From Anadara kagoshimensis (taxonomy: Eukaryota; Mollusca; Bivalvia; Arcoida; Arcidae): a stretch of 64,000 bases of DNA. The stretch lies in the NCBI GenBank assembly GCA_021292105.1, contig CM037874.1:12563115-12627114 (forward strand). Direction: 5' to 3'. The notes beneath the pieces are model-generated. The model had not been told where the DNA came from, did no database searches, and was given only the letters and a program-made list of their open reading frames with translations. Below are positions 1-64,000 of the stretch, one piece after another; within the stretch, counting starts at the first letter, position 1, and the number at the start of each line of letters is the position of its first letter. The position numbers were made by a program, and so were the translations under genes.

Positions 1-697
1 GTTCCTGTCACGCCATAATAATCTAGTTTGTGTAGTAAACGTTGATGTAGAACTTTGTGGAACGCCTTGGAAAAGTCCAGTAATATCACATCAACTTGTT
101 TCCCAGAGTGAAGGCTTTTGGCTATTTCCTGTATGGTGATGATAAGCTGTGTTTCTGATGATCGTCTGGATCTAAATCCATGTTGTTGGTCAGCTAGGAT
201 ATTGTGGTTGTCATAGTGGTCCATGATATTGCTATGCACTATATGTTCCAGAACCTTACATGTAATGGATGTTAAGGATACGGGACGGTAGTTGGGGGCC
301 TGATGTTTGTCACCCTTCTTGTACAGTGGTACAATCGATGCCTTTCTCCATTCATCTGGAATTTGACCATGGTCTAGGGATAACTGGAAAATACTTGTCA
401 GCAGAGGGCTGAGTTCCGGTGCAAATTCCTTAAGGAACTGTGCTGGCACTTTATCTGGACCAGTTGCTTTGTGTGGTTTAAGTGAGGTCAGAAGCTTGTG
501 GACCCCTCTTGGGTCAACTATAATATCTGCCATGCATCTGTATGGACTCTCTCCTTTGTCCGGTTGGTTTGATAGGTCTTCTTTTGTGTATACTGACTGA
601 AACTGATTGTTAAGGATATCTGCTTTGGTCTGTCTATCACTGAATGTAAATCCATCTGTGTGATTCAGTGGGGAAACACCAGAAGAGTCTTGTTTTT
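1..697 (-). mobile_element. LINE reverse-transcriptase fragment (CR1/jockey-like)
   Basis: Read on the - strand, about 230 codons are open from near 690 to the window edge. They encode the first half of a non-LTR reverse transcriptase: GPDKVPAQFLKEFAPELSPL, then PDEWRKASIVPLYKKGDKH, NYRPVSLTS, QHGFRSRRSSETQL and LLDFSKAFHKVLHQRLLHKL. This order of motifs is that of the fingers/palm of CR1/jockey-type LINEs. The usual SKAFDKV reads SKAFHKV here, so the first catalytic-region Asp is changed. Upstream, WTYLKAKNK near 690-720 looks like the expected lead-in but lies in another frame, so there is a frame break there and homology then stops. The 3' part (YADD and beyond) lies outside the window. 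Clade is inferred from motif style only. Confidence 0.85.
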
Positions 698-972
698 AGC
701 CTTCAAATAAGTCCATGTCTTTTTAAAAAATGTTTTAACTATAAAAGATCATGACTTTTTAAAAATAATTTAATGGCGGGGGTACAAAATAAATTCAGAT
801 TTGAAGTACACACTTAAATTTAATGTAAATACAAAACAATAAATATTTTAATATCATTTTTCCACCAGGTACCAATAAAACATTACAAGTAATTCTGTAT
901 TTTTGATTGTGGCATAAGCTGTATGTTGTATGATGCAAATAAAGTTACATGTATTATTATTATTATTATATA
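698..972. other. AT-rich intergenic stretch, nothing recognised
   Basis: AT-rich sequence between the LINE fragment and the next element, ending in an (ATT)n microsatellite at about 950-970. I see no exon, RNA gene or terminal repeat. Confidence 0.5.
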
Positions 973-3253
973 TCATTATTATGATTCCCCACCACCGAAG
1001 GTGGGGAATCATATTGTTTTCGTTCTGTTTCTTCTTCTTATTATTATTATTATTCTTATTATTCTTCTTCTCAAGACCATATGCTGCAGCATATCTCGGG
1101 AACGGCTTGATGGATTTAGATGAAATTTGCTACCAATAATCTGTTGTCTGTGTAGATAATCAAGACGCGTTTATTTTCGTTATCTTGAAGGTGGGTGGGT
1201 GGGTGTAAATCAATACGTAGTTAAATACCCGGGGAAACCAATTCTGAATGGACATAAGCTGGTTACGACACCTTAATTATACAAAGCCAATGCTTTCACC
1301 TATGAGTTAATCCGATTAGTGACCGTTAAAAACTTGGCGATTTTTAAAACCACAGCTTGTCACGTCACACGCCTGTACATAAAACCTTACACAATGAGAT
1401 GAATGGTGTATACAATTTGCCTTGATAGATCAAATGGCTTGGGGGTTTTCTGTTAATCACTGACTGTGAAAGTAGAAGACTGCCCACTTTTTTAAGTTTA
1501 CACCATTGAAATGTCTCCTTTTACTGACTGACACTTTCCTAATGACCGGTATGTCGAGTACAAAAATTTGTAGTTATAGTCGGAAATGAATCTTCCGAGT
1601 AAGCCGCCACTCTGTTACTATTAACACTTTTCAAATAAGAGATGGACAATTATTTCAGGTATTGTTCAAGTTTAAGATAAAATATTTTTGTGTCTTTTTT
1701 ATTCGATTTAAACATAGGAATTTTCGTAATTTGGACTGAAAGTTCACTTCGATTTAAACATGGGAATTTTCGTAATATTTCGTAATTTGGACTGAAAATT
1801 CGCTTCAAATTCGGCATATCGAATTAACTAACAAATTTACATAGAAATACATAGCGATCTGACGGGACCATTTGTATCATTTCGATTTAAGCGAAATTTC
1901 GATTCAACCGATTTCGAATTAACGAGAGTCGACTTTATTTCTTTTGCATCAAAAACACCTAAATAATCTATAGAGCAATGAAGATCTGAGTCTTTTAGAT
2001 GCTGGAAATAACAATATGAGATTTATTCCGTATAATACACCTAAACTAATATGTACCTCAACGTGTTGAAAAGTACGTTTTTTCAATAGAGGGGGTCTTT
2101 TAAATCGGACTATATATACAGCGTCGATCTATTTCAACACACTATACACAGAGTTAACATACATGCTTCATATAAAAATGTCCGTCTTTTACTATTTTGA
2201 CTGAGTAGATGTATCGTTATGATCATGAACCTCAAACATATAGGAATAACCGATATAAGTCGCGTAATTAAAATACAAACAGATGGCTTCCTATGATGTG
2301 TATTGCGCATTGAATCACGATTATTAATCAATAAACTTTTTTGAAAAAATATTAAATAAACATCACAAAGGGTAACTTTTATTATATTTTATTTTGGATT
2401 TTACAATAATTCCGAGTCCATGGGTGTTTATACTGTCTGACGACATCGGGAGGGCACCTGGGTATATCCTCAGGCAGTGTCGACACGCTCCAATATTACT
2501 TGGATCTACTTGCCCATCATTAGAAGGTCTTACATTCGGACCTAAGACAATGATCTTAACTCAGTCGTTAATTACTGTGTTTATTCAGTGACACTTGCCA
2601 ATCTGTCACTGGCTTCAATGTGTATCCACCTGTTAATTACTGGTGACCAAGATACCGGTGAACTTTGAAAACTTGTGGCCAGAAAAATCGCAAAGCGCCG
2701 GGTTTTGTCGCTAGTTAAAGAAAAAAATCGCAGTAAGCGATGCCCAGCGCAATCCCTCCCATACGTGTTCATTCATTGTAACACGCGGCGACGCCAAATC
2801 AGAGGCCTGAGATTTCTTATTCAATAAAATTCATTGAAAACGTCACTTCCTATGCCGAGAAGGCCTTCCAATGTACGATTTTTCTCAACCGAAAACTTTA
2901 ATTCAAATCTACTTTAACTTTCAAAGAAATTTTAAAAAACAATCAAGGTATGATTTTTTTTAGTTTACCAGGTCGGCGCGGTACAAATGTTCTTTATACA
3001 CATCTGCCTTTAAAATGTAATTGTTCATCAAGGCAATATATACACAACATTAAAAACGCATGTGACGTGAAAATCACAAGATTTACCCTTTTTGGGGACA
3101 CAGTAATGAAATTGGCAACAAAATTTTACAACTGGCGATTTCCTTGACGACAGACTTTTACAACCCAGCGCTAACCCTGCTAGGGTCTTTTCACCAGATA
3201 ATTTATGGATGGTGGGGAATCATACGTAACTGGTATCCCAGTTACAATCTCTA

Positions 3254-3254
<1 letters not shown>
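973..3254 (+). mobile_element. Non-autonomous Helitron/Helentron-like element
   Basis: The right end reads as a Helitron 3' terminus: a short hairpin (GTAACTGG, loop, CCAGTTAC at about 3226-3245) followed by AATCT and CTAG, then T from the flanking (ATT)n run. The left end has TC next to A in the same kind of (ATT)n target. A palindrome GATTCCCCACC/GGTGGGGAATC sits at 983-1010, and GGTGGGGAATCAT recurs near 3213-3225, giving subterminal inverted repeats. No Rep/helicase coding sequence is visible, so it is non-autonomous. The interior holds diverged short repeats (for example 'cgatttaaacat' near 1705 and 1750). Insertion between A and T without target duplication fits Helitrons. The left boundary is less certain than the right. 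Confidence 0.6.
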
Positions 3255-3289
<35 letters not shown>

Positions 3290-3929
3290 ACAGTTATATA
3301 TAACAGTGATTTATTACAAACAAATGTCAAGAAGGTGTCATATCATAAATGAAAAGTCTTTGAAATATGAAAATATTATAAAAATATCAATTTAAATGAA
3401 TTATTAGAATTCATTCACCAAGCTGTTTTGAAATGTAAACTAAAGTTAACTTTTAAAGATAAACACAGGTGTATGTTACATCCTGTATATCTATATGATA
3501 GGATTAGTTAAAGATCAAATTGAATTTGACCATGATCAAACCCCTCAGGTCATACTCTCAATTCAAGTGACCACTTTATTGTTACTTCAAAGAGTGTGTA
3601 AATTAGTGGGTGTGAAATAACAGCAGTTGGTCAGACTTCAATGGATACTCAGTCTGAGTAAGATTTTTACCCCTGTTCCTAGGACCCAACACGTGTATTT
3701 TTGCACAATTTTCTTTAAAAAATGCAACAAATATTTTAAAATTTTTTAAATTCTCAATTCCTACTTTATTTTTATTTATAAATCTTTACACTTTTGTAGG
3801 TAATTTCATAATTATAACCCTCTTTCACGTTTTTCAACCAAATGGTTATCACTTGTATTTTCCTACTTAAATGACCCTTAAGACAACTTTTAATATAAAG
3901 TTACACATATATTAAGATGACATCACCCG
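3255..3929. other. (ATT)n microsatellite and AT-rich sequence
   Basis: An (ATT)n run at 3255-3290 is followed by AT-rich sequence. The part at about 3660-3860 resembles, on the opposite strand, sequence at 9030-9200, so it is probably a diverged dispersed repeat. No coding exon is seen. Confidence 0.45.
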
Positions 3930-4589
3930 CAGGGGCGTAGCTGGGGTGTTTATGATGTGGACGCTTAAAGAGGGCAGGGGGTTTGGGGCCGCCCTGATGC
4001 AAATTTTCGGCCCTCCAGGTCGCTATTTATCAGAATTTTTCTTATAATTTTATGCTATGCTGTGGTGTACGTATTTTTGTCGTTCTTTTGAGGACTGGTT
4101 CATTCTTAAACCTGAAGACGAGGTACAAGGGGATCTGATGTTGTATGGCATAAGCATACGAAAACAACACACTCAATAATTGAGAAAGTCAAGTTAAAAT
4201 GGGAGTTCAATTAATATAGTGGTTAGGTTAAACGGAGGAGAGGAAATATATTTGTAAATATATTGCGTTAATACATAATGAAACGTGACGAACGGCTAGT
4301 AGAAGTTCTTTAATGTAATCAAATCAGATAGTTTCAATTGTTTTGCCATGCCGGCAAAGTCAAGACAACACCGGAATCGCACCTCAGAGGCTATCGAAGT
4401 CAGGTATAAACCGAATTCGTATATAACATTTTCGGTGAAGACCAACGGTTTAGTATAAGAAATATATTATATTTTCTCTCCCTCTCTCTCGTTTTTTATT
4501 TTCTCTCCCTCTCGTTTTTTTTTTTTTTTTTTTTTGCGAAAACGATGTGGACGTTTTTGCGTACAAACGTACGCCTGGCTACGCCCCTG
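3930..4589. mobile_element. hAT-like non-autonomous DNA transposon, 660 bp
   Basis: The terminal inverted repeats are CAGGGGCGTAGCTGG at the left and CCTGGCTACGCCCCTG at the right, flanked by a 5-bp direct repeat ACCCG (3925-3929 and 4590-4594). CAGGGG-type ends are typical of hAT elements; a 5-bp target duplication is known for the hAT5-like group rather than the usual 8 bp. The interior is low complexity (CTCTCCCTCTCT and a poly-T run at 4515-4535) with no transposase frame. 'gatgtggacg' is repeated near both ends. Confidence 0.75.
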
Positions 4590-4645
4590 ACCCGCCTTTA
4601 AATGGTTATTGTTATAAATACGATTTTTCTTCGCACCTTTGAGAT

Positions 4646-7075
4646 TGTTTACTGTACAGGTAGCTCGAAAAATACTGTACAGGTAGCTCTAAATATCTGT
4701 TATTTTTCTGTACAGGTAGCTCAAAATTAAAACAAAATAATTCAAGGTTTAATGCATTATTATACCCACCGCAAACGAAGTTCATGGAGTATATAGAAAT
4801 CGAACTGTCCGTCAGTCTATTCGTCCGTTCGTGCATCCGTCTGGTTGTCTCTCAATATCGTGTCCTCTCCATATCTTCCATGTCTATCAATGGATTTTGA
4901 TCAAACTTGGAACAGATGTAAAACAACATGATCCGATGTGTCGGATACCAAATTTATGTACATAGGTCAATGTCATGAGGTCAAATATTAGTTTTTTCGT
5001 CACAATATCGTACCCGCACCATATCTTCCACGTCTATCAATGGATTTTGATCAAACTTTGCACAAATGTAAACCAACATGAGACGATGTGTTGCATAAGT
5101 TCAAGGTCATTAAGTCAAATTTTAGTTTTTCCGTCACAATATCGTGTCCGCTGAAATGTTACTTTTATTCTTATTTTTTCTGTGGGTTGGGGCTATTAGT
5201 CTCCTTTAGACAGTTCTGGTTTATTTAATTTTTTTGCAACATTTTCATATATTTAAGAAATAACTTTGATATTTTTTTGGTTTATCATTTTTAACCCCAA
5301 AAACCGGTGTGCAAACTGTATAACCCCGCGAAGCGGGTTATACAAAAGTTTGCACACCGGTTTTTGGGGTTAAAAATGATAAACCAAAAAAATATCAAAG
5401 TTATTTCTTATAATTTAATTAAAAAACAATTTTAATAATTTTGCAACAATATTTATAATTTTAATGATAATTAAATTGATTTGAACAACATTTTACATTC
5501 AAATTACCACCGTCATATGGCGCATCAATACAAATGACGTCATATAATTATGACGCATGATTAGCTCGTTACCATTAACAACCGCCGACGGCGACGGCAA
5601 CACATGTTCAATGATCAAACATGATGATGAACGTTTTTACGGTACTGGAGTTTTACGTTGATCAGTCAGTGGACAAGATTAGTTATTAAACTGGAAAACA
5701 GAGTTGTTAAAATGGATTTTGAAATGAATTCAAAAGTTACTGTTGTTCACAGAATATGGAGCAGAAAGTTGATGACGGCACTGATGTGGATTGTTAACAA
5801 TAAATTCTACAGAGGTACTGGCAATGGCGGACATTGTATTTGCATCTAAGATTAAATTGATTGGTTAGATTTTGTTACAAAGTAAAAAATCGGTATGCTG
5901 AGCTATCAAAACAACAAAACAAACCGCAAAAATCACAACATGTAGAAAGCGCTACATTGTATACTTTTTCAACCAAACACAAAAAGTAGTCCGTCATTTT
6001 CGCTATTGATCACGTGACCAACATTAGTTATCACAAATAAACCGAAAAAGGATGGTATTGAAAAGATACATGGAATTAAATTATATATATATATATATTA
6101 TTGCAACATTTTCTTAATTTCAGATGTTAAAAGAACGCTGAAACGATTACATTATTTATACTGCAAAAGTAAAGCAAAATTAATTTTTTTCTAGGTTGTC
6201 GACCATTGTATAATATTTCACAAGGATTTGGAACTGAAATTTAATAAACAGACCTCAATTAAGGAGATATTCGAATTAAAAATTTCCACATCATCCCAAG
6301 GGAATACGAGAAAGACAACAAAATTCTCATACCAAATGGATAAACTGAGAAAAAAATTCAAAATGCCCAAACGATTCTCCATTCCAAACACCAAAGAAAA
6401 TTTTGTTACACTCTACGCCTACACTTTGTAATCATTATGAAAGATGTAAAATTGTGCGTTTTCACAACCATAATGAGTTCCATTGCGGAAAAAACAGGTT
6501 TAGGTATGAATGCTGAACAAAATTTACCAATCAATGGCCAAAATAAACAGTCTAGAACGTAACGTTGTTTATTTTGTTTGAAACAAATTTGAGGCTTTAT
6601 GATATTCAGACAATTTATGCCATAGATCTACGATTCAGATGTCTTCTAAAAATGCGTTACCCAGGCGTGATTCTTCACATTGTAAGATTATATATATATC
6701 CTTTTACTATTTTAGAGACATAATAGTATTCAGTTGTAAATTGTTCATAATAAACGGTATTCGCCTTAATTTACATAGAACAGTATTGTCTGATAATGTC
6801 CTTTTTATGACTTGATGTATTTTAGATCATTGATGACCTTAGAATATGAATGTCATGCCTGATACACGCGTTTTAGATAGCAACTCTACGTTTATAACCC
6901 TGAAACCCAAATATAAAAAAATCAAACCTTGGTTTTTTTTAAATTAATCGTGATACATGCATTTCTATTAAATAAAAGCGTTCCTTTTACTTTCTATACT
7001 TTGAATTTAAATACCAGTTGTGAGCTACCTGTACAGTGCAATGTTATAAAATGTGAGCTACCTGTACAGTAAACA
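4646..7075. mobile_element. TIR element with iterated ACTGTACAGGTAGCTC ends, ~2.4 kb
   Basis: The left end carries three direct copies of (A)CTGTACAGGTAGCTC at 4651, 4674 and 4718. The right end carries two inverted copies, at 7022-7037 and 7055-7070. The outermost copies extend to TGTTTACTGTACAGG on both sides, so the whole block behaves as one element with iterated terminal repeats. Inside are a mollusc-type dispersed repeat ('ccatatcttcca' and 'atggattttgatcaaac', at ~4860-5110) and a long palindrome (5254-5410). I see no transposase; short frames inside show no recognisable domain. A target-site duplication was not obvious, so the superfamily is unassigned. Confidence 0.55.
5254..5410. 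repeat. Long near-perfect palindrome nested in the element
   Basis: Two arms of about 75 bases are inverted around CCCCGCGAAGCGGG near 5330. The left arm runs from 'taagaaataactttgat' and the right arm ends in 'atcaaagttatttctta'. It includes CGGTGTGCAAAC and its complement. It probably is a fold-back MITE that landed in the larger element. Confidence 0.8.
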
Positions 7076-7860
7076 GAAAACCACACAGTTCAATAAAATC
7101 GTGTTTTTAAGTTTTCTCCAAACTTCTACGTACTATAATAAGTCACAAGTTATTTTTAACATTCATAGCTTGCAAACTGTCTTCAGAATAGTATTTAATA
7201 GAATAGTCATATTGAGAAAATTGAGAATAAATCGTAAATTCATAACAATGCCGCTGTGATCTATCATGTTCAACAAACGAATAAAAGTTTTAGGCTTGAT
7301 TTTTCTCAAAATGTGCTGGATAATTAAAAATTGCATTAACATAGTGATATCCACGTACCTATGAAAAATCTCACAACACTTCATAACAACATAATTTTAC
7401 ATATTTTTACTTACGTTCGACTCCACTGTTTTCATTCCTCGCTTCGATTAACAGAACTACCGACAACTGTACAGCTTGACTCAACTTCCGTTCCCACCCT
7501 GTGATATCTAGAGAGAATTTTAAATTCAACGTAAATTTACTTTATCTTATTTTATCTAAAACTAAATGCCACTCGCTATAGTCCTTCCACGATCTAATGA
7601 CAGGAGTGCTTATAATCACGAACGGGTTTAAATAACGCATACATGTATACAGTAGTGTTTTGCCGCATCCGTAAATCACGCCGGCTCACGCATTTTTCCC
7701 TTTACAATCACCCTCCTATTAAAATACACTCACTACAATTTGCTATCAGATCGTAGACGGCCTATAGATTCCAGAATACACGTCGGTCATTGGATCCACG
7801 CGTTAATCAATATCATGTCGAAACATTAATAATATCAAGATGTAAAACCTGAAACCCCAG
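7076..7860. other. Intergenic, nothing recognised
   Basis: AT-rich sequence with scattered short frames on both strands that show no domain, splice context or codon bias. No RNA gene is seen. Confidence 0.4.
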
Positions 7861-7869
7861 TATTTCCTT

Positions 7870-8205
7870 ATATTTTATATTATGTTGTTTGCTTTTGGAA
7901 TGTGGTTTTGAGCATGTAAATGTTTTGGTATTTTTGTTTTTACTTTACTTTTGGATTGTGATTTGAACATGGATTGGCATGTTTACTTTTGGATTGTGAT
8001 TTGAACACGAATCCATACGTTTGTTTTTATGGTTACTTTGTTTTCGGGTTGTGATTCGAACATGGATGGGTATGTTTGTTTTTTATTATTTTGCTTTAGG
8101 GTTGTGATTCGAACATGGATTAGTATGTTTTTTTTATTACTTTGCTTTAGGATTGTGACTTGGGCATTGATTGGTATGTTTGCTTTTTGGATTGTGATTT
8201 GAAGT
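7870..8205 (-). repeat. Dispersed repeat in degenerate tandem copies
   Basis: A unit of about 50-60 bp, containing 'ggattgtgatttgaacatgg' on the + strand, is repeated about five to six times. The same family occurs on the opposite strand at 11085-11140, 37375-37500 and 60130-60190 ('cacaatcccaaagcaaagt'). The 116-residue frame across it is a by-product of the repetition. Confidence 0.7.
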
Positions 8206-8474
8206 TTTGCACCAAAGTTTTGAAGAACTTTGATTTTATTAAAGACGCAGTGGCGGATCCAAGAACTTTGGAATGAGACGGGGAACCATTTTTCCTTGAT
8301 GCGGAAGAATGAATTAGGGGGTATGTAGGGCATGCTTCCCCAGAAAAGTTTTTAAATGTGGCTTAAAATCTTGCAATCTGATTAAGTAACATAAATACAA
8401 TATGTAATCATCAAAATTGGCGGGTGCAATTCCCAAATCATTCGGCGTTTTTTTAAACAAATCACAAATTAATA

Positions 8475-8566
8475 TGTATAAAGGCCACCTGTCGATAAAG
8501 GCCATTTTACTAAAGGCCATTTTACTGTGTCCCTTAGGTGACCTTTATTGACAAGTTTGACTGTAT
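8475..8566 (+). mobile_element. Fragment of the CAGTC..GACTG MITE family
   Basis: Contains 'aaaggccacctgtcgataaa' and ends in 'acaagtttgactgta'. This matches the right half of the complete copies at 26760-26939 and 45300-45481. Similar fragments lie at 19735-19810 and 19915-19990. Confidence 0.65.
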
Positions 8567-9224
8567 TTTTTCGTCATAATCTTATGCTGAGTCACGTATA
8601 ATGTTCTGCACACAGATGAAACGATCACGATCAAGGACAATAAAATGCACGAAATACGCAATAACAGTTAGTTACAATCCGTAACTTTCGCAAAATAATG
8701 CGTAACCTCGCCGTATTAAGGCATACGTTCGCGTAAAATTAAATTGTTTTTCTTTTAACATATAATTTGTAATTTGATTATTATGTTGATATAATTACAT
8801 AAATCTTAACTGAGCACTTTCTAAAATATCCTTAGTTTTATTTTCGGAAACACGGAGAAAATAATGGAATCGAATATTGCCGCTATTTTCTCTCGGTAAA
8901 TTTGTAAAAAAAAGATAAAATTTAATAAGATAAAAATTCAATAAAATAATATCCGAATGTGATTTGAACCTATGCCGTGCATGGTTATAAAGCGCACTCG
9001 CTACGCACTGAGCTTACCATAGCCATTACTGCCAGCGGTGTCACATAAAAAGTAGGAAAATTCGATTATAAATTAAAAAAAGCAGGAATTGATAATTTAA
9101 GACTTTTCAAAATATTTGTTTTTTATGGAAATTGTGGAAAAATACACTTTCTGTGGAAAAATATTTTTCACCTTGTATAACGAATTGATTTAAAAAACGA
9201 AATTTTAGCAAGGAAGGTATTAAT

Positions 9225-9335
9225 ATATTTGTCATATACCATTTTTTGAATTTAATCATAAAATACATTAAAAAATTTGTCATACCATTTTTTGAATGTA
9301 TTTTATGATTAAATTAAAAAACTGGTATATGACAT
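9225..9335. repeat. Short palindromic element
   Basis: 'tttaatcataaaatacatt' near 9250 is inverted as 'aatgtattttatgattaaa' near 9295, and 'cataccattttttgaa' occurs twice. This is a fold-back MITE-like structure with arms of about 40 bp. Confidence 0.65.
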
Positions 9336-10429
9336 ATTTAACGTCATAGACTGATAGAGCAGCACATAGGGCCAGAGTTTGTTAAAGAAAAAGAGGGTTT
9401 TTGAAAACTCGACAATTTACGGTTGAAGTTTTCCATACGAGTAATTTTTTCCTTTACAAATGTGTGTATCAGGCGTGATGGTTCATATTCTACATCAATT
9501 GATACCAAATATTCAAACATTCAGGCTTCAATACACACAATGCGCTTCCACAAACGGGGGAAGGTGTGTACTTATTGTGAATGATGAAAGCAACAATTGT
9601 AACATTGCATTTGTTTTGAAAGCAAATAGAAATGATCAAAATTGAGAGCCCCATTTAATTCCAATGCTTTTTGACATTTTATGCTGTGTTGTAGTGTGCA
9701 AGTTACAAGGCTCTTGTTGAAATACAACCAAACAATTTGACTTGTCTGTCTGACCTTTAATTTAAACGTTTATAATAGACCAATGCATTTATGTATAGAG
9801 AACACAAGTAAAAAATGGGAAATATTATTTTCAAAGAGAAAATACCGGTATAGTGTTTGTATTAACTGAGAATCAACACTACCCATATTTTGCTATAAAT
9901 GTTCCTAGTAAAAGGTCAAACGAACGGGTCAATGTTGTTTGCATATACCTTAAAATATGTCACTAAATGAAGCTGTTTGTGCTCATTACGTAGGATTGAT
10001 TGAATAGACTTTTCCATCCCAGTCAAGAATATTTGGCTCATATCGAGACATCACCAGCTATACACGAAGTGGCCGAAAGTTTGGAACCCTGCAAAGGTTT
10101 GAACCCACATATGGAGTGAGCACTCTACCAACCAGTTCATTGCATAAGAAAAAATTCTTCAATAGTACTTACAACTGGTGATGTCTCAATATAAGTGAAG
10201 TCATTATAATAAGATCCCATTCCAATTTCATTGAACTTCAGCAGATAATTGTCTGTAAAGAATATCTTTCGTCTTGTATGATTTCAACACTTACTTAGCA
10301 GACCAAATATTTCCTGCATTGTGCACAGTTTTGATATGTATGCATATATACATTATATTTTAATCTTTCAACTTTACAATAATGTTAATTGATGATGAAC
10401 AACGCACAGCAGATGATGTATGTTGAATC

Positions 10430-10474
10430 ATCACAATAGCTCATTTGTGATTTTAGTTCAGGTGAGCTAATAAA
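10430..10474 (+). mobile_element. 3'-end fragment of the 'ctcaggtgagct' repeat
   Basis: 'aatagctcatttgtg' followed by 'ttcaggtgagctaataaa' matches the right terminus of the composite element ending at about 19434. Only the last ~45 bases are present. Confidence 0.6.
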
Positions 10475-10534
10475 ACTACTATACAGACCAATAAGGAGTG
10501 GGATAAAGGGTTAAAAAGGCCCTTTTTACTTATA

Positions 10535-10905
10535 ACAGGACAGTCAGTTCTGGGATGGTGAAGGAATCCGAAAAACTTCAAGAAGTTAAAGACTTTTGGC
10601 AAGTGAAATGACAAACTTTTTCACACCAGGATTAGCCCAAGTGGGATTCGGATCTGGGTGGTCCTGAAAAGCACTGATCCGTAAGCACACATCTTTATAA
10701 AGTTTAGACCACTCGGCCACATTGGACTGGAGTAAAGTAATGGTTTTCTTAGCTGCAGTCAAAAATATTTTACTTATTTTAAGGCAGTCAGTTATTGGGT
10801 GGTGAAGAAAACTGGAGGATAAGAAAAGCAACTGACCTTCTTTAAGTGCACTGACAGACTTTGTCACACAAGGATTGACCAAACTGGGGTTTAAACCCAA
10901 GTGCA
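10535..10905 (-). mobile_element. tRNA-derived SINE, two partial copies
   Basis: On the - strand, GTGGCCGAGTGGTCTAAAC at 10728-10710 is a tRNA-like head with an A box. A B box in 'gatccgaatccca' lies near 10655-10640. The tail 'cagttctgggatggtgaag' at 10545-10563 recurs at 10785-10805, so two copies or a truncated dimer are present. The same family appears on the + strand at 37700-37860 and 43730-44335, and near 60360-60500. The 104-residue frame here is not a gene. Confidence 0.7.
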
Positions 10906-11084
10906 GTTATCTGTATTTGAAACTGCACTTTAGATTACTTGGGCACAACGGGTAATCTTATATACTGGATGTGGATACTCTTATTGTTGTTATGAGACAA
11001 GATATTTTTAACATTTTAAACCAATGACCATATATATTGCTACATGACATGAGCCATTATCAAATCAGATGCAAATACAATGAC

Positions 11085-11235
11085 TCAAAAACAAACATTC
11101 CAATCCATGTCCAAATCACAATCCCAAAGCAAAGTAAAAGCTTTGAACCTGGCAAATTATATTCAAGTTAAACATGTGAACTTCCACCAGGCAAGTGAGG
11201 CTGGGTGCTCTTGAAGGGTAAGCACCTCCTGTTTA
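11085..11235 (+). repeat. Dispersed repeat copy
   Basis: 'acaatcccaaagcaaagtaa' followed by 'aaacatgtgaacttcc' and 'gtgaggctgggtgctc'. The same order recurs at 37430-37555 and 60165-60255, so it is one dispersed family, probably the tail of a SINE or MITE. Confidence 0.65.
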
Positions 11236-11334
11236 GCTAGACTCACCCAACACATGTTAAATAAAAATTGAGAATGATAGGAACTATGGGACGTCAAATA
11301 TATTCAGAGGTTATTTTTGATAAATAGAATCTAT

Positions 11335-11470
11335 CACAACTTGTGGTGCCAGATAAGGAAATCTCAACCCAAGTTCTAATATATTTGGTCCAGAACGAGG
11401 CTTGCCAAGTTCTGGGAAAATATATTAGAACGAGGGTTGGGATTTCCTTATCTGGCAGTACAAGTAGTAG
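11335..11470. repeat. Palindromic MITE-like element
   Basis: 'tgccagataaggaaatctca' at ~11348 is inverted as 'gatttccttatctggca' at ~11457. 'agttctaatatatt' and 'aatatattagaac' form the inner arms. Arms are about 50 bp around 'gaacgaggcttgcc'. Confidence 0.75.
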
Positions 11471-12039
11471 TGATTGATTCTATTTCTTGTACCAGAAACT
11501 ATAATTTTTCAATTTAAAATCAATTACAACTTTCGAAACACCTCTGGCTTTGTTGATAAAACTTTGCGGGAAAAAACGGCGTGTAGGCTATCTTGCACAG
11601 GTGGGTACAAGATGGAAATATCTTGCACCTTTTTTTATGGATTTTTCTCTCTGGGGTGCAAGAAACAGAGATATTATACTTATCAACAATATTTTGATGA
11701 CATACATTTGGTGTAGTTGTTTTTACAATGGAAATCAGTATTCATGTTGTGTTATTTTTTAAATTTTCTTTATGCGAGCTGTAAGGTCATCAAAAATATA
11801 AATTTCATTAGTGTCTCAGATCCTCAAATCAATCCTAAACTAAGATTTCCCAAAACTTAAATTTAGCAAAATTCTCTATTTAATGTTTTATTTCCGGTAA
11901 TTGTAAAAATATCTAGGAATTTCAAGACGTCATTATGAAGATCACTTCAAGCTAATAACATCTGTATTTAGTTTTGCCCAAAAAGGTCAATTCCTAATTC
12001 CAAATTTGTTACATTTAAGTTAAAGAAAATCGTAGTTAA

Positions 12040-12420
12040 CGTTGGTTGGTTGAATGTTGCTTTACGTCACATCAGCAATTGCTCGCCTATTCGCAACGAG
12101 AACTATTTTATTAATCTCTGTGGATTAATCTATGAACAAGATTGTGTATGCATGTAAACATGGTGAAGTGTGAGAGTGTTTTATGGTCTGCCTTGTACTA
12201 ACACACACTCAGAGCAACTTTAACTAGTTCACCAAGTCAGTATGCCACAGACAAGCGTACCACTCCCCCAGTCACATTATACTGATACCAGGTGAACCAT
12301 TAAAGGCCAACAGCAAGAAAAATTCACTTTTCCATGTGGTCTGGGCAGGACTCGAACTCACAGTGGTGAGGAACCCTGGATTTGTAGACAAAAGTCTTAT
12401 CCATTAGGCCACCACAGTCT
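12040..12420 (-). mobile_element. tRNA-derived SINE, nearly full length
   Basis: On the - strand it starts with CTGTGGTGGCCTAATGGATA (A box) near 12418. A B box follows in GAGTTCGAGTCC near 12355, then a body with 'gaccataaaacact' and a 3' end 'gatgtgacgtaaagcaacat' near 12055. Related copies lie on the + strand at 15300-15600 and 42361-42690, sharing 'gctctgagtgtg' and the 'gtgctagcac' region. The tail resembles known bivalve SINEs (inference). Confidence 0.8.
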
Positions 12421-12568
12421 TAGTTAAGGAATGGCTGTGAAACTGAAGCAAGATATGCTGCAAATATTCATTAATGTGACACTACAATAAGACAAACTTT
12501 TGTTATTATTACATTTTATATATAATAATACCAGTACTAGATTTGTTATATAAAATTTGACTCACAAA

Positions 12569-13642
12569 TATACAATGATCTTAATAAACCATACACAGTA
12601 AAAAACAAAACCTGGCTGAACTGATCTGTTGTGTTAGGATACACAATGACCTTAATAAACCATACACAGTAAAAAACAAAACCTGGCTGAACTGATCTGT
12701 TGTGTTAGGATACACAATGATCTTAATAAACCATACACAGTAAAAAACAAAACCTGGCTGAACTGATCTGTTGTGTTAGGATGCACAATGATCTTAATAA
12801 ACCATACACAGTAAAAAACAAAACCTGACTGAACTGATCTGTTGTGTTAGGATACACAATGATCTTAATAAACCATACACAGTAAAAAACAAAACCTGGC
12901 TGAACTGATCTGTTGTGTTAGGATACACAATGATCTTAATAAACCATACACAGTAAAAAAACAAAACCTGACTGAACTGATCTGTTGTGTTAGGATACAC
13001 AATGATCTTAATAAACCATACATAGTAAAAAACAAAACCTGACTGAACTGATCTGTTGTGTTAGGATACACAATGATCTTAATAAACCATACACAGTAAA
13101 AAAACAAAACCTGACTGAACTGATCTGTTGTGTTAGGATACACAATGATCTTAATAAACCATACACAGTAAAAAAAACAAAACCTGACTGAACTGATCTG
13201 TTGTGTTAGGATACACAATGATCTTAATAAACCATACATAGTAAAAAACAAAACCTGACTGAACTGATCTGTTGTGTTAGGATACACAATGATCTTAATA
13301 AACCATACACAGTAAAAAACAAAACCTGACTGAACTGATCTGTTGTGTTAGGATACACAATGATCTTAATAAACCATACACAGTAAAAAACAAAACCTGA
13401 CTGAACTGATCTGTTGTGTTAGGATACACAATGATCTTAATAAACCATACACAGTAAAAAAACAAAACCTGGCTGAACTGATCTGTTGTGTTAGGATACA
13501 CAATGATCTTAATAAACCATACACAGTAAAAAAACAAAACCTGACTGAACTGATCTGTTGTGTTAGGATACACAATGATCTTAATAAACCATACATAGTA
13601 AAAAACAAAACCTGACTGAACTGATCTGTTGTGTTAGGATGC
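12569..13642. repeat. Tandem array, ~71-72 bp unit, ~15 copies
   Basis: The unit contains 'aatgatcttaataaacc', 'atacacagtaaaaaac' and 'gaactgatctgttgtgttag'. Copies differ mainly in a 5-7 A run, CTGG/CTGA and ACACAGT/ACATAGT. Because unit length is close to a multiple of three, the - strand shows long frames repeating YPNTTDQFSQVLFF; these are repetition artefacts with no other coding support. Array homogeneity is high, which suggests recent expansion or conversion. Confidence 0.95.
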
Positions 13643-14040
13643 AAAGGCACTTATAATATCATTTTTATTTTTTACTCTGGGAAAAATATCTAACTTTTCT
13701 TAGTCTGTTTCAATTGGTTTTTAGTTGTAAGCATACTCTGTAGTGACCTACTCTTTTTCAAACTCTACAGAGTTGTCTTTAGCATGCACTAGTCTACCGA
13801 GACAAGTGACCTTGGATTTGAGTCTTATCCGAAAGACTATACTAGTATTTAGCTTTTTACAGCTCTAGTATGGGCATGAAATGATAATTATTTCAGAAAA
13901 TTTCCAAGTCCTGAGTGAGGTTCAAACCCACAACCCTTGACTTCTTGTACCACTTGAACATGTCCGCCTATCATATGTGGTGTTCAATTTATCTAAAAAC
14001 TGTAAAACCTGTGTATAAAGACTACACCATGGAAAATAAA
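13643..14040. repeat. Dispersed repeat fragment and unique sequence
   Basis: 'ttgtaagcatactctgtag' to 'gtcttatccgaaagacta' (13725-13850) matches 58420-58560 in a CENPJ intron, so it is a dispersed repeat. The rest of the stretch shows nothing recognisable. Confidence 0.5.
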
Positions 14041-14279
14041 CAAGAGGCCCATGGGCCTTAACGCTCACCTGAGGCAGAGTACATATCTTATGCAGAGGTT
14101 CAATGGTCAATGACATTATTAAAAGAGAATATCAAAATTTTCAGCAGTAAGGGCCAATAATATGCAAGTGTTTTTGCAAATTAATTATAATAATTATTAT
14201 ATAAGTATGCTATATATAACAACTCTAAAGTCTAGCTACAATATATTATTTATAAACAGCTGAAACATCTGTATATTAA

Positions 14280-15068
14280 AATGTGCATTAGGCCAACACC
14301 TACAATATTCCAATATACATGCCTATACAAAGAGTTTATGGTTTTTGAGATAATTAACCATTTAAGTATTCGTTCGCATCTGTGACCTTGACCTTTGAAC
14401 CTATGACCTTCATTCATATATCAAAATGATTGTTGTGCAAATGCCTACAATATTCTAATATACATGCCTATACAAAAAGTTTATAGTTTTTGAGATAATA
14501 AACCATTTAAGTATTCGTTCAATTCTATGACCTTGACCTTTGAACCTATGACCTTCATTCATATATCAAAATGATCGTTGTGCAAATACCTACAATATCC
14601 CAATATACATGCCTATACAGAAAGTTTATAGTTTTTGAGATAATTAACCATTTAAATATTCGCTCCCAGCTATGACCTTGACCTTTGAACCTATGACCTT
14701 CATTCATATATCAAAATGATCGTTGTGCAAATACCTACAATATTCCAATATACATGCCTTACAAAAAGTTTATAGTTTTTGAGATAATTAATCATTTAAG
14801 TATTCGTTCGCAGCTATGACCTTGACCTTTGAGCCTATGACCTTCATTCATATATCAAAATGATCGTTGTGCAAATGCCTACAATATTCTAATATACATG
14901 CCGATACAAAAAGTTTATAGTTTTTGAGAAAATTAACCATTTAAATATTCGTTCGAAGCTATGACCTTGACCTTTGAACCTATGACCTTATTCATATATC
15001 AAAATAATCGTTAGGCCAATACCTACAATATTCCAATATACATGCCTATACAAAAAGTTTATAGTTTC
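14280..15068. repeat. Tandem array of ~143 bp units, first block (~5 copies)
   Basis: Units carry 'atgaccttgacctttgaac' then 'ctatgaccttcattcata', 'caatatacatgcctataca' and 'agtttatagtttttgagat'. The sequence TGACCTTGA occurs once per unit, near 14390, 14530, 14673, 14818 and 14963. The second block of the same unit is at 18241-19010. Confidence 0.9.
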
Positions 15069-15299
15069 ATTCATTTATTCTTTTCCTATATTTGTTTCAC
15101 TGAAATATGTACGCAACTATATGAGTTGTTCCGGGGATTTCTTTTCTATCTTATGGCATGCACAAGATACTTTAGTGAATACAGATAGGTTTGAACTAAT
15201 GCAATTCCTAACTCTTTCCTAAGTTCGAACTTAGGAAAGAACTAAGGAAATGTTCGTGAATACCGCCCCGGGTCTTCAAGACCAATTATAGAACACTGT

Positions 15300-15605
15300 C
15301 CTGTTGCATTTGTCTCTCTCTCTCCGTGGAGGTACCAGCACACAGGACAGCTAATTCCATATCATGTCGAGGCCACTATGGGTTCGACCCCGGTCGGCCA
15401 AGTGAAAAAGGGGGTTTTCCTTGTCGTGGGTGTATGCTGGTTGGTTCGGTGCTAATGTTACCGAGTGATGTTAATCTGCGGCATCATAAACCAGTGTGCT
15501 AGCACTATAAAAGACACCATCGAGCTCTGGTACAAAGCAGATAACAAATACTTGCACCAACTCACGCACCACATGAATTTATGTATAAATTAATCCTAAA
15601 GATAC
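15300..15605 (+). mobile_element. tRNA-derived SINE copy
   Basis: 'actatgggttcgaccccggt' supplies a B box. The body 'gtgtgctagcactataaaag' matches the family seen at 42361-42690 (+) and 12040-12420 (-). It lies in the sequence that separates the two ~143 bp arrays. Confidence 0.65.
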
Positions 15606-18240
15606 AAGTCAATATGGCCCAGTTTCATTTATGATATTGATTGAATGGCGTTCACTTTCCCACCAAATTATTTCACTTGTATCAAGACATCATTAGCTAT
15701 AGGTGAAAATGGAGACATATACACCTATGCGTATGCGCGTTAGGTTTGAATCCCAAATGGACAAGAAAGTTTGTCTGTTCACATACGAAGGTAGGTGGTT
15801 TATTCTCTGGTTTCCATCACCATTCCTGAACAGACCACCTTGATATAGTGAAAGGCTCTTGACTGGGGCGGAGGGATTTAAAAAATGGTGTTACAACACA
15901 ATGCATAAAAAATAAATCGGAAAAAAACTCGCCTAGCCTCAACTATCTCTCCTTTCAAATTAGACTAGTGTCTTCTCCAATTGCAGACTTGTTTTTTACA
16001 AAATGTACATCCGACTTAAGTTTTATATGGGCTTGGTACTACAACACAAATCTATCACATGGTTTTGTCCAGTTAGGTTGTTTGCCATAAACAAGTTTCC
16101 ATGAGCATGTGCATTTTGGCTGGTCACTGACTGGAGATACTTACAGGCACTGACATTGGCTTGGTATAATTAAAGCGTCATCACCAGCTATGGTCATGAA
16201 GAATTGGTTTCCCCCAGGTGTTACATCATGTAACACTTATTTAGCTCATCCGTTTGTATACCTGTATATTTAATTACTATAACTTCATTTATTTTTTTTC
16301 TTTTATCAAAAGTCACACACTTTACATACATCTTAATGTTATGCTATCTGTTAATCATATATCAAATATCAGTAACTGGCATATATGACCATGGCAGCCA
16401 GGCATCAACCAATTCCATACTGGTCAGAAAATCATGTGACTCGCATTATGAATACTTGGTTCAATTTCCATTCACAAGGTTCAATTATATCAAGCCAATG
16501 TTGTTACCTGCAAGTATCTCCAATTAGTAGCGAGTGAGTAATGGTGTTTAATGTCATAGTCGAGAATATTTTACTTATATTGAGATGTCGCCACCTCGTC
16601 TCGTTTCAAGTTCCTGTCCGAAAGAACCGTGGCTTTCATTTCATAATGCAAGTGCCAACCTTCCACTTACAAAGTGACCACTCTACTAACTGAGCCAATG
16701 CATTGGTTCCATGTGTAATCAAAGTACAGAAAAGTACTGTAAAACATGAAAATAAAACTGTATTATCATTTATACAAAAAATAAATATGCGAAATTAGTG
16801 ATATTATAAACTGACAACACAAACAACAACATAGACATTACAATCGTTTACTCACTTTATGGCAAAATTTATTAACTAATTGTCATACAAAAGCAAAATT
16901 ATTAAATTAATTTTATTTTACTTTATTGAATAATCCTGTCGTGTGAATCGTTTCCAGACATTAGGCTGTCATATTGATTGGTCTCCTGTTTTATAGCACA
17001 TCATTTGATACACGTGGGAGAAGTCCATTGGTTTGAAGAATTAAACAACCACAGCAATAGAAACTTGAGGATCATGTTTTATTGTTTGACTTGTTGAACA
17101 AGAACTCGTGGACAAAAGCTTATCAACAGATCAATAAGTATAACACCCGAGTTTATTGGCTTCACGCACCTGGCTTGCACTGTGTTTGTATAACATTTTA
17201 TACAAGTATTTAAAACATACCTGAAAGATATTTTTAAGTTTACTTTGCATTTTTCGGCAATTATTTTGTGAACAATCGCATAATTTTGGAAAATTTGTTA
17301 TGCAAATAACCGGAATTCTGGAATTTTTTCCTATGCAAATAACCGATTTTATACATTAGATTAATAGGAAAGGGTTCGTTGCAGCGGAAAATTATGCAAT
17401 TAACCGAAATATGCAATTAACTGGAATCTACTATATATGCATTATCATTCATTTCGGAGATTATTTGAATTGCGCGCCATAAGTGCACGATAGGTGGCAC
17501 CCAGACCGAATTCTATTTCCGGTACCCGATGATGACAATAAAGCTAGAGCTTGAAAGCTCCTGCTTTAACAAAATGGAATTGATCATCATTATTATACTA
17601 TGCGACACTAAATTAAGTCCTGATGGCATACATTTAATGAATCCTGAATCATGTAGAAGTAATTGGTATCACCTTACAAATTTGGAACCCCACTATATAG
17701 AGACATACAACAAGTATTTGGTCAAAGAATATTTTTTGACTATATATTCTTTATAAAAGTAATTTTTCCAACAATGAACAATGACATACAGAAGTCAAAT
17801 ATTGTGTCGGATTTTGCCTCCAACCTACTTGATTTGTGGCAGATTTAGAATTTTGCACCACTTGGTCACCCTAACCTATTTTTGGCAGCTCAGATAAACT
17901 CAGGAAAAAGATAAAATTGCACATATGCCAAATATTTCTCTGGTCAAGTTTAATTCAAACATTTACTATAGTTTCAAAAGAGATAAATGCTTCGAAAGAA
18001 AATATAACATTGTTTGTGAGCTAATCACATTCCTTTCACTGTTACAGTTGACCTGAAATGTGTCACAGGGTCATAAATTCACAATTGTATCCTAAAAACA
18101 CATCTAAAGAATACATGTATCTCTAAAATGATTAGTGACACTTATTTAAAATAGCACTTAAAATACTGTGACATCTTAGAATGTACATGTAACACTTTTA
18201 ATAAACAATGTCAAATACTACCAAACCATAAGTCAACATA
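15605..18240. other. Repeat-rich spacer between the two arrays, no gene seen
   Basis: Contains fragments of the 'cagtcaagaatattt'/'atcaccagctat' dispersed repeat (near 15680, 16180 and 16560) and a MITE-like stretch with 'tatgcaattaaccgaa' motifs at 17290-17430. Short frames at 16336 and 17529-17848 have no recognisable domain. Confidence 0.45.
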
Positions 18241-19010
18241 TACATATACATGCCTATACAAAGAGTTTATGGTTTTTGAGATAATTAACCATTTAAATAT
18301 TCGTTCGAAGCTATGACCTTGACCTTTGAACCTATGACCTTTATTCATATATCAAAATAATCGTTAGGCCAATACCTACAATATTCCAATATACATGCCT
18401 ATACAAAAAGTTTATAGTTTTTTAGATAATAAACCATTTAAGTATTCGTTCAATTCTATGACCTTGACCTTTGAACCTATGACCTTCATTCATATATCAA
18501 AATGACCGTTGTGCAAATGCCTACAATATTCTAATATACATGCCTATACAAAAAGTTTATAGTTTTTGAGAAAATTAACCATTTAAATATTCGTTCAATT
18601 CTATGACCTTGACCTTTGAACCTATGACCTTCATTCATATATCAAAATGATCGTTATGCAAATACCTACAATATTTCAATATAAATGCCTATACAAAAAG
18701 TTTATAGTTTTTGAGATAATTAACCATTTAAGTATTCGTTCAATTCTATGACCTTGACCTTTGAACCTATGACCTTCATTCATATATCAAAATGATGGTT
18801 AGGCCAATACCTACAATATTTCAATATACATGCCTATACAAAAAGTTTATAGTTTTTGAGATAATTAACCATTTAAATATTCATTTGCAGCTATGACCTT
18901 GACCTTTGAACCTATGACCTTCATTCATATATCAAAATGATCGTTAGGCCAATATCTACAATATTCCAATATACATGCTTATACAAAAAGTTTATAGTTT
19001 TCAAGATATA
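18241..19010. repeat. Tandem array of ~143 bp units, second block (~5 copies)
   Basis: Same unit as 14280-15068. TGACCTTGA recurs near 18315, 18462, 18604, 18750 and 18896. Starts abruptly in 'tacatgcctatacaaagag'. Confidence 0.9.
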
Positions 19011-19434
19011 TTGACAAATACAATAATTTTAGCGATTTTCCCCTTAAGTACCTTGCCATTTCCCCATTTTGGCCTCAACACTTACGATTTGTGCAAATCT
19101 AAAACTAGGTGCCCTAAGTATGTTTCACATGAAATATCTTAGCTATATCTCTTGTAAGTTCAGAGGAGATGATTTTTAAAGATTTACACAATTTCCCCCT
19201 TTATGGGGCCCCAAGGGGACATAATCCTTTCATTTGTGCAAATCTGAAAGGTCTTCACTTAGGCATCATAATCACTAAGTTTCATCAAATTTGGCTTGGT
19301 AGTTTCAAAGGAGATGATTAAAATGTACAAGGTTAACGCACGACGCACGACACACGACGCAAGACGCACGACAGACGACGGACGGGGAACCATTGCAATA
19401 GCTCATCTGAGCTTTCAGCTCAGGTGAGCTAAAA

Positions 19435-20400
19435 ATTGGACTTTAAAGTTACACATATCATCTTTATGTAAAAGTTCTTTTTGGCTGTAACCTTAAAACA
19501 GTAGTCTTAATGGACAGTTGGTGTAAAGAAATAAGATGTTAAAAACTTCCAAGAATGCCGTACAATTTTTCAATTTTTTATGATTCACAAGTATTTTCAA
19601 TGACTGTAATCCAAAAATAAAAGTAAGTCTATCTAGAAATGATGATCCTCTATTCTCACGACCATCAATGGATGTGAAAATTTTCCAATTTATCCCAATG
19701 TTTTTTTTTTTTTTTTTGTTATTAGAACCTGTATGTATAAGGGCCACCTGCCAATGAAGTTCATTTTACTGGTTCCCTTAGGTGGTGTTTATAGACATGT
19801 TTGACTGTATAAAGACCATCCATGGGAAATAAGAAATTTGAACTTGATAATTAGGTCATCTTTATATAGAGGTTCTTTTTCGATGAAATATTAAACAAAG
19901 GGACCTGTATATATTATAAGGGCCTCCTGCCAATGAAGTTCATTTTACTGGTTTCCTTGGGTGGTCTTTATAGACAGGTTTGACTATATATATTTGTGTA
20001 TATATATATTTATGCATACATATATATGTTATGCAATGACTAGAAGTTAATTTGAAAAAATATGTATTACCATACCTCATTGATTGTTACAAGCTGTAGC
20101 TTATATGCAATAAAATTTATTATTATATCACAAAAAAACCCTACACATTGTATGTTGATGCTCATTAACATCCAAGTAAGCCATTATGTAACTTTTACAA
20201 ATAAAATAAAAATGTTGCATAGAATCATCATCATAATATCTCCTTTATTTTGGCACAAATTAACCTGAATGTTAATGGTAATGTTTGTACTTACAATAAT
20301 GTTTTTCATCTCTAGCATATCTAACAGTTCAAGAAGATCCATAGTCATACAATGTTTTAGCCAGTGTTTCCATAATCCATAGTTAATTTTACAGATGTAT
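19435..20400. other. MITE fragments and AT-rich sequence
   Basis: Two fragments of the CAGTC..GACTG MITE family (about 19735-19810 and 19915-19990, each with 'gccacctgccaatgaag' or a close variant), then (TA)-rich sequence. No exon is seen. Confidence 0.45.
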
Positions 20401-20760
20401 TTTCGGTTCACAGTGGATTATATAAGAAGTTTTTTCACAATCCACAGTGAATTTTATAGAAGTGTTTTCACAATCCAAGGTGAATTTTTAGATGCATTTT
20501 CACAATCCAGGGTGAATTTTACAGAAGCATTTTTACAATCAACAGTGAATTTTTAGATGCATTTTCACAATCCACAATCCATTTTATAAGCATTTTCAGA
20601 ATCCACAGTAAATTTTATAAAATCATTTTCACAATCTAATGAATTTTACAGATGCAATTTTCACAATCCACAATCCATTTCAAAGTTTCCGAAGCATTTT
20701 AACAACCCACAGTATATTTTAATGAAGTAACTTAACATTCCATAATATATTTTACAGAAT
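20400..20760. repeat. Degenerate tandem repeat, ~36 bp unit
   Basis: 'ttttcacaatccacagtgaa' followed by 'ttttatagaag' or variants is repeated about nine to ten times with strong divergence. It therefore looks old compared with the other arrays in the window. Confidence 0.8.
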
Positions 20761-21127
20761 TTATTTGATCATAATACAGTATTTAGAAAATTAGGGTTTG
20801 GAGAACTGATTTTATTTTTGTGATTTATTTCCAAAAATATACCAGTTATTTCAAATAATTTCTCATAAAATTAAAAAAAAAATCTGCTTTACTTCCAAAC
20901 CAAACCATAATCAGACATCAGACCTGTTAATAGCACAATATACATGTACAACCCTCAGATATTGTGAAATCGTTAACTTTCATGGTGTCAGATTTTCTTT
21001 CTTCTAAGAAAAAAATACTATTTTGTGGATTTGTAAATTCATAGCTTGGTGTTATCTATCAAGGTTGAATAGTAAAATATACCATTTTGTTGACATGTAA
21101 ACTTGAGGGTCAGGGTATTCACTAAAG

Positions 21128-21280
21128 CAATGAAATTGTTTTTTTCATTTTGTTATGGAACTATGAAAGAATTGGACATTTTGCACAGTAAATAATTTGT
21201 TTAGTGAATTTTTTTACATGTGCAAAATGTCCAATTCTTTCATACATCAATAACAAAATGAAAATTCCATTTCATTTCTT
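21128..21280. repeat. Palindromic MITE-like element
   Basis: 'gaaagaattggacattttgc' near 21163 is inverted as 'gcaaaatgtccaattctttc' near 21222. Outer arms contain 'attttgttat' and 'ataacaaaat'. Confidence 0.75.
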
Positions 21281-21430
21281 ATAATTCAATTTATAGAAAT
21301 TTTCCAACAACAAATCAACAATTTAAACAACAACATAGCTAAAGCAAGTAGTATTGATATGGTATAAGAATTCAAATCACCATCTATAATAAGATGACGT
21401 TACTGAGCCAATCCATTCATGCAAACATAA

Positions 21431-21503
21431 CACAAAAGATCTAACCAATCAAAATGCTTGAAACATTACACAAAAGATCTAACCAATCAAAATGCTTGAA
21501 ACA
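21431..21503. repeat. Two tandem copies of a 37 bp unit
   Basis: 'cacaaaagatctaaccaatc' plus 'aaaatgcttgaaaca' occurs twice in direct succession. Confidence 0.85.
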
Positions 21504-22238
21504 AAGAACTGAATTAATTTAGTGATAATAAAAGGATAAAAAAAAGAAATTTTTTCACATTGGGTCAAATAATACATCATTTTGATCGAAAACATAAATA
21601 CGGTTTTAGATCCTCCATTTTGTTTTTACCATACGGTTGGATCTGCCATCTTTTAAGACAGCAATTTTTTGGAAGGCTATTTTACAAATCTCACTTGCCG
21701 GAAATTAAATATGTTATCATTTCAAAATCAATAAAATAAGGATGTAATTTTAAATTTGCCTAATGAATTATAATCAATCGATGTATGAAGTATAATATGG
21801 GTATACTGGTCATAACATCGTCCATTATAAAACGTTGAAAATTCTAAAACCATGTGAATAAAAATAATGATTTCAGAGTAATATATGATACATTTCTATA
21901 GTAAAAAAAAAGGGGAACTTGCATGTTTACTTTTGTTTTTGAATTGATTGAAAATATAATTTTAAAACACACACCACACACAAATAACAATACAAAGGTA
22001 AAAAAGTATGTCATGACCCTCACCTTTGACCCTGACCTAATTTTAAATGCTGACTGCAAAAAGTTATAAGAAACAAAAACCACATGTCATCATTATCTTT
22101 ACATCTAATTAAGATAAGACAATTTACATTTATTTTTGACAAAATTTAATTTATTAAAATAATCCAACCAAAGGTTTAAAAAATTGACAAATTAATTTTT
22201 TTTCCAACATTCATCCAGTGATTTTAAATAACTCCTAA

Positions 22239-23007
22239 TGCCTCGGTCACACATTCATGGATCAACTCACCGGATTAGCTACAGATCTGTATGATTTGGC
22301 ATTATTCTTTGGTAATCTGTAATGGTCAGTAGCTTTGCTTATAGTAGCCATATTCATTTGTAGTAGTTCTTATATATATATGTGTCAATTTTTGAATTTA
22401 TTATATGGCCAATGATTTTGCCCTTTTCTGATTGGTTGAGAAGGAGTTTGGCGAGCCTGATAAATCGTTATATTCACTGCCCAATAACGTATGTGACGTT
22501 TTTATGAGGTAATAATGGTCCATGTTCATTGTGCAAAAATGCATGCGACGTTATGTGATGTAACATTGAAAAAAGAAAAGGACACTTTTTACGTTTTGTA
22601 CTATAAAACATAACATGGTGAAAAAAATCATTGGCCTCGGTAAATATAATGTGTTTGAGGTTGATAAATCCTTATGTTTACCTCATCAAAAGTCAATAAT
22701 TGTATAATGTTAAAAACTGGACCATGAACCAAACAGCAGGTATCATATCCTTACCAAACAATATTAGATTGTATTGATTCATTGATTCATTTTAGTTCCT
22801 CTTAAAACGGTAATTTTTATGTGCTTATTCAAAAGCCCAAACTCATCAAGGTTTTTAATGGCTACCTATGCACATGTACCAGTGCAATTGATACCAATCA
22901 TTGTGAGATCCATGTTGGACTATGGAAATGGGCTTTTCTTAAGAGTCATTAATTTAATCCTTAGCAGAACCAGCTAGATGATTTATTAATGTATGAGCGA
23001 GGCATAA
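22239..23007. mobile_element. TIR element (ATGCCTCG ends), ~770 bp
   Basis: The left end ATGCCTCGGTCACACATTC pairs with the right end, whose complement is ATGCCTCGCTCATACATTA (16 of 19 matches). The interior repeats short blocks and has no coding frame. Target duplication is unclear, so superfamily is not assigned. Confidence 0.5.
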
Positions 23008-23047
23008 AAAAATTTCTGTACATGGTCCAAATTCAAAAGTACTGTAT

Positions 23048-23235
23048 AATGCTTATATTTGGCTGTGGTTTTATTTTTGCTATATTCACAGTCCAGTGTA
23101 TTTTCGCAAAAATAAAATCGCCTCAAAAACATATACCTATCACCAGCCTATTTGACTTGCTGGATTAGTACACCATTCGTCGTCAAACTGCGAAAATTTG
23201 ACACTGTGAAAATAAAGCAATATAAAGTATGCTGT
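23048..23235. repeat. Short fold-back MITE-like repeat
   Basis: 'ggttttatttttgctatatt' near 23053 is mirrored by 'gaaaataaagcaatataaag' near 23210. 'tattttcgcaaaaat' and 'actgcgaaaatttg' form the inner parts. Confidence 0.5.
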
Positions 23236-23523
23236 TTCTATCATAGGAATAAAACCCTTCCCAACAGACAGACAGAAAATGTTATAACATAATGTCCTTT
23301 TCTTCAAACGAGCACATGAAATATCTGGGAAAGCTTTAAAAAAAGAGGTAGAGATGAAAAACTAAGAATTAATTTTATATGGCCTTATAGCTAAAAAACA
23401 ATCAGAACTCTTTTAAAAACCATACTAGTAACAACAGCTGTCATGATACGGGTATATCCATACATATTAAACATCCCAGATTGTCCCGGATTTAGTAAAT
23501 AAAATATTCTTATATCACTGAAA

Positions 23524-23644
23524 TCAGTTTTTATTTACACAATTTTTTCCCATCAAAAATTTTAATCTTGTTCTAAAGGCACGCACCATAGCAGACAATC
23601 TCTTATCTTCAACTGGAAGACTTTTAGCTAATTTTCTCTGATTT
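23524..23644 (-). CDS. Uncharacterised gene, last coding exon (aa 261-300)
   Basis: Acceptor CTTTTTTTCAG. Encodes NQRKLAKSLPVEDKRLSAMV, RAFRTRLKFLMGKNCVNKN and stop at 23524. An AATAAA overlaps the final codons (NKN), so a very short 3' UTR is possible; no other clear poly(A) signal is visible nearby. Confidence 0.82.
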
Positions 23645-26600
23645 CTGAAAAAAAGACAAATAAAGGTACATTTTTGTCCTATTGTGTTTTTCTTCTAGCG
23701 ATTGCTTCTTAGTGAGAATTTTTGGTTGTGTGGTTTTGATTGCCATGGTTATTGCAAGTAAAAGTTATATACAAATATACATGTATGGATTTGTGCAGAC
23801 AAGAATTTCAGATAGATGGACATGAATACAAACTTAATATCCCCCTCTTTCTTCAAAAGGCAGTGGATAAAAAAGGTTGATAACCTATGGAAAAGCTTGT
23901 GTGCAAGTAAATGCTCTTATCATGGCCTCTGGAACTGTACCAGATCGAGTCACATCCTTTGAACACCATTGTATCCAAACACAGAAAATCCTTGACCTTT
24001 ATTTGTTTCATGAGTTTGGGAAAAGTAAACTTTTAATTCTTTAAAATAAATTCCCTTTTTGGAGATTCAAAATTGTATTACCATACTTTAGCTTCTTACT
24101 ATGGCAACATAAATATCAAGTTATATGACATTAATACTCTGTTTAAGTATGTTACTATGGCAACATAAATATCAAGTTATATGACATTAATACTCTGTTT
24201 AAGTATGTTACTTTGGCAACATAAAAACTAACTAACAATGAGACTATGTGTTTATAAAACTTTGGTTAAGTATGATTATGTTATTATGGCAACATAAAAC
24301 TAACTTACAATGAGACTATGTGTTTATAAATCTTTAGATAAGTATGTTACTATGGCAACATGAAAACTAACTTACAATGAGACTATGTGTTTATAAAACT
24401 TTGGTTAAGTGTGTTACCATGACAACATAAAAACTAACTTGCATTGAGACTATGTGTTTGTAAAACTTTGGCTAAGTATGTTACTATGGCAACATAAATA
24501 ATCAAATACTAACCTTATTATAATTAAACTGTGTTTATAAAATCCTCTTTGCATAAGGCTTTGAGCAAAAAATAACCTGCATTGTGCAGCAACAACAGGG
24601 TCTCCCATTTCAATGGCTACTCTCAGTTGTTTGAAGGAAATTTTTCCTGCTTCTTCTGCCTGCAATATATATCAATTGACGTTTCATCAGCAATGCCTAT
24701 TATGTTCCGACACTGGCCGTCATCATGGTACCAAAACAGCGTCACAGCAACTAATGATGTATTAGTGTCAGTGACGTCATTTAAATGGCCTAATTCAGGC
24801 AGAGTTTTCATTCTTTTTAATTTGTCGAAACATTGTAGGCGTGGCTAGCGATCCATCAATTATTTATGACATTCTGTAAGCGAAAAAGATCCTTAGAACA
24901 ATGAAATCATCATGATAGATAATAGGAGCGCATTACATTTGGGCAAAATTTTCATAACCCCTATATGACATTTGAACAAAGGGTGTCTACTACTATTGCG
25001 CAAATCTTAATTGCCCATGTTAAACTGTTGAATAAACACCACTTGACCAGTTTTAGTTCACGATACATCACTGTAAAATTATTTCCGCTAGTGTCACATG
25101 ACCAGACTTAGTTTACTTCAAACTGTTGCCAACTGTAAAAGAACCAACAATGGCCCTGAATCTTTCTATTCTCGCTTTAATGAACAATTCTACACAAACC
25201 ATCCAAATATTTTTATCTTTGTGGACGTTATTTAACAGATTCAGAGTACAACTTATATAAAGATGCTATCATCGGATACCTTTTAACCGAATTTTAACAG
25301 ACTTTTAATGGTGCTTTTATCTGTCTTTGCAATAAGTATAATTTACTCGAAATCCCACTTCCACCTCCCTGTGGTGAGGAGGGGGCAACAAGTATCATCA
25401 CCTGGCTAATGGAAGAGGTAGTGTTTATTTAACATGGCAATTGCGTTTTGGGCATCTATTTAACATGACAATTACGTTTTGCAATTGTAATATAGGTCTT
25501 TGAGCAATCGTCATATTTTCTTTGCGCACAAGTCATATGGATTTGCGCAAATGTAATGCACTGAGAAAACAGATATTGAATGCAATAAACATAGCCTGTT
25601 ATGTATTTTTAACAATTTCTCCACAAATACTTGGGTAATTTAACTTTTATTATTAGTTTTGTATAACCCAATGTTGGTGCTTCAAAATATTTCAAAAAGT
25701 GAAATTCTCAATTGTTCTACCTAAGGGACCTTTTTGCTTATGGAACATCATATTAAAAATAAAGATGCGGCAGTTAATTATTTTACAAAATGTACATCCC
25801 TGTATTTTTAGTCATTTCCATATACATGTTTATAATCAAAATGGTTTTTTTGTTTTATTGAAGCCTCTAAAGCAGATAGAATTTACACTAAGTCGGAGAA
25901 CCAAAGGACACAATTCAATGACTTTTGAGTATGTAAACAAATGATGACAAATGTTTCAGTGATTCCCATATATTTACAATCAAAATATCATTCTATGAAG
26001 ACTTTAAGGCAAATTGAAGTCCGAGAACAACAGTGTAAAAAATGATGACATAATTTATCTTCGACCTCTGTGTATTGCAATGGGGCGCATCAACAAGAAA
26101 TTATACCAATTGTGGTTAGGGTTTCTCAAAGGACCAATATTCAATTGGGCTGTTCCATCTTTGTGTAAATCCAGACATAAAGTGACAAAATAAAATTTTG
26201 TTTTGTTTTCCTCACACTGGTTTGAAGACAATTGGGAATAACAAATTATGCAAGAACAGCTCCAATGCTCTTGCAATTTTCTATTCTTGACCATCTTTAT
26301 ACCAGTCTGAAGAAAAACAAATCATTCCTTCAATAAGAGTTAGTTGAGTAATGGTATTTTACGTCCCAGTCAAGAATTTTTCACATTTACCGAGACGTCG
26401 CCAGCTATAGGCGAAAGAGCGTGCGTTGTGCTGATGGCATTATACAGCAGGGTTCTTTAGCATGCCAAGCCTACCATGACACGGAACCTCCCACTTATGG
26501 AGCCTTCAATAAGATAAAAAGTAATCAGTTTATCAAATTCCTGTAATGAGGATCATTTTGTGAAGAACAATAACATGAGCAGATCATTTAATTGCCAAAA

Positions 26601-29600
26601 AAATCAATGACAAAAGACTGTTTCTACCGACATTTTGTCATAATGTCAATGGATTCTGCATTTTTTTGGGGGGGGGGGGGGGGGGACACATAAAATAAAC
26701 TCTGTGGCAAATAAATGATCCCATTGTGAGATTGATTTGCGCAAAATGTCCGTCATAATACAGTCAAACCTGTCCATAAAGGCCACCCAAGGGAACCAGT
26801 AATAATCACCTTTATGGGAAGTGGCCTTTATATACAGGTTCATATAATTGAATAAAGAACAATTGGGATACAATTCTACTGGCCTTTATAATGAGGTGGC
26901 CCTTATATAGAGGTGGCCTTTAAGGCAGGTTGGACTGTAATGTGGTCTGACAGATAACTTATAGGGGTTAATTTGGAAAGAACTTATTGCATAGAAATTT
27001 TTGAAGATTTTTATGGAAGATGACCAGTCACACTAAATTAATCTGACTTACGTGAAATTGAAAATAATCCCCGAGTGATGAGTAGGCCCCACCTAAGGTT
27101 GACAACCAGGCCATGGCTTCTTCCAGGATCATTCTCTTGACCACCTGGCCCTCCATTCTATAATCCCTGAAATTAATTGATTAAAAGAGGTTGGAATTCA
27201 TAGTCCAGTTAAACAATCTTAATGATATAATAATCAGAAATTTAAACTTAAAAACTATAAATGTACTTAGCATCACATGGTCAAATTGTCTTGGTTTCCG
27301 ACCATTCTGCGGAGTGTAATATTCACAGATTTATGAATATGACTATAAGATTCAAAATCACAAAATGGATTATGCAGTGTATGGCAATTGGTTTTGTCTT
27401 CAGACAATGACGCTGTTGCTTTGGTGAGGGGTGGGTGGGTGGTAGTAGTGGGGTGGTGGTGGGGGTTACACAGTGGTTGAGTGGTTCAAGACAGTTGTGG
27501 GATGAAAAATGGCGTGTCATAACCACCAACATCAAGAATCTTTCACTTATATTAAGACAGTTCTGGGATGAAAAAGGGAGTAACACCCCCATAGACATCT
27601 ATGTCACTAGCCAAATTTACCTGAACAAATTACATATAATGATAAAAAATTGTTTCAAACACCTCTGAACCTTGACTCACCAAGCAAAATATGTTTTTTA
27701 TTTTTTTTTGTGCACTGGCGTATATACATGTACTAACTAATCAAAGTCCAGTTTTTGTATTGGATATTGGGGTTTAATTTTTATAACAAAGTTAACTTAC
27801 CAAGCAAAGTCCAATTTCTGTATTGGATATTGGGATTTAATTTTTATAACAAAGTTAACTTACCAAGCAAAATCTAATTTCTGTATTCTATGTTTCCATT
27901 CCTGGTAGCCAAAATCGCCATTGGCTACTAATTTCTGAGGAATTCTTTTAAAAAGTAACCTATTTTAGCAAATTTGTGGAAAAATACTTTAAAAAGGACT
28001 ATATTTTCACAAATTTTGGAAATTTGGCTACTAATTATTTTAAATTTGTGGAAACCTAGGTATTGCATATTGGGGTTTAATTTTTATAACAAAGTTAACT
28101 TACCAAACAAAGTCCAGTTTTTGTATTGGATACTGGGGTTTAATTTTTATAACAAAGTTAACTTACAAGCAAAATCTAATTTCTGTATTGCATATTGGGG
28201 TTTAATTTTTATAACAAAGTTAACTTACCAAACAAAGTCCAGTTTTTGTATTGGATACTGGGGTTTAATTTTTATAACAAAGTTAACTTACAAGCAAAGT
28301 CCAGTTTTTGTATTGGATATTGGGGTTTAATTTTTATAACAAAGTTAACTTACCAAGCAAAATCTAATTTCTGTATTGCATATTGGGGTTTAATTTTTAT
28401 AACAAAGTTAACTTACCAAACAAAGTCCAGTTTTTGTATTGGATATTGGGGTTTAATTTTTATAACAAAGTTAACTTACAAGCAAAGTTCAGTTTTTATT
28501 GGATACTGGGGTTTAATTTTTATAACAAAGTTAACTTACAAGCAAAGTTCAGCTTTTGTATTGGATACTGGGGTTTAATTTTTATAACAAAGTTAACTTA
28601 CAAGCAAAGTTCAGCTTTTGTATTGGATACTGGGGTTTAATTTTTATAACAAAGTTAACTTACAAGCAAAGTCCAGTTTTTGTATTGGATATTGGGGTTT
28701 AATTTTTATAACAAAGTTAACTTACCAAGCAAAGTCCAGTTTTTGTATTGGATATTGGGGTTTAATTTTTATAACAAAGTTAACTTACAAGCAAAGTTCA
28801 GTTTTTGTATTGGATACTGGGGTTTAATTTTTATAACAAAGTTAACTTACCAAACAAAGTCCAGTTTTTGTATTGGATACTGGGGTTTAATTTTTATAAC
28901 AAAGTTAACTTACCAAACAAAGTCCAGTTTTTGTATTGGATACTGAGGTTTAATTTTTATAACAAAGTTAACTTACAAGCAAAGTTCAGCTTTTTTATTG
29001 GATACTGGGGTTTAATTTTTATAACAAAGTTAACTTACAAGCAAAGTCCAGTTTTTGTATTGGATATCGGGGTTTAATTTTTATAACAAAGTTAACTTAC
29101 CAAGCAAAGTCCAGTTTTTGTATTGGATATTGGGGTTTAATTTTTATAACAAAGTTAACTTATCAAGCAAAATCTAATTTCTGTATTGGATACTGGGGTT
29201 TAATTTTTATAACAAAGTTAACTTACCAAGCAAAGTCTAGTTTTTGTATTGGATACTGGGGTTTAATTTTTATAACAAAGTTAACTTACCAAGCAAAATC
29301 TAATTTCTGTATTGGATACTGGGGTCTAATTTCTATAACAAAGTTAACTTCAACACATCGATCAAAGTCTTTTATCGGCTCCACAAATTGCTGTTTAAAT
29401 CCTATGTTTTTATGTAAATACTTTAAAAATCGTCTCCTGAATGTCCTTGACCTAGATATTTCACACATGACACAAGATGCTACATGTGCATCAACCTCCC
29501 ATGTTGCTTGGAGATATGGCACAATCTGTGTATAAGAAAGCTTAAAAATAGTCCAAAGTTTTTCTGAATTTGATTTACTACTCCTGTCATCTTTGATAAT

Positions 29601-29837
29601 AAACTGATGTTTTTCTCTGATGGCTCGTTCAGGTGTGATAAAATATTTGACTGCCGTAAACAAACACAAGCATGTTGTTTTAGTCTCTTTATGTGCCAGG
29701 AAGCCCAGGCCGATTTCTCCATCATTAAATACTACTGGGGAGAGTTCTCGGCCGTAAAAACGGTAATCATACAACACTCGATCTATGTCAACATAAAATA
29801 GAACCTGCATCTCTCCATACTAACTACCCTCTATATC
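23524..29837 (-). CDS. Uncharacterised conserved-looking protein, 300 aa, 4 coding exons
   Basis: The coding exons on the - strand are 29290-29810, 27052-27166, 24514-24659 and 23524-23644 (521+115+146+121 nt = 903 nt, 300 residues plus stop). All junction phases agree: TG|G, phase 0, then AG|A. The start at 29810 has an in-frame TAG 12 bases upstream, and a splice acceptor just above it makes 29811-29837 a 5' UTR. The protein starts MQVLFYVDIDRVLYDYRFYG; later it reads FAWDYRMEGQVVKRMILEEA, GKISFKQLRVAIEMGDPVVA and CRLFFAQSLMQRGFY. It has no signal peptide, membrane segment or known catalytic motif that I can see. The helical, Leu/Ala-rich C-terminal half resembles a helical repeat (TPR-like) fold, which is inference. 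I cannot name the family. The gene is divergent to CENPJ. Introns 1 and 3 begin with tandem arrays copying their own 5' splice sites. Confidence 0.85.
24099..24500. repeat. Tandem array in intron 3 copying the exon 3 splice donor
   Basis: Five units of ~66-70 bp ('actatggcaacataaaaac', 'taacttacaatgagac', 'tatgtgtttataaaact') are followed, farther from the exon, by two 57 bp units with the same 'tatggcaacataaa' core. The sequence over the exon end, 'aacataaataatcaaatact', 'aac', then 'cttattataattaaactgtg', 'tttataaaa', aligns with a unit. Each of the five longer units keeps ACTAAC (GTTAGT on the gene strand). Confidence 0.8.
24514..24659 (-). CDS. Uncharacterised gene, coding exon 3 (aa 213-261)
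   Basis: Acceptor TATATATTGCAG. The preferred donor is ATAAG|GTTAGT at 24513. It gives AAQCRLFFAQSLMQRGFYKH and then SLIIIR, leading smoothly into RNQRKLAK. A second possible donor (GCAG|GTTATT, exon end 24577) is in the same phase and would shorten the protein by 21 residues; it matches the donor consensus less well. Confidence 0.75.
24684..24840. mobile_element. Diverged copy of the TCGCCAGCCATGCC MITE
   Basis: 'caatgcctattatgttccga' and 'gatgtattagtgtcagtgac' match, in inverted orientation, the copies at 42149-42353 and 56244-56433. It lies 25 bp upstream (gene sense) of the exon 3 acceptor of the - strand gene. Confidence 0.6.
24930..25565. mobile_element. TIR element (GCATTACATTTG ends), ~635 bp, in intron 2
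   Basis: Left 'gcgcattacatttgggcaaa' pairs with right 'ttgcgcaaatgtaatgca'. 'tttaacatggcaattgcg' and 'ttaacatgacaattacg' form a short internal direct repeat. No coding sequence is seen. Confidence 0.55.
26345..26505 (+). repeat. Dispersed repeat 'cagtcaagaatttttcaca'
   Basis: Runs 'gggtatttt'-like lead, 'cagtcaagaa', 'gacgtcgccagctataggcg' and 'cctcccacttatggagcc'. The same order is seen at 10010-10130, 16540-16700 and in both arms of the fold-back element at 45539-47894, so it is an old dispersed family. Confidence 0.6.
26760..26939. mobile_element. Complete CAGTC..GACTG MITE with TA target duplication
   Basis: It starts TA-CAGTCAAACCTGTCC and ends CAGGTTGGACTG-TA, so it has inverted ends of about 14 bp and a TA duplication, as in Tc1/mariner-type MITEs. 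The interior repeats 'gtggcctttata'. Another complete copy is at 45300-45481; partial copies are at 8475, 19735, 19915, 40193 and 57045. This copy is in intron 2 of the - strand gene. Confidence 0.75.
27052..27166 (-). CDS. Uncharacterised gene, coding exon 2 (aa 174-212)
   Basis: Acceptor AATTAATTTCAG and donor CAC|GTAAGT. Encodes DYRMEGQVVKRMILEEAMAW followed by LSTLGGAYSSLGDYFQFH. It joins exon 1 in frame through a split TGG. Confidence 0.88.
27741..29289. repeat. Tandem array in intron 1 copying the exon 1 splice donor
   Basis: Twenty-one units of 62-63 bp, plus the authentic exon end as a 22nd, each run from GTTAACTTTGTTAT to GCTTG(G)TAAGTTAAC on the gene strand. The unit is the last ~56 nt of coding exon 1 plus the splice donor. 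All but about one unit (near 29161, TATC in place of TACC) keep GTAAGT. Units still translate to VNFVIKIKPQYPIQKLDFAW, close to the exon's VNFVIEIRPQYPIQKLDFAW. A MITE (27888-28059) splits one unit. GTTAAC at both ends of the unit is a likely slippage point. Confidence 0.92.
27888..28059. mobile_element. CTAGGTTTCCA MITE inside the intron 1 array
   Basis: The ends CTATGTTTCCATTCC and GTGGAAACCTAG are inverted. Inner blocks GGTAGCCAAA and TTTGGCTAC are also inverted. The flank GTATT is repeated on both sides. Copies are also at 38717-39181 (split by a SINE) and 50049-50223. Confidence 0.8.
29290..29810 (-). CDS. Uncharacterised gene, coding exon 1 (aa 1-174)
   Basis: Ends TTTGCTTG|GTAAGT, phase 2. 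The last ~56 nt (VNFVIEIRPQYPIQKLDFAW) are the parent sequence of the tandem array in the following intron. This exon carries more than half of the protein and has normal coding character (no stop in 174 codons). Confidence 0.85.
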
Positions 29838-30236
29838 CTGAAATATAGAATTCAAATTTATATACTGTAAATTCCAGATTTCTACAATTTTAAAATTTTA
29901 AGTACTAAGCCAAGTTAACAAAATTTGTGAAAATATAGTCCTCTCTAAATTGTTTTTCACAAATTTGTTAAAAAAATTTTTCATAAAGTAATAGCCAATG
30001 ACAGTGTAAATGTACAGGTGAAATGATGTGCCTATCTCACAATACAATATATTTATGGTTTAAGACCATGATTCAATACTTCTTCAATAAAATAAAAATA
30101 CCATTCAAATAGCAGTTTTTGAAAGAATTTCACACAATACTAGTATAAATATTGTTTATCAATAATTATTTGCCTGTGGTACATATAATTTAACTGGCAA
30201 TGGTAAAATGTTTCACTTTGTACAGTACTGAGGTAA

Positions 30237-32760
30237 TGATTTGCTAGGCAGTGTGTCATGTGTTAACTGTCATGTACCAACCAATGTGTATAGTACTGTA
30301 GGTCAGTGTGTCAAGTGTCAACTGTCATGTACCAATTTATACAGTACTGCTAGATTATGGTTTGCTAGGCAGTGTGTAAAGTGTCAACTGTCATGTACCA
30401 ATGTGTACAGCAGGGCTCAAAGTTGCGACTAAATTAGGCGCCATGGCGACCAATTTTTTCCATTGGCGACCAATTTTTACTCATAAGTCGCCAAGTTGGC
30501 GACCGCTTTTTCGGGAGTTCAAAATTCTCGATCATGTCCATTTCCGTTTTTCTATTTGTGTTTTACATATTGTCAAAGTGTTTCCGGTACTCCTCGGACT
30601 ACCTCGTGAATTTCACAGGGATTCTTTCGTATATATATATACACAAAACGTCAAAAGTGTTCCGAATAGAACAATAAGCATGGCTGGGAAGCGGCAGTCT
30701 ATTGATAGTTTTTTCAAGCCAAGAGGCGCTGCTCCCAAAAAGCAGGCAATCGATCACAGCGTTGACGAGCCGGAGGAGAAGAAACAGAAGTCTCTGACTT
30801 CATCTGAATTATGTTAGCTGGCCAGACGATGAATCTTTGTAACCACCTTTGAACAATGAAAATGAAAATGAAAAAAAACAATGATTGATAATAAATGTTT
30901 GATATTATACAGTATACAATGTGGTTTTAGATTCTTTTAAGGATACAGTCACATTAATTTTTTTGCTGGTGCCTTAATGTCTCAATTGGCGCCTAAAAAT
31001 TTCAATTGGCGCCTAATTTTTTTATATAAGGAGCCAGGCTGGCTCCTAGATTCAAAAAGTCACTTTGAGCCCTGTACAGTTCTGCTAGGTTATGATTTGC
31101 TAGGCAGTGTGTCAAGTGTCATGTACCAATGTGTACAGTACTGCTGGGTTATGGTTTGTAAGGCAGTGTGTCAACTGTCATGTAACAATGTGTACAGTTC
31201 TGTGAGGTTATGGTTTGCTAGGCAGTGTGTCAACTGTCATGTAACAATGTGTACAGTTCTGTGAGGTTATGATTTGCTAGGCAGTGTGTCAACTGTCTTG
31301 TACCAATGTGTACAGTACTGCTGGGTTATGGTTTGTAAGGCAGTGTGTCAATTGTCATGTAACAATGTGTACAGTTCTGTCATGTACCAACGTGTACAGT
31401 TCTGCGAGGTTATGGTTTGTAAGGCAGTGTGTCAACTGTCATGTACCAACGTGTACAGTTCTGCGAGGTTATGGTTTGCTAGGCAGTGTGTCAACTGTCA
31501 TGTACCAACGTGTACAGTTCTGCGAGGTTATGGTTTGTAAGGCAGTGTGTCAACTGTCATGTACCAACGTGTACAGTTCTGCGAGGTTATGGTTTGCTAG
31601 GCAGTGTGTCAACTGTCATGTACCAACGTGTACAGTTCTGCGAGGTTATGGTTTGTAAGGCAGTGTGTCAACTGTCATGTACCAATGTGTACAGTTCTGC
31701 GAGGTTATGGTTTGCTAGGCAGTGTGTCAACTGTCATGTACCAATGTGTACAGTACTGCTGGGTTATGGTTTGTAAGGCAGTGTGTCAACTGTCATGTAA
31801 CAATGTGTACAGTTCTGTGAGGTTATGGTTTGCTAGGCAGTGTGTCAACTGTCATGTACCAAGGTGTACAGTTCTGCGAGGTTATGGTTTTCTAGGCAGT
31901 GTGTCAACTGTCATGTACCAATGTGTACAGTTCGATGAGGTTATGATTTGCTAGGCAGTGTGTCAACTGTCATGTACCAATGTGTACAGTTCGATGAGGT
32001 TATGATTTGCTAGGCAGTGTGTCAACTGTCATGTACCAACGTGTACAGTTCTGCGAGGTTATGGTTTGCTAGGCAGTGTCAACTGTCATGTACCAACATG
32101 TACAGTTCTGCGAGGTTATGGTTTGTAAGGCAGTGTGTCAACTGTCATGTACCAACGTGTACAGTTCTGCGAGGTTATGGTTTGCTAGGCAGTGTGTCAA
32201 CTGTCATGTACCAACGTGTACAGTTCTGCGAGGTTATGGTTTGTAAGGCAGTGTGTCAACTGTCATGTACCAATGTGTACAGTTCTGCGAGGTTATGGTT
32301 TGCTAGGCAGTGTGTCAACTGTCATGTACCAACGTGTACAGTTCTGCGAGGTTATGGTTTGTAAGGCAGTGTGTCAACTGTCATGTACCAATGTGTACAG
32401 TTCTGCGAGGTTATGGTTTGCTAGGCAGTGTGTCAACTGTCATGTACCAACATGTACAGTTCTGCGAAGTTATGGTTTGTAAGGCAGTGTGTCAACTGTC
32501 ATGTACCAATGTGTACAGTTCTGCGAGGTTATGGTTTGCTAGGCAGTGTGTCAACTGTCATGTACCAACGTGTACAGTTCTGCGAGGTTATGGTTTGCTA
32601 GGCAGTGTGTCAACTGTCATGTACCAATGTGTACAGTTCGATGAGGTTATGATTTGCTAGGCAGTGTGTCAACTGTCATGTAACAATGTGTACAGCACTG
32701 CTAAGTGATGGTTTGCTAGGCAGTGTGTCAACTGTCATGTACCAATGTGTACAGCTGTTA
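30237..32760. repeat. 59 bp tandem array, ~31 copies, dimeric structure
   Basis: The unit carries 'tatggtttgctaggcagtg', 'tgtcaactgtcatgtaccaa' and 'cgtgtacagttctgcgaggt'. Over 31400-32560 units alternate between TTTGCTAGGC and TTTGTAAGGC, making a 118 bp higher-order dimer. A 664 bp hAT-like element splits one unit at 30411. Frames of up to 124 codons here (CQLSCTNVYSSARLWF) are repetition artefacts. The array lies just upstream of the first recognised exon of the - strand gene, probably in its 5' UTR intron. Confidence 0.93.
30411..31074 (+). mobile_element. hAT-like element with N-terminal transposase fragment, 664 bp
   Basis: The ends are CAGGGCTCAAAGT and ACTTTGAGCCCTG, flanked by TACAG on both sides (30406-30410 and 31075-31079). 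At 30680-30817 an open frame reads MAGKRQSIDSFFKPRGAAPK, then KQAIDHSVDEPEEKKQKS, and stops after 45 residues. The 'KRQ-S-DSFFK' start is typical of the N terminus of hAT/ZMYM-type transposase-derived proteins. No BED finger, catalytic core or dimerisation region follows. 'ggcgaccaattttt' and 'tcaattggcgcct' form subterminal repeats. It is a deletion derivative that landed in one unit of the array. Confidence 0.8.
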
Positions 32761-33064
32761 TGTTCAACTAGGCATTGTGTTAGCCGTCATGTACCAATGT
32801 GCATTGCAATGTTATGGTTTGTATGTTTATTGTCAACTTGCACACACAGAGTTATGATGGTATGATTTTTTAGACAGTGTGTTAACTGTCGCTTAAATAT
32901 TGCGTTGACACTGACCAGCTGACCGGTCGGCTACAGTGAGGTCATCAATCACCTGTCACTTTGCGAAATTATGATGTTGGATCTATCGGTGTTGTGGAGT
33001 ATTGTGATTATGATTTTATCTCTATCTGAACTGTTAGCCTTGAAATGTAATGCGTTGTTGTGTT

Positions 33065-33133
33065 TCAAGCATTGGAAGCATTAAAAGGTGATGCAAAGAG
33101 GGCATCCAAACTTCAACAAAACCAGGATTCAGG
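33065..33133 (+). other. Exon-like island, unassigned
   Basis: 'gtgtttcaag' could be an acceptor, and CAG|GTTAAG follows 68 bp later. The frame between reads ALEALKGDAKRASKLQQNQ and would stop two codons later if unspliced (DSG, stop). The composition looks coding (Lys/Gln/Ala-rich helix), but no neighbouring exon was found. It may be an isolated exon, a 5' exon of CENPJ or chance. Confidence 0.25.
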
Positions 33134-33261
33134 TTAAGAATCTGTTTCGTATAAATGTTTAGTAATAAAAAAAATGGAAATGTCGCGACTTGCCCTTATT
33201 CCGGGTAGTGAACAGATCGATCAAAATAAATTTATTATCCTTAATGATGATGAGTAAACTT

Positions 33262-33835
33262 ACTAAATAAAACGAAATTATCAAATTAAAATAAATAATT
33301 GACGAGAAATCAGCTAAAACTTCCGAAAAGACAAAAATCTTTGCGAATCCGGTTAGGCGTTTATGTCGAAACCGTTTTTCTATTTCAGAATTAGTTTGAA
33401 ATTATGAAAAATGAAAATGGCGGATATTTATAAACACGAAATATGTGTCAATTTGTTTTACAGTGATTACCTTCAACGCAATCGCTAACGAGTTGTATTT
33501 CCATGAAACAAAATAATGTGACACTATTTATACAGAGACATACAGACCGGTAAGAAATTAATGTATTGTTTCACATATTTATACCTAGATTAGTTAATAG
33601 AACAAGTGCCAACTTGTTTCACTTTGTTTTTGTCTCTAATTCTTAATCCTTTTGGATTTTAATGTTGATTTTTTAGTTCATTAACATAATTTTCATGGTT
33701 AAAAAACCTTCAGTGATTGAAAACAGAGATGAAGCTTAAGAATTTTCAGTTGGGACCCCAGTTCACTTCAGAAAAGAAGTTGTAACAGGTAATAATAAAT
33801 TATAGCCTAAACTGCTAAATGTGTAAAAAAGGGGT
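33262..33835. promoter_or_regulatory. Candidate divergent promoter / 5' UTR zone
   Basis: Between the two divergent genes. On the - strand TTTA|GTAAGT at ~33262 could end a 5' UTR exon. On the + strand, ACCG|GTAAGA at ~33550 and AACAG|GTAATA at ~33788 could end non-coding CENPJ exons. No TATA or CpG-rich block stands out. The placement is inference from splice-like motifs and gene orientation only. Confidence 0.25.
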
Positions 33836-33839
33836 CCAC

Positions 33840-34493
33840 ATACCTGTCAAGTCTCACGCATTGCGCGTGAGAGTCATGCATTTTGATATTTAATCACGCT
33901 CACACGCACACCACTCACTTTCTCACGCATATTTGTAAAATACCCTTTTGTTCAAAATTTCATACAAATTATTAACGATAACTGCCGATATATTGATTAT
34001 TATTCAAACTTTTTTTTTAACTTTTAACTGATCTTTCAAAAAATGTAGAAGAATCACGACTTCCTATTTGACGATTTCCGGACCTTCGGTAATCCGATTT
34101 CTTTTCTGTATTTTACCTTTCACAAGTTTTTCCTGTTTGTTAAATATGGATAAACGGAAGGCTGCTAGCGATGACGAATCACCAAGTCACAAGAAAACAA
34201 AGAAATTTACTGGTGCTGCCATTTATAAAACTAAATTTGACACTGAATGGATGCGTAAATATCCAGTTTATTTAAAAGTCTAAATCCAAAAATTGTATTT
34301 GATCATGTTGTGAGTACATATTTTATGAAAAATTTCTGAGGTTTTAAATGTTTAGTTTTGTTCTTAGAACGCAGGAAATTGCATATTCTTACTTTGATTT
34401 TTTAATTTTTCCGGGGGAGCATGCCCCCGGACCCCCCTACAGTGGATGGCAGATTTCTCTCACTCTTTTCTTCAAATCACCCTTGACAGCTAT
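33840..34493 (+). mobile_element. hAT element with N-terminal transposase fragment, 654 bp
   Basis: The ends are ATACCTGTCAAG and CTTGACAGCTAT (11 of 12 inverted matches), flanked by the 8-bp duplication GGGTCCAC/GGGTCCAT (33832-33839 and 34494-34501). The 8 bp size is the hAT norm. At 34146-34283 a frame reads MDKRKAASDDESPSHKKTKK, then FTGAAIYKTKFDTEWMRKYP and VYLKV before a stop. 'FDTEWMRKYP' is typical of the start of hAT/C17orf113-type transposases (TTF-type N terminus). The remaining transposase is absent. A GC-rich hairpin 'gggggagcatgcccccgg' sits near 34412. Confidence 0.8.
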
Positions 34494-34975
34494 GGGTCCA
34501 TGCTTATTTGGGGGAGCCATGGGCTACTGCACCCCCTGCTTATCTTCATCCCTGGAAAATTAAATTGCAACAGTAAAAACTAAATTTAAATAAAAGCGAA
34601 GTCTATAAATTCTACTACATAAAGATACAGAAAATAAGATGGCAACACTTGCTATTGGTATCACTTTCTTTGTGACATAAAAGTTTATTTTTATTTTTTT
34701 AATGTAAAATCCAATGAACTTGGGTAGTGCTCATTGATTTGAGTTTAGTCATAACTGACATTCACATTAAGTTTATTATCATAAACTGTTTTTCGATAAT
34801 GTGAATTTAACATGCTGAAAATGGTACTGTTTTCCTTGCCATAGGATTGTAACTGGTTGTCCTGGCATAATAGACTGACGAGTTGGTGTTGAGTGTACCA
34901 GCACTTGTAAGATCACCCATTAGTGTACACTATTACATGTACAAGTACTTCAACAGTATCAGGTAAATTCACCCT

Positions 34976-35832
34976 ACCGTAAATTTGCCGCTTTCGATAC
35001 CGTCCCCGCTGCCAAAGTTTCCCCATCACATTTGCCCCAAATTTTTGAAGAATTGTCTTTTTTTGAGATTTTAAAAATAAAATAAAATTATATTTTTGAC
35101 AACCTCTGATATGCCTAATTAACTATAAACATATTTGTAAATATGTATTGGTTGTATCACAATGTTTTATGTCGGGCACTCATTATGCAAAATGCAATGA
35201 CTGAATTCACACCTCAGCTAGCCCAGGCATGGTGTGATTACTGTAATCAGTGAATGTAAAATAGTGATTATCAAAAGTCCTTTATAATATTATCATGATA
35301 TAATAAAACGGTGGGTACAGTAAAAAAATATTAAATATTTATAAAAGATAATGTTAAGAGTATTGATTGATTACATTGATATTGTTGGAAAAATCATTAA
35401 AAAATACCACATGCTCTTTAAGAAACCATTTCTCTGTTCCTAGTAACATCAGATGCGTTGTTCACTTGAACGCTTCTACTATGATAGTGTTTTTGAAATA
35501 AAAATTATTTTGTCAAAAGTAACATTGGCAAAGGTTAATAATACAATTAAATATAAAGTGAATATATATGAAGTTAAATCCTTTAATGATTCCTTATTAA
35601 CTGGATGCACTAATATGTTTCATTTCTAAAGTAGCATTATTTTTATATTGTGTTTTTATCAAAAAATAAAAAAATTAAAGAAAATATTTGTTATAATTAT
35701 GGTCATTGGTATAAAAATGGGGCGATTTTGACAGTGGGGGTGAATTTGCAAGAATTGGAGGGAATTTTGACATGGGGGCAAATTTGTTGAAAGTGGGGGT
35801 GAATTTGACTGGGGCAAATTTACCGTGGCATG
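34976..35832. mobile_element. Inverted-end repeat (CGTAAATTTGCC), ~855 bp
   Basis: Left 'ccgtaaatttgccgc' pairs with right 'ggggcaaatttaccg'. Near the right end a degenerate short unit 'gggggtgaatttg' is repeated about five times. No coding frame is seen. Confidence 0.5.
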
Positions 35833-36040
35833 AATTGACTTGAATTCACTACAACACAGATCATTAATACTGGTACTTGCACAAAACTCAAGCACCACAC
35901 AAACCTGTGTTTAGATTAATCTTTAAATTTTCTCATTGCATATGAACCCTGAAGAATTGGTGATTGGACATAAAACAACATTTAACCATCCAACAAAAAT
36001 CTTCTAAAATTTTAATATTTTTTCTTATTTTGTATTTCAG

Positions 36041-39000
36041 AAATTTGCAACAGTGATGAGAATAGAATGATTATGTAGGCAAATACAACATGTTTTAATA
36101 TATAAATTAAAGATGGAAAATTATCATAGTACGGGAGGAGCAAAACCATCAGCTTGGACAGCCAGGGCTGGTGTAGTGGTTGATCTGGAGCCTCCTCTTA
36201 GTGCTAGGTCAGGACCACAAAGACTGTCTGGTACTGGTCAAGATGGAAGACCATTAGAACCTCAGAATTCTAGTGTTATACAAAGCAGGAATTATCCTGA
36301 TTATGAAGAAATGAATTCGTTACCAATCATGAATGCTGCTGTAACTAGTAATATGTTCATGCAAACAGTTAACTTTGACGTTGCCATGAAAAACCAGATT
36401 TCTCAAAACAACGGAATGAATACAAGTGATGGACAGCTAGACAGATCTATGGGTTAGTTCAAAGAATCTAAATCATGTAATGTAATGGAAGGTCTAAGAT
36501 TTTTGGCCTCTAATTTTGATTGGTCCTACATAATGTTTAGAAAGTCCAACAGCAGCATTGAAAGCTTCATGTGTAAATTATGTTTTCTTACCCAAATAGT
36601 TGTATTATTGTGGTAAAAAAAACTACAGGTCCATTGGATTTTTACAGTTTACATATCAAGTCAAATCAAAAAGTCTGGGACCCTGGACCTTGGAATTTTG
36701 ATTCTCTTATGATCCCAGACTATAGTTGTCATCTAAGCTTATGGAAGGGGAAGCACTTGTTCCCATGTAGCTTTTCATAATTTTTCAGTATTTAGTACCG
36801 GTAACTTTGCAATACATGTATATTGCAATACATATTGCAATATCTTCTGAAATATTGCAATATATTGCAATATGTTTTTCTTCCTAATATCCATCCCTAG
36901 TCATCAGTGCTATGGCCAACAAAATTTAATAAAATAAAAAAAATATAATAATAATATAGCATCTTTGCATTGAGGATCCTAGCATTTGTAAACATGTCAA
37001 AATATAGTTTATCATTTATTCAAGAACTTAATCTTTTTTCAATTTTCAAATACATGCACATATTCCTGAATTAAAAGGCAGAACTTAGTAATGTAACAAT
37101 GTAACAAAATGACTGCAAAGTAATTTTAAAATTTATTTTTGTACACAGAAACATCAATGGATCTTCTAGAACAGCAACAAGCAATTGAACAAGCAAGATT
37201 ACTACAGAGATTTAAAGAACTAAGGCAAATGCAACTACAACAACAAGAACTATTAATGCAACAACAGAAAAATCAGCTGGATGCTTTGAAACAAGAACAA
37301 AAACAAGTCCAGAACATCCTGGCTAAGCAACGACAAAATAAGTGGGGTATGATTATAAATAAGTCTTATAATCAAAACAAACATACCAATCCATGCCCAA
37401 ACCACAATCCCAAAGCAAAGTAAAAATAAAAAAAAACAAACATTCCAATCTATGTTCAAACCACAATCCCAAAGCAAAGTAAAAACAAACATACCAATCC
37501 AACACATTAACTTGCACCAGAGAAGTGAGGCTGGGTGCTCCAGAATGGTAATCACCCTATATTATCTGTTCCTAATATCATAGAACAAACATGTGTCTAT
37601 GTATTTAAATATGGTGTACCTGGGAACTCTACTCTGGCCCCTTATTTTGTTCTGGGTCAATGAATATCTGATAAAATAAAAACTGCACTATTAAGCAGGC
37701 CCCATTGTAGCCAAATGGTCCAAAGTACACAGTGCCTCTGATCTCACTGCCTAGGCTTAAATACATCCTAGTGTGAGAAAGTTTTATGGTCACACCAAAG
37801 ACTGTATTTTTTTTTCAGGCACACCAGATTTCTCCACCATCCCATGACTGACTATATAGTGGTAACATCTTGACTCTGATGTAAATTTCCATTGCTTAAC
37901 TCTATATAAGTAAAATATTTTTGATTTGAACATTTAACATCAATCAATCAATCATTTCATATTTTTGTATTCAATCTGATGTGAATGATGGCCTGATTAT
38001 TATTGGGCAACAATTACACTGGTATCAATTCACCAGATAAGGCCTAAAAAAAATATGTGTGTTTCCGCTAACCCGACCAACCCAACTAAAACAAGACCGA
38101 CTCCAGTTTTTTTCTCCGGATTTTTAAAAATCCGTTTTCGTTTTTCGTTTAAAACTCTATTGTATCAAAAACAAGTCAGCAAAACTTTAAGCAGTGAATA
38201 CATGTGGAAGATACAAGTATTTTAGTTATATTTTTAATTTTAAATTACATCTACTTGCTATTAAAAAAAAAAATCAACCTACCGACCCTTTATAATAATT
38301 CTATGTTAGGGGAAACACACATATATTTTTTTTTTGGCCTAACTAAATAATTTTAGAAACAAGTCAGTAAAATGGTTGTTAATAAACTGTGTCTTATTAA
38401 TTTTCTTCTATTTCAACAAATAACAGTTTTTGCTTTGTGATAACTAATTTTTTTAAGGTATAGTGGAGACAACATTGTTGTTGTCAAACAGCATTGACCT
38501 GCCTGCTTGATCTTTCATCAGGAATATTCATATAGATGGATCTACCCTATACATAAATTGTGTTAAGATTCACAGTTAATTATAATATGCACAAAACAAG
38601 TGATTTGTGTTCGCATTATGTTGATTAGATTATTAAGTGCTAAACCAAATACGCTCATCCATAATAAATATTTAAATTAAAGGTCAAACAGACAGGTTTG
38701 TTTGGCAATATACTTGCTATGTTTCCATTCCTGGTAGCCAAAATCGCCATTGGCTACTAATTTCTGAGGAATTCTTTCAAAAAGTAATCTATTTTAGCAA
38801 ATTTGTGGAAAAATACTTTAAATGTGGAAGCGCGTGGCCTAGTGGTTAAGGCGTTGGACTCATGATTCGAATGTCGTGGGTTCAATCCCTGGACCGGGCG
38901 ATGTGTTGTGTCCTTGAGCAAGACACTTAAATTCACGCTGTTCCAGTTCACTCAGCTGAAAAATAAATGAGTACCAGCAAAATGCTGGGGGTTAACCCTG

Positions 39001-39454
39001 CGATGGACCGGCGTCCCATTCAGGGGAGAGTCTTGTACTCTCAGTCGCTTAACGCCACGGAAACCGGGATAAGCTCCGGCCTGATGGGCCTAATGGCTCG
39101 GGACAGACTTTAACTTTTCAAAATATTTTCACAAATTTTGGAAATTTGGCTATTAATTAAATTAAATTTATGGAAACCTAGTACTTGTATTTATTTATAA
39201 AATTTTTTATTTATATTAATAGTTTATAATAGTAAGTAACTTAATACTACATACTTATACTTTGATGATCAGGTGGAAAACCCAATGGGGCCATAAGAGG
39301 TCCAAGTAACTGTAGTACTCCACCACTCAGAAAGAACCCAGGTGTGGTCCATACAACTAGGCCTACAACAGGGTCAACTGGATCAAGTAATTACACTTCA
39401 CAGTCTGAATCTAATGCTCAGCATGATGTAACACAGGTAAATCTCTACCACATA

Positions 39455-39499
<45 letters not shown>

Positions 39500-42400
39500 G
39501 TATTGCAGACATTCCCTCTATTTATCCCCTTTTCTTCTATCATTCTCTAGGCAGATCTTTTAGTACCCCCCTTCTCTCTCTCCCTCTCTTGTCTTTTTGT
39601 CTTTCAGTCTCTGCCATTCTCTGCCTTTCTCCCTCTCTCCTCCTCTCCTCATTTACATCAAGTTTTCAGGAAAGTTTTTGTTTTAACATGTGCTGGAACT
39701 TTTTCTTGCCCGTGATTTTCTAGTTCACATAAAAGAAAAGGATCTTTGAAATTCATATTAGTGCTACAATAAGTGAGTTGGAAAAGTTATCAATGGAGCA
39801 TTATTGAAGGCTTTACTGATAATTGAAGAGTTATAATTTTTGTTGTTTTGTTATTTAAAAACATTTTTTGAGAAAATCTTGTGCAATTGTATTTTGTGAA
39901 AATAAATCCCATTGAAGCCTGAATAAGTAAAAATTTTCATAAGCTTCAAGCTTTGTGGTGCAATGTATTAACTAACCAATGAAATATCAGAATTTAATAC
40001 CCCACAAACATTTGTGAGTTTATAGTATGCTTTAATAACGTAAATATGTTTTCTTTAAAAAAAAAAATAAAAAAAAAAAAACAAGAAAAAGAGGATAAAA
40101 ACATGAAAATTATGAATGGTCAACAAAACTCGTAAGCTTTTTACTGACCAGTACCAGTAGGAATTCAGAGAAGATTTAAAATACATATATAGTTGAACTT
40201 GCCTTAAATTCAACTCTGTATAAGTGCCACCTGCTTCTAAAGACAAGTAAAATTTCATCTTACCGGGTAATCACTATTCATTTTATTTAAACTGCATGTA
40301 TGGGTCATCTGCCCATGAAGGTAACTTTTATTTGTTTCCTTAGGTTGCTTTATAGACAGGTTTTACTGTATCTCGTAATTGTTTATATTTATTTACCAAA
40401 TGTTTTCAATGATTTATTTTAACAGTCAACAGGACAGCTACCTCGTCCAGTTATATATGTACCATTAGATGATGAAACAGATGAAATCAAAACCAACCCT
40501 GATTTATTTAGTGACACAAACTCGTATGTCGGAAGTCTAGCAACCACAGAGGAGGGAATTTATCCTGTCCCAGAGTCTGCCTCCGAGGCCAGCGGAGATG
40601 TATACAGACCAAATAAACAGAAACCATTAAAATGTCCAAAACTGAAACCATCAAAACATCATCGGGACTTTGTAGGTTTAAATATTATTCTTTCTGTTTA
40701 TTTTGTTACCACTTGACCAAATTGAATGTACAGTTAAACCTGCTAAAGTGACCACCTCTAATTAAAGCCTGTCTGTCCATCAAAACCCCTGTTTTTATGG
40801 CCCCTTTGGTTTATATTTCATCCAAAAAGAACCATTATTTAAAGATACATGTATTTTGTTCTTTAAGTTAATCAGTGTTTCAAGGTCCACATGCTTTATA
40901 TCAGAACCAAAAAGAACATTTTTTAAAGACCACTTGTCTATATCCTCTAAGGTTGTTGTCCCCATGCTTCATATCAGAACCAAAAAGAACATTTTTTAAA
41001 GACCACTTGTCTATATCCTCTAAGGACGGTGGTCTATCTACACAGGGTTTACTGTATTCAATATGGAAGGTCCTACTCATTTAATGAATAGCAAAATTTA
41101 TTACAAATATGGCAATCTGAAATCATCACTTGTGAATGTTTTCCTTCATTGCTTTTCTCTTTTTTTTTACATTTCTAACAACAGAAAGTTACAACATTTG
41201 GTGAAAATGTTGAATACAGCCAGAGATTTTGTTCGCCTAAAATTACTACTGAATAAAGGTAGTTTCCCCTGAGGAAAAATGACTTAAAATTTCCCAATTT
41301 GACCACTAAAATTTCCCCCAAAATACAGCAATAAACTAGCAAATTAAATGTAGTTGTCCTTAGTCACAAAATGTTAGATATTGTAACAATTTAACATCTC
41401 TATAATGAGGATCTTAAGCTACTGCAAGCATGTCATAATGCATACTTCAGGACTTTAAATTTTCCTTGTTTTAAACATGTTAAAGGCATAAGCCATTATA
41501 AGGTATTTTTTGAAAGATGTTACAAAATCACTGACAGCAATGTCACTTCCATTGTACAATGCCATTTTGAGTTTTTTTAGTTACTTTCTATTTACTTGCT
41601 AGTTATTACCCTGTTGTATGTTTTTCTTTGCTATGTTATTTTGTTAGACTTGCCTGTTTACATTTTTAATTTCATTCTGTAGACTAAAGACCATGGTAGT
41701 GAGTTCCATGACATATCTCGTACCATAGATTTAGATGAGCCAGATGAAGGTATTGGAACCCAGTCTTTGAGGTCATCATCTCGTGTGGAACATCAAGACC
41801 AGGTAGATGAGGACAGTAATGAAAATGAGGAAGATGTTGCTAATATGGATGATGTTGATGAATCAAGCGATGGTGGTGGTGATGACAATGATGATGATGA
41901 CGATGATTATGATGATGATGATGATGAACTTGAAGAACAGATATTAGAGGATGAAGATGATGAAAGTGGAGATGAAAATCAAAATAACACCTGCATAGAA
42001 ACTGGGGCTGTTAAGGTAACACAGGGTTAGATTTAATGTTACCCAAAAAGTATATGACAAAGCAATATGACTGACACAATTTACTGTATTGTATTCAAAT
42101 TGTGATACAGAGAGCCACTCATGATAATTATGACTACAATATATATATTGCTGGCCACGTCTGCGATGTTCCAACAAAGGGTCGGCATGCTTGAATTACA
42201 CGCTAAAAGAATGAAAACTCAGCCTGATTTGTGCCTTTTAATGTCCTCACTAACACTAGTAGGTCATTAGTAACCGTGATGTTGCTTTGGTACCCTGATG
42301 GTGGCCAGTCGAAACATAATAGGCATGGCAGGTGATACGACAATTACATTACACGAGTGGCTCAGTGTTAGAATGTATATCTCATGAGGCAAGTTCTACA

Positions 42401-45400
42401 TTTTAGATGGTGCTTCCTTGTCTAGTGCCAGGCATCAAGAGGACAGAATATCGATTAGTTCAATGGCTGTCTGTATAATGTGACTGGGAGTGTTACGTTT
42501 ATCTGTGGCATATTAATTCGGTGTGCTAGCACTTTAAAATTGCTCTGAGTGTGCATTCGTACCAGGCAGACCATAAAACACACTGGCACATCTAGCTCAT
42601 ATACAAACCTGTTCTTCGATTATTCCTTAGAGATTAATAAACTTTACCTCCTCGTGAATAGCTGAAATTGCCAATGTGATGTTAAACAACATTATTATTG
42701 TGCACTTTTTGGAATGATGGACTTTTCAGGTCAAACTTTTGATTTATAGATCTTTTGTTTAAAACTAACTGTATTTTGCTATCAGTTTCATTAATCAATT
42801 TAATTTATTTATACATATTTTGTTTTTTAGGATGACTTAAGTTTGAAACCAGAAGATCGTCCAATCACAGGCACCGGTGGTATGTTATAAGTTTCTCACA
42901 TTTTTTATACCCCAGAAGAAGAGGAGGTATATTAGCTTACCTATGTCCTTCTGTCTGTCTGTCTCTGGAAACAAAAAATTTTGTAACAGTTTTCTCAGCA
43001 ACTACTAGACACAGTCACTTGAAATTTTGTATGCGAGTTCAGTATGAGGTCTCGTACAGCAAGTACCGATTTCAAGGCTACCAGACAGATACTTCCTATT
43101 TACCGACTTAGTTTACTTTTCCACATTTACGGTCAATGGTTTAAGTTAAATGCAGGACATACTAAGTGCATAGTAGCTCACAGATTTCTTATTATTCTAT
43201 TACTTTGATATCAGCATGAGCTTTGTGATAACATTATAATGTCAAATTATAAACTTTAGACAGGATGAGTAATGGATACTTCCTATCCCACCACTATTAC
43301 AATAGCTCAGGTGCTAGAGTGCTTGCTCCCTACTTGGTAGGTCATAGGTTAAACCTCGGTCTGTCTAATTAAGATGTGAAAATATGTAATGACTGTTGTT
43401 TCGCCAAGCACCTAGCATTTAGAAATGAAAGTCACTGGGTCCTTTGGAAGAAACTTTTAAAACCAATGCCCCATGTCACAACAGGCATGACATGTTACAG
43501 CAGCCTCCCCGCACATTGCCCTAAATGCACTGCAAAGTTAAAAATTTCTCCCAATTCACCTATAGCTGCTGACATAAAGATATAAGTGAAATGTTCTTGA
43601 CTTGGATATAAAACCTCATTCAGTCAATCCTATCTTATGGGCTTGTTTTTTTTTTTCACAAGGCCTTCACAGAAAATTTCTATTCTTTTCATTGTTGTTA
43701 CTTTAGCTTCATCCAACATATCCATTTTTCACTTTTGACATTGAGGTGAACTTGTTGGCCGAGAAGTCTAAGATGTACACTTCTAGATATCAATGACTTA
43801 TAGCACCTAGGTTTGAATCAATCTTGAGGCAGTTCCTAGTGAAATAAAGTTTGGCAGTTTGCTTGCCAAATTTCCATTGTTGTCTCTGGATAATTCAGTT
43901 TTCTCCACCATTCCTGAATTGACTGCCTTGTTATCAGTGAATCTTAACTGGAGCATAAACTCAATTAATTAACTCAACTCTTTTCTATTGGCTGTGGCAG
44001 ATCCTAGTGTAAAAAAAAGTTTGCTACTTGTCTTGCTATCGTTTTCTCGTTGTATTCCAGTTTCCTCCACCATTCCTAAATTGAATGCCGCAATATAAAT
44101 AAAAGAATCTTGACTGGGGTGTAAAACACCATTACTCAACTCAACTCTTTTTCTATCAGCTGTTGTTACATGTATCAGACCCTAGTCTAAGAGAAAGTTT
44201 GTTATTTGGCTTTCTGAAGATCCATAGTTTTCTCTGGGCACTCAAGTTTCCTCTACCATTCCTGAATTGACTGCCTTGATACAAATGAAAAAAATCTTGC
44301 CTGAGGTGTAAAATTCCATAATACCATTGCTTAATTCCCCTTTTGAGAGTGGGTCTCCCTTTTGATAACTGCAATTAGATGTTAGATAGCTAACATATAA
44401 TACACATGTATATACTTTATACAGGGAAGAAAACATTTGAAGAATTACTTGAGGAACAGTTACGTGCAGAGGAAGAAAAGGTTAGTTCTAATGTGTCTTC
44501 AGTGTTTTCAAAGATAAAAGCAGGACTCACGTGACCTTACTTACAGACTGACTTACAGATAACATGCCTTGTATTTCATCCAAACAGACTCAAATCCTTA
44601 TATTGTAAACCACCTCATAAAAAATTTCAATGCATCTTGATTTGTTTTGTGAAGAATGCCAGAAGACTGACAAGAAATTTTTGTGTTATGAGATCAAATT
44701 AGGAATGATAAAATACTGTGTAATTATCCACTGTATGAACTTGATTTTGTTTACTGTATAACGTGAAATATTTGTGATTTGTGATTTAAGTGAAAAAAGT
44801 AACTGCTATGTTTTCTACATGTTATAATACAAATGGTTTACCTCCATGCTCGTTAACCAGGAAAACGAGTACATAGGTACACATTTCCCAGTGTTAAACT
44901 ACAATAGTTTCTACAATAGTACAGTGATTCTGTAGTTATTTTAATGTGGCGGTTTATACAATTAAGTTAGCTTTGTTGTGTAAGCATTGGTCTTACAGAA
45001 ATCTGTTTTTCAGTACCTGTGACTCTTGTTTCTTTATTGCAGCTAAGAACTAAAGCATCAGAATCTTCACCGACTTCTGAAAGTCCCAAGCGAGCATTTC
45101 TTAAGAAAGGTGTTGGATTGTCACGTTTTGGTATGACAAGTAACCAAAAACCTCAAGGGAAGACAGTTATAAACAAAGCCAATGTAAAATCAACCTTACC
45201 ACAGGGAGCAATAGTCACGGTTAAAATTGAACAGAAAAACAAAATTAAGGTTGGTATCAATCCAAAAATAAGGTGGAGATTTTGATAGTGGAGTTAAGTA
45301 CAGTCCAACCTGCCTTAAAGGCCACATCTATATAAGGGCCACCTATTTAAAAAGGCCAGTAGAATTGTATTCCAATTTTTCTTTATTCATATTATTTGGA

Positions 45401-46041
45401 ACTGTATATAAAGGCTACCTGTCCATAAAGGTCACTTTTACTGGTCCCCTTGGGTGGCCTTTATAGACAGGTTTTACTGTAATGGAGTTTTACAACCCAG
45501 TCAAGATTTTTATCAAGGTGGTCAGTTCATGAATGGTGTGTAACAACTCCTAATGAAGTCCGACGCCTAATGAAGTCCGGACTTCATTAGGCGTTGACAA
45601 TTTTGACGCCTAATGAAGTCCACAGATTGGGGCTCAAGACGAGGAGACTTTTTGATATTACCAAAAAAAGTCTCAAAATTTTACGACTTCAATTTAGACC
45701 AACTAGCAATAGCAACGTACATTCAGGCACATACATCGTGTACTTTGTCCAACCGTACTATACCCCCGCAAAATGTTTAGGGGGTATTTATACAAATCAT
45801 CCTGTCCGTCCGTCCGTCTGTCCGTCCGTCCGTTCGTCAAAATATCGTGTAAGCTTAAATATGTAGCTTCCATGTCTATGAATGGATTTTGATCAAACTT
45901 GGAACCAAAGTTATTGTCCGTCTGTCCGTCCGTTCGTCCGTCTGGACGTTGGAAAAGGGAGGTATTTGTCTCTCCAAAGACCGTTTTAGTTTCAGCTCTT
46001 TTTGGGGAGGCATAAAAGGTACCAATCGAGAATCATCGATA

Positions 46042-46103
<62 letters not shown>

Positions 46104-46498
46104 CTGATTGACTGACTGACTGATTGACTGACTGAAAGACTGACTGATTGATTGATTGATTGGTTTGTTGAATGGGGTTTTTAGATCTAGTCAAGAATAT
46201 TTACTTATATCGAGATGTCACCAGCTATAGATGGAATATTTGAAGTTTTTACCTTTGAGGTGCATACAGTGTACAGGGAGGGTCTCCAACGAGCCATACT
46301 TTCTGGGATACATTGTTATCATGTGATGCTTTGGTTTATCAGGTCTTTTTCGAAGGACCCCGTGACTTTCATTGCTAAATGCCGAGCTGCACATGTAAAT
46401 AACATTAGCAACACTCTGCTGTTGTTTTGCATTTTACAATATTTTAATCTTGCGTGCATTACCATGCATGTAATGAGGTGCCCAAAATATAATAATAT

Positions 46499-46549
<51 letters not shown>

Positions 46550-49500
46550 TTCTTATTTTTATCTATCTTCTCCGCTAAATTTCTCAACAAGGTTTCTTAG
46601 AATCCATCATACGTACATGTATATGAAATCAAATGTGATTTTTCCCTCAAACTTCCGTGCTTATAACTTTATCATCTGATGGATTTCATTAAGCTTCGAG
46701 GCAACAACACGGCTAACGATGTCCCATACTATTTCATCTTATTAAAAGTCTCCGTTTTAATCATAGTTTTTGTGCAACAGATATATGTTTATTTTTATCA
46801 TGATAAAAAGTTTTGCAGTGGCCTTTACATCAACTGTTTTAATAAGTTTAACGCGGAGGATCGTTGATATAGACAATATCTTGTTAGCAGTATTAGATTA
46901 AGTAGTAGTATACCTTTCTGAAGCTGAACTTCATTAGGCGTCGAGGTAACATAACGCCTAATGAATTCCCTTATTATATCTTATTACATGTACAATAAGA
47001 ATAAATAAATAAATAAATATTATTATATTTTGGGCACCTCATTACATGCATGGTAAGGCACGCAAAATTAAAATATTGTAAAATGCAAACAATAGCAGGG
47101 TGTTGCTAATGTCATTTACATGTAGCAATGAAAGTCACGGGGTCCTTCGGAAAAGACCTGATAAACCAATGCATCACATGATAACAATGCATCACAGAAT
47201 GTATGGCTCGTTGGAGACCCTCCCTGTACACTGTACGCACCTCAAAGGCAAAAACTTCAAATATTTCATCTATAGCTGGTGACGTCTCGATATAAGAAAA
47301 TATTCTTGACTAGATCTAAAAAAAAATTAACAAATCAATCAATCAATCAATCAGGCAATCAAGTTGCATCCGTAAAATTCTTAGATTACAATTATTTAAA
47401 CAATAGTTCTCGATTGGTACCTTTTATGCCTCCCCAAAAAGAGTTAAAACTATAACGGTTTTGGAGAGACAAATACCTCCCTTTCATAACATCCAGACGG
47501 ACGAACGGACGGACAGACGGACAATAACTTTGGTTCCATGTTTGATTAAAATCCATTCATAGACATGGAAGCTACATATGTAAAGCTGACACGATATTAT
47601 GACGGACCGACGGACGGACGGACGGACAGGGTGATTCGTATAAATACCCCCTAAACATTTTTGCGGGGTATGGAACGGTTGGACAAAGCACACGATGTAT
47701 GTGCCTGAATGTACGTTGCTATTGCTAGTTGGTCTAAATCGAAGTCGTAAAATTTTGAGACTTTTTTTTTGGTAATATCAAAAAGTCTCCTCGTCTTGAG
47801 CCCCAATCTGTGGACTTCATTAGGCGTCGAAATCGTCAACGCCTAATGAAGTCCGGACTTCATTAGGTGTCAGACTTCATTAGGAGTTGTTACAATGGTG
47901 GAGGAAATCGAAGTGCTGACCTTGGGCATGGAAACTGACAAATTTGCTTTCCTGAGTGGGTTTGGAATCTAGGCTATGAGAGGTGCTGTGATCCATAAAC
48001 GGGTGCATTATACCACTCAGCCACAGATGTTCTTTAACATAATAGATGGATAAAGATATTGTTAACAAAATAAACACCTGGTGAAAAGTAAACAATTAAT
48101 CAGGATCAAAACATCTTCAATTTTCTTGGTACCAAATACAATAAAATCCTGTTTCATCACCATGGTTTCTGTTTGTTTAGTCATATTTGACATATATAGA
48201 AATTTAGCAATAAGTCTCATAAATAAAAATAAGGAAACAATTGAAAAAACAGATGAAAAAGTAATTGAGAGGCATTAATACATTTATTTATAGTAAACCT
48301 GCTAACATTTCCAAAATTTATGTGACCATTATTGTAAGTAAATTTGGACTTTAGTCTACTCACCTTATGTTGGAAACAGGTAGTTGTGTGAGGTAGCATC
48401 AGTTGTTCGAAAATATGTTTTGTAATCTAAGGTTCAGGAAACTTGGCAGGTTCCCTATACAGTTTTGAAAGTCCATATCATCACTGAAAGGTCCATGTGC
48501 AATTGTTATTATATAGAAAAAGAAGTATTATCCTGGGAAAAAATGGCAGGTCCATCTGACGTTTGCAGCTTGAATATTAAAGGTCCCAATGTAAAATCAA
48601 TATGTTCCAGACCTCGAACGTGGGGATTTTGGAACCCTTGAAGCATTTCAAAGGTTTCCTAAGACTGTCATTCTTTTCTAGGCATTATTGTAATGTCACT
48701 TTGAATGGTAGGAGTAAAAATGAATTTAGATAAACATCTTACCAATTGAGCTGTTGGATACAGAACAGTTTTAACTTCTATTAAGTAACATAAATAGAAT
48801 AAGTTGGAAGGTGTGTGTTGTTAAAAAATTAGATTTTTATATATTGTTTTTTTTGTTTTCACAGCATTCTACAGATAAGAAAACATCTAGATTGTCACCT
48901 AAACATTCAAAATCGGTTAAAAAATCACCAGTTACATCACCAAGAGGAGAGCAAATGCAAACAAATCTGAAACTTATTGCTAAAACTGTGACTCAAAAAT
49001 CTACAGCTAAAGAAGAAACTTCATACCACAATAATAACTCTAAAAAAGTCAAATCCCCACCAGGGTCACCTGGAAAGGCACAATCAAATCATAAACTGAA
49101 TGCTAAAGTGGTGAACCCAAAGTCAGCAGGAAAGGAAGAAACTACACTTCAACACAAGAAGGAAAAGAAAATGTCTGACCGAGTGCATATAAATAAACAA
49201 TCGGCTAGACTGGATCCCTTACCTGATGATGCTTCATTTATAGATAAAATAGAACAAAGGGAGAGAAATAAGGAGGTAATCAAATTACTGGTATATGTGT
49301 TAGTGATTTGCTGATGATTATAATAAATATTCAGTCAATTATGACCAGAATTTAAGTGCTTGATTAAAGTTTTGTATAATTAATGATAGGTTTCTTTTTT
49401 GCTGGAAGAAACTGATAACAGAAAACAAGAAATACAAAAAAGTATTGCATCTGCTCTTCTCAGGGGGAAGGGGTTGTTAATGTTTCCTAGATCAAACACT

Positions 49501-52500
49501 TGATGCTGTACTACATTTTTTTTTGTCCAAAGGATGAATACATGGCATTATCCCTATTTACATTATATAGACTCTTCCATGTTTATAAACACTCTGCCAA
49601 AATATTGCTGACAGATTATATATTTATTGATAAAAAAAGTCAAAATTTACAGCTGCACAAAGAGAGGAAAAATATATTTATTTTGATTTTGTTTTTAGAG
49701 AAAAAGATCATTAAATTTTTTTTTTATATTTATTTAGTTTGAACAAGAAGATCTTGAAGAATTTGAGATGTTGGAGGATTTTGCTGATAATGCTTCATTT
49801 TGTAGTAATTCTTCAATTGTTCAGAAAGTCATGGAGAGAGATAGAATAAAAAGTCGACTTGGTATACCTCAGGTAAAACATTAACTGCTGTTTTTATTAC
49901 ATTTGTATTACCTTGTCTAAAGTTCCTCTGGCATGACTGACTGACAGTTTTGATGTCCAGTGATGAAGTTTTTGGTACACTAAAGACATCATCTGTGAAA
50001 ACCATGCACCACCACCACCACACACATACAATGTATACTGAAAAATTTCTGTGTTTCTATTCCTGGTACCCAAAATCACTATTGCCTAATAATTTCTGAG
50101 AAATTCTTTCAAAAAGAAACCTATTTAGTCTATTTCAACAAATTTGCGAGAAGCACTTTATGCAGGACTAAATTTTTTAACAAATTTCAGAAATTTGGCT
50201 GGTTTAAACTTGTGGAAACCTAGTTATTCTATGAACATTTCATGTAATTATGCGTAGCATTTCTATTTGTCTTCTGTTTCTGATTTTAGTTATCTGATCA
50301 AGGATTATTGGTTTGCCTTTATGTCATTGTCATCCAACATGGATTCATCAAGGGCCTATTTAGGGCCAAAATTCGACCCCATTCCCAATGAAAAAATGTT
50401 GATTTTTTTCCCCGAAATTGACTGAGAAAATTCCCAATTAGAAAATTGTGTTGTTTTTAAACAAAAACAAAAGCAATTTTTGTGAAACCCCCCAAAATCA
50501 GCAAAATCAAATAAAAGATTCTAGATTATTTTAAAACAACATCTGCAATGGAAGATGAAGATAACCTTCTACATCAAAGGCTTCTGATGTCGTGAGAAAA
50601 CCGACTTCTGACACAAGGTTTTCCCAAATTGAGCAAAAAGTTGATAGTTTTTCCGAATTTTTAGTTTAGGACCTTTTCCCAAAAGACCCTGATAAATCCC
50701 TGTCCAATATAAAAGAGGTATGGCGGGTTTGATGTGATTTTGTCCTAAATGGACCGTTTTGGTTTTTGAAAAAGAAAAGTCTAAATATTCTTGCACTTAA
50801 TTAATAAAACAGCAGTATTTTATTTGGCTTTTCGGATTTTGCCTCATACAAAGGTATATTTTACTGGTATTTCTCTTCATAAGCTCATCTTTGTGCTCTA
50901 TTATGCTAAAAAATGAAAAATGAGGGGGTTTTCCAGTCTTTGATAATTATTTTCAAAGTGTTCTCCTCGGAAGACCATTTTTTATGTTATTGTTTCTGAA
51001 AATATTTTCAAAATGCAATCATTACGAGTTTAAAAAAAATTGGTCCTCTTAGGAGAAAATGGTCAATTTTTGAAAATTAGGGAAAATTAAAACTGATCAC
51101 TGCACATATAACTGATGTTGCATTTTAACTCGGCAGGCACTTACTGTTGTGGTTAGCTCAGTTGGTAGCGAGGACGCTTTGCAACCTGTACGGCATGGGT
51201 TCAAATACCACCCGGATACCTTTTAATTTATTCTTCTTCTTGTTTTTTTTTTATTTTTTATCTTTATAAAATACTATTGTTAGATTTTTCCTTTACAAAT
51301 ATCAGTTTTTAAAAATGAGCATTATCTTCTTTAAAAACACTACTAGCAGATCAAGCCAGGTTACATTTTTGTACAATAAATCTACGCATATCACCCATGA
51401 ATTCTTAGTGAAGCGTGATGCAAGTTAATACTTTATTCTTCAAGTGTTTCTGTTTATTGTATGAAGACGAAAAATGAAGATTATGGATGTTAAGGTTTGT
51501 TCAATATCTTCGGCTCTACAAGTTTACACAAACAAAGCGCTTGTTTTTCATAGACCTGGTCTAATTATAGAACGCGAAATCCTCAGGTGTTTAAAAATAC
51601 ACCGTTACGTTATTCATCCATTCAAGCAGGGGGCAGTGTGAAAAGCGCCTATCAAACCCGCCATACCTCTTTTCTGGTAATAAAAGGTTTTATACCCCTG
51701 TCTTGAACCGGTTTACCTCTGTTCTTCTGCCTGTCTGTCCATCTGAAACAAATATTTTCATAACAGTTTTCTCAGTGACTACTAAAGACAGCAACTTGAA
51801 ATTTTTTATGGGGGTGTAGTATGAGGCCCCATACTGCAAGTACCGATTTAAAGTCTGCCTGACATCCTTTTCCTGTTTAAGAACTTATTTCATTTTTTCG
51901 ACATCAAACATTTTTTTCAGCAACTACTAAAGACGGCCACTTGAAATTCTGTATGCGACTTAAGTATAAGGTCCCATACTGCAAGTACCGATTTCAAGTC
52001 TGTGAACATCTACTTCCTGTTTAACAACTTAATTTATTTTTCGACATTTGAGGTCTATGGTTGAAGTTAAAAGCGGGGATATACTAAGTGAGCAGTAGCT
52101 CACAGATTTCTTGTTCCCCATGAAACTAGACATTCTTCTGATAACAAATGTTATATTTTTTTTCAGTCCCCTAGAACATCTGTGGCTCAGCAGATAGCAC
52201 TTGCTTCAAGGAAAGATGAATTGAAGAAGAAAATTGAGTATGTTATTTTTTTAATATAAACAATATCAAGTAAGATTTTGGTTGCATAGCAGAGTTTACT
52301 TTACTGAAAAAAGAACTTTAGAATCCTTAAATATGTGTGAGGTTAAATTTTCATGGTTTTATAGTTTGAAAATATTTCATTGGGAGGCAATGGTTATTTT
52401 TGTAAAAGTAAATCTCAATGGGGGCCTTGGTAAGTTTTAGATGATGTTGAACTTCATGGTATTTAGATGTTTTTATCCAAGAAAAAAAAAACAAAATCTA

Positions 52501-55500
52501 ATCCTCCATAAACATTTGTGATTTTAAAGTATTTCATTTATTCTGCTCTGAGGTTTTAATGTTTTCGAATTTAGTTATTTAAATCATTTAATGCATTATT
52601 GAGTTTTCATTCTATATTACCACAAAGTTTTCACTTTTCAATATCATAAATTTTTCAAATTATGATAATGTTTTCTGATTGTTTTCCTGTTTTGTTATCA
52701 TAATTTTTAAACTTTTTATTATGGTAAAGTTTTTCATTTTTCATTTCATTATTTCTATTTCAGTCAAGCTCTACAAGAAGAGCCATCTAAAAGTTCAGAA
52801 ATTTCTCAGAAAGAGAATGAGAAAAATCACAAAAAGTCACATTCTAATAACATGTCTGACAGCTCGGAAGAGGAAACATCTGAAAGTGAAGAGGAAAGTT
52901 CTGAATTGTCTGAGGACATTGATGATGATGATCAAGAATCTCCTGTTAAACGTGTAACCAAGGAATCTAATAGTGCTAGAAATAAAAATAGATATGACAA
53001 CAGTGATGAATCTTCATCAGCATCGTCATCAGAGGATGATGATGATGGCGATGATGATGATGATGAAAATATTGGTAGTGACAATGTTATAAAATCACCC
53101 TCCAAAATAATGACACGGAAAATAGCCTCAAAAGAGGACAGAAATACTCTGAATACTGTAACAAATTTATTACAGAAGCTGAACTCAGGGTCATTACGAC
53201 CGGGAGATTCACATGATGATAGTCTAAATTCTAGCTCATTTGTTCCACAAGCTAAATCACCTATAGTTATCTCTCGTGATACAGTGACGTCTAAAGGTGC
53301 TTCATCAAATTCAGTAATCCCAGAAACGGATGAAATGGAATTTCAGCTTCATAGTCAGTTTTCTAGTCATGCCAAACATTCTAGTCCGGTGAAGGAGGAG
53401 GACGACAAGAGTGATAGTGAAATGAGTGAAACATCATCTTACAAAGCTTTAAATATTAGTGCTAAAATAGCCAAGGCCAGTACAGGCTCGACAGGTGCTA
53501 CAACACAGCATATCAATAGTGCTCTAAGTAAAAATAAAGACATAGAGTTTGATGACGAGGAAGAGTGGGGTGATACAACTCTTAAAGAGGTTAAAGATAA
53601 GAGAACTGATAACAATTCTAATGTAGATTATATAGGGGACAAAGTCAAATCCCAGAGTGACATCAATACTGATGACACGCCTCCTACCTCAAAACTAGTG
53701 ACAAAATTATTTCCAAAACTCAAACCTCAACCAACAAAACAACAACAACAGGTAATATGTTTGATTTTTTGTAAAATAAATGTGAAATTTTCATATACTG
53801 TAAAGCCACAAATATTTCAAGGAAAAGTACGAGATGCCGTTTTACTATTTAATTAGCTATATAAAAATCATCTTGACATTATATAAATATTACATTTCTG
53901 ATAGGGTGACAGTCCATATTGTCACCCCGAGAAATTTCATTGTCAAACGAGGCGAAGACGAGGTTGACAATTTCCTATCAGAAATGTAATATTTATTTTA
54001 TTATACCGATTGTTCGTGATTATTATACTGTGCAACCAAAGTATACTGGATTGAAAATCATGATAAGCAATAAGCAATTTGCAAGACACTTGTAACATTA
54101 ATCATATTTAACATTACTTTAGAAAAGCATTTTACTGATTTAGAAGACGAATGCGTTCAAACCGCATACGCAGTTTTTCTGCACATGTGACATTTTTCGT
54201 AATGTCAACCGCTCGCGTAATGTCGCCTTGTGACGTCAGATTTTCTGAAATCCGAGGGTGACATTAAATTTACGTAAATGCCTATTAACCAACCAAATTT
54301 CGAGAAATTTACAAAAGGTATAATAATACAAATTGTATATTTTAATGTGTTGATATGATTGATTTGATTATCAATTTAGTGATATCACTTAATTAAATTT
54401 TATTTGGTGATATCATTCTCTTCATTGGTATCTATATATAACGGTAACTGAATTAGTGATATAGCTAATTTGTACAGTCTAAACTGTTTTCATTTCTTTA
54501 TCAATGAATTAGTGATAAATCAAATCTAATGAATTAGTGATAAATCAAATCTAATTTGAGATACAGATTTCCAAATGTGGTGGGTCAAAAGATCGTAATC
54601 TTGAGACAGTGAGATATACTGTATAGTTGCTTTTATTCACTGGGGATTTAATTTTGCTATATTTGCTGTTTGACTTTATAGTGCGAAATTTAATACTAAG
54701 TAAATATTTTCATGTAACAACCATTAAACTTAGACTTAGATAATCTGGACAGAAAATCGTCTACATTGTCCACTGCATCGCAAGATTTTATACCTGTTAA
54801 TAAGTTCCAGTGTCTAAACCCTGAAATCTTATCCCGCAGATTTAAACACCTATACAGTATGCAGTTTTTTTTTAAATTTAGGGAATATTTTTTCAATAAT
54901 AGGTAAGGACCAGGTCAAATTCATAATTTTGGTTGCACATCAGTGAGAGAGATTTAGTCTCAGTAGGTGAGATATGATAAGTTTGAATTAATTTTGTCTA
55001 CATTCTATTTTCTCTATTATACAGGAGCAACAGCAACTTCAAATGGTAAATACTGCTGCAGTAGGCGACGGAATACAGTCGAAAGTTCTTAGGGAAAAGT
55101 TGACAGAGTTAGAAAAAGAAATAGAAAAATTCCGCAATGAAAACGCAACACTTGAAAGACAGAGAAAAGATAGAGAAGAGGTATCAGTAGCAATTTTAAT
55201 CTGTAAATAAATAAACAAATAAATCAATTATTCAATCAATCAAGCAATTAAACGTGGCACTGAAAAAAGTAAGTGAATAAATAAATAAATAAATAAATAA
55301 ATACTTGTAAATAAAACCTGGCATTGTTAAAACTGTCTTGATTTTAGTTGAGTTGATGATAATGTAATTGTAATGTGTGTAATATGTGTAATTTATTTTA
55401 GGGACTGACAAAACTAAAGAAAGAGATGGCAGCCTTTGAGAAGGAAAAGAATGAAGAATTAAACAGAATTCAGGAATACAAAAATGAAGAAATGAAAAAA

Positions 55501-58500
55501 ATCAAGTAATTATATACATATATGTGGTCACATTGATATAAGAAAGATTTACAGGACTGGTGTTAAAATATAGAAATATAGGGAAAAGGGAGAAAAAAAT
55601 GTGGGGTCAGATTTAAGCTTGATCCTTGGACCCATTTACATGAGCTTTCTCTACTGTCTGATCAGTCTGGTTCCATCACATCTTAATAAATAAGCTTTAT
55701 TTATGTTACAACCATTAAGAACGTAATGAAAAACCCACATGACCAAGCCACTGGTTTTGTTGGCTCAAAATTACTACCGAATAAATGTAGTTTCCCCAGG
55801 GTAAAACATTAACTAAATTTTCCAGATTTGTCCACTTATATTCCAAAAACATTGTGATACACTAGCAAATTAAATCTATCGATAGTTGTTCTTGCCCTCA
55901 AAATTTCAGATATTGGCACAATGTAACATCAAATATTGTCACAATATAACATCTTTGCAATGGGGATCCTAAGTTATTACAAGCATGTTATAATGCAGTT
56001 TGCTATAATTGAGAACATTAGGTTTCCAAATCTTAAATGCAGAAGGTAGTTTTTAAAAAACTAACAAAATTACCACAAGCAGGTACCTCTACAGTTTGCT
56101 ATAATTGAGAACATTAGGTTTCTAAATCTTAAATGCAGAAGGTAGTTTTTAAAAAACTAACAAAATTACCACAAGCAGGTACCTCCTGCATGTTTTACCT
56201 ATGATGCTGGCAAGCCAAACTGAACTGCAGCAATTAAAAGATCGCCAGCCATGCCCACAATGTTCTGACAAAGGCTCGGCATGCTTGAATTACACACAAA
56301 AAGAATGAAAACTCGGCGTGAATTGTGCCATTTAATGACGTCACTGACACTAGCACATCATTAGTTGCCATGACACTGCTTTGATACCGTGATGGCGGTC
56401 AGTGTCGGAACATAAAAGGCATGGCTGGCGATAAATCAATTGGTAATAAACATGTAAGTGCTATCCACCTAGACATTTACATTTGTATACATAGGCAAAC
56501 AACATTGACCTGTCTGCCTGACCTTTCATTGTTAATATGATGACCCATCATCCAGTGCATTGATAGTGATAAGACTCCATGTTAATACATAAACAACACA
56601 TGCTTTCCATGATGTATACAAAATAAACACCTGTGTTCCCTATACAAAATTTACTGGTATATGAAAAATATTTATATAAAAGGTAAAGTGGACAGGTCAA
56701 TGTTGTCTGCCTATACGATTATGGAGAATTCTGTTGACTTTGCTCTAAGGATTTGTTTCACATTTTATCTAAAAGTGATATGTTTAATTTTTAGACATGA
56801 AAGAAAAATGTTTGAAAAATATCAAAAAGCCTCCAGAAATATGCCAGACAAAAAAGAACGAGAAGAAATAGCAATGTTAAAAACTCAGGTGAGTTTAGTT
56901 GACATGAGGCTACTGTTGTACATAAAGTATGCCTATTCAGAAGATTTAATTTCTAGATGGATTTGTTTGGATACTGTAAGTTGGGAAATTTTTGTGTCTT
57001 TTAATAATAGCAAGAACTGCCATATTAAAGTACAGACTTTATAAGGATCACCTGCTTTTAGAGGCCAGTAAAATTTTATCTTGATTATTCCTTATTTATG
57101 TTATTTGAACCTCTATATAAGGGTATCCTGTCTATATGTCCACTTTTACTGGTTCCTTTTGATGGCCTTAATAGATTGTTTTTACTTAGTTTGCGGTAGA
57201 AAATTTGTACCACATGTAAAAAAATATATTCCTGATCTTATAGTCAGTTTCACAAATTTGCGCATATTACACCCAGCAAAAAAGGTCAGAGATTACAAAT
57301 CCATGAAAATTTGAACCCGTGGAATTAAGTACATCTGCATACTTTTATTTTCCAAGCTAGAAGTTATGTTTTATGTTTGTAGTTATCAGAGCTACAAGAG
57401 GAGATGAAACGGAAAGAATCTCGATGGACGTCCAGTAACGGTCGTCTACGGAGCAAGTTGGAACAGTTAGAACAGGAGAATTCTGAATTAAAAGAAGAAA
57501 TAAAAATGATGGAGAAAAAAAGACTTGAGTGGTTACAGAGAGAACAGACGGCTAATAAAGTAAATTAGAATTTTTTATAAATACCATCTTATAAAGAAAA
57601 ATGTTATCTGCACAGTAATTATCCAGTTGGGGTGTAACGATATGCATAAAATCATAATGTGATATATTGGAGAATTCCTTAACTTTATTGCAATATGTAT
57701 TAAATGAGAAATTATGAATGTTTCATATGAATTTAGAAATATCCTCAATTGAAAAATTATAAATGTTTCTTAAGAAACTGAATATGATACTTATTTATTC
57801 AGATAAAGTTGATACTTGATTAAACATTACGGCTACGAGTAGAACTACATGTATATAATATTTGATTTAAGGATTATAGCTTGTGAATCTAATTTTGAAA
57901 TAATTTGAGAGTTCATGGTCTGACATAAAGATTCTGACTAGCAATGGCTGGCCAATACACACACAAGAGATTTAACAGAATTACAGAAGCTTGGTACATG
58001 TACTTGTTCATGTTCAGGTGATTTACCTGTAAATTCCAGTAGACCTTTCTACCAAATTAACAGAACTTACTTGCTTATCCTCTTCATCCCCACTGGAACA
58101 TAAGGCACTAACAAGCTTTCTCCATTTGTTTCTGTCCTTCGTCATGTGCTGTGCTTGCTCTGAAAGGTGTGTCTTTGCTTCTCCAGCTCTGTTTGGTTAT
58201 GTAACACAACAGCAATATTTTATTTTTAGAGTAAAGGAAAAGTTCAGCAGCAGCAACAGCCTCCACAGAGTAATTATCAACAAGACATGGTAGTTGTAAA
58301 CAATATCCAGAAAAATTCTGCTGATTTTCAGACGACAGATTCTGATGAAGAAAAAGATCCTGTCAGAGGTACATAATTATTACAAACATTTCAGAACAAC
58401 ATTGTTTGTTTCATTCACTTCTAATTGTAAGCATTTCCTGTAGCGACCACAGGTGGCCTACTCTTTTTTGTACTATACAGAGATGTGTTAAGCATTCACC

Positions 58501-61500
58501 AAGACACAGGACCTTGGTTTTGAGTCTCATCCAAAAGACTAGAACAACATTTATATACTGTAAATCAGGAAATTTTCTTTTTTATTTATTTTCACATAAA
58601 TTGGCATGAGCAACAAGAGGCGAAAATAAAACTTTTGCACCTATTTTTTTGGTTTAACCCACTTTCATTTGCACTGACAGCATGGAAATAAATGTACACG
58701 AACATCTTGAAATGAAGATACTTGTGAAAATTAACGGACAAAACAATTCTGGATTTAGAGTTTTAATATTCTATTATTTTATGAAGTGAAGAGCAGGTAA
58801 ACTCTTCCTGATGTAAAATTGCTTTCAGGAGTTTATTATTCATTCTTTCTGAATGTTTGTATTGTTACAAAAATGGGTATTTCTAGTCCAAACAGGGTAA
58901 GAGTGTTAGTGGAATGATGGTTGTTTATACCACAGTTAAGTTTTTTTTCCATATTGAAATAATCATTTTTTTTTATCGGTAGAGAAAACTGGAGTGTCCA
59001 AAAAAATAAAATAAAATGAAAATATAAAATAAACAGGGAAAAATCTGTTCACAAATCTAAGTGTCAGTAATGAAACATAAACCCACAAGGGCATTAGGTT
59101 ATTACATGTACATGTATATCCCTGCTTTAAAGAAGAGGTGGGTATACTGGTTTATCTCTGTCCTTTCATCTGAAACAAGTATTTTCTTGACAGTTTTCTC
59201 AGCAACTACTAAATCCTCTTCTTCAAACTGAGGGTATACTGGTTTACTTCTGTCCTTCCATCCAAAGCAAAAGCGAGTTCAGTATGAGGTCCCATGCAGC
59301 AAGTAACAATTTCAAGTCTGCCAATAACCACTTCTTGTTTACCAACTTAGTTTATTTATCAACATTAACAGTCAATGGTTAAGTTAAAAGCGGGATTATA
59401 CTAAGTGTGCAGTAGCTCACAGATTTTGGTGATAATGTTATTACATATTATACCATTGCTAATTTTACAGCACTAGATGACCATTTCAGACTACAACTCC
59501 TCATCAGTAGTGCTTGGGTCAAAATTGTATAACCAAAATTTTTCAAGGGGTTGAAAAAATATCAAAAGGACTAAAATATATTTGACTAATTTTAATGTAA
59601 CTAATTAATTAGGACCATTATTTATATTTGTTATCGCAGATCATTCTGAAGCTCTCCCTCATCCAGTGCAGCAGACGGGTCCATCAAATATCAAGTTAAA
59701 CCAGGCCCGTCCAGAAGTCAGTGTGAAGGGTGAAATTCCATTTCCACCAGGTAGCTATGGTAACCATGGAGTTAGACCTTCTATGTCAGCCAATCATCAC
59801 CAAGGACCTAGTACTACAGGACAACAAAAACTACCTCAAAATAAACCTACTTATCCTAATACCGCAACAAGTAGAAATAATAATGCCAAGACGTGGACAT
59901 CATCCAATTCTGTAGGTGGCGCTAGTAATAACATGCCAAGGAATGTAGGTCAGATGGCACAGCCATTACGTATGTCACTGATGGAAGATACACCGCGACA
60001 AGAACCGACAGTTGCTGCTACAAAACAAGAGTACGTTTGTCTTTTGTCAGATTTTATTAAGATAGACCCCACATATAAGGCCCTTCTCAGGAGAGGCCTG
60101 GTCATATTTGTAACAAGTGGCCATATCAAATTTAATAAAAAAAAAACAAAGACTAATACATTTCCAAATTGCAATCACAAAGCAAAGTAAAAACATTGAA
60201 ACTAAACATGTGAACTTCCCCTAGGGAAGTGAGACCTGATGGCAGGTGCTCTGGAACTTGCAGAATAAAATGCTGTAATAAGTAAATCTTTTAATAAATT
60301 ATCCCATAAAAATTTGCCGGAGTAGAGTGATGGAGTTTTAAGTAATGAAGTTTCACTTAAATTGAGGCCATCAGTTCTGGGATGGTGAAGAAAAAGCCCA
60401 GAGAAAACCACTGACCTTTAGCTAGGGAACTGACAAACTTTTTCACACTAGGATCTACCCAAGTCAGTGATCTGTAAACTCTCACTTTAGACAACTGGGA
60501 GATCTCGGCCTACTGTAATTAATTTAAAATGATAAATTTGACCTTTTAGTACCAGTATGTACAGTGATGGTGAAGGCTTTGATATGTTAAGCAGTAACAG
60601 TAGTCTACCAAGGAAGAAAGCTTCCAAGTTTAGTGTGGATAAATCAGCTATTGACAAAGGTAGCAGTGGATATGAAGAAGTACAACATGCAGATGGAAAG
60701 GTAGAGATTCTTGTAATAGCTTAACACTACTTGGTAGAGTGCTCGCTTCGTATGTGGGAGGTCATGTGTTCGAACCCTGGCTGGGATCTGACCAAGACTT
60801 GAAAATAGGTAGTCAATCACTTGTCATTTAGAAATGACACTTGCTATGTTTTGCACAGAAATTGACACCAAGCGAGAATTATATTATGTTTTTTGTGCTA
60901 TAGTGCAGATTTAAAATACGTGAAAATTTAACTATGCCACACACGGATATATCTAAATTTTATATCTCTCAAAAATTAATACGAGTGAAATTAAATATGT
61001 TTACAGTAGGATTTTTTGTGTGACTTAAGTGATGAAGCTTTCTGTCTTTATTTTAAATAAAAGTGTAGTTTGCATATAAAACTGATGATACATATATTTT
61101 TTATAGGTTGAGCGAGTGTACAGTACAGGGGCCAGAGAAATCTTGTTTTCTAATGGTACAAGGAAGGAGATATCAGCTGATGGTCAGTCTATTGTCGTAT
61201 CTTTCTTCAATGGAGACGTAAAACAGATGATGCCAGACCAAACAGTCGTATGTATCTAGTAAAACCATCATGTTATAACATGATTACCACATGTAACAGT
61301 CGTATGTATCTAGTAAAACTATCATGTTATAACATGATTACCACGTTTCGGAGAAAAGTCAGGGATTTTATATTTTTTAAAGATCAGAGAAATTACAAAA
61401 ATGTCGAGAAATTAAAAAAATTACGAAAATTTCAAGGAATTTTTTATATATCTTTTTATACATGTATTTCATTCTCAAAAAGTTGTGGCCTTTTAAAATT

Positions 61501-63378
61501 TAATCATGTTAATTCTTATCCAGTTTACTCCTCCCACACTACTGAACAGAGAAGGACATATTATTGACTAGAGCTGTAGGTTTTGTTTCCCTTTCAATGA
61601 CAATATGAAAAATGGAATTTTGCCGGTGAAGTTTTATGGGAAATTTTATAAGAGCATTAGCACAAACACATACTTTTTTCTTTGCCCTAATCCACCTTTG
61701 TTACTTGTCATCTAGTTTATTATTAAAGAAGCCATTCCTTCTATGTTTTTCTTTGTAAATCAGTTGAATCGATTCATCACAATTTACATGTTAGTGCTTC
61801 ACATTTGTTTTTTTCACAATACACCACAACACAAAACTTTTCATTTTCAATATTTTTTATCATTCTAAATTCATAATTCAAAGTGTCATAATGATACAAA
61901 TGAAATGATCTCTTCACCTTTGTTTGAAGAAAGCAACACCTAATGGTGAAATTAAGTATATTCAATATTTTTTATTTATTAATTTACAGAAATACTACTA
62001 TGCAGAGGCACAAACAACTCACTCAACCTATCCTGATGGTTTAGAAATATTACAGTTTCCAAAGTAAGTTACATCTAATTTCATTTCACTTTATATTGCC
62101 TCAGGGATCAAGTGTTCTAAACCACTTTGCTATAGACTTATTTCCAGAATTTTGAATTTGTAAAAACAGCAATTCATATTTTTATTCTTATGCAAAATAA
62201 GGCTATTGTTGTATTTACTTCTTAGAATTCAAGTCCAAGTCAATTATAAACATGAATATTATGTTTATGTAAATAAAATTTGATCTAAAATGTGAGATGT
62301 ATCTTAAAGTTATATGCAAATGTGTTGGCAAGAGGTTGATATGTGACTGGATATAACTTTCTTAATATTATTCCCTACAGGGAAAATCCATTTGAAAATG
62401 ACAATATAAAGTAAGCTCTTTGTCAATATTTCGGCTTTACAGCCTTTATCAAGACACTGATAAATTTTGTGACTGGATAGCTTGGTTGATAGACCATCCT
62501 GCTAGTATTAGGAAGGTTACAGGAACAAATCCTAGTTTGGTCACTGAATTTTTCCCATTTCTGTAACATGATGATACCGTTTAGATAGTTATTTTCTTTT
62601 TTATTCCTTCTCAAATGTCTTCTATATTATAGTAATCAGGTGGAAAAACATTATCCTGACGGAACAAAAGAAATCACATTTCCTGATCAAACAATCAAAT
62701 ATTTATTTCCAAATGGCTCGGAGGAGAGTATATTTCCAGATGGAACAGTTATCCGAATTGACAAAGCTGGAGACAAAACCATGGAGTTCCCTAATGGTCA
62801 GAGAGAAATACATACACAGGAATACAAGGTAATTAGTGTTTGTAAAATGAGATGTCTTGTTGAGAAGCACATTTTGGAGTCACAGGAAAATTTATTAGTA
62901 TTACTGTACAGGGTTTTTCTTGGTGAAAGATTGAAAATTTAGCCTGGGATTTCTGCCTCTTTAACTCTGCCACTTCACTTATCGTCACACTATGCAAAAT
63001 CTATGCTGAAGTCTCTTCATAAGCCTCCCTTGATTTATTGCCAAACCTCTTTATGCATGCCAAAATTTGTCTGAACAATTGGTGGGCATAAATCGAGGTT
63101 TCACTGTAAAATTTGATCTCTTGTTTAAAAACACTTTCTGGATTTACATGTCAATTAATTAGTATGTAGCTATAAGTATTATTCACTTCTCGCTGATGGA
63201 CTCGTGTATACATGCATACATACTCACGGTAACCTTGCCTATTTTTCAGAGGCGAGAATACCCAGATGGCACGGTGAAGACAGTGTACCCAGACGGTAGA
63301 CAGGAAACACGATATTCAAATGGTAGAATACGAGTCAAAGATCGTGATGGTAATATAATTATTGACAGACGATGTTAG
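36041..63378 (+). CDS. CENPJ: Centromere protein J / CPAP (SAS-4), 24 coding exons, 1659 aa
   Basis: Centriolar scaffold that links tubulin and the STIL/SAS-6 cartwheel and sets centriole length (known for the family). Coding exons: 36113-36452, 37149-37346, 39273-39436, 40426-40671, 41683-42015, 42831-42879, 44425-44480, 45043-45249, 48865-49275, 49738-49872, 52167-52237, 52764-53751, 55025-55180, 55402-55505, 56795-56888, 57383-57559, 58230-58368, 59640-60030, 60550-60700, 61107-61247, 61990-62063, 62381-62410, 62633-62828, 63250-63378. All have GT-AG borders and agreeing phases. Domains: Gln-rich coiled coil (~aa 120-175); PN2-3 tubulin-binding motif with [15 protein letters not shown] (~480-497); [18 protein letters not shown] (~677-694); acidic Ser-rich middle (~750-1060); coiled coil (~1085-1245); TCP10/G-box with repeated YPDG/FPNG strands (~1471-1656). 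The human protein is 1338 aa, so this one is longer, mainly through the acidic regions. An in-frame TAG precedes the chosen ATG; 36041-36112 is 5' UTR. Confidence 0.96.
36113..36452 (+). CDS. CENPJ: CENPJ exon 1 (aa 1-114)
   Basis: Starts [15 protein letters not shown]. Non-coding exon sequence from the acceptor at 36040 leads in. Donor G|GTTAGT, phase 1. Polar N-terminal region with no known domain. Confidence 0.88.
37149..37346 (+). CDS. CENPJ: CENPJ exon 2 (aa 114-180), Gln-rich coiled coil
   Basis: Acceptor TTTTTGTACACAG, donor GGG|GTATGA. Encodes [20 protein letters not shown] and further Gln/Leu heptads ending LAKQRQNKW, equivalent to the N-terminal coiled coil of vertebrate CPAP. Confidence 0.92.
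37375..37560 (+). repeat. Dispersed repeat, two direct copies, CENPJ intron 2
   Basis: 'ccacaatcccaaagcaaagt' occurs twice, followed by 'agaagtgaggctgggtgctc'. Same family as 11085-11235 and 60130-60260. Confidence 0.7.
37700..37865 (+). mobile_element. tRNA-derived SINE copy, CENPJ intron 2
   Basis: 'gtagccaaatggtccaaag' (head) and 'tctccaccatcccatgactg' (tail) match the family at 43730-44335 (+) and 10535-10905 (-). Confidence 0.6.
38037..38344. mobile_element. MITE (AGGCC..A-run..ATATGTGTGTTTCC ends), ~306 bp
   Basis: Left 'aggcctaaaaaaaatatgtg' and 'tgtttccgctaac' pair with right 'gttaggggaaacacacat' and 'ttttttttggcct'. AT-rich interior without coding. Confidence 0.75.
38717..39181. 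mobile_element. CTAGGTTTCCA MITE split by a SINE
   Basis: Ends CTATGTTTCCATTCC and TGGAAACCTAG with TACTTG on both sides (38711-38716 and 39182-39187). The copy matches 27888-28059 except for the 284 bp SINE at 38823-39106. Confidence 0.85.
38823..39106 (+). mobile_element. tRNA-derived SINE with conserved central domain
   Basis: The tRNA-like head has A box GGCCTAGTGGTTAAGG and B box GGGTTCAATCCC. The body includes 'cctgcgatggaccggcgtcc', a sequence type shared by several metazoan SINE families, then 'gggataagctccggcctgat'. ACTTTAA flanks both ends. It interrupts the MITE, so it is younger. Confidence 0.85.
39273..39436 (+). CDS. CENPJ: CENPJ exon 3 (aa 180-234)
   Basis: Acceptor GATGATCAG, donor ACACAG|GTAAAT, phase 0 at the end. 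Low-complexity Pro/Ser/Thr linker ([20 protein letters not shown]). A (CT)n microsatellite follows 20 bp into the intron. Confidence 0.88.
39457..39496. repeat. (CT)n microsatellite close to a splice donor
   Basis: About 20 CT units lying 20 bp inside CENPJ intron 3. Confidence 0.95.
40193..40372. mobile_element. CAGTC..GACTG MITE, diverged copy, CENPJ intron 3
   Basis: 'aactctgtataagtgccacc' and 'ctttatagacaggttttact' keep the family order seen in 45300-45481. Confidence 0.6.
40426..40671 (+). CDS. CENPJ: CENPJ exon 4 (aa 235-316)
   Basis: Acceptor TTTTAACAG, donor TTT|GTAGGT, 246 nt, phase 0. Acidic linker ([20 protein letters not shown]) ending in a basic patch [16 protein letters not shown]. 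Confidence 0.9.
40891..41036. repeat. 73 bp unit in two tandem copies, CENPJ intron 4
   Basis: 'aaccaaaaagaacatttttt' and 'aaagaccacttgtctatatc' repeated once, inside sequence related to the CAGTC..GACTG MITE. Confidence 0.85.
41683..42015 (+). CDS. CENPJ: CENPJ exon 5 (aa 317-427), acidic tract
   Basis: Acceptor TTCATTCTGTAG, donor AAG|GTAACA, phase 0. About 40 residues of almost pure Asp/Glu follow [21 protein letters not shown]-repeat coding probably makes this segment length-variable. Confidence 0.92.
42149..42353. mobile_element. TCGCCAGCCATGCC-type MITE, CENPJ intron 5
   Basis: 'aagggtcggcatgcttgaat' and 'gatggtggccagtcgaaaca' match the copy at 56244-56433. Confidence 0.65.
42361..42690 (+). 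mobile_element. tRNA-derived SINE copy, CENPJ intron 5
   Basis: Diverged head 'gtggctcagtgttagaatg'; body 'gctctgagtgtgcattcg' and 'gaccataaaacacactgg'; tail 'gatgttaaacaacatt'. Same family as 12040-12420 (-) and 15300-15600. Confidence 0.75.
42831..42879 (+). CDS. CENPJ: CENPJ exon 6 (aa 428-444)
   Basis: Short exon, [16 protein letters not shown]. Acceptor TGTTTTTTAG, donor G|GTATGT, phase 1. Confidence 0.9.
42905..43200 (+). repeat. Dispersed repeat ('cagttttctcagcaactact'), CENPJ intron 6
   Basis: Opens 'tatacccca', runs through 'ttctcagcaactactaga' and closes 'gcatagtagctcacagattt'. The same order is found at 51690-52125 (nearly doubled) and 59130-59430, all in CENPJ introns and in the same direction. 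Confidence 0.75.
43300..43600 (+). mobile_element. tRNA-derived SINE copy, CENPJ intron 6
   Basis: 'aatagctcaggtgctagagt' (A-box-like) and 'gtcataggttaaacctcggt' (B-box-like) followed by 'aaatgaaagtcactgggtcc'. The last block also occurs in both arms of 45539-47894. Confidence 0.6.
43730..44335 (+). mobile_element. SINE head plus three tandem tail copies, CENPJ intron 6
   Basis: Head 'gttggccgagaagtctaag' and B-box-like 'ctaggtttgaatcaatc', then three body/tail copies, each with 'tcctccaccattcctgaatt' or a close variant near 43900, 44060 and 44250. Two copies lack the head, so tandem duplication after insertion is likely. Confidence 0.7.
44425..44480 (+). CDS. CENPJ: CENPJ exon 7 (aa 444-462), start of PN2-3
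   Basis: [19 protein letters not shown], the conserved helix that opens the tubulin-binding PN2-3 region. Acceptor TTATACAG, donor AAG|GTTAGT. Confidence 0.94.
45043..45249 (+). CDS. CENPJ: CENPJ exon 8 (aa 463-531), PN2-3 core
   Basis: [17 protein letters not shown] matches the KR-FL-(K/R)(K/R)G-GL-RF signature of the PN2-3 domain, which caps beta-tubulin in studied homologues. Donor AAG|GTTGGT is weak. The following 3.6 kb intron holds a MITE and the 2.36 kb fold-back element. Confidence 0.95.
45300..45481. mobile_element. Complete CAGTC..GACTG MITE, CENPJ intron 8
   Basis: Starts TA-CAGTCCAACCTGCC and ends GACAGGTTTTACTG-TA with a TA duplication. It is in the opposite orientation to 26760-26939. 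Confidence 0.75.
45539..47894. mobile_element. Fold-back element with ~0.9-1.0 kb inverted arms
   Basis: The outer ends TGTAACAACTCCTAATGAAG and its inverse are flanked by the 6-bp duplication ATGGTG (45533-45538 and 47895-47900). The arms (about 45539-46550 and 46996-47894) match inversely along their length: terminal 'cctaatgaagtcc' subrepeats, 'acgaggagactttttgat', 'gtccgtccgtccg', (GATT)n, the 'atcaccagctatag' repeat, and an (ATTT)n run. The ~450 bp spacer carries one more inverted pair of 'cttcattaggcg'. The 154-residue frame at 46215-46679 is formed by arm repeats, not by a gene. No transposase is present. Confidence 0.88.
48865..49275 (+). CDS. CENPJ: CENPJ exon 9 (aa 532-668)
   Basis: Lys/Ser-rich, basic linker ([20 protein letters not shown]), probably the microtubule-binding basic region. 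Ends [16 protein letters not shown] at donor GAG|GTAATC. An internal repeat is visible: '[18 protein letters not shown]' and '[18 protein letters not shown]'. Confidence 0.93.
49738..49872 (+). CDS. CENPJ: CENPJ exon 10 (aa 669-713)
   Basis: [20 protein letters not shown] followed by [15 protein letters not shown], a short block conserved in CPAP. Acceptor TATTTAG, donor CAG|GTAAAA. Confidence 0.93.
50049..50223. mobile_element. CTAGGTTTCCA MITE copy, CENPJ intron 10
   Basis: 'ctgtgtttctattcctggta' to 'cttgtggaaacctag', about 80% like the copies at 27888 and 38717, so older. Confidence 0.75.
50711..51673. mobile_element. TIR element (AAAAGAGGTATGGCGG ends), 963 bp, CENPJ intron 10
   Basis: A perfect 23 bp inverted pair: AAAAGAGGTATGGCGGGTTT(GAT) at 50711-50733 and its complement at 51651-51673. 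No target duplication is obvious. The interior holds a tRNA-like SINE head (51145-51215). No coding frame is seen. Confidence 0.65.
51145..51215 (+). mobile_element. tRNA-like SINE head
   Basis: 'gtggttagctcagttggtag' and 'catgggttcaaataccaccc' give A and B boxes in the order of a tRNA. The anticodon arm does not pair well and there is no clean acceptor stem, so it is a SINE relic rather than a tRNA gene. Confidence 0.5.
51690..52125 (+). repeat. Dispersed repeat, near-doubled copy, CENPJ intron 10
   Basis: 'cactactaaagac'-type blocks twice (near 51775 and 51925) with 'atactgcaagtaccgattt' after each, then 'agtgagcagtagctcacaga'. Confidence 0.7.
52167..52237 (+). CDS. CENPJ: CENPJ exon 11 (aa 714-737)
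   Basis: [20 protein letters not shown], then KKI. Acceptor TTTTTTTCAG, donor GA|GTATGT, phase 2. Confidence 0.9.
52764..53751 (+). CDS. CENPJ: CENPJ exon 12 (aa 737-1066), long acidic Ser-rich exon
   Basis: 988 nt in one frame joined through split GAT. Two acidic/Ser tracts ([38 protein letters not shown]), a central [20 protein letters not shown] helix and an [16 protein letters not shown] block. Probably disordered. Ends [10 protein letters not shown] at CAG|GTAATA. Confidence 0.94.
53885..54325. mobile_element. MITE-like repeat with inverted 'atttctgatagg' ends
   Basis: 'atattacatttctgataggg' near 53887 is inverted as 'cctatcagaaatgtaatatt' near 53975, and 'gtgacagtccatattgtcac' lies in the loop. 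Sequence to about 54320 has 'cgtaatgtcaccttgtgac'-like parts of the same family. Confidence 0.55.
55025..55180 (+). CDS. CENPJ: CENPJ exon 13 (aa 1067-1118), coiled coil
   Basis: [20 protein letters not shown] starts the central coiled coil with regular Leu/Ile/Phe heptads. Acceptor TATTATACAG, donor GAG|GTATCA. Confidence 0.94.
55402..55505 (+). CDS. CENPJ: CENPJ exon 14 (aa 1119-1153), coiled coil
   Basis: [20 protein letters not shown]. Acceptor TTTATTTTAG, donor AA|GTAATT, phase 2. Confidence 0.93.
55996..56187. repeat. 96 bp unit in two tandem copies, CENPJ intron 14
   Basis: 'cagtttgctataattgagaa' to 'ccacaagcaggtacctc' repeated once with one mismatch. It does not touch a splice site. 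Confidence 0.9.
56244..56433. mobile_element. TCGCCAGCCATGCC MITE, best copy, ~190 bp
   Basis: Inverted ends ATCGCCAGCCATGCC and GGCATGGCTGGCGAT are perfect. Inner 'tgacgtcactgacactag' is partly palindromic. Other copies: 42149-42353 and 24684-24840. Confidence 0.8.
56795..56888 (+). CDS. CENPJ: CENPJ exon 15 (aa 1153-1184), conserved coiled-coil block
   Basis: [20 protein letters not shown], then [11 protein letters not shown]; the 'FEKY..A....PDKKEREEI' block is a strong CPAP signature. Donor CAG|GTGAGT. Confidence 0.95.
57045..57190. mobile_element. CAGTC..GACTG MITE fragment, CENPJ intron 15
   Basis: 'ggatcacctgcttttagagg' and 'ctctatataagggtatcctg' keep family blocks; ends are eroded. 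Confidence 0.55.
57383..57559 (+). CDS. CENPJ: CENPJ exon 16 (aa 1185-1243), coiled coil
   Basis: [20 protein letters not shown], then [20 protein letters not shown]. Acceptor TTTGTAG, donor AAA|GTAAAT. End of the coiled coil. Confidence 0.95.
58230..58368 (+). CDS. CENPJ: CENPJ exon 17 (aa 1244-1290)
   Basis: Gln-rich linker ([20 protein letters not shown]) after the coiled coil, ending [10 protein letters not shown]. Donor G|GTACAT, phase 1. Confidence 0.88.
58420..58565 (+). repeat. Dispersed repeat, CENPJ intron 17
   Basis: 'attgtaagcatttcctgtag' to 'agtctcatccaaaagact' matches 13725-13850. Confidence 0.6.
59130..59430 (+). repeat. Dispersed repeat copy, CENPJ intron 17
   Basis: 'cagttttctcagcaactact' to 'gtgcagtagctcacagattt', third copy of the family at 42905 and 51690. 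Confidence 0.7.
59640..60030 (+). CDS. CENPJ: CENPJ exon 18 (aa 1290-1420), disordered linker
   Basis: Asn/Ser/Pro/Gln-rich ([20 protein letters not shown]), no domain. Acceptor TTATCGCAG, donor GA|GTACGT, phase 2. Confidence 0.9.
60130..60500. repeat. Two dispersed repeats in CENPJ intron 18
   Basis: 60130-60260 carries 'caatcacaaagcaaagtaaa' and 'aacatgtgaacttcc' (family of 11085). 60360-60500 carries 'cagttctgggatggtgaag' and 'actgacaaactttttcacac', the - strand SINE tail family of 10535-10905. Confidence 0.65.
60550..60700 (+). CDS. CENPJ: CENPJ exon 19 (aa 1420-1470)
   Basis: [20 protein letters not shown] then [20 protein letters not shown], leading into the G-box. Acceptor CCTTTTAG, donor AAG|GTAGAG. 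Confidence 0.9.
60720..60870 (+). mobile_element. tRNA-derived SINE copy, CENPJ intron 19
   Basis: 'acttggtagagtgctcgctt' and 'gtcatgtgttcgaaccctgg' are A- and B-box blocks; 'tttagaaatgacacttgcta' continues the body as at 43300-43600. Confidence 0.7.
61107..61247 (+). CDS. CENPJ: CENPJ exon 20 (aa 1471-1517), G-box start
   Basis: [20 protein letters not shown] then [20 protein letters not shown] and MMPDQTV, the first strands of the TCP10/G-box beta sheet that binds STIL in vertebrates. Donor GTC|GTATGT. The exon end and donor are duplicated 54 bp downstream. Confidence 0.96.
61241..61346. repeat. 54 bp tandem duplication over the exon 20 splice donor
   Basis: The unit AACAGTC|GTATGTATCTAG... 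starts 7 nt before the exon end and is repeated at 61295 with one mismatch in the first 50 bp. The second GTATGT is at 61302. Each copy holds the perfect palindrome ATCATGTTATAACATGAT. Use of the second donor would add an in-frame TAG. Confidence 0.92.
61990..62063 (+). CDS. CENPJ: CENPJ exon 21 (aa 1518-1542), G-box
   Basis: [20 protein letters not shown] then LQFP. Acceptor AATTTACAG, donor AA|GTAAGT, phase 2. Confidence 0.95.
62381..62410 (+). CDS. CENPJ: CENPJ microexon 22 (30 nt)
   Basis: Acceptor TTATTCCCTACAG and donor AAA|GTAAGC enclose 30 nt, phase 2 on both sides, adding about ten residues ([10 protein letters not shown]). Without it, exon 21 joins exon 23 as [13 protein letters not shown], the same length as the vertebrate G-box strand pair, so this is probably an optional cassette. 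Confidence 0.7.
62633..62828 (+). CDS. CENPJ: CENPJ exon 23 (aa 1552-1617), G-box core
   Basis: [20 protein letters not shown] then [20 protein letters not shown] and the [16 protein letters not shown] block: successive YPDG/FPNG/FPDG hairpins of the single-layer beta sheet. Acceptor TTATATTATAG, donor AAG|GTAATT. Confidence 0.96.
63250..63378 (+). CDS. CENPJ: CENPJ exon 24 (aa 1618-1659), G-box end and stop
   Basis: [20 protein letters not shown] then [22 protein letters not shown] and TAG. Acceptor TATTTTTCAG. This closely matches the C terminus of vertebrate CPAP. Confidence 0.97.
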
Positions 63379-64000
63379 GCAGGAAATTCAAATGTGGAAA
63401 TCCAAGTCAGATAATTGACGGGCCATGTAAGGAAGGGAACCAGGCACTTTACCGATGGAGTACAAGTCAAAGACATTGACAGAATCCATGTGAAGGCAGC
63501 GTTACAGGTAGTGAGACATTGGCAGAATCCGTGTCTTAAGACTATAAAGGCAGCATTATAGGTAGTGCAAAAACCTATCTGATATTTTGTGGATGCAAGG
63601 CAAGACTCTAATACTATGGACTGAATACCATACAGTATTAAATGTATTGCAGTCCAGTAATTCCTGCGTCAGAACTTCATATTTGTAAAGGTATAACAAG
63701 AAATATTTGGCTCAAAACAAGACCTTTTAGTTGTGCAGAAAAGTTGATCTTACTGAAAACTAGATGAGGACCTTTATCAATGCACAAGGACATTTGTTTC
63801 TGCAGAAAAGTTTATTACTATGGGAACATTAGGACTTTTATTTTTGCAGAAAATCAAATTGTCATGACAAACCAGCAGTCTCCTGATTTAATATCATGTG
63901 TACATGTATGTGATAATATGCAAATCTGTTGCAAACAATTTTGACACTGATGTAAATCCTCATATAGTTTTGTGATAGAGTAAAACCCAGGGTAGTGGCC
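63379..64000 (+). other. CENPJ: CENPJ 3' UTR, unfinished
   Basis: Non-coding sequence after the stop. No AATAAA is visible before the window ends, so the poly(A) site is probably outside. Short 'ggcagaatcc' and 'gtaggcagcattataggtag'-like direct repeats occur near 63480-63565. Confidence 0.5.

Follow-up and report, generated by a model that had tools for sequence, protein, structure and literature searches.

The window, that is the whole stretch of 64,000 nucleotides analysed here (C18:12563115-12627114), lies in a 1.1-Gb genome and carries on its - strand a gene with four coding exons. In a Pfam profile search its product was recognised as a DUF4807 protein (PF16065, F58A4.6-like) with 44.1 bits against a curated cut-off of 27, and a 300-aa frame was found intact when the four exons of the window were spliced by script. 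The protein of the blood clam Tegillarca granosa was the closest among 66 homologues, with 83% identity across the full 261-aa query, which makes an ark clam the probable source. A match of the same product to Gad1 (E 0.052) stayed under the cut-off of that family and was taken as chance. PDB searches yielded no matches. The features of the gene are as follows, with slashes marking splice boundaries.

29290..29810, - strand: coding exon 1 of the DUF4807 gene, 521 nt, phase-2 end (TG/G)
29289-27167, - strand: intron 1, 2123 nt
29284..29346, - strand: exon-resident unit copy, made up of the final 57 nt of exon 1 and the true donor GTAAGT
27742..29283, - strand: intronic array, 22 further unit starts, 20 intact GTAAGT and 1 ATAAGT
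27888..28059, no strand assigned: 172-bp insert splitting one unit, missing from the second-copy array, with a 95% relative at C18:23077432
27685..27741, - strand: insert of ~57 nt with an A-rich end, TTTG-flanked, splitting the far-end unit, also found in the second locus copy
27675..27684, - strand: far-end exon-end/donor remnant CTTG/GTGAGT, followed by CAAGGTTCAGAGG
27052..27166, - strand: exon 2, acceptor TTTCAG/GGATTATAG
24514..24659, - strand: exon 3, donor AAG/GTTAGT
24096..24498, - strand: second array of the gene, in intron 3, 56- and 67-bp units
23524..23644, - strand: exon 4, including the stop codon

The end of exon 1 was assessed in an alignment of the window protein with 11 molluscan sequences taken from the 66 homologues. 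Splicing from the first donor gave an exon 1/2 junction (W/YRM) with zero gaps against the 11 sequences. W174, whose codon is split by intron 1, was invariant in 12/12 alignment rows, and the Pfam DUF4807 match (residues 168-210) spans the junction. By homology, the first GTAAGT (29289) is the predicted productive donor and end of exon 1, where the original prediction had also placed it. We infer that cells use this donor and that use of the later ones is rare.

The repeat unit, which joins the 57 nt at the end of exon 1 to GTAAGT, recurs in 60-63-bp steps through most of intron 1. Tandem Repeats Finder (TRF) reported a period of 63 with 20.7 copies and 93% matches at 28060-29350 and another 2.3 copies at 27742-27887, and cutting by unit start gave 23 unit starts on the - strand, 1 exonic and 22 intronic. 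Together with the donor counts, this confirms the predicted array of the exon-1 end and its donor within intron 1. An exact GTAAGT occurs 21 times in the intron, the true donor included, at distances of 60-63 nt that are broken only at the lost donor or at the 172-bp insert. Twelve of these read TTG/GTAAGT and nine, lacking the -1 G, CTT/GTAAGT; the 9-mer TTGGTAAGT is common to 12 of the 21, again with the true donor among them. One array unit ends in ATAAGT and the far-end unit in GTGAGT (27680). With 20 of the 21 later unit-end donors intact and one broken (ATAAGT), the expectation that about 20 of 21 intronic copies keep GTAAGT was borne out. This anatomy is directly observed. The 172-bp insert looks like a MITE when judged by eye, and CAAGGTTCAGAGG, behind the far-end remnant, is likely ancestral intron.

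Peptides encoded by the intronic units had been described as differing from the exon by E-to-K and R-to-K alone. This holds for 6 of 19 aligned units; in the other 13, A>V, D>N, P>A, P>S, Q>R or Q>K come on top (the count excludes the far-end unit, the one of 60 bp and the one that the 172-bp insert interrupts). Both the E>K and the R>K change eliminate an AG. Since several homologues have E at the E>K site (among them the Tegillarca, Mytilus, Pinctada and Liolophura rows), the exon letter there is probably older than K. At the R>K site Tegillarca has K, so that the direction is ambiguous.

Further tandem repeats were seen in the window. Upstream of exon 1, a 59-bp minisatellite of more than 20 copies (31073-32754) has a unit without a GTRAGT-type donor by eye; other long arrays lie at 12568-13640, 14298-15067 and 18244-19008; and a 145-bp unit occurs at two sites, with diverged relatives near C18:23099393.

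When two joined units were searched against the DNA of the whole genome, the array was found at two places, the window and C18:23.068 Mb (at least 16 matches). About 94 kb around the window match C18:23.02-23.12 Mb (23021000-23121000), at a distance of 10.5 Mb within the contig, in a largely collinear, gapped arrangement. Outside the repeat arrays, most of the larger blocks (>700 bits) are 92-98% identical and two are 85% and 89% identical. This second locus copy may have come from a large duplication, or it may be the other haplotype that the assembly retained. Its array is observed to be shorter, with 10 intronic unit starts against 22 in the window, and does not contain the 172-bp insert; the exon-unit copy is identical between the two loci. 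Exon 1 of the second copy showed seven single-base indels in the alignment, and stops were reported by a six-frame search; the sequence there may be poorly polished, or the copy may be broken.

The predicted outcome of donor choice was obtained by joining each of the 22 GTRAGT in intron 1 to exon 2 by script and translating the product. The first donor led to the 300-aa protein and all of the other 21 to one and the same truncation of 174 residues, because the GTAAG of the retained first donor reads TGG-TAA in frame. The right protein is thus predicted to come solely from the first donor, as had been stated, and the proposed benefit of donor redundancy falls away at the protein level.

Donor hexamers of the array deviate from GTAAGT at 1/120 cells (20 units), the adjacent first 24 nt of the unit deviate from the majority at 1/456 cells (19 units; Fisher p 0.38), and the last 33 nt do so at 41/627 cells (19 units). 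In this per-cell comparison of the window units, neither extra conservation of the array donors nor selection on them was seen, and as the hexamers vary like the adjacent 24 nt, their conservation needs no selection. Among sites varying in at least two window units, read by eye, 6 of 8 varying transition sites were synonymous versus 18 of 57 possible transitions (binomial p 0.015; 6/9 and p 0.033 when one transversion was counted), in a post hoc test on linked sites. This excess hints that some array copies formerly were the coding copy; neutrality from birth does not predict it.

The donor that preceded the array should survive in the far-end unit. Its sequence is GTGAGTCAAGG in the window and GTAAGTAAAGG in the second locus copy, and behind the TTTG-flanked insert with its A-rich end the last unit finishes with CTTG/GTGAGTCAAGGTTCAGAGG and CTTG/GTAAGTAAAGGTTCAGAGG, respectively. 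An origin by slippage between two GTTAAC 6-mers, one in the exon and one in the donor, had been proposed. It is not supported, as the far-end donor is without TTAAC in both copies. Since GTTAAC is missing there, its occurrence after the donors appears to have arisen with the array, and GTAAGTTAAC is probably the duplication junction, formed via AAGT (exon GAAGT/TAAC, donor GTAAGT/AAAGG; here the slash stands behind the shared AAGT).

The account that we favour, with a probability of roughly 0.7, is that a minisatellite was seeded across the exon/donor boundary, escaped into the intron and is tolerated while the first donor is used. A short tandem duplication would have taken in the donor together with the 57 nt of exon 1 before it, and the far-end unit suggests that this seeding step used the 4-bp microhomology AAGT, which GAAGT/TAACTTTG of the exon shares with GTAAGT/AAAGG of the old donor region. 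Repeats inside a coding exon would normally harm the protein; a unit with its own donor would leave with the intron whenever the first donor is the one chosen. Each copy would bring such a donor, so that splicing from the first one would discard the extra copies as intron, and the array would be free to expand, homogenise and drift as minisatellites ordinarily do, with the protein unchanged. A nearly neutral array, provided that the first donor is chosen, is the simplest account, and among the roles listed originally the neutral one fits best.

Several other readings were weighed against this neutral tolerance. Its main open rival holds that decoy donors reduce productive splicing in step with the length of the array: they would take a share of splicing into one truncated mRNA, probably prone to nonsense-mediated decay, and the length of the array would tune the amount of full protein. 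The identical 174-aa product of the other 21 GTRAGT, the 9-mer that 12 of the 21 GTAAGT have in common with the true donor, and the different array lengths of the window and the second copy would all suit such a rheostat. However, the array donors are without extra conservation, and the loss of the -1 G in nine copies should weaken U1 pairing; we regard this reading as unlikely. A preference for the acceptor-nearest donor would turn most transcripts into nonsense, which would count against the tolerance reading. U1-bound sites can also protect an intron from premature polyadenylation, which is known as telescripting. A beneficial landing array for U1, aiding exon definition or acting in this way, would accord with the intact donor sites that lie densely across most of intron 1, but the donors show no selection signal and a loss of donor 1 would not be rescued by redundancy, as donor 2 leads to a stop. 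Such a benefit is improbable, more so than the decoy reading.

Recursive splicing through the array, another of the roles first suggested, finds an argument in the regular spacing of the donors. It is opposed by the finding of 0 matches to an AG/GTRAG ratchet site in the 2123 nt of intron 1 and by the 29 of 29 aligned intronic units (20 from the window, 9 from the second copy) that are without the TATAG of the exon copy; of all readings we give it the least credence. That the locus is an assembly artefact or a pseudogene is likewise very improbable. The single-base indels in exon 1 of the second copy and its irregular units would fit a poorly polished or broken sequence, and the copy number of the array could be inexact. 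Against this reading speak the unit-specific variants, the inserts within units, the differently sized arrays at two collinear loci and the intact 300-aa frame at the window, 83% identical to the Tegillarca protein.

The same layout was observed at an unrelated exon. A ZIP-type exon on the - strand at C1:9713496-9713389 encodes a 36-residue peptide that matches Pfam Zip (PF02535) with E 3.4e-9 and 36.8 bits against a cut-off of 35.1, a score resting on this single exon peptide. Behind the exon, AG/CTGCTAGTGCC...GATAAAG, its last ~60 nt and its donor recur in copies of 71 bp (within C1:9712900-9714100). As read from this stretch, 6 of 7 donors are GTAAGT, the true donor included, and one is GCAAGT; a protein search returned the full exon with five partial copies adjoining. 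This zinc-transporter-like (ZIP) exon is an independent case, of a gene known here from one exon.

Within the DUF4807 gene itself, the array of intron 3 probably, though not certainly, includes the donor region of exon 3 together with the ~30 nt of exon before it. The final 30 nt of the exon scored 28 against this array, which was reached by 5/3733 control windows on the - and 1/3733 on the + strand. For the last 40, 50 and 60 nt the numbers were 6, 9 and 11 on the - and 2, 3 and 3 on the + strand (~3730 windows each); the last 25 nt were unexceptional (97/3734 and 85/3734). In a shuffle control, the score of the last 49 nt was reached by 1/500 and that of the exon end extended by 42 intronic nt by 0/500.

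Genome-wide, three GGTAAGT in 47-77-bp steps gave 8652 matches (3860+4792) versus 2480 for the reversed word, and the control triples GTGATAG and its reverse gave 4534 and 4034, all counts being inflated by big arrays. As isolated single words in 194 kb, GGTAAGT occurred 6, TGAATGG 39, GTGATAG 15 and GATAGTG 11 times. Arrays of AGGTGAGT were not enriched genome-wide (597 versus 935 for the reverse), which argues against a general donor-array habit. Among the matches listed, distinct clusters on C1, counted by eye, numbered 11 in 18.7 Mb for GGTAAGT, 14 in 39.7 Mb for TGAATGG and 9 in 21.9 Mb for GTGATAG. Six of the 11 listed GGTAAGT clusters were classified: one is a clear exon case (ZIP) and one a possible case (C1:4404126); of the other four, two are alike and dispersed-repeat-like by eye, one is a long complex array and one has no regular repeat. 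At C1:4404126, a 59-bp array starts at a putative short exon that follows TTTGCAG and ends in ATGGTAATG/GTAAGT. Generality of donor arrays in this genome is thus suggested, with mixed word counts. It is possible, though rather doubtful, that the genome repeatedly grows minisatellites over 5' splice sites, as a general route that turns exon ends into intron and leaves dozens of near-identical donors at many genes; such minisatellites would recur there because an exon-overlapping repeat survives solely with its own donor.

The array resembles ordinary intronic minisatellites in unit size, in the near identity of its units and in the length difference between the locus copies, but its unit is an exon end plus splice donor and not plain intron. 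A known parallel is human IFI6 (6-16, G1P3), whose minisatellite reportedly spans the exon end and is said to have units much shorter than 63 bp; in IFI6-like minisatellites, later donors typically give alternative full proteins. The title of Turri, Cuin and Porter 1995 (NAR 23:1854) names multiple splice donor sites in the IFI6/6-16 minisatellite, and a passage of PMC4526556 describes two of its downstream repeat units as used donors giving isoforms. With this precedent, the claim that no system of this kind had been described was too strong. In both genes a minisatellite with splice donors in its units follows the exon, and according to these sources the IFI6 units serve as alternative donors. 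In the array described here, too, the tandem repeats start in the exon, each with a donor (one of the 21 later ones broken). However, the sources speak of isoforms for IFI6, whereas here the unit is 63 bp long and mostly coding, every later donor leads to a stop, and alternative full proteins were obtained from none of the other 21 GTRAGT. The gain of introns through tandem duplication of exonic sequence that bears a proto-splice site, as outlined in PMC2891723, is similar in that coding sequence and a splice motif are tandemly duplicated and the extra copy becomes intron. In contrast to that outline, an existing intron was lengthened here and its donor multiplied, with no new acceptor or intron: intron 1 contains no AGGTRAG from which a new donor and acceptor could derive, and its acceptor is the TTTCAG before exon 2. 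Among the hits listed by literature searches, which covered few subscription papers and are no proof of absence, no mollusc case of exon-end donor arrays appeared.

The locus would be a natural experiment in how 5' splice sites are chosen, as 21 GTAAGT stand in near-identical surroundings and, judged from the sequence, the first alone is productive. Donor choice at the array would tell a preference for the first-transcribed, the acceptor-nearest or the exon-defined donor apart. With the ZIP exon as the other case, this genome has at least two instances of the layout, so that arrays of different length can be compared. A simple rule is suggested, namely that repeats are tolerated when they bring their splice site with them, and this rule predicts that donor arrays should outnumber acceptor arrays.
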